Source of the DNA: Sialis fuliginosa | Taxonomy: Eukaryota; Arthropoda; Insecta; Megaloptera; Sialidae | Direction of reading: 5' to 3' | Assembly (NCBI GenBank): GCA_961205875.1 | Contig: OY540822.1 | Coordinates: 15,006,501-15,070,500 of the forward strand | DNA length: 64,000 nucleotides | In this document: positions 1-64,000 of the stretch, one piece after another | Layout of the letters: every line of letters begins with the position of its first letter | How positions within the stretch are numbered: the first letter of the stretch is position 1 | The notes under the pieces: model-generated | Databases searched by the model: none | What the model saw: only the letters and a program-made list of their open reading frames with translations | What the model was told of the DNA's origin: nothing | Position numbers and translations under genes: made by a program

Positions 1-2062
1 TTTAGTTCTTTTGAAGCTCTCACGATACCGTTAGCAATGGTAGCACAATTGACAATACCTCCAAATACATTAACTAATATAGATTTAACGTTTTTATCCG
101 TAGTTAAAATTTTAACAGCGTTGAAAACTTGTTCATCTTTTACACCACCACCGACGTCTAAGAAGTTGGCTGGTTGACCACCATGAAGTTTGATTATATC
201 CATCGTAGCCATCGCTAATCCAGCTCCATTCACGAGACACCTGGAAATATAAAAAATTAAGTTAGGTTTCATTTTCCAGTTAACGCAGTTTATCTTTGAC
301 TGTTATAATTCATAAAGGTTCATGAGAGTAATTTTTTAAAAACAATTTTACTATTTTATGATAAAGTTTTAAATACAACTTTCTAGAAAATCAGAAAAAG
401 CTAAAGAAATTCCATTAGCCAGGGAAATTGTCTGGCAATGCTAAATTCCTATTATTAAAAAAGAAAACGCGCAAAATTTTCAATTTCTATTGTTGAAAAA
501 TATTTAATCACGTGATTTATTTTAACCACGTTAACCAATCACAACAAATGTACCGCACTTCATGTTGTTCAATTTAATTGTTGAATATGTCAACAAATTT
601 GTAATAGTGGTGTTATTAATATATTTTTGTGATTTGTTATTGTGGGTAATACAATTATATCTTTTTTAAAAATATAAATACATAATTCATTTCACGAAAT
701 TTGATCTTAGTAATTTATTTTACCTTTTTGAAAATACCTGGTGAATTTGTAATTCAGTTCAATCTAAACGAAGTACATATATTTTTTATGCATGCAGAAA
801 TAACTTTTAAAAGAGAATTGTGAATTTCCTGTATAAATTTGATTTATTTTAGTTAAAGTGTTGTTCTTACCCAATATTTCCTTCTAGAGGTATGTAATTC
901 AAGTTCCATTTACTAGCTTCAATTTCTCTTGGATCTGACTCGGTTGTATCATGTAATTCATACAATGTTTTATGTCTAAATTTAGAATTATCATCAAAGG
1001 CGAGTTTGGCATCTACAGCTATTACGTTTCCTTCATCTGTTTCTACTAAAGGATTTATTTCAAGTTGTATACAGTCCATATTTGTAAACAATTCCCACAT
1101 TTTCTTAATTTGATCAGCAGTCTTTTTTTGTAAGGAACCATCGAATTTCAGGAATAAAGCTATGTCATTTGCTATTTTATCGGTAATTCCTGAAAAATAA
1201 ATAATAAATTTGACTGACTCATTATGTAAAAATGTTTTTTTTTTTACCTTCTAATATATCGATTGGGAATGTTTTTATAAGTTCAGGAGTTTCTTTGGCA
1301 ACTGTTTCTATATCTACTCCACCTGCTGGTGAAGCCACAATGACGGGTCCATTGTGCTCTCGATCCAACAAAATACACAAATAAGTTTCACGTTTAATAT
1401 TAACACTTTCTGCGACCATGACTTTGTTTACTGGAATGCCAATTTTAGGTGTTTGTTTTGTTATTAATCGATGACCAATCATGGCGCGAGTTATTTCGTC
1501 TACCTTCTTCGGACTGGAAAAAATATTTTCGGAAAGTGCATCTTAATTAAAATAAAATTTATTTATCATAAACTTACTCATTGGTAATATGAACACCTCC
1601 TTTAAATCCATTATCAAAATGTCCTTTACCCCGACCTCCAGCTAAAACTTGGGCCTTAATTACAAATTCCAAAGGCCCTAAAAAGAAAAGTGATTTTAGT
1701 TAATTCTGAATTAAAAGTTGTTTGTTATTACTATATATTTGTATGACTAAGTTTTGATATCACAGTTTTTAATAGAAAATCGAATACATACGGAACGACT
1801 GAAGACTCGCACTAATTTCTCGAGAGTTTTCTATTAAAACAAAGTCTTGTACGTTTATGGCATTATTTTTAAGTAAATTTTTACTTTGATACTCTAAAAG
1901 ATTTAAATTGCACGTAGCAATTTTAACTGCCTAAAACATAAAATAATAATATGTTAAATGTTGTCTATTTATTTTAAATTAAATAAATAAATATATTATA
2001 AAAAAAATGTTTACCTGTCTAAGTTTCCTTCTAATTAAACAATTATTTATTGTAGTCAGCAT
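1..2062 (-). CDS. SUCLG2: Succinyl-CoA ligase [GDP-forming-type] beta subunit, mitochondrial; 3' part outside window
   Basis: Six minus-strand exons join in phase: 2062-2015, 1930-1792, 1677-1578, 1513-1248, 1189-871 and 240-1, the last running off the window. All introns are GT-AG. The enzyme is the beta subunit of the TCA-cycle step succinyl-CoA + NDP + Pi to succinate + CoA + NTP in the mitochondrial matrix. Seen here: an ATG followed by a basic leader ([16 protein letters not shown]) as expected of a presequence; then NLLEYQSK, the glycine loop [18 protein letters not shown] of the ATP-grasp fold, [46 protein letters not shown] with DAKLAFDDN (metal/nucleotide region), [19 protein letters not shown] and the ligase-domain [14 protein letters not shown]. 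The segment [11 protein letters not shown] resembles the GTP-type paralogue rather than the ATP-type (IMRCDVIAQGI in human SUCLA2), which is why the GDP-forming name is chosen; actual nucleotide preference is inferred. The 5' end is complete; the C-terminal portion is missing only because the window ends. It is divergent from the endosulfine gene. Confidence 0.95.
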
Positions 2063-2733
2063 TATTATTTTTTTAAATAAATAAAATTATTCGTAGATAC
2101 TGATTATATTATTTCAACCTTTGGACGAAAGTGAATTTAAAAAAAAAATTAAAAACAATGTTATCAGTAAAAAGGTTATTTTTGTATTAATGTATTTTGT
2201 TGTATAATGTTGGATATTGTGGTCATAATAATCTCAGGAATTTTGTTCACCTTTAAAATAAATATTTCTGAAATACAAAAGCAAATAATTAACAATTTTT
2301 GGACAGAAAAATTCGATTTATTACTAAATATAAACCAATATTACATAAAGCTTACAAATGCATATTTAAATTATAGAACATATTTAAATAACCAATGAAA
2401 ACGAAATAAAATACATATTGATTAATAGGGTGACGATTGTCATTATGTTTGCCAGCCTGTTTATTGTCACTTCAGGTTTTCACATAGCAGTTTTCTATAT
2501 TTGATCTGTGCTTCGCACTGTTTATTTGTTTTTTATTTGAGCTGTTTAAAGAAGGTAAAATGTGTTTTAAATTATCAATAACATGCATTTCTATTTATTA
2601 TTTTATATATACTAATATCAATATTAATTATACGTAAAATGTGTGCGGAACGTTTTAATTTGGCTTTGTTACCTTGAGTACTAAATACATGAATTATTTT
2701 TCTTGCAGGTGTCCAAGTACAAATAATTGAACT
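2063..2733. promoter_or_regulatory. Divergent intergenic/promoter region between SUCLG2 and endosulfine
   Basis: The two start codons face away from each other across 671 bp. The endosulfine side contains an acceptor TTGCAG ending at 2708, so its 5' UTR is probably spliced, with a candidate upstream donor AAG|GTAAAA at 2554/2555. The true spacing between transcription starts is therefore probably only about 0.4 kb. No clear TATA box or other core element was assigned. A shared promoter is inference. Confidence 0.5.
2207..2398 (+). CDS. Candidate 63-aa small ORF in the divergent promoter region
   Basis: Not recognised. The predicted peptide starts with a hydrophobic stretch (residues about 4-17, IVVIIISGILFTF) followed by a polar, Tyr/Asn-rich tail ending NYRTYLNNQ. 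This is a topology seen in some short single-pass mitochondrial or membrane peptides. It lies on the plus strand upstream of the endosulfine gene. AT-rich DNA gives A/T-codon-rich ORFs of this length by chance, and the start context is weak, so it may be spurious. Conservation in relatives would decide. Confidence 0.2.
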   Translation: MLDIVVIIISGILFTFKINISEIQKQIINNFWTEKFDLLLNINQYYIKLTNAYLNYRTYLNNQ

Positions 2734-3427
2734 ATGTCAGATACAGAATCGAATAGTCAGACAGAAGAGGTAAGAATAGTAATGAATTTATGTTGAATTA
2801 TTTATGAGTACGTCAATATGAACATTAGCCTAAAAAGGAACTTCTACCGTGCAAATTATGTAGATTATGTCTATATCTTCGGTTTAAAAACAAATCACGA
2901 CAAGTCAAATACGTATAATATCGAACTTGTGGGTTTTGCTTGTAAATCGAAGATATAAAGAAAGAAACCTTACGATTAGTGAAGTAGATATTTTAATAAA
3001 GTTAATCTATCTTAATTTATTTATCTTATTGATTTGTAAATATAGGTCAACCCTCATGAACTAGAGAAAATAGAAGAAGCAAAATTAAAAGCGAAATATC
3101 CACAAATTGTGCCAGGAAATAGTGGCCGACCTACTGGGCATTCTGCGTTCTTACAGAAACGTCTTGCTAAAGGAGTAAGTTAAAATATATGTAAATAGAA
3201 CAGTGCATTAATGTTTGTAACATTTTTAATTTTAGCAAAAATATTTTGATTCTGGCGATTACCAAATGGCAAAACAGAAAATGAGTGGTAACAAACAGCT
3301 TCCGAAAGTACCTCTACCGATTAACCCATATGGAACAGGAGAAGCTATTCCAACACCTGAATCAGTTCCTGCTCGAAAGACTTCCATCATTCAACCTTCT
3401 AAATTCAATTGTACATCTTCTTCATAA
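2734..3427 (+). CDS. ENSA: Alpha-endosulfine / ARPP-19 family PP2A-B55 inhibitor
   Basis: Three coding exons: 2734-2769, 3046-3174 and 3236-3427 (stop TAA 3425-3427), 118 aa, all with GT-AG introns of phase 0. The family gives small heat-stable proteins which, when phosphorylated by Greatwall/MASTL on the serine of FDSGDY, inhibit PP2A-B55 and permit mitotic/meiotic entry. Visible here: an acidic N-terminus ([12 protein letters not shown]), the family core [28 protein letters not shown] with the Greatwall serine, KMSGNKQLP, then [14 protein letters not shown], equivalent to the C-terminal PKA site region (RKSS in vertebrates). Length matches the usual 110-125 aa. The conserved junction [14 protein letters not shown] spans the second intron. 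A 5' UTR intron is likely because TTGCAG precedes position 2709. The gene is divergent from SUCLG2 and followed by a polyadenylation signal. Confidence 0.96.
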
Positions 3428-3524
3428 GCCAATTTTGAAATTTGTGATGTATATGTGATATAGTCTGAAGGGATAACTTATAAAGAACGAACTGAACAGA
3501 TCTATGTGGAATTATTATTGATTA

Positions 3525-3530
3525 AATAAA
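3525..3530 (+). terminator. Polyadenylation signal of endosulfine gene
   Basis: AATAAA about 100 bases after the stop codon. It is the first canonical hexamer downstream and gives a short 3' UTR. Other AATAAA-like strings are common in this AT-rich DNA, so longer 3' UTRs are possible. Confidence 0.6.
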
Positions 3531-3539
3531 TATGAAACT

Positions 3540-5943
3540 AAATATGTTTGTGCCATTGCGATATTTGATAATAATAATTTCTAGATTTTTCCAAACAGAG
3601 TTTGTGGATTTTTCAGCATTATGTTAGTTTCTATTTAAATTTTCCTGTTTATTTGAATTTTTGTAATAATTATTAAAAAAAAGCAGTAAGTTTTCTTATT
3701 TTGGATCAGTGTTGTTTTTTTTTTTTTAATCGATATAATTTTAATTTGTTGTAACTGATTTTTATTGAATACAGAAAACGAAAATTCTTTTGATATTTTA
3801 AAGTTACGCAGGATTTCTAATGTGTATTTATGCATTCTGCCAATGGTTTTTGCATACAATGCTCAATATTTTTTTTCTGTGTTTTAAAGCTTAAAAGTGT
3901 ATTTAGTTATTTAATTTCAATGCAAAAAATAAGTGTAATTTTAAATAGAAGGTAGTTAAAGTAATGTTTTGTTGATATTGATATGTAATGAATACATTTT
4001 AATTAAATTAATATTTAGAAAAACATTAACGTTAACTTATTCAGACCTGGCATGATTCTAATGCCTGTATTACACTTGTCAATTTTAGAAACATCTGATT
4101 TTAAGCTTGATTTCTCAATGAAAATAAAATATGTTCTGTTTTTTAGCTACAAGATTTGTTTGATTTTGTGTTAATTATTATTCTGTGCGTTTTTCTTACT
4201 ATAGGGATTATAAAATTAAATTTATTTACTCAAACCAGATCCGAATACGTTAATTATGAATGTTGAATACGATTTATTTGATAATTTTATAGACTGTAAA
4301 AATGTACGAAAGAAATAATTAGAATCCATATTAATTGTTACAAATTGTTAATTATTGTTAATAGTCTAATATTGCAAACCGAACGTACATAGTTTATTTA
4401 AAAAAACACGTTTTTTCACTATTTAAAAACACCGACCATAATCGATGTAAAAATTAATATGTAAGTTTATATACGCATTTATAAAACAGTTAGCTAGTAG
4501 TATATGCTACGTTTTTATCGTTTCAATCTTCTCCGTTGAAAATAATAAAATAAACGTGAAGAAAAATATAATTTTATGAATTTTAGACTTGAGAAGATTG
4601 TTCTGAAGAAATTTACATGTATGCTAGCAAACAAACAAAAAAACATTTGTAAGTACATTAGAGATTAGTCAAGTTTAAATTATTTGTACTTAAAAAGAGC
4701 CAATTGATATGAGTTGATATATCTTGGTTTTAATTTACCACAAATGTAATTAAACTAATTTAGATACAAAGGCAAGTTTTAAATTTTAAATTTCATTATG
4801 TTTCAATAAATTTTGCTATTTAAAAATGAACTCGACACTCGCCACTAGTTATTTTTTTTTCTGTATTAAATAAAAAAGTAATAAATATATAATTTAATTA
4901 TAGGTGTCTTTCTCTACAAAGTACCTCGAGGAGAATTTTATCCACATGAAAATTTACTCCCATTTCCTTTTTTTTACATTTTTAATGTGGATAATTTAGA
5001 ATTCTTTCTATAGCTACGCGTTTACCTACGGAAAAATTATACATTATAAAATATATAATTCGAAATAGGCTTTGATTTATAAAGTACCTCGAGGTAGATC
5101 AGTGTTTAAAACAAATTTTTAATTATCCTTACAAATTTTTTCCCCATTTCTTTATAGATTAAAAATGTGTTTCTCAACTTAATTTAATCACAGCCTTATG
5201 AAATGCAGATATAATATATCTCTTAATTAAACGTGGTAAGTACTGACTTATCCAGAACTAACAACAGGTGATACACTCAGATTTTGATAAAATTTTGTGA
5301 ATTTTTTTAATACAAATCCGATCGCAGGTTTGGTGGTGATATAGATCCTTGAAATTTAGAATAAAAACTCGTTTGGAATATTGAATTGTATAATACAAAA
5401 GTTATTTGCATTCGTGTAATGATCTCCCCTATGATCTTTTCGAAAATTTTCTTCCATAAACCTTCTGAACACAATAAGTTGCATGGTTCTTGGTTCATAC
5501 CATTTCAAAGCGAATACAAATTATCACAAGCATCTCGAATTGAAATCTATTTGTTAAGTTCAAGAAATTTGTGACCCTAATGACATTTTAATAATTACGG
5601 AAAAGTGTAAAAAATTTTTCGTGACTTAAAATGTGCGGGGCTCCCCAATAGATGCCTCAAAGTTTCCGAACTTTGGCAATACATCTCAATTGTTTATCAA
5701 TAAAAAACTGTACATATATTTGGTTAGTTTGGAAGCACTTTTTCTTCACTTTAAAGTGGTACTAGCCAAGAATTAAGTAACTCACATTATATCACCGAAA
5801 TACGAAAACAATTAAATAGGTAATTTTTGTCCAAAATGGACCCCCCCTTTCTCCGTGATGTAGCATTTTTTTTCGCTCCTGTTGACTATTTTTTTTTTAT
5901 TACTAGTCATAACTATTCACTATTCAGATTTTTTTAAACGTTT
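3540..5943. other. AT-rich intergenic DNA, no gene seen
   Basis: No spliced or intact coding sequence recognised. Two copies of the word AAGTACCTCGAGG occur near 4919 and 5081, suggesting decayed repeat DNA. Short open frames here lack coding character. Confidence 0.5.
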
Positions 5944-6070
5944 TAAAACAAAACTAATTTCTTTTGATTAAATAAAATAAACAAAACTAATTTCTTTTGA
6001 TTAAATAAAATAAACAAAACTAATTTCTTTGATTAAATAAAATAAATAAAACTAATTTCTTTTAATCAAA
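5944..6070. repeat. Short tandem repeat, about 33-bp unit x 4
   Basis: Four successive units of the form ACAAAACTAATTTCTTTTGA plus TTAAATAAAATAA are readable. The third has lost one T and the last has diverged. Looks like local slippage/unequal exchange. Confidence 0.85.
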
Positions 6071-6300
6071 ATATCCGCGTGTTATATTCGTTCGAGGAAT
6101 TACAACTCGAAATTTCCTTATTTTCAACCCAGCCTATATGTATATAATATATATACGTAATTGCGCATTACAAAAGTATCGAAAACTTGAAAGATAGTTA
6201 TTTTGAAATTATATTATAATAGTAGTGACGTTAAATATAAATAAAAACAAACTTGTTTGTTTAAACGTCAAAATTTATTTAAGAAGAGGTAAACGCAAGC

Positions 6301-6325
6301 TTTCGATTCACAGAATCATCGTCAG
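6301..6325 (-). ncRNA. Hammerhead-ribozyme-like motif, left arm
   Basis: On the minus strand: CTGACGA, one base, a 5-bp stem GATTC/GAATC closed by TGT, then GAAA. This is the conserved hammerhead arrangement CUGANGA - stem II - GAAA. Stems I and III are weak by eye, so catalytic activity is uncertain. Motif recognition is solid; function is inferred. Confidence 0.4.
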
Positions 6326-6393
6326 GCTATTAATAAAGATTTAAATTTGAGAACGATGTCGTTATCTCAATAATATTCATCTTTATTAATAGC

Positions 6394-6418
6394 CTGACGA
6401 TGATTCTGTGAATCGAAT
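6394..6418 (+). ncRNA. Hammerhead-ribozyme-like motif, right arm (decayed)
   Basis: Same CTGACGA and GATTC-TGT-GAATC stem as the left arm but followed by GAAT and missing the adjoining AGCTTGCG block, which would include the stem III/cleavage region. Probably inactive. Confidence 0.3.
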
Positions 6419-6483
6419 TTACCTCTTCTTAAATAAATTTTGACGTTTAAACAAACAAGTTTGTTTTTATTTTGAAATTATAT

Positions 6484-9400
6484 ATTGTTGTGTACAGATA
6501 TTGTTTTATGGAAGAAAATAAAATTTTCGAACAAATCATAGGGGTGGCCATTATTTTTTCCTTTTTATAAGTATTATACGGGTACCTATCTTATTTATTC
6601 ATTTTACTAACTCCGTTTTTTTTTTAGGTAATGAGTGATTGTTCCGAAGAAGTCAGAAAAAAAATAATAATATGTTTTGTGGTGTCTACCTAATGTATTT
6701 CTGATATATTTTTGAAAAATGAAAAATGACTGATTAATTTTTTCTACTTAAGCAAAATAACAGATAATATTAATTTAATATTTTATTTGCGTTTTCAATA
6801 TAGCTATTTAAATATTATAAATATGTATTTAATTAATTACATAAATTGTAATATAGAATAAATAGCATTTTCCAGTAAACCGTTTAGTGCCATTTTATTT
6901 AGGCAATTTAATTGTTAATTTCAGAATAAAGGAAAATACTAGATATTTTTCATATACATATATGTTTTTCAAGATAATATTTTATCTTTTTATTCTTTTT
7001 AAACCTAAAATAATATTAATTTTATCTAATATAATTATATCTTGGTATTTATACCTATGTCTATATTTGACTTTTTGAATTTTTTAAATTGGCCAGACAG
7101 TCAATACCAAGATTTTAGAAGAAAATTCAAAACATTAGAATTTAGATTTTCATATTTACTTAATAATTTTGAAAGTTAATAATATTTTAGATTGAATTAA
7201 TTTAACTAAATTCTTAAGAAACAATTAAATAAAAAAATAGATAACATTTTATATAAACAATTATTTAAATAAAATATAATATGCATTATGTAACATTTGG
7301 CATAGATGATTTTTAGATTATGTAAGAAGGTATTAATAGATTTTTAGTTTTAAACTGTAAAAATTCCACAACTATGTTGGTAGAAATATTCAAAAAATAA
7401 TTCATTTTTAAACAGCTTGAATTATGAAATTTTATAAAAGATAATATCTAGGGTACTGGTTCTTGGCGTTTTAAACTTGAATAAAGTTGGGTTATTACAG
7501 GAATTACATATATATTTAGTTTTCAATATCTCAAATTTTCCTGTTATTTTTTGCATGAATTACAACGTTTATTATATATTTTTAGACAGTATTTTAATCT
7601 TAGACAAGGAAAGATAAAGTCAAATAAAACATTGGCGTATCATTCAGATTTTTAAATAAATATCAATTGCTTTGAATTATAAAATTATAATTAATAATTA
7701 ATTGATTAACAGAGAAATATCTATTTCATACATACTAAATTCAATTATAATTTAAAGCATATTATAAATTTTCAAATGGGATGATATGCAGTTTTGACAA
7801 TTAAAAAAATATGACAAATATGAACATTGGTTGTAATGTATCCATAGTCTTTCCTAATCTAAGATTTTAATTCTGTCATGGTTTTACAGTTACACAAATG
7901 AATATATTATACTTGGTACATTTATATGCTCAGGTATGGATCTATAATGGGGGGTTATTTAGATACAAAACCGTCCCCATTTAAATTACTACTGATCCGT
8001 ACCTGATTATGTGAGTATATTGAGAACCATATATCTAGGTACATTACATTTATCGAAACTTATTCAAATCATTGAATAATTTAATATTGGAGTAAGTGCG
8101 AATGCCAATAGGGGAAAAAACGATTTTATATTTATTTTTCTTTTATATATATTATATATTTATATTTCTTTTAATTTTTAACCCCTTTTGTAATTTTCAC
8201 TTCTCCTATAACTATCATTAGTTATAATTATTTTTATGTAATTTTGGGTCCCCCTTTCATCATGAGGTTTTAATTATTAAAATAACTTTAGGCATAAGAG
8301 GTGTGTTTAGGCAATTAGTACGTTCTAATTCTAAAAGGCCAAAGGATTTTTGGTACAAAGAATTCAAATTTAAGTAAATTTGATTTGAATTAGTTTCACG
8401 TGATTAAATATTAACATTGAATTATAAATTTATATATAATTATAATAATGATATCTATTGTATCTAATATACAATATGCAGTGACAAATCCAGTGTATCA
8501 TAGCGAGGTCGAATTTAGATTGACTTAGTTCTCCGGATTTGACCCGGAGCTCAGGGATACATAATCTTCTATCGTATCAGAAAACGATGATAACTAAAAA
8601 AAAGAAAAGGTCAAAAATAGAGCATAGGGCACAAAAGTGCAGATTATGGTAAAAATTTTTATAGAAAGAATAAAATAAATATAAAAAAGATAAAATAAAA
8701 TAAAAAAGGGGTCTTCATTTACATCTCAGGGTTTACCATAACTAAAATCTGGTCACCTTAGTTGCAATTAGGATTCAAATAATTTACGACCAAAATAATG
8801 GCATAATTTTTTTACAATTTGTAATCTTGTTAGAATCAATACTATTTCCAACTGTAAAAAATAAATGGTATTCTATAATGTGCTCTTAGGTACAAAAAGG
8901 TTGAGGACCACTGCCCCACTGTATATTGATAAATGAAATCGTGTCGAAAATGATTAGAATCCATGAGCTTTAAAGCAAGTAACCTCATCTACTGAATCTG
9001 TCGTTGCATTTACTATGTAAGTTATTTAACTTGAACATAGTTGTTAAAAAATTATTGAACTGTCAGCGATTATTTTTCAATATTATTAAATGTATAATAT
9101 TGTTCCCATCGATTATAAAACATTAAACAACAATAATTATAGACATATCGACTAATTAACTCAATTCCGGTGCAAAATAGCAATTCATTCCTTCTGTTGT
9201 GACTCCCTCCTTTAAAATACTAAACAATTAAACATTTAGTATAATACAATATCGTTTTTTTAATACCTATAGGGGGAGTTGGAGAGGGTTCATACATTTT
9301 TAATAAAATATAAATTTTCTGTATAAAAACATTTAAAAAAATACTGGAAATTTTGTCCTTTGTACATAATATAACATTATTTAAGATAAATTGTCAATAA

Positions 9401-10773
9401 CTATGAATTCATGTTTTGAATTTTTTTTTGAAAACTGTATTAAACCACCCCGACCCCGAAATGAAAATTGATAAAAATTATAACAATTTAAAGATTTAAA
9501 CTGTGGCGGTGTTACACATATTTTTGTACACTTATTAATCCATGTGTATGAATTCTCCCCATCTCCCTCTATGTAGTTTTAAAAAACATCTTTTCGACAA
9601 ATATATAAGAAAGTTACTTTATTTAGCACTATAAGATTCAGTTCTTATTAAGTTATACTAACATCAATTCAATTAAAATATAAATATTAAAATGTTAGAT
9701 GTTCTCAAACTTTCTACGGCGGAAATGTTCTTTAGATTATTTGAAATAAGAGCAGATTTTGATTGTATTAATTTAAAAACGTAAAGAAATGTTATTTTCC
9801 CAAAAACAATATTTTCTTAATGTAATAATAATAATGTAATGCCTTGGAACCAAATGCAACTAAATACAAATTACCAGATTGGTTATTCTAAAAATCTGTA
9901 TTATATTATTAAAAATAGGGTATTAGAAAAACTAATATTTATAATGCAAATGTGAGTTTTATCATTTTTTATTTAATAATAATCGAATGTTAAATAATAT
10001 GAAAATTTGCACCCCATCATTATAATGTTTTTTTTTTTTATTATATATTTTTTAAGTTTCGAATAATAAGTAATAGATTTCTGACAAATCCCATACAGTT
10101 TTTTTTTGTAAGTTGTTCGTACAAAGTTTGAGAAATACTGAATATACATATATGATTATACTACACTGAACATATATGATTAATATGCGATTAATATATA
10201 GTTATAAACAACGTTTGTGCGTATTTGACTAAATGCTATATTCGTATAATAATTACTATTTATACGAATTAAAAAAAGAGAATCACTTTCGTGGAATATC
10301 ATTGCAAAATCAATGTACAGTTATATATAAACACATAAAAACAATTATATTATATATATATTATCCATTCATTTATCTAGGAAGCCAACAAACTGACCGC
10401 GACGAATTTTAAATATTTACCTATATATGACATCAAGTTATTTCTAAAAAAAAAAATAGGCAATGTTCGAAATGGTAGAAATAATCGCACAATTTGATTT
10501 AAAAAAAAAAAAAATTTAAAGCCAATCAGCTTTTTGTATCTTTGTGCTTAGGTTTTGTGCAGGTAAATTTTTTTTACATAGAGTAATTTAATATTACGAA
10601 ATATCAAGTAGTCATGAAAAAACAGACTTATTAACAAAAATTATTGTTTACTTGCTTTATAATATTCAGTGGAAAATGAATGAAAATTCAATGTGTGAAA
10701 AGTAATGATAATTATATTTAAAATAATTTGTTTAACTTTCTGCGTTATAAACCCATAATTTTGATGGAAATGA
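6484..10773. other. AT-rich gene-free stretch
   Basis: No gene recognised. Poly-A/T tracts and low-complexity AT sequence dominate. A fragment near 8885-8925 (AAAAAGGTTGAGGACCACTG) matches the outward end typical of hAT-type elements and recurs at 42.58 and 51.57 kb. Confidence 0.5.
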
Positions 10774-11212
10774 CCATTGCAGGGGTCAAAACTGGTCAGT
10801 AAAATCATTTTTTGTAACCCGGTCAGTTAAAGTCAGTTTTTTGGAAAAATGGTCAGTTTCGTCAGTTCTTTGGGTTTGATTTCAAAATGATACAATTACC
10901 GTGAAAACTATATTCAAATTATAAATAATGTTCTATTTTGTTTACTTATTTGTATTGTTTATTTTTTTTAGAAAATATTTTATGACATAATTGTTGGCTA
11001 TGCCAAGTTCGGTGAGAAAAATTAACAAAAATTAACTGTAATGTTTGTTACTTTTGTTATGAACATAATAAAAAGGTGGTAAGGGTTGTCTATGGAGATT
11101 TTTAATACATAACACCTACATTTTTAACTCGGTAAAAGTCAGTATTTTTAGATTTCTGTGTCAGTAAAATCAGTATTTTTGAACACTGAATTTGTTTCGA
11201 CCCCTGCCATTG
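10774..11212. mobile_element. 427-bp TIR element with exact 6-bp target duplication
   Basis: Element 10780-11206 begins CAGGGGTCAAAAC and ends GTTTCGACCCCTG, and both sides are flanked by CCATTG (10774-10779 and 11207-11212). Subterminal regions contain repeated GGTCAGT/GTCAGTAAAATCA words on both sides. No transposase ORF, so non-autonomous. The CAGGGG terminus resembles hAT elements, but hAT duplications are 8 bp, so the superfamily is left open. Confidence 0.85.
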
Positions 11213-11541
11213 TTAGTATAATTTTAGAAAATATTGCCTATGTAGAAATAATTTGATCCCTTAATTATTTTGTTGAGATTATACAAAAATTACCCAATTT
11301 TTTATTTATCTATTTTAATGATTTATAACAAATCTAGAAGTTTATAGATCGCGTCAGAAAAGTTGACTACCTATAAGTTTATAAGTTATACATTGCATTA
11401 AGGGTTGACAAAGAGGGGGGGGGGGGGGGAATAAAAGAAATATTTATTTTTGATTTAATCAGTCTTATTTAAATTAGGTTTCTGACCATCCCATTTTAAA
11501 AAATTTGTATACCATGATAAATAAAAATGAGTTATATACAA

Positions 11542-11855
11542 GTGAGTCCGCTTAACGCGCTATACATATATGTTCCAATAAATGACCGCGTTACAGAAAA
11601 CGTACTCTGCATTATGCATATTTCGCACAATGTTGGACTGATATGAAATTTGAGTTTTTTTTTTTTTTTATACCAGGAAAATCAAAACATACGTATATGA
11701 TCACATGTACATTTATTAAATATATATGATCATGTATATAATATACATGAACATATGACAAGTTAAATTTTCATGTATCGGCTCAAATTATAGACATGGT
11801 CGTTGATCATATATGGTTTATGTACGTTTTGTCTTTAAGCGGATTCCATAGGACT
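11542..11855. mobile_element. Decayed pogo-like TIR element
   Basis: Left side AGTGAGTCCGCTTAACGCG and right side TCTTTAAGCGGATTCCATAG are inverted relatives. The internal phrase TGTTCCAATAAATGACCGCG parallels TGTTCCATAAATATGCCGCG in the pogo-like element at 17.8 kb. No ORF. Boundaries approximate. Confidence 0.5.
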
Positions 11856-12036
11856 AAGGGAGGCCTGCACAACTAAAAATGTAAAGCTAGCCGTATTACT
11901 TTATGAAAAACTTGTGCGGGCCGAAACAAAATAGGACAGGGGGGAAATCTATTAAGAAAATAATAATATTATTTAATTATTTTAAAATGAAATAAATATT
12001 TCTCTTCTTTTTTTGTATACAGTGCAGTGTGTTCAC

Positions 12037-12874
12037 GATGAAAGGAACAAATTCGTTTAAAATTCAGGTAATTATTTTGTGGAAAAACGCTCGGACTTGT
12101 CGATTAGTATTTTTAGTTGCGGATTTTTTGACATAAGAAAATTGTATACAGGATGTCTCAGGAAAAACATATGCAGTCATCATTGATTTTTTTAAATGGA
12201 TCACCCTATATACTATACCATTTTTGAATTGTGCGATAAATTCTGAACACTTTTTGTACAGCATATCATATCTCTAAAATCAGTGGTTTTCGGAATAATG
12301 ACTTTTGAAAATTAACATTTTGAAATACACACAAGTCAAATAAAATGTTTAAATTGAACAAATACACCTTGAATTTTTTTTAAAAGCCAACAAATTCAAC
12401 CTGGTATTGCAAAAAAACATTTTACTTTTTTTCTGTTCTTTTTCTGTGTTTTTTTTTTTTCTTTTTTTTCTTTTTTCTTTTTTTTTTTTTTTTTTTGCAA
12501 TACCAGGTTGTTTTTGTTGGCTTTTAAATAAAAATTCAAGGTGTATTTGTTCAATTTAAACATTTTATTTGACTTGTGTGTATTTCAAAATGTCAATTTT
12601 CAAACGTCATTACTCCGAAAACCGCTGATTTTAGAGATATGATATGTTATACAAAAAGTATTCAGAATACACCATACAATTCAAAAATGACATAATATAT
12701 AGGATATTCCATTTAAAAAAATCAATGATGACTGTATATGTTCACCTATATATGACACCCTGTATACAATTTTCTTATGTCAAAAAATCCGCAACTAAAA
12801 ATATTAATCGAAGTGTCCGAGCGTTTTTGCACAAAATAATTACCTGAATTTTAAACGAATTTGTTCCTTTCATC
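12037..12874. mobile_element. Giant foldback element with polypyrimidine centre
   Basis: Two inverted arms of about 380 bp (12037-12417 and 12490-12874), diverged at scattered positions, surround a T/C-rich tract (about 12420-12496). Outer ends read GATGAAAGGAACAAATTCG and its complement. A TACAGGATGTC/GACACCCTGTA word sits inside each arm. Each arm carries a related 66-67 aa open frame reading outward from the centre (minus 12064-12264, plus 12644-12847), sharing LKKSMMT and CIQFSYVKKSATKN. Because the two frames are arms of one palindrome, they are not independent evidence for a protein. Confidence 0.85.
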
Positions 12875-12954
12875 ATGTATGTATATACAAAATAAGCTAG
12901 GAACTATTATTTTAATTTATAATATAATGAATTTTCACCAAAGTCTAAGCTAGT

Positions 12955-13160
12955 ATTTTAGTCGAGTGGAAAGTGATTTAAAAAAAGTGTCCGGACTACA
13001 GTGCAGTAACATAGTAAAAATATCAGAAGAAGTGGGGGAAGAAATTGACGAAATAAAAGATAAAAGAATTTAGATACGAAAACGAATCAATAGGAGATGC
13101 ACTAAGAATAAGAACTACAAATGTCCTTATCAAGATATTAGAATTAGAAGATTCCAAATA
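12955..13160 (+). pseudogene. Decayed coding relic, possibly transposable-element protein
   Basis: One frame reads KISEEVGEEIDEIKDKRI before a TAG. After a one-base shift the next frame continues ENESIGDALRIRTTNVLI to a stop after LEDSK. The amino-acid character and purine-rich composition differ from the flanking DNA, suggesting an old element ORF broken by a stop and a shift. Family not recognised. Confidence 0.3.
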
Positions 13161-14115
13161 ATTAAGAATGTTTAGTAGTTTATTTAGTATTTAGTGAGGG
13201 TAGGCGTGGGTCGCTAGTCGACCAAAAAAATACAACAAAATGGATTGACTCGAATAAACGGTTTTACTAAATTACTCGACTAAATTTGTCTGTTAAGGGA
13301 CCGCCAACATAATATATTTGAAAAAATGTATTTATTGATTAAAATAAAAATATATCCCTCTTAACAGGGTTGTTTAGAAATGTTGATACACGTTTAATTA
13401 CTAATCTGAACTAGGTTTTAGATAGATTAGGTCGGTAAAGTCAGTCCAACGATGCACACAACATGAATATGTTACATTGTACTTATGTTAGATGCTCTTA
13501 AATACATATAATATACCCGTATACTCCGAACGAGTATCAAAATACATATATGTAGGGGTAGGTATTACTTAAATTTTATCCGGATAATAAAAATACATTT
13601 AACGATAATACAAAAGTAGAAAAAAGTTAATGGTAGCAGCCGGCAGTGTATTAAATAATTGCGTATATAACTGGGACACGCATCTTTACATATTTACAGA
13701 TATTGCTTGTTCATATTTAAAATAAACAACAATGCTACAATAATTCTACGAGATATCGCTAAAGTCTTTCATTTTTCAATTTACAAAATTGATTTAATCC
13801 TAATACACATCGAACGAAAATATTGCTTTGATTTTTATAAATTTACAACAATATCTAATATACTCGTATGTTTTGTCCGGTTTTATAAAGAAATCAAATG
13901 GGGTGTTAATTCTGTGATAGTATCTATGGATTAATTATGGAATTTACTTTTGGCGACTCAACTTGTCAAACAGTTCATGAAACTTCAAGAAAACTGTCAA
14001 ATATGTTTTAAATTTAATTTGCTAGCTCGTTTATAATACCGGACATTAATGAAACAAATTATTATAAAACACCCCCTTTTTTGCTAATGGAATGTAGCTT
14101 TCGGACATTTTTTTA
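13161..14115. other. Gene-free AT-rich stretch
   Basis: Nothing assignable. A 75-aa open frame at 13707-13934 has no recognisable domain and ordinary AT-rich composition. Confidence 0.4.
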
Positions 14116-14490
14116 AAAACTTTAGTATGTAATTCCTTGTACAATCTCGAATAAAAGTCTCGATGGACTAAATTTTATATAACCTTATACAATCACCCAA
14201 TTTTATTTTTCCACCCACTGTTAATTTTGATGAGTTTTTTTGTTCTCGGTTAATTTTTGAAATCCCCAAAAAAGTAATTACATCGTCCTATTGCTTTTTT
14301 TAGCCCTTGTCACTTTTTATATCTTATCAACCTCTTCTACTTTCTTTGGCACACCCCCATATGGTGTGACCCCTCCACCCCCCCCCACAAGAAAGTATAA
14401 GTGAGGTTTTAGAATTTTTAGATGAAATTTTGGAGACTTAATCGGAAAATTACAAGAAACAGCATACTAAAATTAAAAGAAAATTGGCAG
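14116..14490 (+). repeat. Dispersed 375-bp repeat, copy A
   Basis: Starts AAAAACTTTAGTATGT and ends AAATTAAAAGAAAATT. Contains the words TTGTTCTCGGTTAATTTTTG, CATATGGTGTGACCCCTCC and a poly-C run. Same orientation and nearly the same sequence as copy B at 15213-15594. Confidence 0.9.
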
Positions 14491-15119
14491 AAAGTCTTTC
14501 CATAAGAAAAGTGCGGGGCCCTTTACAATAATATCTAATGTTAATGAATCAAATTTTTATAATGGGATGGTTGAGTTTTTTTTTTTTTAATTTAATTTAT
14601 ATTTTAGTTTAATTTTTAAATTAGATAGACAGGCACCAGAAGACCCTAAAAGCGAATTTACACTACTGTATATGTATAGACACAAGAATAGGTATCGGTA
14701 AAATTGATTATTATAAATGAAAAATGGAAGCAACATATGAAATATATTTCATATTCATATCGGTCCAAACAGATAATTCATTAGAAACGTTTGTTATCAC
14801 AGAATAAGTTCTAAATAACTCCAAATTATATTACATTTAACACAAATATGACATTTATATAGTTACTATAGTATAGACATCAACATATTAGTGCAATATA
14901 CAAATTAGGCCATCGTCTACTTTTAGATTTTATAATATATGTACACGATATGTATATGAAATACGTATTTTAATATAATTTAAATAATACCTTCATATAC
15001 TTTACAACTTAACACCAAATATCGACTAATATGTATATATGTATTCATAATATTTTTATAGATATCCAGATATTAATTGAATGTGTCAAATGAACTTATT
15101 TTAAATAACATATTTAATC

Positions 15120-15640
15120 AGGGTGTCCACTTTCTGGAAAGACCGGGAAAAGTCAGGGAAACCTAAAGTGGTCAGGGAAAGTCAGGGAAAGTCAGGGAAT
15201 TTATTATAAATAGAAAAACTTTAGTATGTTGTTCCTTCTACCCTCACGAATAAAAGTCTCGGTGGGCTAAATTTTATATAACCTAATACAATCACCCAAT
15301 TAATATTTATTATTTTTCCACCCACTGTTAATTTTGATGAGTTTTTTTGTTCTCGGTTAATTTTTGAAATCCCCAAAAAAGTGATTACACTGTCCTACAG
15401 CTTTTTTTAGCCCTTGTCACTTTTTATATCTTATCAACCTCTTCTACTTTCTTTGGCACATCCCCATATGGTGTGACCCCTCCCCCCCCCCACAAGAAAC
15501 TATAAGTGAGGTTTTCGAATTTTTAGATGAGCGTTTGGAGACTTATTCGGAAAATTACAAGAAACAGCATATTAAAATTAAAAGAAAATTGTCAAGGAAT
15601 TTATTATAAATTCTGGGAAGTCAGGTATTTTTTCAAGGCA
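15120..15640 (+). mobile_element. Copy B of the 375-bp repeat inserted into a GTCAGGGAAA-type repeat
   Basis: The left flank (15120-15212) is the insect-type repeat CAGGGTGTCCACTTTCTGG with reiterated AAAGTCAGGGAA. Copy B (about 15213-15594) is bounded by GTCAGGGAATTTATTATAAA on the left and GTCAAGGAATTTATTATAAA on the right, after which the host repeat resumes (TTCTGGGAAGTCAGG). The one-mismatch flanking repeat of about 20 bp looks like a target-site duplication, which supports RNA-mediated insertion of the 375-bp unit. Confidence 0.65.
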
Positions 15641-17136
15641 GTTATACTTATTACCAATTTTGATTTATATAGTAGGTATAATAAATTATATTATAGTCTT
15701 TCTGCATCAATTTAATTATTTGAAAGTTTAATGATTCGATTAGAATTTTGTATAATTGTTGACACATAGAAATATGTGTATGCATATAATAATTTAAATT
15801 TTTATGAATATTGATTTAGGCAAAGAGAATGCCACATTATTAATTGATTTAGACATTGATTAGAATTAAAAATAATAACAATTTTGAACTGCATATTAAT
15901 TTTGAACTGCATATTAATTTTGTTTTAGCTCGGTAATTGGCGGATAGGTTATAAAGTTGCGATATTATTTTCTACAAATTAATTATCAATGTATATAGGT
16001 ATATATTATATATATGTATATATAAATAGTATAAAAATGCTTATTAACTAAGTCCAGTCTAAATTTTGCTGTATTTTCTATTTTCTAATATGCAATTTGG
16101 TTCTAATTGTAAGATGAAAAGGGGTTTTAATTAGGGATTTAATATTTTTATATTTATATATGTATATATATTTAATATCAATACTGGTTCTTTTTAATTG
16201 ACTTTTGGATAATTTTGCTTATAATAAAATAACACATGTGTATCTAAGGTATATTGGAATTTAGACTTTATAATTACTGGTTACTACTGCTTAATAGGTT
16301 TGTATTGTATTATATATTATTCAGACAGAAATTCTATGATATAATAAGAGTTATTTTTTATACCTTGAGATACAGAGGGGCTATTCTTTTGAGCATATTT
16401 TGGTTAAAATATATTGAAAAATGATGGGTATAAAGCCAAATGTTGATATTTTTGCAACATATGATTACGTAAAATAGGAACACAATGAAGGTATATTTGT
16501 TAAAATAACTTATGCTAATATCCTTATACGATATATTTATATTCTAGTAAAACTATGTTACCTAGACCTTCAATTATTCATTGAATGTAAATCAAATTAA
16601 AATATTTCGTTGTTTAATCCATAGTCCATATACGGACATACGATTTCCGAAATTAATTTAAAAAAATCATAGACAACACCATGTAATAGTAATTTCATAT
16701 TACATTTAATTGAATTACATTATATTAAATTACAATACAATACATTAAGTTAGCGAAGATTTTTGATTTTGTTGAAAATTCAATAGAACTATTTTACATG
16801 GGGTCAGTCTATTATATGATAAAAAGAATTAAATAATTATATAATATATAAATAAACAAACATTTAATTGAATTTTTTTTTTGGTTAATAGGGTTATAAG
16901 GTTTTTCTGCATTGTATAGCATAAATATCACAGAAATAAGTGCTATATAATAATTATAATGTCAAACTATATAAATTATAAATTATATACTTAAGTAGTC
17001 TAGTATTTACAATAAATTAAAACAATTCATAGTTTGACATAAACTATTTATTTACAATATTATAACCCTCTTAATTAACTATTATTATATCTAGAAGAGT
17101 AACTAATTATGTAAATATATATAAACGTTTACTTAT
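15641..17136. other. Gene-free AT-rich stretch
   Basis: No gene seen. An 18-20 bp unit TTTTGAACTGCATATTAA is duplicated in tandem near 15883-15921. The rest is AT-rich low complexity with TATATG-type runs. Confidence 0.5.
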
Positions 17137-17626
17137 ACACAAGAAAAAAAATAACTTGGGCCAAGACAATCCTTGTTTTATATATCTATAAAGCCGTGTT
17201 TAGACAAAAAAAATTATAGTAGCTAACATTTCGGGCTGCTGTCCACGTTGTCGTATTTTTACACTTTAAAAGTTTTTAAGTGTAAAAATACGACAACGTG
17301 GACAACAGCCCGAAAAGTTAGCTACTATGGACAACGGCCACGAAAGCTTACAGAAGAAAAAAAAAATTACATTTTAAAGATTGAAATTTCTATTTTTCAG
17401 ATTTTTTTTGCAAATTGAAATGTTATTCAGTTATAGAATTAAAAAAGAATGTAAAAAATATGTAAATTTCAGTAGTTGACTTGATAAGTCAAATACCATA
17501 AAATTCAATTATAATCTTTTTTTTAAATTATTGGAGAACAATATTAAAATATTAAAAATAATTTACTGAATATATAACTATATAAAACAAGGATTTCTTA
17601 GTCCAAGTTACTTTTTTTCCTGTGTA
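17137..17626. mobile_element. Tc1/mariner-like MITE with a nested palindrome
   Basis: Element 17139-17624 (486 bp) has roughly 48-bp TIRs, CACAAGAAAAAAAATAACTT on the left and the complement of CACAGGAAAAAAAGTAACTT on the right, with TA on both sides, as expected of Tc1/mariner insertion. No ORF. A separate perfect-looking palindrome (17216-17328) occupies the left half. Confidence 0.8.
17216..17328. repeat. 113-bp palindrome nested in the MITE
   Basis: Arms beginning ATAGTAGCTAAC and containing TGTCCACGTTGTCGTATTTT meet around 17270 with a very small loop. Arms differ at only a few positions, so the palindrome is either young or kept by arm-to-arm conversion. Confidence 0.85.
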
Positions 17627-17805
17627 CCTAAACAAAATGCCATATTATTAAGCGGAGCAGAATTCACATAATATACATAAGATAAATAAGTTAATGTTAA
17701 TGAATTGTAGATCAACCTATAGGTAATATACACGAGTATTAATAGTAGGTACAAATTATATTATAATTATACAGTCTATGCTAAAATATGGGTATATATA
17801 GTATA

Positions 17806-18334
17806 TACAGTAAAAGCTATTTATTCGCGGGGTATATGTTCCATAAATATGCCGCGAATACAGAAACCGTGAATACGGAATGGTAATTTATATGGGATTA
17901 TAGGGGATACGTTCCTAGGTGACAAAATAAATAAACAAATACAATATAAAAAAATCAATTTAATTGAAGTTTTTGACCATATTGATTAATTATAATCTTC
18001 AGGCTTAGGCAATGGTTTAAAGAATTTTGTAATTTTTTCTTGCTTGGGAGTTCTTAAAAGCTCCTTCAATTCAGACTGATATTCAGCAGTGGCATTAGCA
18101 ATTTGCCTCTTAAAAATAAGACTTCGTTCCATAGATGGATCAATTTTCATAAAGAAATCACAAAGCTCATTTTCCATTCTTAAACCTTCATTAAGATTTT
18201 TCAAATTAGATTTTGATTAGATCCGCGAATAAAGAAATCTTTAGCCGCGAATATAGGAATTGGGTCGCATTTTTTTAATCCGCGAATAGTGAAAACGCGA
18301 ATGAAGGAAGCGCGAATAAGGAGCTTTTACTGTA
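17806..18334. mobile_element. Deleted pogo/Tigger-like transposon
   Basis: Element 17808-18332 starts CAGTAAAAGCTATTTATTCG and ends GCGAATAAGGAGCTTTTACTG (last G lost in neither copy), with TA on both sides. Subterminal CGCGAATA words recur near both ends. CAGT termini, TA duplication and the internal transposase relic fit the pogo/Tigger branch of Tc1/mariner. At 525 bp it is a deletion derivative. Confidence 0.8.
17986..18204 (-). pseudogene. Transposase C-terminal fragment (pogo/Tigger-like)
   Basis: A 72-codon open frame inside the TIR element encodes a charged helix-like segment ending with LLRTPKQEKITKFFKPLP. Tigger/pogo-family transposases often end in a lysine-rich tail of the form K-I-T-x-F-F. 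No DDE catalytic residues are present, so it is a leftover of the coding region, not a functional transposase. Confidence 0.55.
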
Positions 18335-18610
18335 TTTAAAAGAAGAAATACATTTAATTATACTAGTTTGTTAACTATTCGTACTATACGTCTAAAATGT
18401 ATAATACATACTATTTTTAAAATCACCGTATACTTGAGCATAATATATTTAAATTACAATTATTTTATAAAAAACATTTAATGTATATACAATAAATACA
18501 GTGTATTAAATTGATTAAGCCATACGAAATTTAACATATGGTAAATAAGAAGTATTCTAGTCACTTAAACTCAAATTATACACCTTAACCACAATAAAAC
18601 AATGTCACTC

Positions 18611-18647
18611 GACACGTGTTTCGACTTCACAAGAAGTCATCAGGAGC
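18611..18647 (-). ncRNA. Hammerhead-ribozyme-like motif, left arm
   Basis: Minus-strand order: CTC, CTGATGA, hairpin CTTC-TTGT-GAAG, TC, GAA, the palindrome ACACGTGT and C, then GAG. ACAC/GTGT would be a loopless 4-bp stem III with C as the cleavage-site base; CTC/GAG gives stem I. Such tiny stem III is known in retroelement hammerheads that work as dimers. The stem II junction has lost bases relative to the other arm, so activity is doubtful. Confidence 0.5.
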
Positions 18648-18680
18648 CTAACAGTTCTAACTGAGTCTCGAACTGTTAGG

Positions 18681-18723
18681 TTCCTGATGAGGACTTCTTG
18701 TCATGTCGAAACACGTGTCGAGT
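18681..18723 (+). ncRNA. Hammerhead-ribozyme-like motif, right arm
   Basis: Plus-strand order: CTGATGA (18684-18690), stem-loop region GGACTTCTTGTCATGTC, GAA (18708-18710), ACACGTGT (18711-18718), C at 18719 as predicted cleavage base, then GAGTG. The core is complete. Stem II is weakened because CAT replaces the GAA that pairs in the other arm. Ribozyme identity is inferred from the conserved core. Confidence 0.5.
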
Positions 18724-18764
18724 GACATTGTTTTATTGTGGTTAAGGTGTATAATTTTAGTTTA

Positions 18765-19613
18765 AGAGTCTTTATACCAATAAATCGATGATGATGATTT
18801 ATGTATTTTTAAATACCACATCGAAATAAACTGATCAATTTTAAATTAGTCAAAAGTGTGTTGTTTTTCAACTTCAATACCTTTCTAAAAATATTATTAT
18901 ACTTTAATCTAGATGTTTCATTTAATTCAGTTAATGTATTTCATTCTTTATTAAAGTTGAAAATAAAACACTATTGATTAATTTAAAATTTATCGGTTTG
19001 TTTCGTGGCGGTATTACAAAAACGTATATAAAGGTTACTAAAGTATTTCTAATTCACTCAATGTTAAATTTCCTATGGTTTAATCAACCTAAAATACACT
19101 GTATAAATGTTTTTACTATGATTTAAAACAATTAATTACCCCATGGCAGTCTATGTGTTTTTTAAGCAAGTTAAAATTAAACAGAAACTGTTATAGAATA
19201 ATTAAATGTTTTAAAACTACATTGAATGAAATCCATAGAACAGCAAAGGATAAACAAGGGGAAGAACATAACAGATCATAGACAAAAAACATAAACACTT
19301 ATACTCTATTTCATTTAAGAATGTAGTGGGAAACTATATTATTTAAGAATGCAGGGAAACTCTTAAACGATATAGAGTATACTAATATAAGTTAACAATA
19401 AAGACAATTCCACATAAGTACTCGTAGCTTATTGCACTTTGGTATTTCGAGTATGTGTTGTCTTAGAGTTTGGAAAACATAAAAAACAATACAAATATCA
19501 AAACCAAAAACAAACAACAACAACATAAAGCACATTGATACTGAATGAGTCTGACTAAAGTTGACATTATTTTATCAAAGTATCGAGTTTGTATCTGTAC
19601 TGTCATATTCACG
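18765..19613. other. Gene-free AT-rich stretch; 3' flank of the unrecognised membrane-protein gene
   Basis: No coding exon seen. A 3' UTR for the minus-strand gene should lie at its right end, but no clear polyadenylation hexamer was chosen. Confidence 0.4.
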
Positions 19614-19793
19614 TCACAAGTTCATAGAATCCACGTCTGACGTATCAACAGGCCACGATGTCGAATCTTCTGAAGCAGACGCAGTAGCGTCACTCAGAAG
19701 GGACGTTCTATCTGCTGTAAATGTGGGTAACGCGGACATGTTTACTGGTGTCCCGGTACCAGACATGGTTACCGGGGCATGCGCTGTGGGTCA
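19614..19793 (-). other. Putative stop-codon readthrough extension
   Basis: After the TGA at 19793-19791 the same frame stays open for 58 codons to a second TGA (19616-19614). The extension is Ser/Thr/Ala-rich with an acidic end (for example TADRTSLLSDATASASEDST and VDTSDVDSMNL), is much less AT-rich than neighbouring non-coding DNA, and begins right after the stop with no intron. TGA followed by C is the leakiest stop context, and readthrough is well documented in insects. Alternatives: an allele or assembly error turning a sense codon into TGA, or an ordinary 3' UTR open by chance. Confidence 0.5.
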
Positions 19794-21028
19794 GGCCACT
19801 GGCATCACATGATGTTGAACTTCTTCCGGTTCCGGTGACCAACAATTGTCAGATAACCAACAACCGATCACCACTGTTACGAAACCGATAGCCAATGCTA
19901 ACATGATGTAAACTTCTGCATTTCCTATATAGATTAAACAACATTTAACAATCAAAATTACACACTTATTGTTAGTTTCTACTCTCTACTCTACAGAATA
20001 AAACAATTGAGTTATTCATAATAATATAACGATTACACTAACAATAAGTCTGTTCGATTTACATGCTTATATAGTTTGACCACTACCGCTCCAGGGTTGA
20101 ATAAATAAAATAATGCGTGCAATTTACCTAGTTGTTTTCTTATACCTAATGGGGTTTTGCTTTTCCATAGCGCATTGAACAGTGTTGGATCTCCGCGTTT
20201 CCACTCCCGGTATCCTGATCTTGTTCTACGAACTCCACCGACACCGCCTAGGCTACCTCCAGTTGATGCGCTTTTTGCCCCAGTGCCTGCCGCAGCTACT
20301 CCTGGGAGTTGGGATCCACCACTTCCAGGTCCGGGCGTCATCGGTGATGCGCCCGCTTGCGGTTGCGTCGGACTCGGGATATTCTCTTGAGATTGTGGAG
20401 ATGGAAAACCAGTCACTAAATATCACAAGTTTTAATTAATTATAAATCTACTCTCATTCTTTACCACTAATTACAGTAGACTAATAAAAATATTCCCTGT
20501 TTCAAAATTGTGTTTTATAGTTCTAAAGTACTATGTCGCAAAACATTTATTAATCTAGTATAATTTGTAGTGTTACGTGTTTTTAATTATAATTATAAAT
20601 CTGAGATTTGACACAATTATCAGTGGTTCCCAAAGTGTGGAGTCATGGCGTCTTTATAGGGGCTCCACGGATCTGCAGGCTCATCCATCCTATTAATTTA
20701 ATGTTAATGAATAAATAATAAATGAACGAATTTGTTCAGTAACAACAACACTTACCAATATTATCAAATGAAAACTGATGTTTTAAGGAATTGCATATTA
20801 TAAGCACTTAGATATTTTTTTCAAAATTAGTATGAAAAATACATTAAAACTGTAACTTTGCTAAATGTTTGAATTCTACGTGTACTATATATTTATGATA
20901 TTATAAGATTCATAGTTACACCACTGATCCGGACATACGTATACGTAATAGACAATTTCATGCAAGCGAGGCATACCCATGAGTACGATGACTGATAATA
21001 TGACAGTGGCCGACACAAGCCAGCCCAT
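19791..21028 (-). CDS. Unrecognised small membrane protein, three coding exons
   Basis: Exons 21028-20977, 20415-20128 and 19924-19791 have GT-AG introns and join in phase to 157 aa. I do not recognise the family. The start chosen is ATGGGCTGG, with G at -3 and +4. Residues about 3-17 (WLVSATVILSVIVLM) are a signal peptide or anchor. Residues about 18-80 are Pro/Gly/Ser/Ala-rich and probably disordered, then comes a basic, more conserved-looking part (SGYREWKRGDPTLFNALWKS). A second hydrophobic segment (VYIMLALAIGFVTVVIGCW) is followed by a short tail with two cysteines, SPEPEEV and a TGA stop. GC content is far above the surroundings, a coding signature here. Two in-frame TGAs frame the ORF: the stop, and one 9 bases upstream of the start. 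Exon 1 begins at an acceptor (21168), so further 5' exons must exist beyond 21.2 kb. Confidence 0.75.
20628..20760. mobile_element. hAT-like repeat fragment inside intron 1
   Basis: Starts ATCAGTGGTTCCCAAAGTGT, a hAT-type outer end, and continues with TTAATTTAATGTTAATGAAT and CGAATTTGTTCAG. Related to the repeat at 37.51-37.90 kb, where the same internal part follows GTAGTGGCTCCCAAAC. Only one end is clear. Confidence 0.55.
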
Positions 21029-21168
21029 TCCGTGGCGTCACCAAGCGCGGACGCACTCTCGGCTCGGCACCATTGTAGATCCCAGAGACGGCTGTAAGAA
21101 CTCGTCAGGTGCCAAAGATGGTAGGGGAGGAGGTGATTCGGACACCCTTCTTGCCAGAGTGTATTTAT
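21029..21168 (-). other. Exon 1 upstream part: open in frame, interrupted by TGA
   Basis: From the acceptor at 21168 (TTTGTTTCAG just upstream) this segment is in frame with the downstream ATG and open except for TGA at 21040-21038. It reads like protein (LARRVSESPPPLPSLAPDEF, then QPSLGSTMVPSRECVRAW before the stop). It contains an ATG at 21073 giving a 11-residue uORF (MVPSRECVRAW). Either it is 5' UTR with a uORF, or coding sequence joined to the membrane segment by readthrough or in an allele with a sense codon here. Confidence 0.45.
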
Positions 21169-21184
21169 CTGAAACAAAGAAAAA

Positions 21185-22062
21185 ACATGTTAGACTTACA
21201 TATTTTGTCATATTTAACTTATTTATATCATTAAAAAATGTTGGGGAGCTCTGGTTTAGATATATCGTCTCAAACGTGTTTTAGGGGTCATTCTTAAAAA
21301 TACATCACATTTTTTTCAACCCCCCATGAACGAAGAAAATTATGTAGGTATTTTAAACGTCTCGTCACGTTTGTGTGGACCCCCTCTCCCCTTCTCTTTA
21401 CATATCATCACGCTAGGCAATTGCCCCCACTTCCCTCTTTTTACTTACGTTAGTATGACACGTGAAACAATTATTTATTAATTTAATTTCGGCACAGATT
21501 TTAATTATACTAACATAAGTACAATTATATTTCGTCATTCCACATTTACGTGTGTTTTCAATTACCACGAATTTCCAAGCCACGTTTGCATCTTAACGTA
21601 CCCGATCGGCTTTCAACATATAAAATAACTATAGCTGTGCTCGCAGGTTCGTTCGCGTGGACTACGGAATTATGATTTAAGATTTATTCTACACAATTTT
21701 TTATTACATTATATTGTTCAATATTCAACGGTTTAGGCAGCGTATAACAAAACATATACTAAAATCCATGAATTAAAAAAAAGTGGTTCTCGAGTAATAA
21801 ACGCACTCACGGACAGACAGACAGAAAGGATGCGACCTTTTTGAGTTTCGGCTCTATTTAATTTTTATTATTTTGTGTTGAATCTATATTAGAATTTATC
21901 AAATGCCTATATTATTCAAGTCCTCTAATGTACATCTACATATAAATACACGTAAATTATTCAAAGTTTAAAGTTCCTGGGATGACATTGACATTTTCAG
22001 AGTATTTCAAGGAGTATATATTATGTATAGTTGGGGTTCTTTTGTATAATAAGTTAAAGGTA
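21185..22062. other. Upstream flank/intron of the membrane-protein gene; no exon assigned
   Basis: Moderately C-rich patches at 21360-21440 and 21590-21670 contain no convincing spliced frame. The short tandem run ACAGACAGACAG lies near 21810. Confidence 0.4.
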
Positions 22063-22941
22063 TACTGGCCGGATTAAAATTTTGATTAATTATTTGGTAA
22101 ATATTTGGTGTATCTATTTAAAAAAAAAAATTATTTATATATTCACTTTTAAAATTTCGAATTTTGTCCGAAATTTCATAAATAACTGTTCTTATTTCAA
22201 TATAAAATATTGAACTTTATTTTAATTTCTGAACAGATAATGCATTGATTTTTAAAACGACTTTTAATATTAAAAAAAATCAGCATAGAAAATACATTCA
22301 AAAAATAATACTTTATACGAAAAAAAATCAGATTTTCTCATATTTTTAAGTACGTAGGCTTTAAAAATTTTCATAGGCTTTAAAGTTTAAATGGGCGTGT
22401 AAGGGATAGTGATGCGTCTCTTATAGCCTCTCCTATCCAAGTCAACCTCACCTTCTCGTTGGTACACCCTGTTTTCACAAACGAGGCTCTGACGTACAAA
22501 TTAACAGCGTTAAGGCTTGACCTGTTATATAATTCGGTCATTTATTAAATGCTGATACAAAGAAACAAAAACAATAATATTATCAAGGCCAGATACGAGC
22601 AAAAAGTAATGGGCCGGCCCAAATAAATTTTAATCTGAATTAATAGGCGCCAAGTCCTTGATATTTCTATGACAATTCAAGTTTTATGTGTGAAATAAAA
22701 TCCGATTTTTTTTAATTTTAGATTTCGTTAAAAGTATATTTATTAATAAAAAATAACATGTAACAAACATATTTTTAACGAAATCTAAATTCCAAAATTT
22801 TAAGGTAATATTTGTTAATTACTATAGTATTCCCTCTTAAAAAAGTTTGGAAAAATGTCTATTGCTCCATTTACGCGCTGTTTTCATGAAACTAATTAAC
22901 CGCGTAAATGGAGGGATTAGTGTATTTAATCCGGCCCTGCG
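22063..22941. mobile_element. Candidate hAT-like element with CCGGATTAAA termini
   Basis: Left ACTGGCCGGATTAAAATT and right ATTTAATCCGGCCCTG are inverted. Inside are a hairpin with arms TAGATTTCGTTAAAAGTATA (22720-22789), the inverted pair CTCCATTTACGCG/CGCGTAAATGGAG (22863-22914), and a GC-richer block at 22390-22500. No transposase seen. It may be a composite of several old insertions. Confidence 0.45.
22390..22505 (-). other. GC-richer island with a short protein-like frame
   Basis: The minus-strand frame reads NRVYQREGEVDLDRRGYKRR then ITIPYTPI and stop; upstream it is open only a little way. It may be a coding relic of a mobile element or a captured exon. Not recognised. Confidence 0.25.
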
Positions 22942-23517
22942 TCAAGAGTTTTTCCCACCCTGCACTATATGTTGAAAAAATGCAGTTAATATTCGTAAAT
23001 AAAATTGAAATGAATAATGTTTTAATTATAATTATAATATAAATTCGTAATAAATTTTTCCCAATTTTTTATAAATAATTGAGCACGGGTGAAATAGTGA
23101 ACTAATTAGTTCTGGGATTGAATTTTAATTTGAAATAACGCTACAGGTTAATATTCATTATGGATATACGTATTTTTACTATGGAACATTTCAATTTAAA
23201 ATTGCAACTGCAGTACAGTTTTCTCATATAATTGGCTCTTGTATTTTTGTTGAGATTTCTAACCCAATCGGCTGTTTAATCAATCGAAGAGAATAAACGA
23301 TCAGTTTTTGTTTATACAGGTGTTGAGATTTTTTAAATATAACTCTATTTTATACACTTGGGGCTTTCAGATTGGCCTTTATTTATTATTTAATTTGTTA
23401 CGGGGATTGATTAAAAACCGCTATTGAAACTATAATATACTGCACCAGTTTTGAATAATATCTTGTTTTATTAAATGTACTAAATTAAAAATAAATAATA
23501 AAATAAACGCTCAACTT

Positions 23518-23748
23518 AATGGGTGTCAAAATAGTGGACATTTAAACTAATTATTAGTGTAATCTATTTTTTAATTATTATATTATCATAGCATATGCTT
23601 TCCATTGTTTCAAAATTTACGATTCTTTATTTTATAACTTTTGTATCGTAGTACAAACTATATTGGCAGACTTTGGTAATTAAATTGATTTAATAAAGAG
23701 ATATTTGTTTTATTAGTAACATGAATTCACGAGAATTACAAAAAATAA
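23518..23748 (+). repeat. MITE family GGTACCAG, partial copy
   Basis: Shares ACTAATTATTAGTGTAATCT, CTTTCCATTGTTTCAAA and GATTTAATAAAGAGATATTTG with the copies at 28.1, 36.9, 41.0 and 60.4 kb. The distal terminus is missing. Confidence 0.7.
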
Positions 23749-23788
23749 TTCATATTCATATTCGTTTCATGAAATATCTAAACACGAC

Positions 23789-24110
23789 AGATTTTTAGTC
23801 GATCGATAGGTTGATCGATATGGCAATTGGTGTGGAAAAAGTGCGCACACCTACCGATTAAAAAATCAGAAGGCTTGGTTGATTCCCATTTGATTAAAAG
23901 TCGAGCAACTATCGGTCAACTGGTAATCAGTATAGCGTGCTACGTGAGTGAACATATTGCCAATCATATAGTCGGCAGATAGTTAATGAAATGTTATTAC
24001 GTAGGATTTGTAATTAGGTATGGAAACCAATATTGCACGGTTAAACTGTTTAATCGGGGATAAATCGGTTTGCAGGTTGAACCCGATCAAACTATCGGTC
24101 GACTAAATGT
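23789..24110. mobile_element. TIR element with TTAGTCGAYCGATAG ends
   Basis: Left end AGATTTTTAGTCGATCGATA and right end CTATCGGTCGACTAAATG are inverted relatives of about 35 bp. Each terminus is rich in ATCGAT/TCGAC words, and a GTGTGCGCGGAC/GTGCGCACACC word lies near each side. No ORF. Confidence 0.6.
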
Positions 24111-24130
24111 ATGTAGTGTGCGCGGACTTT

Positions 24131-25129
24131 TATCAAACCAAACCTGTGCCAGTTTAACCTAGAAAGCTGAGATTTGGCATAAATATAGTAAATTGTGCTA
24201 TAAAAATAAAATTTAAAAAAGTTCTTGGCGCTTTTTCAGGTTGGTAAATAGGTTAACAATTTTTTTTATTCAATTCCGGCGAGTGGAGTAGCTAAAGCTG
24301 ACAGTTCAATAACTAAATGTTTTAACAAAAAAAGGAATAGTGAGAAAAATAACTAGTGGTTTTTAACACTGCTAAAATAACGATATGGTACAGGACACTA
24401 GTCCTTTTTAGTTTGTTATTTTATTAAATAAGTAGTTAATTGTATTAAATTATATTATATTAGAATATTAAGGTCGTAAATAAACTGTTATTTATTTTAA
24501 AAGTTTTGCATTCTTATATATTCTCATCTTTATTTGAGCAATTTTTTTAAGCACAAAATAAAATTAGTTTTTGAAACTGTAATTAAAAATGCGTTACATA
24601 TTTTATAAAAAATAACCCCCTGTAAAAATTATTCCTAGCGCCGTTGGTAGCCAGTTTCAACAGAGAATGAATTTATTAATATTTAATAAGTCATTACGGT
24701 GGTCTAAGTACCAAATATGTTTGGAAAATTTCACTGAAGTACAGACATAAAACAGACATTTAACATTTACGTCGATTTTATTTCACAAAACTTACACAGA
24801 TTTGTATTTTTCTCAATAATTTCAGGTGTCTTATTAAAATACTTAACAAAAAAACAAGAATATAAATTAAGATTAATACGTGTAAATACATCAATTTTAA
24901 TTATATTATACATATTAAGAAAAATGTGCTATTTTTGTATTCTAATAAAACATAAAAATTATAAAAGAATTTGATTTCAAACGTTAATGAATCCGCAATA
25001 ATTTCTAGTAATGTTTAAGAACAATTACTTGAACTTTATTTTATAAAAACTTGTTCAAGTAAACACGGTACTTATAAAAAGAAAAGGTAAAAAAAAGAAG
25101 TGTTGTTTTCTAAAGTTTGTTAGAAAACA
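24131..25129. other. Gene-free AT-rich stretch left of the satellite
   Basis: No gene or clear element. The inverted pair TTTTCTAA...TTAGAAAA just before the array (near 25105-25130) may mark its edge. Confidence 0.4.
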
Positions 25130-26972
25130 CTATATACGCTTACAAAGAAGTAAATTGAATAGTTAATATCTCAGCTTGGAGCGATCGAGGAGACTCCAGT
25201 TTTTTTTAAAAATGTAGCTTACACTATTATCTTTAAGAGTATCACACACCCAATGACCTTCGCGTGCTCCTTCCCTTTTTAAAAACAAGTTAAAACTAAA
25301 AAAACAAATTAAAACTCATACGCTAACAAAGAAGTAAATTGAATAGTTAATATCTCAGCTTGGCGCGATCGAAGAGACTCCAGTTTTTTTTTAAAATGTA
25401 GCTTACACTATTATCTTTAAGAGCATCACGCACTTAAAGACCTTCGCGTGCTCCTTCCCTTTTTAAAAACAAGTTAAAACTAAAAAAACAAATTAAAACT
25501 CATACGCTAACAAAGAAGTAAATTGAATAGTTAATATCTCAGCTTGGCGCGATCGAAGAGACTCCAGTTTTTTTTTAAAATGTAGCTTACACTATTATCT
25601 TTAAGAGCATCACGCACTTAAAGACCTTCGCGTGCTCCTTCCCTTTTTAAAAACAAGTTAAAACTAAAAAAACAAATTAAAACTCATACGCTAACAAAGA
25701 AGTAAATTGAATAGTTAATATCTCAGCTTGGCGCGATCGAAGAGACTCCAGTTTTTTTTTAAAATGTAGCTTACACTATTATCTTTAAGAGCATCACGCA
25801 CTTAAAGACCTTCGCGTGCTCCTTCCCTTTTTAAAAACAAGTTAAAACTAAAAAAACAAATTAAAACTCATACGCTAACAAAGAAGTAAATTGAATAGTT
25901 AATATCTCAGCTTGGCGCGATCGAAGAGACTCCAGTTTTTTTTTAAAATGTAGCTTACACTATTATCTTTAAGAGCATCACGCACTTAAAGACCTTCGCG
26001 TGCTCCTTCCCTTTTTAAAAACAAGTTAAAACTAAAAAAACAAATTAAAACTCATACGCTAACAAAGAAGTAAATTGAATAGTTAATATCTCAGCTTGGC
26101 GCGATCGAAGAGACTCCAGTTTTTTTTTAAAATGTAGCTTACACTATTATCTTTAAGAGCATCACGCACTTAAAGACCTTCGCGTGCTCCTTCCCTTTTT
26201 AAAAACAAGTTAAAACTAAAAAAACAAATTAAAACTCATACGCTAACAAAGAAGTAAATTGAATAGTTAATATCTCAGCTTGGCGCGATCGAAGAGACTC
26301 CAGTTTTTTTTTAAAATGTAGCTTACACTATTATCTTTAAGAGCATCACGCACTTAAAGACCTTCGCGTGCTCCTTCCCTTTTTAAAAACAAGTTAAAAC
26401 TAAAAAAACAAATTAAAACTCATACGCTAACAAAGAAGTAAATTGAATAGTTAATATCTCAGCTTGGCGCGATCGAAGAGACTCCAGTTTTTTTTTAAAA
26501 TGTAGCTTACACTATTATCTTTAAGAGCATCACGCACTTAAAGACCTTCGCGTGCTCCTTCCCTTTTTAAAAACAAGTTAAAACTAAAAAAACAAATTAA
26601 AACTCATACGCTAACAAAGAAGTAAATTGAATAGTTAATATCTCAGCTTGGCGCGATCGAAGAGACTCCAGTTTTTTTTTAAAATGTAGCTTACACTATT
26701 ATCTTTAAGAGCATCACGCACTTAAAGACCTTCGCGTGCTCCTTCCCTTTTTAAAAACAAGTTAAAACTAAAAAAACAAATTAAAACTCATACGCTAACA
26801 AAGAAGTAAATTGAATAGTTAATATCTCAGCTTGGCGCGATCGAAGAGACTCCAGTTTTTTTTTAAAATGTAGCTTACACTATTATCTTTAAGAGCATCA
26901 CGCACTTAAAGACCTTCGCGTGCTCCTTCCCTTTTTAAAAACAAGTTAAAACTAAAAAAACAAATTAAAACT
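25130..26972. repeat. Satellite array, 184-bp monomer x 10
   Basis: The word CAAAGAAGTAAATTGAATAG recurs at 25143, 25327, 25511, 25695, 25879, 26063, 26247, 26431, 26615 and 26799, an exact 184-bp period. The first copy is diverged (for example GAGTATCACACACCCAATG instead of GAGCATCACGCACTTAAAG); copies 2-10 look identical by eye, implying recent amplification or homogenisation. Each monomer holds CTTGGCGCGATCGAAGAGAC, a T8-9 tract and TTCGCGTGCTCC. The length is close to one nucleosome repeat. No ORF or known RNA gene identified. Confidence 0.98.
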
Positions 26973-28130
26973 GATATATTGATATCATTCATTTATTAAT
27001 TAAATGAAACACTATTTACAAATTTTCCTTGCATACAATTTCTCGATAAAACAAAAAGGTTATTCATTTAATAACGGTAAATTCCATATTTTATTTTATC
27101 CGTAGTCAGTAATTAATTATATTCCAGATAAAAAACAATTAATATTCCTGAAAGCAATCTTTCTATATAATACTTTTCTTGCACTGAAATACTAGTACGA
27201 GTTACAATTTTAATTAATTCAGAATCTAGAAAATCTTTCGAAAAATAAACTTGTGATCTCTCACAATCAGAGCATCTTTTATGTCTTAACATTAATTCTT
27301 TTAGTGAAATGACCTCTTTGAAATATTAGCTACATTTTTCATCAATTCTTTTTAAGAAGGCACCGGTTCCAATGTAAACATTTATTTGAATAATAAATTT
27401 TGAATTTGAATAATTCAACATTCTAATGTAGACATTTACTGATTCTTAAAAAATTAGATTTATAGTTATATTTAATTTATTCATGATAACTACTGTAGAT
27501 AATAAAAAAGCTCGCTATGACCCCCAAAGTTTTTTGATATCGTCAAAAATAACAAAATAAAAAATTCATATTAATTTTTAGAGTTCCCACGGGCGGGATA
27601 GATTTTTTTGACCAAATCTAATAAATGACTTTTGTAGATCATACATTTCGTATCGCTGTAAGACCATTATAAACTGAGTTATGAAGAAAAGATTTTCTAC
27701 TTTCCAAATCTTTTTTTACGATTATTTATTCCTTTACTCCTCCCCCCAGAATCGTATTTATTAAAATTGCATTGTATGTAAATTATTAATACCATAACAA
27801 AAGAATAGTATCACATACGGTTTCCATAAAACTTTTCTATAAAAGTATAATTATTTGATCGTTTATGATTTTTCACTCCGGTTAGTTTGTTCATAGATCC
27901 ATGTAAAGTTTCGCCAGAAAACAATGAATATTTCAATCAAAAGTTGATGTAGATATTACTCACTTGGTTTTTTCTTTTAAAATAAATGCGCTGGCAGAAG
28001 ACAATGGTGCAATGGTGGAAAATGTATGCTTTATGGAAAAATAATGTGGCGAAATTACTGTGGTACAGTAATACGTGTTGGTGCTCTTTCACATGATCAC
28101 CTTTTACATAATTAATCTAGGATATTGGTA
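26973..28130. other. Gene-free AT-rich stretch right of the satellite
   Basis: Nothing assignable. The satellite ends abruptly at ATTAAAACT followed by unrelated sequence. Confidence 0.4.
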
Positions 28131-28465
28131 TAAGGTATTGGTACCAGTCTTGGATATGACCCCAGTAATGGCTATTTTTAAATTAAATATACTGAATTAG
28201 AAATGTAAACTAATTATTAGTATAATTTATTTATTAATTATTATATTATCATAGCAACTGCTTTCCATTGTTTCAAATTGGATGATTCTTTCTTTTATAT
28301 CTTTTGTGTCGTAGTACTTATCGTTTTGTAATCATCCATCACTGCGTGCTCATTACTGGTTTTACTTTATCCATTACTGGAGAAAAAACATATATTTGCG
28401 GACTTTGGTAATTGAATTGATTAAATGAAGAGTTATTTGTTTTATTAGTAACATGAGAATTACAA
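28131..28465 (+). mobile_element. MITE family GGTACCAG, near-complete copy
   Basis: Left end AAGGTATTGGTACCAGTCTTGG, then ACCCCAGTAATGG, the shared core ACTAATTATTAGTATAATTT and TTTCCATTGTTTCAAATTGG, and the right part TTTGTTTTATTAGTAACATG. The interval 28321-28395 adds sequence absent from other copies. Confidence 0.7.
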
Positions 28466-28854
28466 AAAAGAAGCCCGTCAATCCTTGTACTTAAGTTTAA
28501 GACCACTTAAAGTCATTCTGATTTATATTTGTATAGTTAATTTTTATATTTGGTGTTTGACATTTAAAAAAATAAACTTACACACTGTTGCATGTGCGTA
28601 TGTATTCGAAAGGGGGGGAGGGACTCCTTCCTTTTTTAATACACTCATAAATGTAAAATTATAGTAATTTAGTTTAAATTAATTATTAACTTACCTAAAG
28701 AAATGTGTTATGATTTTCAATTTAATATATTTAATATTTAAATTTTTATAAGGCGACAAGTTCAAATAATTACTTAACTGATTTAAAATTCCAATAATTA
28801 CACAACATATATTTTACGTTAAGTTTTTGTGATTTATAATCCTAAAGTACTATG

Positions 28855-29090
28855 TTAGCATTCTACTTTGCGCCTCCACCATATTTTAGTTGTTCGTATA
28901 TTTATTGGAATAACTACAAGTATTTATTAAACTATTAATTGCAAAACTTTTTACTGTTATTGGATAGTTTAATATAACACACGATATGCCATACATATAT
29001 ATACAGTAACCACTCGGTTGCCAAAACGAATAAATTTAGTTTTTATTAATTATAAACTCAATACGATAAATTTCAGAATTCTAATCTTTA
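28855..29090 (+). repeat. Dispersed repeat with GCGCCTCCACCATAT
   Basis: Shares GCGCCTCCACCATATTT and, about 150 bp on, ACAGTA-CCACTCGGTTGCCAAA plus AAACTCAATA with 44530-44715. Single words also occur at 45.96 kb (inverted) and 56.40 kb. The ACAGTA...GCCAAA part resembles a pogo-type terminus. Confidence 0.5.
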
Positions 29091-29328
29091 TTTTTCAATC
29101 TCATGTATTTATGTTTGTAGCAGTGGTGTAGATGGGGGGGGGGGATCCAGGGGATCAATCCCCCCTCATGAGTCTACGAAAATTATAAGTTGATCAAAAG
29201 AATTTATAATACTCCGGCGGGGCAGTCTCGGACCGAAGGAGGGAGGGTAATTTTTAAATTACAGAAATTTTTTTTTTTAATTTTTTAACATACAAATAAA
29301 TTCATCTACTAGTTATATACTTCTATAT

Positions 29329-30259
29329 CAGGTGCGAAGCGTCCATGGAAGCAGGGGAATCAGTGCTTCCCTTACTTTATGGGTAAATAAATACAAATCT
29401 GTGTTTTCAGTTAATAAATAATTTAAAAATATTATTAGAATATTCGTCTTTATGCGCAACTCAAACATTTTAATCAAAAATAGCATTTAATATTAATTTA
29501 CACGCTCAGTTATAAAACTATAATACCTCTACGTCTTATTTTCTTGTATTTTAGTCGATATTTGTATGACGAGTTGAAGTTCACTGCAGGAAATTTCACT
29601 AAAAAAAAGTATGTTTATTTATATTTTTTGCTCTTCAGCCAATTAACAACACACCAATTTTAATTTTGTTATAATTTATATATATAATTTATATATATAT
29701 ATATATTTAAATGGGGGTCAGGAGACTACAGCCCCCAACTTTTATAACATGCCACTGTATCTAGTTAAAAGTTATGCTCGTTATAATAAAATTCTATTCA
29801 TTATGAAACGCATATTTTTCAATAATTGGTTTTTGATAAACTTTCAGTAACATACATAGTTATTTTTTTGTTGTTGTATTTATTATATGTGGATGCACAA
29901 TTCTTCAGCAGGTAACTTTCTATGGATATGCACATCAATAATAAAAAGTTAGAATTATCATTAAAACTTTTTTAAACATTGTTAAAAAACATATTATTCT
30001 ATGTTATAAAAATACATCTGGTTTTCATTATATTTTTAATATAATTTATAAATTGATATACTCATTTGATTTATATCACATTTGTAATATACATAAGAAA
30101 TATAAATATAGAAAATGGCGTGAAAAGTTGAAATTTTCAAACCGCAGGTCTGTATACCGTTCTCGAGTAGCCTATCAAAGTTTCAGTTTTTTCAAAATTT
30201 TGAAGAAAAATGGCTCTAACTTTTGAACGCGTAGTCGGAATTGATTTTAGTTGACGGAT
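29329..30259. mobile_element. hAT-like terminus plus broken foldback arm
   Basis: Begins CAGGTGCGAAGCGTCCATGG. 29329-29618 is the inverted counterpart of 57400-57686. The arm is interrupted at about 29612-30095 by other AT-rich sequence, then resumes (AAAATGGCGTGAAAAGTTG) until TTAGTTGACGGAT, where an intact foldback copy starts. This is a nested set of insertions. Confidence 0.6.
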
Positions 30260-31041
30260 TATAGTGACTAAATGATTCTACGTTTTATTTTCTTGTATTT
30301 TAGTCGATATTTGTATGACGAGTTGAAGTTCACTGCAGGAAATTTCACCAAAAAATTTTGAATTATTTATTTCGTTAAAAGTATGTTTATTGTATAGAAA
30401 ATGACGTGAAAAGTTGTTTGTTTCAAACCGCAGGTCAGTATCTCAAACCGTTCTCGAGATATAGCCTCTCAAAGTTTTAGTTTTTTCAAATTTTTGGAGA
30501 AAAAAAGCCATAACTTTTGAACGCGTGGTCGGAATTGATTTTAGTTGACGGATTTGGAATCAGCGTGTCAAAATCTATATAATGACATGTATAATACCTT
30601 AAAACTCGGAAAAAAAAAATTCGCGAAAAATCGAAAAAATTCAAAGGGGTATACCTTAAAAAAATGTCGATTTTTGACGAAATTTTTTTTGTCTGATTTT
30701 AAAGTATTGTACATGTCATTATATAGATTTTGACACGCTGATTTCAAATCCGTCAACTAAAATCAATTCCGACCACGCGTTCAAAAGTTATGGCCTTTTT
30801 TCTCCAAAAATTTGAAAAAACTAAAACTTTGAGAGGCTATATCTCGAGAACGGTTTGAGATACAGACCTGCGGTTTGAAACAAACAACTTTTCACGCCAT
30901 TTTCTATACAATAAACATACTTTTAACGAAATCAAAAATTCGAAATTTTTTAGTGAAATTTCCTGCAGTGAACTTCAACTCGTCATACAAATATCGACTA
31001 AAATACAAGAAAATAAGACGTAGAATCATTTAGTCACTATA
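30260..31041. mobile_element. 782-bp foldback element, copy 1
   Basis: A near-perfect palindrome centred near 30650. Outer end TATAGTGACTAAATGATTCT and its complement; arms contain TGAAGTTCACTGCAGGAAAT and TTTTGAACGCGTGGTCGG. The two overlapping 62-codon frames on opposite strands (30545-30733 plus, 30568-30756 minus) are mirror images produced by the palindrome (both begin MTDL-SACQNLYNDMYNTLK), not separate genes. Confidence 0.9.
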
Positions 31042-31590
31042 TAAATATTTATATAAGAATTTTAAAAAGTTAAAGCTTGAATTTAAGGTGTTTCATAACT
31101 AGTTTTTTTTGTTAATAGGAGGGGGAGGATTGACAAAATATGTTTCCCTTATTAAAAATTTCACGCCTCGCAACTGTTCTATATAAATTTATTAAATAGA
31201 ACGAAATCTATTAAAGTTTATAAATATTAGTTATAATATATACGTGATGTGTTTCAGTGATAATTTATAGATCATTAGTATGAACAAAATCAACTTTTTT
31301 AAAAATGCAATAGTTAGTACGAAAAGAGTCTAATAGAACTTTATTTTCAGCTTTTTAGTCGGTTTTAAAAAGGCAAATTAATTTTTTTATATTTTTTATT
31401 ATACATACATGAAATGTACTGTATAATAAAGTATAGTAATCATGAAAAAAATCGAACTCGAGATTTTAACTGAATGACACGTATTGAGGGTCCCTGAACC
31501 AAAAATATGAGATTAAATACTAAGTCATATTCCCCCCCTCATCGCAAAAAGCTATCTAAGCCACTGGTTTGTAGGTATAAATCAGGGTTT
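31042..31590. other. Gene-free AT-rich stretch
   Basis: No gene or complete element recognised. Confidence 0.4.
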
Positions 31591-31599
31591 CCAAATTTA

Positions 31600-31735
31600 T
31601 AACTAATCATTTTTTGGGATAGAAAGTAGCCTATGTCCTTCCTCAGGATCCAAGCAAATTTCATCAAAATCAGTTTAGCGCTTTAACCGTGACAGACATA
31701 CTTCGCATTTATAATATAAATATGGGTTTGGGCGT
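31600..31735 (+). repeat. RTE-type retroposon tail, copy
   Basis: Contains AGTAGCCTATGTCCTTCCTC, CAAATTTCATCAAAATCAG, GTGACAGACATACTTCGCAT and ends near TATAATATAAATATGG. This is the very widespread insect RTE/SINE 3' sequence. Confidence 0.75.
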
Positions 31736-32454
31736 ATAAATTTTTCCGTAATTTTAATAAATTAATGTAGAAGTGTTACATTTATGTTTATTAATTTATT
31801 TTTTGTTATAAATCTTTTAATTAACTAATGTATCTTTTAAACAACCCAGTTGAGTGTGACATTTAAAAAAAGCAATAAGGATTAAATTCACTCACTTTGT
31901 ATTAGACATCTAATGAAGTTAATATAACGATGTGCACACACTGCTAATAAATATCAGTAAAAATATCCTGTGATACAAAGCAACATGTCAGGAACGGAAG
32001 TACATCCTGTGAGACCTACCTCTCACGTCATTCCCCTTTTACCCTCCCTCCACCCCGCCACGCCGTAGCCGGTATCTAACTATTTCGCCGTTGTTACCAT
32101 TGGTTAACGTCTGGCTTTGTCAGGATGAATATTTAACATACGTTGTTTATTTCAGCTGCAATTTAACTGCACACTCTTTTTGTAGTCGACCTGTTTTTAT
32201 AGGACCGTAAAATATATAATCAAAATGTTTATTTTTTTAAGGCGCGCTCTTAGTCTCTTATATCGTACAGTTTGAGAACTTTGCTTTTTAATTGTACATA
32301 TTCGAGTCACATTTCAATAACTCTAAAATCTATTTTTTATATGAATATAACAATCTATAATTATATGAAAATTGATGTTTTTAGTTTCACATTTGCACGC
32401 TAAATGTATACGCCAAAACATTATAATTTTTAATGTGTACAAATGTCACACACA

Positions 32455-32600
32455 TTTTTTATCTAATACATTTTTCGGGATACAAAGTAACATATGTCCT
32501 TTCTCAGGATGCAAGCTACCTCCCTGCCAAATTTCATCAAGATCGGTTTAGCCGTGTAAAGATAACACACAGCCATTAGTATGAATAAATTTATTTAAAT
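32455..32600 (+). repeat. RTE-type retroposon tail, copy
   Basis: TTTTTCGGGATACAAAGTAA, CCTTTCTCAGGATGCAAGC, AATTTCATCAAGATCGGTTT and a decayed tail CATTAGTATGAAT. Confidence 0.75.
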
Positions 32601-32884
32601 TTTTGTCTGTTTGTTCCATTCTGAAACGAAAACTTAATAATTTGACTATTCAGAAATATTCGATTTAAATTTTTAAGTAAAGGGTTGAAAAATCATAAAA
32701 TAAGTTGAACTTATTGAGATGTACGTTACATATGTGTTGAAATTTGATATGAAACTTGAAAATTTGATTTTATCGGACTTTATTACAACTGTTAATTAAA
32801 ATCTTTCAACGTCAGCGTTTAAAAAAATCATTCACTTGTTAAAGTTAATACACGGATGTTTTTCTAGTTTATACAAGACTAACT

Positions 32885-33175
32885 GTTACCCGCAACTTCG
32901 TTTGCGTCATATAATATTTTTCGGGATATAAAGTAACCTATGTCCTTTTTCTCTATATTAAGGATTACAAGTTTTACGCGGCTTCGTCGATAGTTAAGTC
33001 CTTTTCATTTTTATACATATAAAAAATATCAAGTGTCTCACTTAATTATTCAATTACATTAGTTAACCTTTTTATTATAAAACTTTAGTTCAAAGTTGCA
33101 TCAAAATAGGTTCAGTAGTTTTCGTGTCAACTAATCCAGAATAATTCAATTATACAAACAAATTTATATAGCAGT
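32885..33175 (+). repeat. Two overlapping RTE-type fragments
   Basis: CCCGCAACTTCGTTTGCGTC followed by TTTTCGGGATATAAAGTAAC, then a second start TTTTACGCGGCTTCGTCG and TTGCATCAAAATAGGTTCAG. One copy apparently inserted into or followed another. Confidence 0.6.
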
Positions 33176-33834
33176 ATTGATTAAATAAAATATTTATAAT
33201 TTGAAAAGCAATGATGTGTCATACTGTATATTTAATTTATTTAAAGAGGTTTAAATCCTGTATATATATACATATATTGATTAGGTAAATAATTCGTGAT
33301 ATTATTATTATAACTCTATTGAAGTAATCACCTCAAATAAGTGAAAATTATTCAATTAATTAAAACACTCTAATTACATACTTCAAACAAATGGAATCTC
33401 AATAATTATTTACATTAAACGTAGGTAGGGGAAATAGTTAGCAAATGACGAATAAAAAATTGACGTTTCTAGTTTTGTTGAGCAAATTATTTCGGTCTGT
33501 CCGAAATGACGTGGAACCGGTAAAGAATAATTTATTTTCTGTTTTGTGATAGCGTCCGTGATTCTTGAAAAATAGATGGAAAGTCGTTACTAGTATTTAG
33601 AGATCCAAACATGGACACCTGGGTTAGAGCTACAAGATCGATTTTTTCTCTCTACGAGTTTCTCATGTTTACATCATTAAGGTACAGCCGTCAACAGGGC
33701 CGTATTTATATTCAAAAATAATGTATACATTATTTTAAATTTAAATTTCGTTCTCATTTTAATACCAATTTTCTATTGGATGTTTTTTTTTCATAAATAT
33801 AATCAATACTAATATTATATATGTATAAATGTGA

Positions 33835-33945
33835 TAGTAACTATCTAAACCGATCTTGATGAAATATTTCAGGGAGATAGCTTGCATTCTAAGGAAAGGC
33901 ATACACTATTTTGTATCCCGAAAATTGATTAGATAGAAGTTTTAA
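33835..33945 (-). repeat. RTE-type retroposon tail, inverted copy
   Basis: On the minus strand: TTTTCGGGATACAAAATAGT, AGAATGCAAGCTATCTCCC, ATTTCATCAAGATCGGTTTA. Tail boundary unclear. Confidence 0.65.
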
Positions 33946-33999
33946 TATGAAATGTTATAAAGAATATTATTGTGTAATTTATTTCCCTTTTATCAGTTA

Positions 34000-36850
34000 C
34001 TGTACACAATGTATTGCGTATAAGAAAGTCCCGTGGCACTAATTTAAGTTTTTTCTTTATACATGCCTAATCTAAATATTCAATATAAATTGTTGGTTTA
34101 TGTATTGTTAAAGTTTAGTAGATTTCGTGTCATGTTGAAACACACAAAGACAGACAGACAGACAAACTAAAAAAATTAATTGCGTTGTCTGTAAAAAAGA
34201 CGCATAGACTAAAAAACAATGATATAGCTATTGTATAATACAAACAGAGCTTATAAGTTTATACATATTGATAATTAGAGTTATGTTATATTAATTGACA
34301 TATTATTATGTACATACAAAATTCGTTTTATCAAATGTGAGTAATTCTAAAATAACGTAGTTTAAAACGACCTTTATGAACGATATATTATTTCACTAAT
34401 GTAAATAAAATGAAGCTTAATATGACATTAAAAAAATGTTATCTGTAATGGACCAATCGTCAATAATGGGAAAACTTTTTTTCGGAAGAGAAATAATGTA
34501 TAACAGAAAATAAATTAGGCATATTATATTATTTCTTGAATATATAAACCTCATGGTTTGTCATCTTAACAAATTCCATTAAACCAATTTAAGTCTGGGG
34601 TTATTTCTACCCTTGTTAAATCTTGTGGCGCAATTAGGCCAAAATGTCCATCTTATATTATCCAGGGTATTCATTACAATATTAGGTATAATATATAATA
34701 TACAATCCATTCAAAAGTCAATAAAAATTAACAGTATGGAGAAACTTTCATGTTCTATAATATAATATATGAAAAGTTTTATAAAATAAGTATTATAAAT
34801 ATTAGTTTGACCTATAAAGCTATTTTTAATAAATTATAGGAATTTAAATATGTAAACGTTTCTTCAAAAATAATTCAAAATTATTTAATTTAGATCCATA
34901 TTTTTTCTAATGGACGAACTTTTTTAAATTTAATAAATAAACACAATCAAATAAATTGAAAAACTATGTGGTACGGGGCACTAATACGCGAAATTAGACT
35001 CGCATTTGACAAAATATTTAAAAAAAAAACACTGAACTGAAATGAAATGAAAAACATAAATTTTTACGTTGTTGAAAACAAAACATTACGGGTCCTTAAC
35101 AATATAAAGTTTGAGAAACACTGGACCTTAGTCTGGTCCTGTTTTTAGGTAATTACTGACCTCAATGCGTAAAGGATATCTTTCCCTATACCTACGAAAC
35201 TTGCGCTCAATCCATTCTTGTAATGAAGATAGACAGTGATCCTATCGCCAAAATATACGCGTTTTTTTTTATAAGTTTCTCTACTGTTCTTTTTAATAAA
35301 ACAACTATCTTAGCTTGAAAACATTTTCATCACGTCTATGAATAGCTTTCAGGCTTACGCGGTGAAAAAATTAAATTAATGAATTTAATTAGAAATAATT
35401 ACATTAAATGACGCGACATATAACCAGAACCCAAGAATCATGTAATTTTGCGTGTAATTTTTATATTATATCAATGAAATAGATATCTAGTAAAAAAAAT
35501 AAGAAATGATTTTTTAATATAATATGTACATAAAAAAAGATACTTTATGATAAATAAATTTTATTTTTTTTCGCGACACATTTTTTGTTTTCATTCTTAT
35601 TTGTATTACATATATCAAATGTCATGAACATATGTATATCTTATAAGTTATGATATACACAAAAATCATAAATTTCAAACCAGTTATTTTTTAAATATGT
35701 GTTTTGTGGTAAAATACAAACGAAATTTAAATTGATTTTTTATAATATCAATCAATAATAAAAATAAAGTTAGCATGAGTCAAATATATATAATAAATAG
35801 AGTGAAACTTCTCTAAACTGACCAGTTAATTTATTGTATAATTTTTTAGTATGTGTATTAGTCAAAATTTAAATTTGTTTATTTTCTTATGGGGTTAAAA
35901 TACTTTTTGTAGGCTTTAAAATGTTAGCTGTTTTATAACTCGGTCATTTATCGCATGTTGATACAAAGAAATATTAACAATAATATTTCTATTATGTCTA
36001 TTTTCCTTGTTTAAACAATATAAAATACTAATTTAAAATTTCAACATTATATTTTATTGATTTGTAATTTTTTTATTTTATTGTAATTACAATATTCATC
36101 ATTTTGAGAGATCGTACTCTAAAACTATTAATCACATAAACTTTGAAAAGATCTATCATCTATGTATTCGAATAAAAAATATCGATGCATCATTTTGTAG
36201 TTACAGCTTTTAAAATAAAGTACAAAAAAAACATCAGAATAATAATTTTTGCAAGTATAATTTTAAGTACCCTAAATTCGTTATTTGATAAAAATAAAAA
36301 GTTGTAATACTTTTAACTATCTTGTTGTATTGATTTGAAATTTTCTATAGGTGGTATGAAGCAACATCATGAAATTTTCCAAAGTTTGTGTGATTGGCAG
36401 TTGCAAAGTACTATGTCGCTATAAACCAAACGTTTCTAATTATCCACTCGGTATAAAATAAAAGGGTGTAATAGATTTAAAATTGATCATGTAATGAAAA
36501 GTCAATTTCCACATCTGGAAAACGGTTAATTTAATATTTTTCTAATAAATCATCAACACCTATCTCATTTTCACAAATCAACCCAAGTTCTGGAAACTTG
36601 ATTACGTTATTAAGAAAGTTTTACCACGATCAGATTCAGTTCCGTTTATATCCAATCTAACCAAAATTTAACGGTTCGTTAAATTAAGTTATAACATTCA
36701 ATTATCTATAACAAAATATATATTTCATTTTATTATTATAATTTTCATAATATTTACTTCTTCAATCAACTAAATTTTTGTTAATTTAATTACTCATTTC
36801 AATTTTTTATTTATGTGGTGTTTAAAGATTTTTACAGTAAGAAAAATATC
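34000..36850. other. Gene-free AT-rich stretch
   Basis: No coding sequence. Isolated TE-end-like words include AAGTTTGAGAAACACTGG (35108) and GAGTGAAACTTCTCTAAACT (35801). A word shared with 22.54 kb (TCGGTCATTTAT, GCTGATACAAAGAAA) recurs at 35940. Confidence 0.45.
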
Positions 36851-36860
36851 TTACTTGCAT

Positions 36861-37154
36861 AAGGTACTGGTACCAGTATTGGCCACTTTAAGAGCAAGGT
36901 ATAAAAGTTATAAATTAAGAATCGTAAAATTAGATACAATGTAAGGCAGATCCTATGATAATATGATTTGATATGTAATAAATAGATAACACTAATAATT
37001 AGTTTAAATTTTCACCATTTTGACACCCATTGACCGATTGTCATCAAATTAAGCTGTTTTACAGTTAAATGTCTATAGATTATGATTCAGTTATTTAGTA
37101 CATTTAATTAAACAAGTATCCAACACTGGGGTATGATCCAAGACTGGTACCAAT
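36861..37154 (-). mobile_element. MITE family GGTACCAG, complete-looking copy
   Basis: Ends AAGGTACTGGTACCAGTATTGG and CCAAGACTGGTACCAAT are inverted (TIR about 20 bp). The core is inverted relative to 28.1 kb. About 294 bp, no ORF. Confidence 0.75.
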
Positions 37155-37550
37155 GATATTATTGCTTAAATTTTTCAACAACCCACTTAAAAATTTACAT
37201 TTTCTGAACTGTCTCTGTATTTATCGATTGAAATGAATATAATGTTATAAAAGTATAAATAAAGTTCATTATGTCGAACTTTGGTAGTTTTTAGTTCGGG
37301 AAAACGCGCTACAGGTTGTAAAACGTATTAAATCAATAGCAATCCTTTTGAATTCACTTTATTTATATGTACATTAGCATTGCAAGTTTAGTTAACAAAA
37401 ATTCTATCGATTCTGGTAACTTAATTATTCCAAATTGATATGCAATGGCGTAGTTTCTAAAATTTCCGGTAAATTCAACACCGATTGACATTTGTTGTAT
37501 TATTTACTAGTGTAGTGGCTCCCAAACTTTTTCGACTCACTGAATTATAT

Positions 37551-37821
37551 GTTATAACTAGTGATTGGAAAAATAGTTTTTCAACTATTGCGTAAAAATG
37601 CATTTATTGTAATTTTTATTACATATCTCCACCGTTTTCAGAAAACTGGTTTGATTGACGACGATTTGAAATCAACTATTTGCGACACTTTTTACTGCTT
37701 CGTTTGCACTAATTATTATTAAATCGTAAAAAAACTATTTATCAACTATTTTCCAAAAAAAATTCAACTAGTAACTATTTCATTGAAAATAACAACTATT
37801 CTTTCAATCTCTAGTTATAAC
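37551..37821. mobile_element. 271-bp MITE with GTTATAACTAG ends, nested in a hAT-like repeat
   Basis: Outer ends GTTATAACTAGTGATTGGAA and the complement of GTTATAACTAGAGATTGAAA. The internal block ATCAACTATTTGCGACACTT and GCTTCGTTTGCACTAATTAT is repeated inverted at 63.78-64.0 kb. Flanks (GTAGTGGCTCCCAAACTTTT on the left, TTGAACAAATTCATTTATTA on the right) belong to the hAT-like family seen at 20.63 kb, implying insertion into it. Confidence 0.7.
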
Positions 37822-37899
37822 GCTAATGATTGCATTATTGAACAAATTCATTTATTAATATTAAATTAATGGGATTGATGAAACACTGATCTAGTGAAT

Positions 37900-40800
37900 T
37901 TTATAGCCAATATATATATATAATATAACTATTATATCTATTAGTTAAAACCACGACTCGAAGAGGTTCCACTGTATTTGGTTTTATATATCACCGATGT
38001 TTATTTGAGACAAAAGATATTTATATATACCAAGTAAAATACATACCACTATGGTTGAGAGAGAATATGATATTCTATAATTCACACTTCGCGTGATTCT
38101 GGCGGATGGAAATTTGTATATCACTTTTGTTTTCGAATAGACGTAGATTTATTACAAGACCATGCAATACAAAATATTTATATACATATATAATATATGC
38201 ATACATATGTACCATATATCTATATAATATTTTATGCTGAATACAACTGTCCTTATAAAATTTTAATCGAGCTATTTAAATTGTAGATTTTTGATCTCTA
38301 ATTCATGAATCGTAGATTATAGTTCAATCGCTACGAACAAAAAAGGTTAATATATAATTATTTTTAAAGGGGGAAAACCAATGTGACTTTTTTTTAAAAT
38401 ATACATATTCAAAAATATATAAAAAAATTCAAGTTAGAGTTTTAAGTTTATTGACAAATATAGCAAAATTTCTCAAAGACCACTTAGAGAAGTTAAATAG
38501 AGAGTTAATAGTTTATAATAATTTATGTTTATTTTTTATGATAAATTTGAATACCGATTTTTATAATACTCAATAAAGTTGATGGGAAAATAAATGAAAA
38601 AGGAAACAGAGATAATTAATTTCTGTTCCACGTAGGTTACAATATCAAATAAACATATGCATATGTATATATGGTATTTCAATTTGTATTTCGTATTTGG
38701 TATGTAAAAATTCAAAACAGTGTTTTGATTTTTTTTAAATATGCAAATATCATTTACATTTTTCAAAATTTAATTGCTTAGATCTTTATTATTAATGAAT
38801 ATTGATGCAAATTTTTTAATAATTTTCATTTTATTTTTAACATTTTTAACAGCACTGTATCTACCTATGAGTATATAAAAATAATGCATATTATTTCCTT
38901 TTTTATCCAGAGAAAATATTCTCTTCATTTTCCGGCTTTTTAAAGTTTCCGGGATGTATCTTCCGGATTTTTATAAAACATTTTTTGTATGATGTTCTTA
39001 TATATAGTAATCAATATTTTGATTTATACTGAAAATTTTACAAAAATGACTTTTAAGATTTTTATTAATGTTATTTTTATAGATTATACGTATCGATATA
39101 TGGACATTGTTATACACTGGTATATCAACTTACTTCAAAAAAAAACTTGCAGTTCGGTTGAATTGAAAAAAAAAAAAACAGGTATCTTAGATAACTTTTC
39201 CAGTTGAATTTTAGTTACTATAAGTAATACAAATTCTATTAAACAATGTGAATTATCAGACTTAACAAAATCTGTATCTTTTATGGTAACTAACGGAATG
39301 AATTAGACAAAAACAGTTTGACAAGATCTGGTGTAGTCGTTAGAAGCCCTGTTTTGGCATCTCTCTCCCCAGTCAATGCGATCCTTGTAATGTAACACAA
39401 GGCTTTCTTCCTACGGGAACATACTCCAGCTCGAACGTGATCCAGAAACTACAACCTTCGGGACCGCTATTGTTGGTTTAGGTATCTTAGAAGTAGAACC
39501 AACTTACTTCGATATATTCTCCATTAGTCACTTGTGAATTTTCACTTTCAATATATGCCCTATGAAATTTATGTTATAGTTGCAAATTGCAAGTTTATGT
39601 TACAGTTTAACCCCCCGAGCGCCTTCGAATCTCAAAGCGTTATCCCGAATTATTTATGAAAAGAAATTAAATATGCGAACTTAAACTTTACAGAGCACGC
39701 TTATAAAAGCACATCTCTTTGTTTAAATATCAGATTAAAGAGTTGTATCTCATTCTGAAACAATACTGAAAAATATTCTTCAATTTATAAGCCACTTATA
39801 TATCACATCTTATTCGTGGCAATTTTCACCTTTATAACGGTTGACTTCGCAATTCCACGAAGGTGCTACGGGACTTTCTTATACGCTGTACTGAGTGTAC
39901 AGTGTACGTGTTTGATTTATATAAAAAAAAATTATTTCTACATTTTTTATCAAAAATATATTTTTCTAATTAAAAAATTGACAAAAGGCGAAATAATCAG
40001 ATTCAGAATAATTACATTTTGGGTAACAGCTAGTAATGCATATGTATATGTATGTATTTGATACATATAATCGTATAAGAAAGTAATTTTCGAAGTTAGA
40101 CTATTCTATATGTATATTACAGTTTATCGCCTCAAGCGTAGGGTTGTAGATATTTGTTCTTTCTAATTATCCCTTATTATTTAATATTATCCCCAGATTA
40201 AATTGTGTTTGAATTGGGTGTGTCAATACATAATCGTATATAGGTATAGAGTTTTGGTAAATGGTTATAATATTATAGCTAAAGTGAAATTGAAAGACAT
40301 CTGAGCCCTTATTTTTATCAATTGTGTAAATGCCAATTCATGAATTTCTAAAATACCATTTAAACCTATATTTTCGGTGTATAACAAAAAATCCTTAAAA
40401 CGGTATAGGTACCAGTTAGACCTAATCCCCCCTCTCCCACCTGTAGTTTTGATCGTGTGTATTTTGATATAGGATTATAGTTTTATCGAACGTATAAAAT
40501 TTAAATTTGATTTGTGTTAATACAAATTGGTAATAATTATAAATCATATGAATATTCAATTAAATGTTAAGTGTATCAGAAAATGTGGGATTTCAATTAT
40601 ATTTCCACATAGGTTGTTTATAAATAACTTTATCGCGGATGTGAGTACTTATTGGATTTTTTTCCAGAAATCTTCGTAAAGTAATTTCAATAGATTCTTC
40701 CAATAAATAATAAAAAATTATATATAAGTTTCACAAGTTTAAATAAATTTCCTCAATTATTATAAATATGAATTCTTTTTCAATTCTATAAAAATATCTA

Positions 40801-41020
40801 CTCCACTTCTAACAATAAGAAAGTATATCATTACGGAACTACTCTTTGCTTAACAATACAGCCACGTGTGTATTATTTATTAACTTTTTCAATTTGTTAT
40901 TTCTTTTATATATATTTTATAAAAAGTTCATACCTATTCATAAATACTTGTTTACTTGTCGGTGACAATAATAAGAAGACACGATTAAAAAAACTTATTT
41001 GTATTGTTGAGAAACCACAC
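37900..41020. other. AT-rich stretch without recognisable gene
   Basis: The block 39336-39480 is less AT-rich; its minus strand reads LEYVPVGRKPCV and, past a TGA, LGREMPKQGF. This resembles the translation of a common insect dispersed repeat rather than a host exon. The remainder is low-complexity AT. Confidence 0.4.
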
Positions 41021-41023
41021 TAA

Positions 41024-41362
41024 AGTACTGACATCAGTTTTAGATGAGACCCCAGTGTTGGACACATTTGTTGATATTTGATTACTGCCATTACTGAATC
41101 ATAATCTTAAAACACTTAACTGTAATACAGTCTTATTTAATGACAATCGGTCAATGGGTAACAAAACTAATTATTAGTGTAATCTATTTATTAATTATTA
41201 TGCTTTACATTTTTTCAAATTTTCCGATTCTCTACTTTATAATTTTTATATTAATCGTTAATTTAAAAAACAAACGATATTTGCGTAGTTTGGTAATTAA
41301 ATTGATTTAATAAAGAGGTACTTATTTTATTAGTAACATAAGTTCACGGAAATTACAAAAAA
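41024..41362 (+). mobile_element. MITE family GGTACCAG, copy with worn left end
   Basis: AAGTACTGACATCAGTTTTAG, CCCCAGTGTTGGACAC, ACTAATTATTAGTGTAATCT, GATTTAATAAAGAGGTACTT and TTATTAGTAACATAAG match the family core in order. Confidence 0.7.
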
Positions 41363-43500
41363 AAGTCTATGTTACTTTTGTGTGCCAGTATTATCATAAT
41401 AACATGATAACTGTATAAAAATGTCAATATATTATTTGAGATAGGGTCTGTTTTAGTCCGGTCCTGTGCAGTTATAAGATGTTAAGCATAATTAATTAAA
41501 TACCTTAGTACAAACATACTCACACGTCTAACAAGTATTTAACAACGAGGTTAACCTAGTTTTTCGTACAATTTTAATTCTGCGAAGGAGCACATATGCT
41601 TGCATAATTTATGTCGGCCTGGGAAGAGACGCCGCTATACCAACCTTGTAAAGTAATCTACGGTAGAATTTGTCAATATCTATTGTGGAACTATTTGTAT
41701 TCGAACTCAACGCTGCAGAAAAAAAAACGGTTTCTAACGGAAAACATTCTGTTTTATGTTTTCGTTTAATTTATTTAACGGTTTTGTAAACTACGTACAA
41801 TAAGTATTTTATTTTGTCTAGTGTAAATAGATTATTTCAGTAATAAAATGAAGAATTGGGTACCTACTTGCATTAACATGATTTAAAGTAGGGTAAATGC
41901 AATTCCAGGTGAAAGTATTAACAGTTTATTATTTTTTTCTATGAACAGTAGTAGGTATGATTTTCATGCAAATTCAGGGATTCCCCGTTTCGGCGAGTTG
42001 GGTATCTAATAAAAGCTGACAATTCAAGAAATTTAAATACGTTAACGTTTTGTTATTATTAAAATCTTTATTTAACAAGATTTCACAAACGGTGTCGAGT
42101 TGTATTTTCTGATAGTGACGATAATTCTGATGGAAATATATTGTTACTTTTCAATAAAATTCATAAACAAACTTACTTTATTTTAAGTTTTACATTAATT
42201 TCTTTCAGATTTTCGAACTATTTTTCTATATGTTGTCGTGAATTTTCAGTTTTTACGCGATTTAAAAAAAATATGGAACGTATAACGTATCCCTAATTTT
42301 ATAATATAAGCAATATCTTTTTAAGCGATTTTTTACACGCGATTTACTGTAAAAAGAGACCCACTGTAATTGAATCAGTTTGTCATCTCTTGAAAGCTTT
42401 AAAAGCTTTATATACTACCTATTAACCAAATCAGATCTCATCTCAATAAAATAATAAACAAAGTTGATTTAAAATTGTGAATTTTAACTCTTTTACCCCT
42501 AATGCTCTAATATAATTCACTAGTAAATGTTAATTATATTTTTAATTTTATTTATAATTGAAAGTGTTTTGCGACTTCAAAAAGGTTAAGAACCACTGGT
42601 CTTAAGAGTAAAAAATAATGATAATTAAATACGAAGAAAAATTTTGCATCTCTGATAATTAGTACCTGTACCTAGGGAGTAGCTAACGAAACAGTTTTTA
42701 CAACCTCTTTATTCTTGTTTAGTGTTTGAAACAAACGTTTTACTTAAATCTGATAAATCCAATTATGTGAAATGGAATTTGCATAATTTCCATCTGGTTT
42801 AGGACTCTGGTAACAAATAAGATTAAGATAAAAATTGCACATGTATTTCATCTTATTTGAAGCGTGATGCTGCATGCTGAATTCCAGGGGCGTAGATCAT
42901 GATAAAAAAACACTCACTACGTGAAAAAAATTTTTATGTTTAAAAGATAACGTTGCTTGACATTTAAGAGATTATAATAGTTGCATTTTAAATTATGCGA
43001 TTATGTTTTTCTTTTTTTATTAAATTTTAACATTTGACGGTTTAAATCAAGGGTTCCCAACCTTTTTCCTACATTGACCCCTTTTAAAAGAATGGTTTTC
43101 TTCATCGACCCCCTTACATTTTTCTCTATAATATACAGCATCCTGAAATTGCCTATCATCGTATAGTCACAATAACTATAACATAACAAATATAAATATA
43201 TATTTGTTATATTATTATCTAATAATTAGATTCCTTAAAAATTAAATGTAATTTTAAAACAAAAAAATTTATCATCGAACCTCAATAGACTCCTGGAATA
43301 CTATAGACTCTTTTTAAACTTTTTTTTTCCGTACTAGAATTGGAAAAAACTATTATTTGGAATAGTAATTAATTAAAGAGCGATTGACGGTTTAAAAAAA
43401 TTCATAAATTATTTCATATTTTACAGAATTCATATTACAGTGCAAAGCTAAGTTTCAATTAGTATTTATGAAGATTTCTGGGTACAAGCCGCGTTAATGT
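41363..43500. other. AT-rich stretch with worn TE ends
   Basis: Words AAAAAGGTTAAGAACCACTGG (42580), CCAGGGGCGTAGATCATG (42887) and GGGTTCCCAACCTTTTTCC (43050) look like hAT-type termini. No gene seen. Confidence 0.4.
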
Positions 43501-43510
43501 AACCTAAAAT

Positions 43511-43594
43511 CTTATAAAAAAAATTCATCGTGTAACTTCCTGCAACGTAGATTATAAAAAAAAATTCATCGTGTAACTTCCTGCAACGTAGATT
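43511..43594. repeat. Direct tandem duplication, about 42-bp unit x 2
   Basis: AAATTCATCGTGTAACTTCC plus TGCAACGTAGATTA occurs twice in a row, differing only in A-run length. Confidence 0.9.
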
Positions 43595-43599
43595 AAATA

Positions 43600-46500
43600 T
43601 AATTAAGACAATATCTATACAAAGGGTTGTTTATAATGTACTTATTGTTAACCAAGGAAAAAGCAGTCATATGTTAGACGTTGTTTGAGACGACTCTGAC
43701 AGATTCTGCAGTGAAGGAGAAAAGCTTGTGCAGTGTAAAATCCGACGCGACTGAAAATTACTCGCGTCTTATATACTACATATGTATCATATATATGCAG
43801 TAAACTAGCAGGCTACTGTGTTGCCTGAGGCGCCGCTAACGTGGGCTTAAAAGGGGGGTGTTCGGATGTCTATAAGAATTTAATATAAGTTACCAAAGTG
43901 AAAACTATATATCTTTTTGATTTATTTTGTTTTAATTTGTATTTTACCTGACAAGAGTAAACTGAATTGCTTGTGGCGCTTTGATTTTTTGTTTTATTTT
44001 GTGTATTGCTTGCAGAGTTGATTGCATATGACTAAAATACGGAGTGTAAAAATAAAATTAAAACGTTTTAGTAACTAGGGTTTCATACGAAACATTATAT
44101 TTACATATATAAAACTGTTAATCATTTTATCTTATCGCGAATGAAAAATACAATTATTAATTAAATAGTTTAGTTATTCTATATTGTATTTTTAAAATAA
44201 GTTATATAGATATATTTTTTATCCACTCAGTATTTTTCATTTGGTTTATACGGGAGGAACTTTTAGATAACTTGTGGTAAAATTACAACCCCTATAATTT
44301 CCTTTTCAGACCGACACTGAATTTATATCTAGTAAGGTTACAGGCCACTTTCTTAGGTGGAATTCTTGGAGAGTAAATAGTACCTTGTCAAACATATTTC
44401 ATATTTGAGATAAGACATATTTTCTTCAAAAGAATGGTTTTATTATACTCACTGTTATATGTTTAATAACTGTGTTTTAAACGTATTTTTTTTATTAATA
44501 AACTTACTTTATTTTGTAATTTTTAGCATATTACTCTGCGCCTCCACCATATTTAAAATGAATTATTTATTAAAATAACTTCATACTTATAAAACAAATA
44601 CAAATAATAGTTAGATATATCAGTACAAAACATATTATACAATTTAATAAGTACAGTAGCTATTCAGCTGCCAAATCGAATAACTTATTTTTTTCTATTA
44701 CAAACTCAATATATTATATATATTTATATTATATAATTTTAGAACTGCATTATATATTAGTTTATTGTATATAAACAATAATTTGTTTGGTTTATTGAAA
44801 TTATTAAATCAGATTAATTTTTCTAAAGAATTCAGAATTTATGTAAATGTGAATAAAAAAAAATTACATGTAAAATATTAAATATTATTGTTTATATAGT
44901 TATTAACGATTTAATACATAATATTATGAAAATTATAAAATTACAAACTAACACCTTTGTTCCTAAGTACTATAGAAATTTTTTAATCCATTCTGTATAT
45001 TCTCATATATCAACAATTGTAATCTATTTTTAACCAATGCAATTATACTATCACATATGCATGTATGATACAAATATGTGTATTTAACAAATATACACAA
45101 TATGTCAGATAGAATATTTGATTTGTGAACTTGTCTGTCGCGATTCCTACAATTTGCTAACATATGCAACATTGAACTGGTCATCCTATTTACTAAATAA
45201 TACCACGAGACAGAGAGAAGTTATATTATTATTCATGCAAGTGCATGGACTTTTTGTCACAATTCGTGGGACATTGCAATATTTATAGGGTTGATTTTCT
45301 TACAAACATACAGTGACGTATTTACTAATGTCATAAATAAACTTTAATCAGATAAAACAAAGTCCCTCTGCGCGTCTATCTATCTGTCTGTACACGATTT
45401 TCTCGGTAACTACTGAACTGATTTTATTCCGGGTTTCACTAAGGGATAGTGTTTCATGAAGAATTTTTTGTGTAAATTTCATGAAAACAATGTTTATTAC
45501 AGATTAAATTTATGTCCCTGTCTGACTGTCGATCTAATTTTCGTTTTATATAATTAGAAACACGTATACCCTTATACGTATTACGTATAAGAAACTCCCA
45601 ACTACCAATGGTAGAGTTTTTTTATTGAAATTAAAATTGAAGAAGTAAAACAGCATTCAGTGATTTATGTTTTCAATTTAGTATTTAGAACATAATTTAC
45701 AGTAGAACCTTCGTAAACGTATACTCTTGGGACCTGACAACCTCTATAAAAATATATTTCTTCTTTACCCCCATGTACTTGATAAAAACTCGTTCCACAT
45801 CAAATTGAACTATAAAATTGTTTGAAGATTAACTTATGTGATAGTTATAAACAGAATTAAATTAAAAATTAAACAGAGCCATAAATCAAGTGTCTAGTAC
45901 TAGGAAAATGTATGTTTCAGATTAAATGATATATTGTACTGATATGATATTTTGATGGTGGAGGCGCGGGTCAAATACATTTTCATGCAAGTGCAGTTTA
46001 AAAAGTAAATTAAAAACGCATCGGAATATAATTATTTATTTATTTCTGGTCTAATAACTAAATAAGGTACTGCCACCAGTCTTGAACAACACCCCATTAT
46101 TGAACATTTTAAATTAAATATACTTAATTAAAAATATTTGTTGATATTTAATTACCGCAATTACTGAATATTAATTTACTCTAAAAGCATTCATGACCGA
46201 TGCTAATACCTTGTTTTCATGGACCATAATTAAAATAAAAAGAATCAAGAAGCGACGCGTTCTTAGAAAAATATAATACGTTGTTTTTTTCAGTATAAAA
46301 ATTTTATTTTAATTAACTGTTATATTTATAAAGGATTAATAAACACGAGGCAGGTATAAGATAACTGTTTATTATACCTAATCTTTGTTCAATTTCACTC
46401 ACTATAATTGCCTTTCTAAGAAATGTATTCTGAAATAATCCATTCTGGTGTGAGTAATAAATTATATTATGATGAATAAAGATATATATTGTGTTATCTT

Positions 46501-49020
46501 TTTTTTATTATTTATATTTGAGAGGAATTCATATAAATAGAAAAATAAATAAACGATAAGGGGCACTAATACTATTCGTATTTTATTTTAATTAGGTTTT
46601 AAATATCAACAGTGTCACATTTACATCAAAGTAATAAAATTACTAATGATAATGTAATCAAACAAAAAGGCAATATCGCAATCAAGTAAACAATCAAGTA
46701 AACATCGATTGTACACAAATCGAGGTTTGACAATAGCCTCGTACGTGCAGTGTTACCAATTGAAGTTGTTTCACGTGTTACATACGTTCTTTGACACGTG
46801 ATAGCTTTGTGTTGTGCCAGCAATGTTTTGGCGTTCATAAACTGGTTGCTTTATAGACTGTCAAAAAGGCTTCTCACTCTATTGATTCACTTATAGAACA
46901 CGCTCTCTATTTGTATTTACTGGTTCATCGTGTAACGACATGCTGCAAACATGTTTAAACGCTTCTAATTAGTTTGTTCGAATAACATTTGACCCAATGA
47001 AAACCTTTGATATTATATTAAATTTCCTATGTTCGTTCATGTATTATTCACCATACAAAAAATACTAGTGGCAATTTTGCTGCATTATAATAACGTATAA
47101 AAGTACGTGCATTCTATTTTATTAGGTTGGCTATATGTACCTATCAAAATTACCTTAACTTTTCATGCATTCGAGCTCCCGAGGTTATCCGCTAGTAACG
47201 CTGGGAAAGATTTAGTTTTATGTTTGTTATCATGTCATGAATGACTAATGGATTTTCAGTACTCCAAACGGCTTATTATTGTTTCAGATGGCCGGTTATT
47301 TTATTGAAAAAATCACACATTGTGCGAAATTCCAATTTGTTAAAATCTGTACATGACAGTTGCTTTATAAAAAATCAAAAACATCATAGAAATAATCGCT
47401 GTCAAAGAACTGCATTACTATTATATCACTCTATACGATCTCTTTGATTCATCAAATTTAAATTAACGCGAGCTTGATGTACTTTACAATTTACTTTTCA
47501 GGTGTTAATGTATTGGACAGCTTTCTATGTGCATTGTTCATGTCTAGAATTATGATTGAAAAAATATTACATTGAAAAATGAAAAAAAAGAAATATTTTT
47601 TTACCGAACTAATTACTTTCGAACAAATTTCCCGATACCTACGTACGTTTAAACATGTTAATCTGTCTGTTATGTTTTTTTTATTTTGTAGATATTAATT
47701 ATTTGTAAAACGTTTGTGTGTAAACTTCAACGGTATCTTTTGAAGCGATTATTAAATTACGTATAAAATCTATGGCAGGTGTTCGTATAGACATGATATT
47801 TTATAGACAGTTTGCTTTTCCAGTTATAATCTAGTTATTTTTAGAAATAAAAAAGATAAACTAATGACGATGTGGTATAAGCTCCGATAACACCAGATAT
47901 CTGTTGTTGAGGTATTAAATAGTTAAACAATATATTGACTCATTTGTTTTTCTTAGATTTTATCCAGCGTATTATTTCAATTTAAATCATTCAATACTTC
48001 ATTTAATTTCTAACTAATAAATACATATATATACAATCGATGTAAATTTTATAATTATCATTCCTCAAGAAATATAAATTCAAGAAAATTTGTGTATATT
48101 TTTGAATTGAATTTATTGTTTTTCGCATAATTAATTAATACTTAAATGATACAAATGAATTTTTTTTGTTTCATTAGATACATTGTTTCAAAAATCGCAA
48201 ATTTAACATAAAAAATAAAAATAAGTATCCGTAGAATTCTTGAAGAAGAAAAGTATTTTTTATTTCGCAACTGTAAGCATTTATTTGTTAAATATCATAA
48301 TTAGATATGTTAAAAATAACTTAATAATGCGTTGTTTATTAAAATTTTTATATAAAATTGACTTCGTCTTGTCAGAATTTAACACACTCTCGTGTCGGCC
48401 TCAAGAGAATCTAAATTTGTTTTTTACTTTACAACTTCTTGTACTAAATAAAAGAAATCATAAAAAAGCTTTAATGATGCTTTAAGAGTACTCAGTCTAA
48501 TGTAGTTAAGAAACAATTTAATATCATAAATTGCACACAATTAAAAAGATGTCGTTGAGAATTACGCTGTATTCATTTTATTCATAATTTGCAAATTTAA
48601 ACTGATTGCAAGGATGAAATATAAGTTTTAAAACAACCGTTGAATTTTTATCAGTAAGAATATATAACATCAGTGGTTTCCAAATAAGACATTCATATTT
48701 TTAACCGCTTATATTATAAAGTTGAATTTCAGTCAACATATTCTTTTATTAAAATAAAAATACGCAATTTTTCTGATAGAGATAAAAAACTGTTCAAAAG
48801 TATATATAAATATTATTCAATTGTCTAAATTATACAAATATTCAAAATAGTAAAAACAACACGGGCGAAGCCGCTAGCGTTTGATTTTTTCATGTATCAA
48901 ACATCATTGGTGACATTCCAGCATTCATCCAAATTACTTCGAGTGTGTTGTATTCTGGAATCGATGAATGAAATTTGTTTTTTCACCTCACTCTATATGC
49001 GAGTGTATTTTTGGGGGAAT
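43600..49020. other. AT-rich stretch, no gene seen
   Basis: Contains the repeat relative at 44530-44715 (see 28.86 kb), an RTE-like fragment near 45.36-45.50 kb, the palindrome CTTATACGTATTACGTATAAG near 45570, a partial GGTACCAG-family copy at 46065-46170, and the RTE-like start GGGCGAAGCCGCTAGCG at 48864. Open frames at 46626-46838, 47241-47447 and 48240-48485 have no domain or splice support. Confidence 0.4.
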
Positions 49021-49240
49021 CCCCGCCGAATTTGCGTTATGAAGTTCCAGGCGTTACGCAAATGATTTGAGCAATATACCGCGTGGCCGGCACATACCGT
49101 CGCCATGGAGACGACCTGCAGGTGCAGGACGTGTTACCCCCACCCTCAATTACTCCTCGTTCGCCCCTACCGTCCCGCGATTACCCACAACCGCGGATCG
49201 TTCACATTTGTTGCGTGTTTGAACGTGTTATGCCAATTAT
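49020..49240. promoter_or_regulatory. GC-rich island with an X-box-like palindrome
   Basis: The least AT-rich non-coding patch in the right half, with several CpGs. GTCGCCATGGAGAC at 49099-49112 is close to the RFX-factor X-box (GTTGCCATGGMAAC type). On the minus strand an ATG (CCATGGCGACG) is followed by GTATGTGCC, a possible donor. It may be a promoter or first exon. Inference only. Confidence 0.25.
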
Positions 49241-49604
49241 ATCCGCGAGTTTCTATTGTATTTTATTTATTTTTCAGATAAATATCACGTAGATTTTATT
49301 TTAATTTTACCTATGATGTACATCCATACTTAAACTTGGAAATTTATAATGAGGTAAAAAGTTTTATTTTTCCCAGTTAACGCATAACTAGTATATCTTC
49401 TTTTTTATAAAATTTTTTATCAAAAAAAAGTTATATACCTATTCATAAAGTAATGTCATTAAAATTAGATATAAAGAAAGAAAAAAATTAGTTTTTTATG
49501 TTCAAAAACTCCATTTTTTTAGTCTTATGAAATACTAGCTGTTAGGTAATACAGATTTCTGTTATGATAGTCGATAAAACAGATCGCGCGTACAAATATC
49601 ACAC

Positions 49605-49745
49605 ACCCATTTTTTTATCTAATAAATTTTTCGGGATACAAAGTAGCCTATATTTTTGCTGCTAAATTCGGTTCAGCGGTTTAGCCGTAATAAGGTAACA
49701 GACAGACAGATAGATAGAGATTAACATGGATATTTTCTTAACAGA
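49605..49745 (+). repeat. RTE-type retroposon tail, internally deleted
   Basis: TTTTTCGGGATACAAAGTAGCC, TTCGGTTCAGCGGTTTAGCC and ACAGACAGACAGATAGATAG. Confidence 0.7.
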
Positions 49746-49749
49746 ATAC

Positions 49750-51690
49750 ATATCCATTTTATAATAAATAAAAATTTCGTTTATTCTTTCTGGTTTAGTA
49801 TAAATTTTAATTCAGTAGGTACTGTGTTTTTTCTCTTTTGTTTTTCAAACGTTGCTGAAGAGAATATAAAAAATTAAACGTTTGTTAAAAAATTAATTTA
49901 ATTTAGGTCGGTTTAGTGTGAAAGAGAAAACGATGTTTGATAATGTCGAAAAAGGACAAATATACTGTTTCCTAATGAAATTTCCTACAGCATTTTTCGT
50001 CCTATTTTATCATAACCTACATATGTAATTAAGAAGACAAATTTATTTTCAAAGTAATAGCAAATTTAAATATATACATATGTATATATTTAAATAAACA
50101 ACAATTATTATTTGTTTTAAATTGTAAGTGCATCAATTTGTATCTATAAAAACAGTTTATAAAATAGATTGGTAATAAATAAAAAAGTAGAATATGCCAT
50201 TAGATTTTAGTTTTTATATTAAACATGAAATGAACAAATGTAACATAGAAATCTAGATGAAAGAGTAATTTAGTTAAAACTTTCAAAAAGGAAAATTATT
50301 ATATCTACTTTCTTTAAAAGCTTTTTCTTGAAGGTATAATATGACTTTTATAAAAAATAATAGAATATTAACAACTTAAAACAATGTACATAGATATTGT
50401 TTCTTCATTTTCTTCTGATGCATTTTTGTCACATTTTTAATATGCGCCTGCCATAATACACATATTTATTTTACTGTGTACCTGACATGGTACATATAGA
50501 AAATATAACATTTTGGTTGCTGCTTTTCTTCCAAAGGCTTGCTGAATCTTCATATTTTGATTAATAAAAAAATAATACTTTGATAATTTTAATCACATAA
50601 AATCAATTTCAAATTGGTACCAGTGTGCACCATGTAAATGTGCTCCATAAAGACAGCGGCGTATCATTTATTAATAATAATGATAATGATATTTCAAAAA
50701 AATGGTCATCATCAAGTTTTAATGGACTAGATCAGCGTTTCTAAACCTTTTAGTATTTGCAACCCAGACTAGATTGATTCCTAATCTTAGATTTAGGTAA
50801 AGAAAAACTTTAAGTATCAAATTGATTTGAATTAATATGATTGAAAGTTTCAGAATTTTAATTTAATTTATTCAATCGGTATTTTCTACGTGTATAATAT
50901 GTATTAGGTACATACAATTCACGCGGAAAATTCGCCGCAAGTATAAGGTGATAATTGTAGTTGATTCTTTTCTTGTGAAGTATTTTGATTATATTTATGT
51001 ATACATTACTAGTATCAAACGTAATAATGACATCGTTTAAAGTACGCAATGTATTAGTTAAACATAATCTTTTGTAAACTGATGTAGTTTCAAAATAATA
51101 AGAAGTCCTGTAGAATCCTTAGTACCATGGTGCTCGCCGACCGTTTTACATGTGCCAACAACGATAAAACAAAATATTTCAGTTTTCAATAAAACATTTT
51201 TTTTTAATATTTAGTAACTAATTAAAACGTATTTGATTGAAAATAATTATTTGTCTATAAATATATTAATATACCAATCATTTTTACAACATTTCTTCTC
51301 TCAATCTTAAATAATATAATATAACAATATTCTGTTGATGCAGATTTGTTTATGAGATAATAATAATATTGTTTAAACAATATATAAACAATGATCAAAG
51401 TTTCAAAAATAACATTTTTACCTGTTATGGCATACGTAAACAAAAAAAATGTCTCAGAACCTTTTTTGTAGATTACTAAATTTTCTATCAAAAAGTCGGC
51501 GATGGCATGTTTACTAATGTTTAGTCTAGGTGTTAATACCTGTATCAAAATCGCGTTTTTTAAGTGCCAATGTGCTCTTAGCTACAAAAAGGTTGGGGAC
51601 CTCTACTTTAGTAGATGTGAATATTATTATTTGTTAGATATAATTTACTCGAATTAAAATTGCGCTCGTGTGTTTTTTCTTAGCGGGCAT
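49750..51690. other. AT-rich stretch, no gene seen
   Basis: The hAT-like end GATCAGCGTTTCTAAACCTT is at 50731 and CTACAAAAAGGTTGGGGACC at 51582. Frames at 50858-51049 and 51255-51548 (minus) lack coding character. Confidence 0.4.
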
Positions 51691-51694
51691 CATA

Positions 51695-51910
51695 CGTGAC
51701 ATATGTGGCATAGACGTGTTAATTGCAACGGAGATAGCGATGATGACGTATGTCATTTGTTTGTCATTGTCAACCGTACAACGCACTGGCCATTTCCGTG
51801 TCCGGGCATAAAGGGCGCTTACACAAATCCGGAAATAATATATTTGTGTTCCGGTGTAGACACAGTATGTACAGTCGCCTGCAGAACTCGTCTGGCACCC
51901 TAAAGGCTAG
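51695..51910. other. Less AT-rich island, coding-like in more than one frame
   Basis: Minus strand, one frame reads VPDEFCRRLYILCLHRNTNI, LFPDLCKRPLCPDTE and stops after ALYG. A possible acceptor (TAGCCTTTAG) precedes it and a possible donor GTAAGC lies inside. Plus strand also has a 66-codon Cys-containing frame (51703-51903). CRE-like TGACGTATGTCA lies at 51744-51755. Several competing frames mean none can be called a gene. Confidence 0.25.
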
Positions 51911-53320
51911 AATCGCTTACAACAGATTCTAAATTTAAAGACAAACATCATCGGTTATCTTTTTCTATCAAGTTTAATATATTTAAATACTAAAATTCGG
52001 AATATCAAATTTTTATTGCCACAAAATTTACGTATACGATTTTCAATAGATTACATAATAATTTAATTGCACAAATATATATGAGTACTATAAACGAAGA
52101 GTAGTTATTTATCTAGCAAATGAATTTCAAAATATCTGTCTTTGTTTGATACATGGAGAAATGATTTAAATATTATAATAATCAAATGGGAGGAGCCTAC
52201 TAAGTTTGTGATAAACGAAAATGAATACAAACTGCAAGACCATTAATGCAGGTGACTGTACGTCCTCATTGTATGAATGTGAGAGAGTTAATATTGTAAC
52301 AGTTTCTATAAAAAATATATACTGAATAAAAAGTTCTTATTTCAATCTTTTATCATTTGATTGAGGTGTTCAAATTAAAATTCAAAGTAATTTTATTTCG
52401 AAAATTATAAGCTGTTTAAAACAAAAAGTTATTCGGTTTGGAGGGGGTAATATTGTGGTTTTTATTTATTTCTGGGTGTTTTTTATATTGTTTATTTTTA
52501 ATGGCAACATTGTTTTTTAAATGAGAATGATTTGATTCTACGTGAAAAAATAAGAAACTTTTTTTTATTTTGATGCGGTTTTTAGCGAATAAATTAATTT
52601 AAAGAAAAAGTAAAACAAAAAGAATTTTTTAAATCAAAAAATATTTAATACAAAAGATTCTTATTTTTTGCGTAGAATCAAATTCTTAAAACACAAATAT
52701 AGCTAACTGAAAAAAAATCACATAAGAACACCCAAAAATAAAAAAATAGCATCTAAACTATTTCTATAAATTGATTACTTTTCGAAATACAAATTTTTGC
52801 TGAAGTCCTATGTTAGTTTTTTCTGTATCTGGGAATTAAATAAAAAAATTTACTTAAAGGTAAAAGTTTAATATATAAAGCTTAAACGATTAAAAGAATA
52901 TTTATTGTGATAAGAATGTGACGTAAAAAGATAATTTTTGTAATTAAGTAAATAATAAATAAGCAAATTATCGAAAGTTTGAAACTTTTGACAGCGAAAA
53001 TCTTGTTCACATTTCTTAAATTAGAGTAATTTTGTAATTTAGGGTTAATTATAACTTCACATTGTTTTTAGTATATCTATTTACCACAATCCTATGAAAA
53101 CTTTGAAATTACTTTCCATCTTTAACATTTTGTAGTAAATATTTATAAAATTTCAATGAATTTTACAAACATCGAACAGCTCATCTGTTTATCTTCTTGT
53201 TCTTCTTCCGTTTTTATACATACTCAAAAGATTTCAAGTGATACTTTGTCAAGTATATTTTATTATACAAAACATTTTTTTTCATTTGTGTTTATAAACT
53301 TTACGTTATCTTGTTTACTA
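51911..53320. other. AT-rich stretch, no gene seen
   Basis: Low-complexity AT with T-runs. The frame at 53156-53353 has no recognisable domain. Confidence 0.4.
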
Positions 53321-53329
53321 TTGTTACTT

Positions 53330-53400
53330 ACAGCGCCGGCTTTAGGGGGGTGATGGGGCGAACCAGGGCGACCGCCAAAGGCGCCAGTTCAAATCAGTAT
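53330..53400. repeat. hAT-like terminal fragment
   Basis: CAGCGCCGGCTTTAGGGGGG and GGCGACCGCCAAAGGCGCC resemble the outer end of a common TE. No matching second end found. Confidence 0.4.
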
Positions 53401-53589
53401 ACAGGCCGTAATTTTTGAGTAAATTTTTTTTAATCTTTAAATTTTTTGTCGGTCTGTTAAACCCGATGTAGGTAACCAAGTATAAATTAAGTTTTCTGAT
53501 TTTTTTTCATCAGAGTTGTTAAAAAAATGTGTGAGATGATATACTGAGATATTAATTATTAAACTTATTTGTTTATTTATAAATTTTAA

Positions 53590-53720
53590 TTTGATAATAA
53601 AAGGAAAAGGGGGTTTCGACGGTCTTAGGGCATTTGATAGCCTTAATGTTAATAATGTAAGCTATATTTTAAAAAAACGTAGGATCGCGCTCAACTTTTT
53701 TGTTAATTTATCAATTTTAA
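53590..53720. repeat. Single-copy relative of the 184-bp satellite monomer
   Basis: Order of matches to the satellite minus strand: AAAAGG purine run, CGACGGTCTTA (CGAAGGTCTTT), AATGTAAGCTATATTTTAAA (AGTGTAAGCTACATTTTAAA), GGATCGCGCTCAAC (CGATCGCGCCAAGC). Confidence 0.6.
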
Positions 53721-54119
53721 TTTGTTAATAATAGAACGTATACATTTAATAAAAAGTAACAATAATAGCCAAAAAAATATATAGACATAACTTTCTGTTT
53801 CCTCTACATATACATGTATATAAAAGTTTTATTATAATATTTAAGAGGATATGTAAAACCCCTTGTGAAATCAATGTAACGAGTTTTTACTGTAATGTAA
53901 TTGTACAAGTCACCAAAATGAGTGTCAAGGGCCAGAGAAATGTACACATAAGTGTGTGTATGTGGGGGAACTGAGGGGGGGGGGGTGTACAGTGTGTGCG
54001 AGTGTGTGTTATGTAGAAAGTGTGCTAAAAAGAAATTATAAAATGTATTATTTACTGAAAAAAAAATAATTTGTAATAATGTTTACTAAATTAGTAGAAT
54101 ATTTTCATTTGTTTCCACG

Positions 54120-54275
54120 ATTTTTCCGCGTGGAATTAGCCTATGTCCTTTCTCAGGATGCAAGCTATTTCCTTACCAAATTTCATTAAGATCGGTACAG
54201 CGGTTTTGCCATGTAAAGGTAACAAACAAATAGACAGTTAATTTTGCATTTATAATATTAGTATGGATATACATA
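54120..54275 (+). repeat. RTE-type retroposon tail, well preserved
   Basis: CCTATGTCCTTTCTCAGGAT, CCAAATTTCATTAAGATCGG, AAGGTAACAAACAAATAGAC and the 3' end TTTATAATATTAGTATGGAT. Confidence 0.8.
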
Positions 54276-55184
54276 TGTAACATATTATTTTGTGTTTGTA
54301 TGCCATCAAAAGGGAACACAACAGATTCACACAATAAAAGAAATGTAAACATTGTATGGAAAAAGGGAGGTAAATATGGGAAAAAATAACGTGAAAAATA
54401 CTTATAACATAAATGAGACACGAGTAACAACCTTGTGTTTTACGACTAAAAAAATATCTTTATAAGATTCGCTTGGAAATTTATACGATTCTCTCTTTGG
54501 ATGCTTCATTTTCTTTCAACAGTGCATCCAAAAATGTTATATGTATGTACAAAAATTAAAAGCATATTAAATCTAACAAGTTTGCATTATTATATCAGAT
54601 ACTGTATAATTTAAAATATATTATTATATATTCACTGTCAAAGTAAAATTAATACTTTTGACTTTAAACTCTTGTATATTGTGAAATAATGCTTACATAC
54701 GATTTTATACGAAAACCAGAAAGTGCAGTGATTTTTTTTGTACACTGTAAAATTATAATTATACCTTATTGTTAGAAAATAGGGATCGAACAAGGTACAG
54801 CCCTGTTTGTATATTTGGGCACAAATATAAAGAGCACTAAAGGCTATAACAAGTTATCTGTAGTCTGTAGTGAGTAAGTAAACATGATCTTGACATTAAG
54901 GTAGGTGGCAGTCGTGTTTGTGAAGAAAGGTTTGAGTAGTTACTTGATGGAGATTTGAGACAGGCATCCGGTAGAAGTGTAGTTACGAAACAGCTCTGCA
55001 ACGTTACTAAAATATTCATTTGTGGTGGCATCGTGAATCTGTTATATTTCATCTTCAATTCAATGATTACGGGTACAGGAGGCCGGGATATAAATTATCT
55101 GTTACAAAAGTAGGTACAGTTAAATTGTTGTCAGGCTAATTTTATTTTATTAAATGTCATTTCTTTGCCTGTGTATAACGCTTA

Positions 55185-55860
55185 CAATTTAATAATTTAT
55201 CATTCATTGTAATATTTATTGTTTGTACTAGAGTATTTAACATAATTAGGTCTAAAACAAAAATACTTTATATGAAGATGTGTCTTGAAGTTCTTCGTGA
55301 AAGAGCTACAGTCTCGTAAAAAACACAACCATCGTAGTTTATGAGAAATACACTAGTGATGGTAATAATTTTTAAAAGACTGTAACTTCATTTGTTGTGA
55401 ATCATTCTGTAAATTAACCGTAAAAATAATTTAAATTAAATATTAGAATTAATCCATTCGGATAGATTTGTATGGATACTTTTGGTTTTAGCTATGTATG
55501 GAAATATTTGAAACTTTTGTATGCCCTTTAGTATTTTTATCCTTTATCTATCAAAATCAACGAGGACGTTATAAGTATAATTTTTTAAGGTATTTTAAAA
55601 CCGAATTAGTGTTGCAATTTAATAATTTATCATTCATTGTAATATTTATTGTTTGTACTAGAGTATTTAACATAATTAGGTCTAAAACAAAAAACTTTAT
55701 ATGAAGTTCTTGGTGAAAGAGCTACAGTCTCTGAGAAACTTCTGTCATCTTAGTTTATTATAAATATACTATAGGTGCCAATAGCCTCTAAAAGACTGTA
55801 GCTTCATTTGTTGTGAATCATGCTGTAAATTATTTTAAAGCTGAATTTAGTGTTGCAATT
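55185..55860 (+). repeat. Segmental tandem duplication, offset 430 bp
   Basis: CAATTTAATAATTTATCATT begins at 55185 and again at 55615, followed in both by TTGTTTGTACTAGAGTATTT, AAAGAGCTACAGTCTC and TTCATTTGTTGTGAATCAT. A third start (TGTTGCAATTATATTAGATT, about 55853) shows the unit boundary. Copies differ by small indels. Confidence 0.9.
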
Positions 55861-56715
55861 ATATTAGATTTTAAGTAGAATATACCTTTTTAACGATATA
55901 ATTGAAAGGTTGAATAACTCATAATCAGTTTAACATATAGGTACATATATAACAAAAAATGAAGTACTTACTAATTAGAAAAGAGTGCTTTTGCGTCTTA
56001 TTTGAAATTCCTTTTGGCAAATCATTTATAGTTTTTTTTTTAATTATATCTTCTAAGAGGTATGATGTATTTTAAATCTAATTATAAAATTGAATTGGAT
56101 TGAATGATTATAATGAACATTTCAAGATATTTTCAAAGACCACGCGATCAATAGTTCCAAAGAACTATGTCTGATTTATGCATGGCTTTCAAAAAAAGTA
56201 AAAATATGAAATAAAATTATCATATTTATTATTGTCGCATCTTATAATAATCTGAACAATTTTGATTTGCATAGAAATCGTAAAAAAAATCTTTTTATAT
56301 TTTCCCCCGGAGAAAGATAGATATAGAGTTTAAGAACGAATGTATTCAAACTTAAATCAGAAATTCATATGAAGAAAATAAAACAAAACGTAAATATGAT
56401 GGTGGAGCAGTTATTTTTAGAAAAATATGGCCCATTGTTTGTTGATTCGCATTGTTAAATATCAATATTTTCTTTAAAAAATACAAGAGCATTTATTTTA
56501 AATAGAATAATATATTATACTTCAATATTTGCCAGTTTATATAAAGCTTCTTTTAACACATTGTGTGCCATGTCATACACATATAAATGACACAACAGAC
56601 ATCTTCTTCTTATGATTTTTGTAGTGGCTAAGGAACCAGTCTATGTTCGAGGTTTAGGCTATCTAATGAATTTGCAGATTTACATTACAAAAATAAAAAA
56701 GTTAATATATATTTA
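55861..56715. other. AT-rich stretch, no gene seen
   Basis: ATGATGGTGGAGC at 56397 is the only word shared with another repeat in the window (the GCGCCTCCACCAT family). Confidence 0.4.
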
Positions 56716-57479
56716 TATAGTAACTAAATGATTCTACGTCTTATTTTCTTGTATTTTAGTCGATATTTGTATGACGAGTTGAAGTTCACTGCAGGAAATT
56801 TCACTAAAAAATTTCGAATTTTGTATTTCGTTAAAAGTATGTTTATTGTATAGAAAATGACGTGAAAAGTTGTTTGTTTCAAACCGCAGGTCTGTATCTC
56901 AAACCGTTCTCGAGATATAGCCTCTAAAAATTTTAGTTTTTTCAAATTTTTGGAGAAAAAAGGCCATAACTTTTGAACGCGTAGTCGGAATTGATTTTAG
57001 TTGACGGATTTAGAATCAGCGTGTCAAAATCTATATAATGACATGTATAATACTTTAAAATCCGACAAAAAAATTTTGGCCAAAAATCGACATTTTTTTA
57101 AGGTATACCCCTTTGAATTTTTTCGATTTTTCGCGAATTTTTTTTTTCCGAGTTTTAAGGTATTTTATATGTCATTATATAGATTTTGACACGCTGATTT
57201 CAAATCCGTCAACTAAAATCAATTCCGACCACGCGTTCAAAAGTTATGGCCTTTTTTCTCAAAATATTTGAAAAAACTAAAACTTTGAGAGGCTATATCT
57301 CGAGAACGGTTTGAGATACAAACCTGCGGTTTGAAACAAACAACTTTTCACGTCATTTTCTATACAATAAACATACTTTTAACGAAATTAAAAATTCAAA
57401 AAATTTTATTGAAATTTCCTGCAGTGAACATCAACTTGTCATACAAATATCGACTAAAATACAAGAAAATAAGACGTAG
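56716..57479. mobile_element. Foldback element, copy 2
   Basis: Same palindrome as 30260-31041 with scattered differences; centre near 57100. It carries one 62-codon frame (57001-57189) matching those at 30.5 kb, MTDLESACQNLYNDMYNTLK. Its loop region appears inverted relative to copy 1, as expected of a palindrome whose spacer can flip. Confidence 0.9.
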
Positions 57480-57686
57480 AGGTATTATAGTTTTATAATT
57501 GAGCATGTAAATTAATATTAAATGCTATTTTTGATTTTTGGTTAAAATGTTTGAGTTGCACATAAAGATGAATATTCTAATAATATTTTTAAATTACTTA
57601 TTAACTAAAAACACAGATTTGTATTAATTTACCCATAAATTAAGGGAATCACTGCTTCCCCTGCTTCCATGGACGCTTCGCCACTG
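57480..57686. mobile_element. hAT-like terminal segment beside foldback copy 2
   Basis: Inverted match to 29329-29535 ending ACGCTTCGCCACTG (complement CAGTGGCGAAGCGT). That the terminal segment and the foldback arm occur together at two loci indicates that both belong to one larger element. Confidence 0.65.
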
Positions 57687-57699
57687 ATGTACAATTCAT

Positions 57700-59030
57700 A
57701 ATATATATAGTATTTAACAATAATATATTTATTTGTTATATTTGCAACTCTTCGCTTCCCTAGGGGGCCGCGGCCCACAACTTTAAGAAGCACTGGTATA
57801 GATTACAAATAAAATGCATTTTATCGTTCTCTTATATTATTTTTGCAAACGCCTATGGACATAATAAACGATTTTCACCGAGCAATTGCCAATACAGCGA
57901 ACGCAAATTATCTAAAATTATAATCAGAGTTATTTTCGCTGATACCGGCAAACAAATTAGATACAACACTGATCAGTGATCATAACATATATGATATATA
58001 CCACATATGTACGATACATATGTTCATATTACTTATTACATTGGGTCCATATGTACGTTATTTATTCATTAAATATGGGACAGATTTGATCATAGGTAAA
58101 TATAGGATTTGGAAATTCGGGTAAATAAGATTAAAGATAAGGAATGTGTTTCTGAACCTTTTTTCTAAATATATGTATGTGTATTGAAAACGATTCACTC
58201 ATTCTACGAGATATAAATCTATAAAAAAAGAAAATTCTATTGAAAATAAATTCTCCAGATTTTTTGGATTTTATTAGATTTCGATTTTCTTAATAATTTC
58301 ATTTTAAAATTTTTGAGAATCTCCTTTTTTATGTCTGTTAAAAATACAAAAACTAAAAAATGAGTTGAGTTTAAAAAATCTTTATATTGGATATAATCAA
58401 CTATAATCTTTAAAAATAGCAATCTAAGGGTTAAATCTTGCTTATTCTCGAGAAATTACCTTCGGGTTATATTAAAGCTGATGAGGCAAATAATATCTAC
58501 ATAATTATCGAACCACAAGTACCTTCCATACATACATAACATACTTACATGTATGTAATGTATATACATACTTGAGAAGAGAGGTTAACGAGGAGCTTTA
58601 ATTTACACCAAGATACCTAAGTTCATTATAAATTATCCTTTATGAATATGAGTTGGTCAAGTATTTAGCAATATCATTGATTCAGAAACACATACATATC
58701 TATTATGTATGTTGTAAAAGTTATATTCAGGCTAGCGCTATTCAACTCACTTCCGGCGGGTCGCATTCGGACGTAGAAATATTCAAATCAAAATTTTAAA
58801 TAAATCCTATCAGATTTATTTTATCTACGATAATAATCAATTTAATTTTTTTGACGTTCGACAGTTACGTTTTATATAATATATAACATTTTTTTCAATA
58901 ATAAAAAATAGATAAATAGTACTTCTATGTTCTTAATTGCGACACAATAATAGCTCTTATTCTTTTTAATAATATTGTTATTTCATATTCTATAGATGCT
59001 TAGACTTATAATTTACTAGCGTATTTTTTT
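57700..59030. other. AT-rich stretch, no gene seen
   Basis: TE-end-like words: CCGCGGCCCACAACTTTAAG near 57767 and CTTCCGGCGGGTCGCATTCG near 58750. Confidence 0.4.
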
Positions 59031-59034
59031 ATTT

Positions 59035-59160
59035 AATAATTTTTCCTCAAGATACAAGCTATCTCTCTGCTAAATTTTATCAAGATCGGCTCAACTGTGA
59101 AAAGGTTACAGACAGATAGAGTTACTTTCGTACAAATAACACTGTATTACGGAAATATTA
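59035..59160 (+). repeat. RTE-type retroposon tail
   Basis: CAAGATACAAGCTATCTCTC, TTTTATCAAGATCGGCTCAA, GGTTACAGACAGATAGAGTT. Confidence 0.65.
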
Positions 59161-59365
59161 CTAATTTGTATATAATAATATAAAGTTATTAATATAGATT
59201 TAATTTTGGTGATAAAAAATGAATAGCTTTATTTAATATTTTCGTAACATACATTTATCTTAGGTATTTTATATAATATAATATACTTTTAAAACATTAT
59301 TAAAATATATTCATAAACAAATCTGTAAACAGTTCTGTTTATTATTCATTGTTTGCAAATTACCC

Positions 59366-59408
59366 AGTGTCCCCGAGGCCCTCTGTACTAAACAGTGCAC
59401 GCAAATCT
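59366..59408 (-). other. Candidate 43-nt minus-strand exon
   Basis: Flanked on the minus strand by TTTTCCCCACAG (acceptor with pyrimidine tract) and GTAATT (weak donor). One frame reads CVHCLVQRASGTLG. Its end phase (1 base left over) is compatible with the acceptor at 21168, but a 38-kb intron and a one-in-three phase match make this only a lead. Confidence 0.15.
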
Positions 59409-60364
59409 GTGGGGAAAATGTTTAGGTTATATTTAATAGTTAATACTTGTTTCAGAACATCTACGAGTATATCAGCTTCCTTACTTACGAGTACATGTGT
59501 GTTATATTCACATGTTACATACTTGCAGTGAGGTTTACGTAAGAATAAAACTGCATACTCTTTTTATACCAACTATAAAAAGGTCCTCTCTTTCAATTCG
59601 GATATAAAACAAGAAAACAGTTTTTACATCCAATATTTATTTGCTGTGTTAGAACACGTATTATATACGTACTTGTGCATACATTTAGGGCGTAGGTACT
59701 GTACATAGGTAAATCAATGATATTTTAAATACATACAATGGTTTAGCCAAATATACCAAGAAAAGTTGTTACAAATTATTAACAAATTACAGAAAATAGG
59801 ATGCGCTAAATTGTTTTATAACTTGAATAATTTCATTTTGACATTTCATGATTCTTAATAACTAAAGTTTTAACTTTTAAAGTAAGTTATAGTATTAAAA
59901 AAGCTTTCCGTGGAGTGTTACAATTGTTAATTATCAAAAGTAAATGTTTCAAATTATTAAATGGTACAATTATTTTGCATTAATTTAATTTTTTAAGGAA
60001 CTTATTTTGATTATTTGATGGTAAAAATGTATTTATAAATTTATATGAATTGAAAACAACATTGAATATATATTAGTATAGATATAAAACGAATACAACT
60101 CGGGTGAAGCTGCGATGTATAATATAATTACAATAATAATCTCTATGTTGATAGCACGACCCTGTTCATACTTGAAATGTTTCAATGTGGGTACTCATGC
60201 ATGCATATATAAGTACTAGATATCTCTCTACAGTAAAAAATGTGTTTTTTATATTCGTTACCTCCTAAAGAAAAATAACGTTAGTGGTCCCTTATTATAA
60301 AAATGTATAGACCCGTTCTAGACATAATTATTTATATGGATATTTTATATCTACGTTATAATAA

Positions 60365-60661
60365 AAAGTACTATCTCACCAATCTTGGATGCTTTAAGAG
60401 CAAGGTATTCTGTTTTTTGTAATTCTCATCAACTCATATTACTAATAAAACAAATATATTATATCTTTATTAAATCAATTTAATTACGGAAATATACTTT
60501 GTTTTTTAAAACGATACAAAAATTATTCAATAAACAATTGTAAAATTTTAACAATGCAAAACAAATGCTATGATAATATAATAATTAATAAATATGTAAT
60601 CAAATATCAACAAATATTTGTGTCCAACACTGAGGTATTATCCATGACTGGTGCCAGCGAT
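60365..60661 (-). mobile_element. MITE family GGTACCAG, copy
   Basis: AAGTACTATCTCACCAATCTTGG at one end and CCATGACTGGTGCCAGCGAT at the other. Internal GCTTTAAGAGCAAGGTATTC and TATCAACAAATATTTGTGTCC match 36.9 and 41.0 kb in order. Confidence 0.75.
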
Positions 60662-61207
60662 ATAGTCATGTCTCATCTGAAGTTAAAAAATATATTTTTT
60701 TAAATAGGAATGTTGAGAAAATCGTTTTGATGAAAAAAAAAATGTTTTGTTACTAAAATTAGAAAATGGATAAAAATGGAGTTTGTCACATTGATATAGA
60801 TGATTGATGAACAATTTCCACAATTAAATTGACAATTAATATAGATTAGGTGCATACGAACATCAACTGTGCTTTTTCTGTGTTTTACTTTTTCGTTGGA
60901 CGTAATTTTTTTTGGTAATATTTATTTAAACCTACAACAATTTATCAGTTCCGCATTTTTCTCGGAAATATTTAAGTGTCGTAAGAAAATAAACAAAGAA
61001 ACGAAAAAGAAAAAACATATTTTGCCACTTAAATACCATAAAAATAAATAAAGAGTGGTTATTCGAACAGATAGAAATATACACGCATCTAGACAGTACA
61101 TATATATATGTAGATACATAAATTCGAAAATATATACATGTATTCAGGGTCGGTTTACTTGAAAGGGCAGATTTTCGGTTTTTCTTGATCCTTGATGAAT
61201 TGTGTGC

Positions 61208-61284
61208 ATTGCACTGGTTACTTTCAAAGATACCAAAAAGTATTAAAATCATTTTTGGGAACCTTTGAAAGTTGCCAGTGCAAT
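61208..61284. repeat. 77-nt imperfect hairpin
   Basis: Arms ATTGCACTGGTTACTTTCAA and TTGAAAGTTGCCAGTGCAAT pair over about 36 bp with a few mismatches and a small AT loop near 61240-61250. Size and shape suit a precursor microRNA or a very short foldback. Confidence 0.7.
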
Positions 61285-61429
61285 TACTACTGTAGTCTGA
61301 AATGCCCCTCCATCTCACTGCTGCAAAAACAAAAATGGAACGAATTTTTTTGATTGCCATTTATAATTTTTCATTTGCTCCTTTTAAGCTTAGAAGTTAG
61401 GAATTTCGGATTTTTTTCAATACAATATC

Positions 61430-61590
61430 GATTTATCTATTTTAATTCGTTTATAATAGGGGGAAGAAAGTGGTCGCGACGCTCTTAGGGCAAGTAATAG
61501 ATTTAAAGATAAATATGTAAGCTATAATTAAAAAAAAAATGAATCTGTAGGATCGCGCCAAGCTGAATATTAAGTATTCAACGTAAAAAT
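61430..61590. repeat. Second single-copy relative of the satellite monomer
   Basis: GGTCGCGACGCTCTTAGGG, AAAGATAAATATGTAAGCTA, an A-run, and GATCGCGCCAAGCTGAATAT match the minus strand of the 184-bp monomer in order (GATCGCGCCAAGCTGAGATAT there). Confidence 0.7.
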
Positions 61591-61599
61591 GTTACGTTA

Positions 61600-63774
61600 T
61601 CATTTTTTTTCGCACGTATTGTGGGACTAACTTCATAAAGGTTATTAATTACCACTTAAGTATACTTATAGTCGCTGCTAATGCCTAGAAAAGTATTTCG
61701 AATTTGTTAAAGAAATATTTATAAATATGAATAAAACCAATTAACATGTATAACTTTTTCTCGTAGGTTAAAATTCAATATAAATTTGAACAAGTTATTT
61801 GACAAAAAGTTTTTGTAGCCCTAAGCTCAAACGGGATTGAAAAGGTTACAGAACAGACGAGGATGTTTTTATTGGCTTTTTTTATTCCTCCATGAAAGGT
61901 TCATATTACTCTTCTTTATTCTATAGTTTTTATATTTCGTTTTTTCACAAAAAATATGGATATCTAACTTAATTGATATATGCAAGAACAGTAGCACCTC
62001 GATTTCTCCTAATAATCAATTAAGCTTCGTTGCAATTCTAGTACTAATTAATTTTTTTACTGATTTTCTGATTTTGAATACACATTGATTTGTTGCTGCA
62101 GTTGCATTTTTTTTAAGTTAATATCACTAGTAATTTTTCATAATACGTGGTTTAATTACAACAACATTACAACTATTTTTTTGTGTGTATTATTTATATA
62201 AGTAACTCACGAGACAAACAGTGAAAAACCTATCAAAATCTGTTCAACTTTTGCCCAAATCATATTCAAATTTGTACAATTGGAAAAATAAAAGGATTAA
62301 GAATTTAATTATAGATATGTATTTATTTTTTACCTAATAAATATGGTCGTATATATGTACATTATTATTGATATGTAAATTTCTATTTCTATTTGAATTT
62401 ATTTAATATTCAACAGTGTTAATACAATAAATTCAATAACTATAATATACAAAAGTAATAAATACTGAAACGAAAACATTTTATACACAAAACAAACAAT
62501 ATTACAATTATTATACATAATTGAATTTATTTCGAGTTGTAGCGTTATGATATTTGATATAATTTACTTCCGGTTGCTGTCTAACATGTAGGTATGCATT
62601 ATGTATAGTACAATCTATGTAAAATGTTTCAAGGTATAACATTATTCCTTTAGTACAGAGTTTCGGCAAGCTTACAACATTCGCGTTGATTCTGCCGGCG
62701 TACCCCACTTTTGACAAAAATAATTGGAGTGAGGAGAAGGTCTTATAACACATTTGTAATTTGCATAAAAGTGGGTGGTACGTATCCCTGGTGATACGCG
62801 TATCCCACTTTTTTAACTTCATAATGTAATTTTTTATTAATAGGATGAACAGAAATTTATTGCCCAATCCAATAAAACCTATTTCAACATTTTTTACAAA
62901 TTAATTACAATTTATTACGACTGTAAATAAAATTAATGTTACCGCTTTTTTTATTGGCTGTATTGTTAATTATTATTATTATTAATTATTTATTAATATA
63001 ATAGTAATTTTTAGAGGAATTTAGCATGCAACGTAAACATTGAAAAATTTGGGTTTGAGATTTTGGCTTTCTCAAAGGAAACTTTATATAAACCGTTCTA
63101 TGTATACATACATATAGTTACCATCTTTAGGTTAATGTGCAATTTATGTTAATGATATTTTGTGCTTCATGCAGAAGTGGTTAGCATAAAGCATAACTTC
63201 ACGTTATATAGTTCAATTAAAGAGAATACCTTATATGTTGACATTCAACATAAGTGACTTGTAAATTCATTTGCCTATTGTTAAACCCATAATCTGAATT
63301 AAATTACCATTTTGTTTATAGAAAATATATTGAAATAAAAACTATAAGGAATTTTACAGTGATACAATTAAAAGAAAACTAAAATTTAAGTGTATTTTAA
63401 GGGGTAATGAATGTTTCAGATAAGAAATAAGTGTCAAAATTTAATTGATCTATTTTATTCCAGTCCCAGATAAAGTTTTATTTCCATTATTATTAAAATG
63501 AAAACACATTTCACTTATTTGTTTGGCTTTTACAGCAAATATAAATATTTTCATTTCGTTTGAAGTCTTGTTTAATTATCTTTGAATATAGTTTAAAATT
63601 TAATTTGTAGTTAAAATGGGGCAGAGTTATCATAATTCAAAAACACTGTGTCTTATTTAAAAATACATTTTTATGGTTTTGATTGCAATTTTAATTACAG
63701 TTTATTTCATTTTTAATTGATTAACAAAAATAAAATGTTCTGGATAGTAAATTTGTCAACATCGATATGAATAT
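61600..63774. other. AT-rich stretch; one palindromic patch
   Basis: Around 62700-62820 the word AAAAGTGGG occurs three times, two of them forming a hairpin with TACGTATC/GATACGCGTA. The 118-codon minus frame at 62511-62867 runs through this repeat and has no recognisable domain. Confidence 0.4.
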
Positions 63775-64000
63775 TAGTTATTATTAGAGATTTTTTTTTC
63801 GGAAAATAGTTTTTTTACGATTTAATAATAATTAGTGCAAACGAAGCAGTAAAAAGTGTCGCAAATAGTTGGAAAGGTAGTTGCAAATAGTTGATTTCAA
63901 ATTGTGTTCAATCAAACCAGTTTTATGAAAACGGTGGAGATATGTAATAAAAATTACAATAAATGCATTTTTTAATAGTTGAAAAACTATTTTTCCAATC
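63775..64000 (-). mobile_element. Second copy of the GTTATAACTAG MITE, cut by window end
   Basis: ATTAGTGCAAACGAAGCAG, AAAAAGTGTCGCAAATAGTTG and AACGGTGGAGATATGTAATA are the inverted counterparts of 37551-37760. The sequence reaches ATAGTTGAAAAACTATTTTT, close to the terminus, at the last bases. Confidence 0.75.

What the first reader, a model, noticed from the sequence alone, without database searches (positions are those of the whole stretch)
19614..19793. Candidate UGA readthrough in an unrecognised membrane-protein gene
The three-exon ORF ends at TGA, yet the same frame continues for 58 sense codons of Ser/Thr-rich, acidic-ended, non-AT-rich sequence to another TGA. In DNA this AT-rich an open frame of that length with such composition is unexpected for a 3' UTR. 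The context TGA-C is leaky.
Basis: partly seen in the sequence, partly recalled or inferred. Interest (0 to 1): 0.72.

Follow-up and report, generated by a model that had tools for sequence, protein, structure and literature searches.

The report
Possible leaky stop in membrane gene
A gene for a small, uncharacterised membrane protein in what is probably an arthropod ends at a stop signal of a leaky kind, and the DNA just after it still looks like protein code up to the next stop, so the cell may sometimes make a longer version; this is a known phenomenon in insects and is unproven here.

Summary
On the minus strand a three-exon ORF (157 codons, two hydrophobic segments) ends at TGA-C (19793-19791). 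The frame then stays open for exactly 58 codons to a second TGA (19616-19614). The extension is 52% GC in a window of 22-36% GC, and GC falls near the second stop, not the first. Its base periodicity fits coding in frame 0: 0 of 207 sampled stop-free frames elsewhere in the window and 9 of 1323 stop-free shuffles score as high. Against this, one antisense frame scores higher, which is often a shadow of Ser/Thr-rich code, and a codon-usage model does not favour frame 0. A 10-bp hairpin begins 14 nt after the stop (8 of 400 shuffles as stable).
Best reading: the extension is, or was until recently, translated, most likely by UGA-C readthrough of the kind abundant in insects. Not excluded: a recent nonsense or assembly allele, a splice bypass, an antisense exon, chance. 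Selenocysteine is unlikely: tRNA-Sec is present, but no SECIS reached E 10 near the gene. No orthologue could be fetched, so the decisive conservation test was not run. If true, it is a new member of a known kind.

The parts
21029..21170 (-). Presumed 5' UTR part of the first coding exon, after an inferred acceptor (TTTCTTTGTTTCAG); contains an in-frame 11-codon uORF
   Evidence: frame-0 periodicity score of 21169-21041 is -2.21
21038..21073 (-). uORF MVPSRECVRAW-TGA-C, start context ACAATGG, in frame with the main ORF and ending 9 nt before its ATG
20977..21028 (-). Coding exon 1: first hydrophobic segment (signal peptide or anchor), residues 1-17 plus one base
   Evidence: Kyte-Doolittle peak 2.29
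20128..20415 (-). Coding exon 2: Pro/Gly/Ser-rich then basic region
19794..19924 (-). Coding exon 3 up to the first stop: second hydrophobic segment and short acidic tail
   Evidence: Kyte-Doolittle peak 2.37
19791..19793 (-). First in-frame stop, TGA followed by CCC
19617..19790 (-). 58-codon open extension: 20 Ser/Thr, 7 Asp/Glu, 1 Lys/Arg, no hydrophobic segment
19752..19776 (-). Predicted hairpin of 10 bp (one bulged A, 4-nt loop), starting 14 nt after the stop; possible readthrough stimulator
19614..19616 (-). Second in-frame stop, TGA
18947..18952 (-). First AATAAA downstream of the second stop (an ATTAAA lies at 19084); neither motif lies inside the extension
   Evidence: 18000-20000 scanned

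Best explanation
A single-copy gene of a probable arthropod encodes a 157-residue protein with two hydrophobic segments. Its UGA-C stop is read through by a fraction of ribosomes, with a near-cognate tRNA placing a standard amino acid at the UGA, possibly helped by a hairpin 14 nt downstream. This adds a 59-residue Ser/Thr-rich, acidic, presumably disordered tail beyond the second membrane segment. Shown: the open frame, the coding-like composition ending near the second stop, the TGA-C context, the hairpin prediction. Inferred: translation of the extension, readthrough as the route, the hairpin's role, and any function of the tail.
For: In a scan of 19924-19300 the best single GC change point lies at 19631, with 19610 almost as good (support interval 19576-19651), enclosing the second TGA (19616-19614) and not the first. 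Frame-0 periodicity score is 1.19 (1.25 with another training set). None of 207 stop-free 58-codon frames sampled at 21-base steps elsewhere in the window reaches it, 7 of 3000 stop-free mono-shuffles do, and 9 of 1323 stop-free dinucleotide shuffles do. In the same gene exon 3 before the stop scores 0.64 and the GC-rich, stop-free 5' exon part -2.21. The stop is TGA with C at +4. The best local hairpin in the 80 nt after the stop is as stable in 8 of 400 dinucleotide shuffles. No AATAAA or ATTAAA lies in the extension, no SECIS match at E<=10, no second copy was found in the genome. bantam is present; that this family marks protostomes such as arthropods is recalled. Readthrough is abundant in most insects tested (PMC5100048 section 17), and Drosophila extensions tend to be disordered and low-complexity (PMC4999894 passages).
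Against: No comparative or expression evidence. A codon-usage model trained on kinases and P450s gives frame 0 of the extension -11.5 and an antisense frame +0.1; in the periodicity classifier that antisense frame also wins, 2.72 against 1.19. The classifier is imperfect: frame 0 wins for 120 of 170 held-out coding chunks; it misses exon 2 of this very gene (-1.89) and ranks the joined pre-stop CDS below that same antisense frame (-0.89 against 0.27); and it gives the stretch after the second stop -0.91, which is inside the range of real coding chunks (lower quartile -1.02) although that frame closes after 12 codons. Whole-region folding is not unusual (z -0.36 to -1.16). The hairpin is shorter than the 35-nt minimum used in a Drosophila screen. 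In fly ribosome profiling only 25% of readthrough events were at UGA (PMC3840789 passage).
Confidence: 0.45

Rival explanations
1. The TGA is a recent nonsense mutation, a segregating allele or an assembly error. The ancestral or normal protein simply runs on to the second TGA, and the extension has not had time to decay.
For: An intact coding-like extension next to a stop is exactly what a very young stop leaves behind; Jungreis et al. excluded stops found only in close relatives for this reason (PMC5100048 section 5 part 1). The rest of the gene model is intact, and no second copy was found to compare with.
Against: Two features would be coincidences: TGA with C at +4, and a stable hairpin 14 nt downstream. 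No direct evidence either way, as reads and relatives are out of reach.
Confidence: 0.17
2. Alternative splicing bypasses the TGA. Exon 2 joins an acceptor inside the extension, giving an isoform without the second membrane segment whose C-terminus is the extension.
For: Donor 2 leaves one base of a codon, and 7 of 9 AG sites between the two stops have the matching phase; those before 19714 (CACATTTACAG) and 19669 (GTCTGCTTCAG) have fair pyrimidine content, 0.69 each.
Against: The inner acceptors would leave the first part of the extension unexplained, although the GC tract and the open frame cover all of it. The acceptor nearest the stop (before 19783) has 0.56 pyrimidines against 0.50-0.75 for the three inferred sites of the gene, so this measure does not separate them.
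Confidence: 0.13
3. The tract is an ordinary 3' UTR or GC-rich exon stretch that is open by chance, and the gene ends at the first TGA.
For: With the extension's own dinucleotide composition 6.6% of shuffles (1323 of 20000) are open for 58 codons. A GC-rich exon stretch that is presumably not coding exists in this gene: the 5' part of exon 1 is 56% GC and also open for 43 codons. The codon-usage model does not favour frame 0.
Against: Frame-0 periodicity (0 of 207; 9 of 1323) and the GC drop near the second stop.
Confidence: 0.15
4. The tract is an exon of a plus-strand gene: the antisense frame 19555-19809 (85 codons) is the coding one.
For: It is open and scores higher than the minus frame in both models (0.1 against -11.5; 2.72 against 1.19).
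Against: No Pfam match up to E 0.01. The GC tract is continuous with minus-strand exon 3 and ends near the minus-strand second stop. In known coding chunks with at least 35% NCN codons the same antisense frame beats the true one in 4 of 6, and in 15 of 149 overall, so a shadow is expected for Ser/Thr/Ala/Pro-rich code; it also beats frame 0 over this gene's own pre-stop CDS.
Confidence: 0.07
5. Selenocysteine insertion at the UGA.
For: The genome has a tRNA-Sec gene with anticodon TCA (74.2 bits, over the cut-off), so the machinery may exist.
Against: No SECIS-family match up to E 10 in 17000-21300, either strand. No homologue with a Cys at this place is known here.
Confidence: 0.02

Closest known systems
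Conserved programmed stop codon readthrough in Drosophila and Anopheles (Jungreis et al. 2016, PMC5100048; abstract, section 17, part 1 of 2 of section 5, and passages seen)
   Same: TGA stop, C at +4, coding-like second ORF followed by a frame that closes soon, probable arthropod host
   Different: Theirs rest on multi-species codon conservation; here only one genome is available and the gene has no recognised orthologue
dfr/heca-type stem-loop-aided readthrough in Drosophila (PMC13170385; passages and section 22 seen)
   Same: A hairpin begins within the first tens of bases after the stop
   Different: 25-nt hairpin against a 35-nt minimum in that screen; no conservation or reporter data; dfr uses UAG
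Drosophila bi and C. elegans C18B2.6 TGA-C contexts tested in yeast (PMC3609751; passages seen)
   Same: TGA-C context
   Different: bi also carries the Skuzeski hexamer after the stop; here the stop is followed by CCCACA. C18B2.6 gave borderline readthrough, 2.9%, in yeast
Selenoproteins of insects (PMC2500217; passages seen)
   Same: In-frame UGA; tRNA-Sec in the genome
   Different: No SECIS found

Membership tests
Pancrustacean functional stop codon readthrough | Codon-level (PhyloCSF-type) conservation of the second ORF across species | not testable with these tools
   No orthologue confirmed in viral contigs or genome contigs; no relatives of the window's genome are held
Pancrustacean functional stop codon readthrough | Single-genome coding potential of the second ORF in frame 0 | tested here: inconclusive
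   Periodicity in frame 0 exceeds shuffles and the window null, but an antisense frame scores higher and the codon-usage model does not favour frame 0
Pancrustacean functional stop codon readthrough | TGA first stop with C at +4 | tested here: met
   TGAC at 19793-19790
[quoted passage not shown]
   The frame closes after 12 codons and GC falls to 28-30%. Reservation: the periodicity score of that stretch, -0.91, is not low by itself (lower quartile of coding chunks -1.02)
Pancrustacean functional stop codon readthrough | Same first stop codon conserved in relatives (not a recent nonsense mutation) | not testable with these tools
   No relatives or reads
Pancrustacean functional stop codon readthrough | No better explanation by splicing, downstream start, opposite strand or SECIS | tested here: inconclusive
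   No SECIS match; phase-matching acceptors and an open antisense frame exist
Stem-loop-aided readthrough (dfr type) | Stem-loop of at least 35 nt, loop 3-10 nt, bulges at most 2 nt, within 60-80 nt of the stop | tested here: not met
   Hairpin is 25 nt, 10 bp, 4-nt loop, one bulged base; it is stable for its composition (8 of 400 shuffles as stable)
Selenoprotein | SECIS element in the 3' UTR | tested here: not met
   No SECIS match at E<=10 in 17000-21300; dedicated SECIS predictors not run
Selenoprotein | tRNA-Sec in the genome | tested here: met
   74.2 bits, anticodon TCA
Any membrane-protein family in Pfam or with a solved structure | Pfam or PDB sequence match of the first ORF | tested here: not met
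   Only DUF3040 below its cut-off (16.6 of 24.7 bits, E 0.0096); no PDB match up to E 1

The most novel reading that the evidence does not exclude
Both in-frame UGA-C codons of this mRNA are leaky: the uORF stop at 21040-21038, nine bases before the main ATG and in the same frame, and the main stop at 19793-19791. One message would then give up to four forms of a membrane protein, differing at the N-terminal signal segment and at the acidic C-terminal tail.
Probability: 0.03. Interest if true: 0.55.

Novelty: new member of a known kind. Interest (0 to 1): 0.28.

Why it matters
If true, this gene joins the hundreds of insect genes thought to use a leaky stop to make a second protein form, here a membrane protein with an optional acidic Ser/Thr-rich tail in a gene that Pfam does not recognise. 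It also shows how far one AT-rich genome can go: where coding sequence is much richer in GC than its surroundings, the place where GC falls (near the second stop, not the first) is a usable single-genome sign. It does not change the picture of readthrough in general.

Tried and rejected
Tried without result: Pfam and PDB for the first ORF and Pfam for the extension; relatives in viral contigs (17 pattern matches, none confirmed) and genome contigs (329, none confirmed); paralogues in the own genome (only this locus); Rfam at gathering threshold over the window (none). Literature: searches, of which the one for readthrough in Hemiptera listed 9 papers, seen as a listing only. By title none describes readthrough of a nuclear gene in that order; PMC10471768, on the evolution of termination codons, might touch it and was not opened. 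I make no claim that this gene is absent from print.

Considered and set aside: that the upstream GC-rich stretch 21041-21169 is coding and the TGA at 21040-21038 an internal codon of a longer protein. The frame is open for 43 codons and has the best codon-usage score of the six there (-7.6), but its periodicity score is -2.21, no upstream exon was recognised by eye in eight GC-rich stretches translated, and a start codon with a good context and a hydrophobic segment follow at once. Selenocysteine: no SECIS match. A repeat-derived extension: one place in the genome matches.

The codon-usage model was replaced as main test by a composition-centred periodicity classifier, because the first is dominated by the amino-acid make-up of kinases and P450s; its results, which go against frame 0, are reported. 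Training: 60 family loci (L010-L069) gave 51 segments of at least 60 codons after splitting at stops; 5 transcription-factor stretches were added, 56 segments in all.

Full report
WHAT IS THERE. The window lies in a 392-Mb genome of 20 contigs that carries bantam (85.9 bits, over the cut-off). From that, and from general knowledge of where bantam occurs, the host is most likely an insect or another arthropod; the species was not identified. On the minus strand the three coding exons 21028-20977, 20415-20128 and 19924-19791 join in frame across GT-AG introns and give 157 residues: a hydrophobic segment at the N-terminus, a 92-residue Pro/Gly/Ser-rich and then basic stretch (11 Lys+Arg, 3 Asp+Glu), a second hydrophobic segment, and a short acidic tail. 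The topology is open: a cleaved signal peptide would put the tail in the cytosol, the positive-inside rule would put it outside (inference). No Pfam family passes its cut-off and nothing in the PDB matches up to E 1. No second copy was found in the genome.

THE OBSERVATION. The ORF ends at TGA (19793-19791), followed by CCC. The same frame has exactly 58 sense codons and ends at TGA 19616-19614. Of 9439 stop codons in the window that are followed by another stop, 120 have 58 or more open codons after them; 8 of the 9439 also reach 48% GC. Of those 8, one is this extension, two are minus-strand frames over exon 2, two are antisense to exon 2 and three overlap one GC-rich island near 49.1 kb. 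The extension's own composition makes an opening of this length a 6.6% event (1323 of 20000 dinucleotide shuffles), so openness alone is weak.

IS IT CODING? For: the single best GC change point in 19924-19300 falls at 19631, with 19610 almost as good; the 2-ln-unit support interval 19576-19651 contains the second stop and not the first. A logistic classifier on position-specific base composition, centred so that GC content itself carries no weight, was trained on coding stretches of this genome (56 segments, 170 chunks of 58 codons). It puts frame 0 on top of six for 120 of 170 held-out chunks. It gives the extension 1.19 in frame 0; none of 207 stop-free frames sampled elsewhere in the window (21-base steps, both strands, 1-1600 and the gene region left out) and 7 of 3000 stop-free mono-shuffles reach that. 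With another training set (149 chunks, frame 0 on top in 105) the score is 1.25, and 9 of 1323 stop-free dinucleotide shuffles reach it. In the same gene exon 3 before the stop scores 0.64 and the GC-rich 5' part of exon 1 -2.21.

Against: one antisense frame of the extension scores 2.72 in the same classifier, and a codon-usage model trained on 51 kinase and P450 segments gives frame 0 -11.5 and that antisense frame 0.1. In real coding chunks that antisense frame outscores the true one in 15 of 149, and in 4 of the 6 chunks with at least 35% NCN codons; the extension has 53%. It also outscores frame 0 over this gene's own joined pre-stop CDS (0.27 against -0.89). A shadow is therefore expected, but a plus-strand exon is not ruled out. 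The classifier misses exon 2 (-1.89), and it gives the stretch after the second stop -0.91, which is within the range of real coding chunks (lower quartile -1.02) although that frame has two stops after 12 codons. I put the chance that the minus-strand extension is, or was until recently, coding at roughly 0.75 (judgement).

HOW WOULD IT BE TRANSLATED? The stop is TGA with C at +4, the leakiest of three contexts compared in yeast (PMC3609751, passages); the bases after it are CCC, not the CUAG motif (PMC5100048 passage). A hairpin of 10 bp with one bulged A and a 4-nt loop spans 19776-19752, 14 nt after the stop (-14.6 kcal/mol). The best local hairpin in the 80 nt after the stop is matched by 8 of 400 dinucleotide shuffles and 0 of 100 mono-shuffles, and it is stronger than the best in each of five other 80-nt stretches of the gene. 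Folding of the whole region is ordinary (z -0.36 to -1.16), and the hairpin is shorter than the 35-nt minimum of a Drosophila screen (PMC13170385 section 22). Simple readthrough is thus the most economical route. Most insects tested, with T. castaneum and A. mellifera as exceptions, show abundant readthrough (PMC5100048 section 17), candidates prefer TGA (section 5 part 1), although in fly ribosome profiling only 25% of events were at UGA (PMC3840789 passage). Fly extensions tend to be disordered and low-complexity (PMC4999894 passages), like this one by composition (20 Ser/Thr of 58, no hydrophobic segment).

RIVALS. A recent nonsense allele or assembly error would leave the same picture and cannot be told apart without reads or relatives. 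Splice bypass is possible: 7 of 9 AG sites between the two stops match the phase of donor 2. The genome has tRNA-Sec, so selenocysteine had to be considered, but no SECIS match appears at E up to 10 in 17000-21300. Chance openness and a plus-strand exon remain at lower weight.

VERDICT. Observation confirmed; interpretation plausible and best of the options, at about 0.45; decisive test not available here. If true it is an ordinary new member of a well-described class.

Noticed in passing
window 21038-21073, minus strand: An 11-codon uORF (MVPSRECVRAW, start context ACAATGG) lies in the same frame as the main ORF, ends 9 nt before its ATG, and also ends in TGA-C.
   Followed up: partly
window 17802-18338: Element with 28-nt terminal inverted repeats (89% complementary) around a 76-codon minus-strand open frame; looks like a short Tigger/pogo-type relic (label recalled, no Pfam match to the frame).
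   Followed up: partly
window 18559-18771: Fold-back repeat: 84-nt arms, 93% complementary, 45 nt apart, in the presumed 3' region of the gene.
   Followed up: no
window 3-1542, minus strand: Exons of a succinate-CoA ligase beta-type gene (Ligase_CoA and ATP-grasp_2 over their cut-offs; gene name recalled).
   Followed up: no
window 48937-49291: GC-rich island (up to 60% in 150-base windows) with several overlapping open frames; possibly a promoter region (guess).
   Followed up: no
own genome C3:23371793-23371878: tRNA-Sec gene with anticodon TCA, so this animal may still make selenoproteins, which some insects have lost (PMC2500217).
   Followed up: partly
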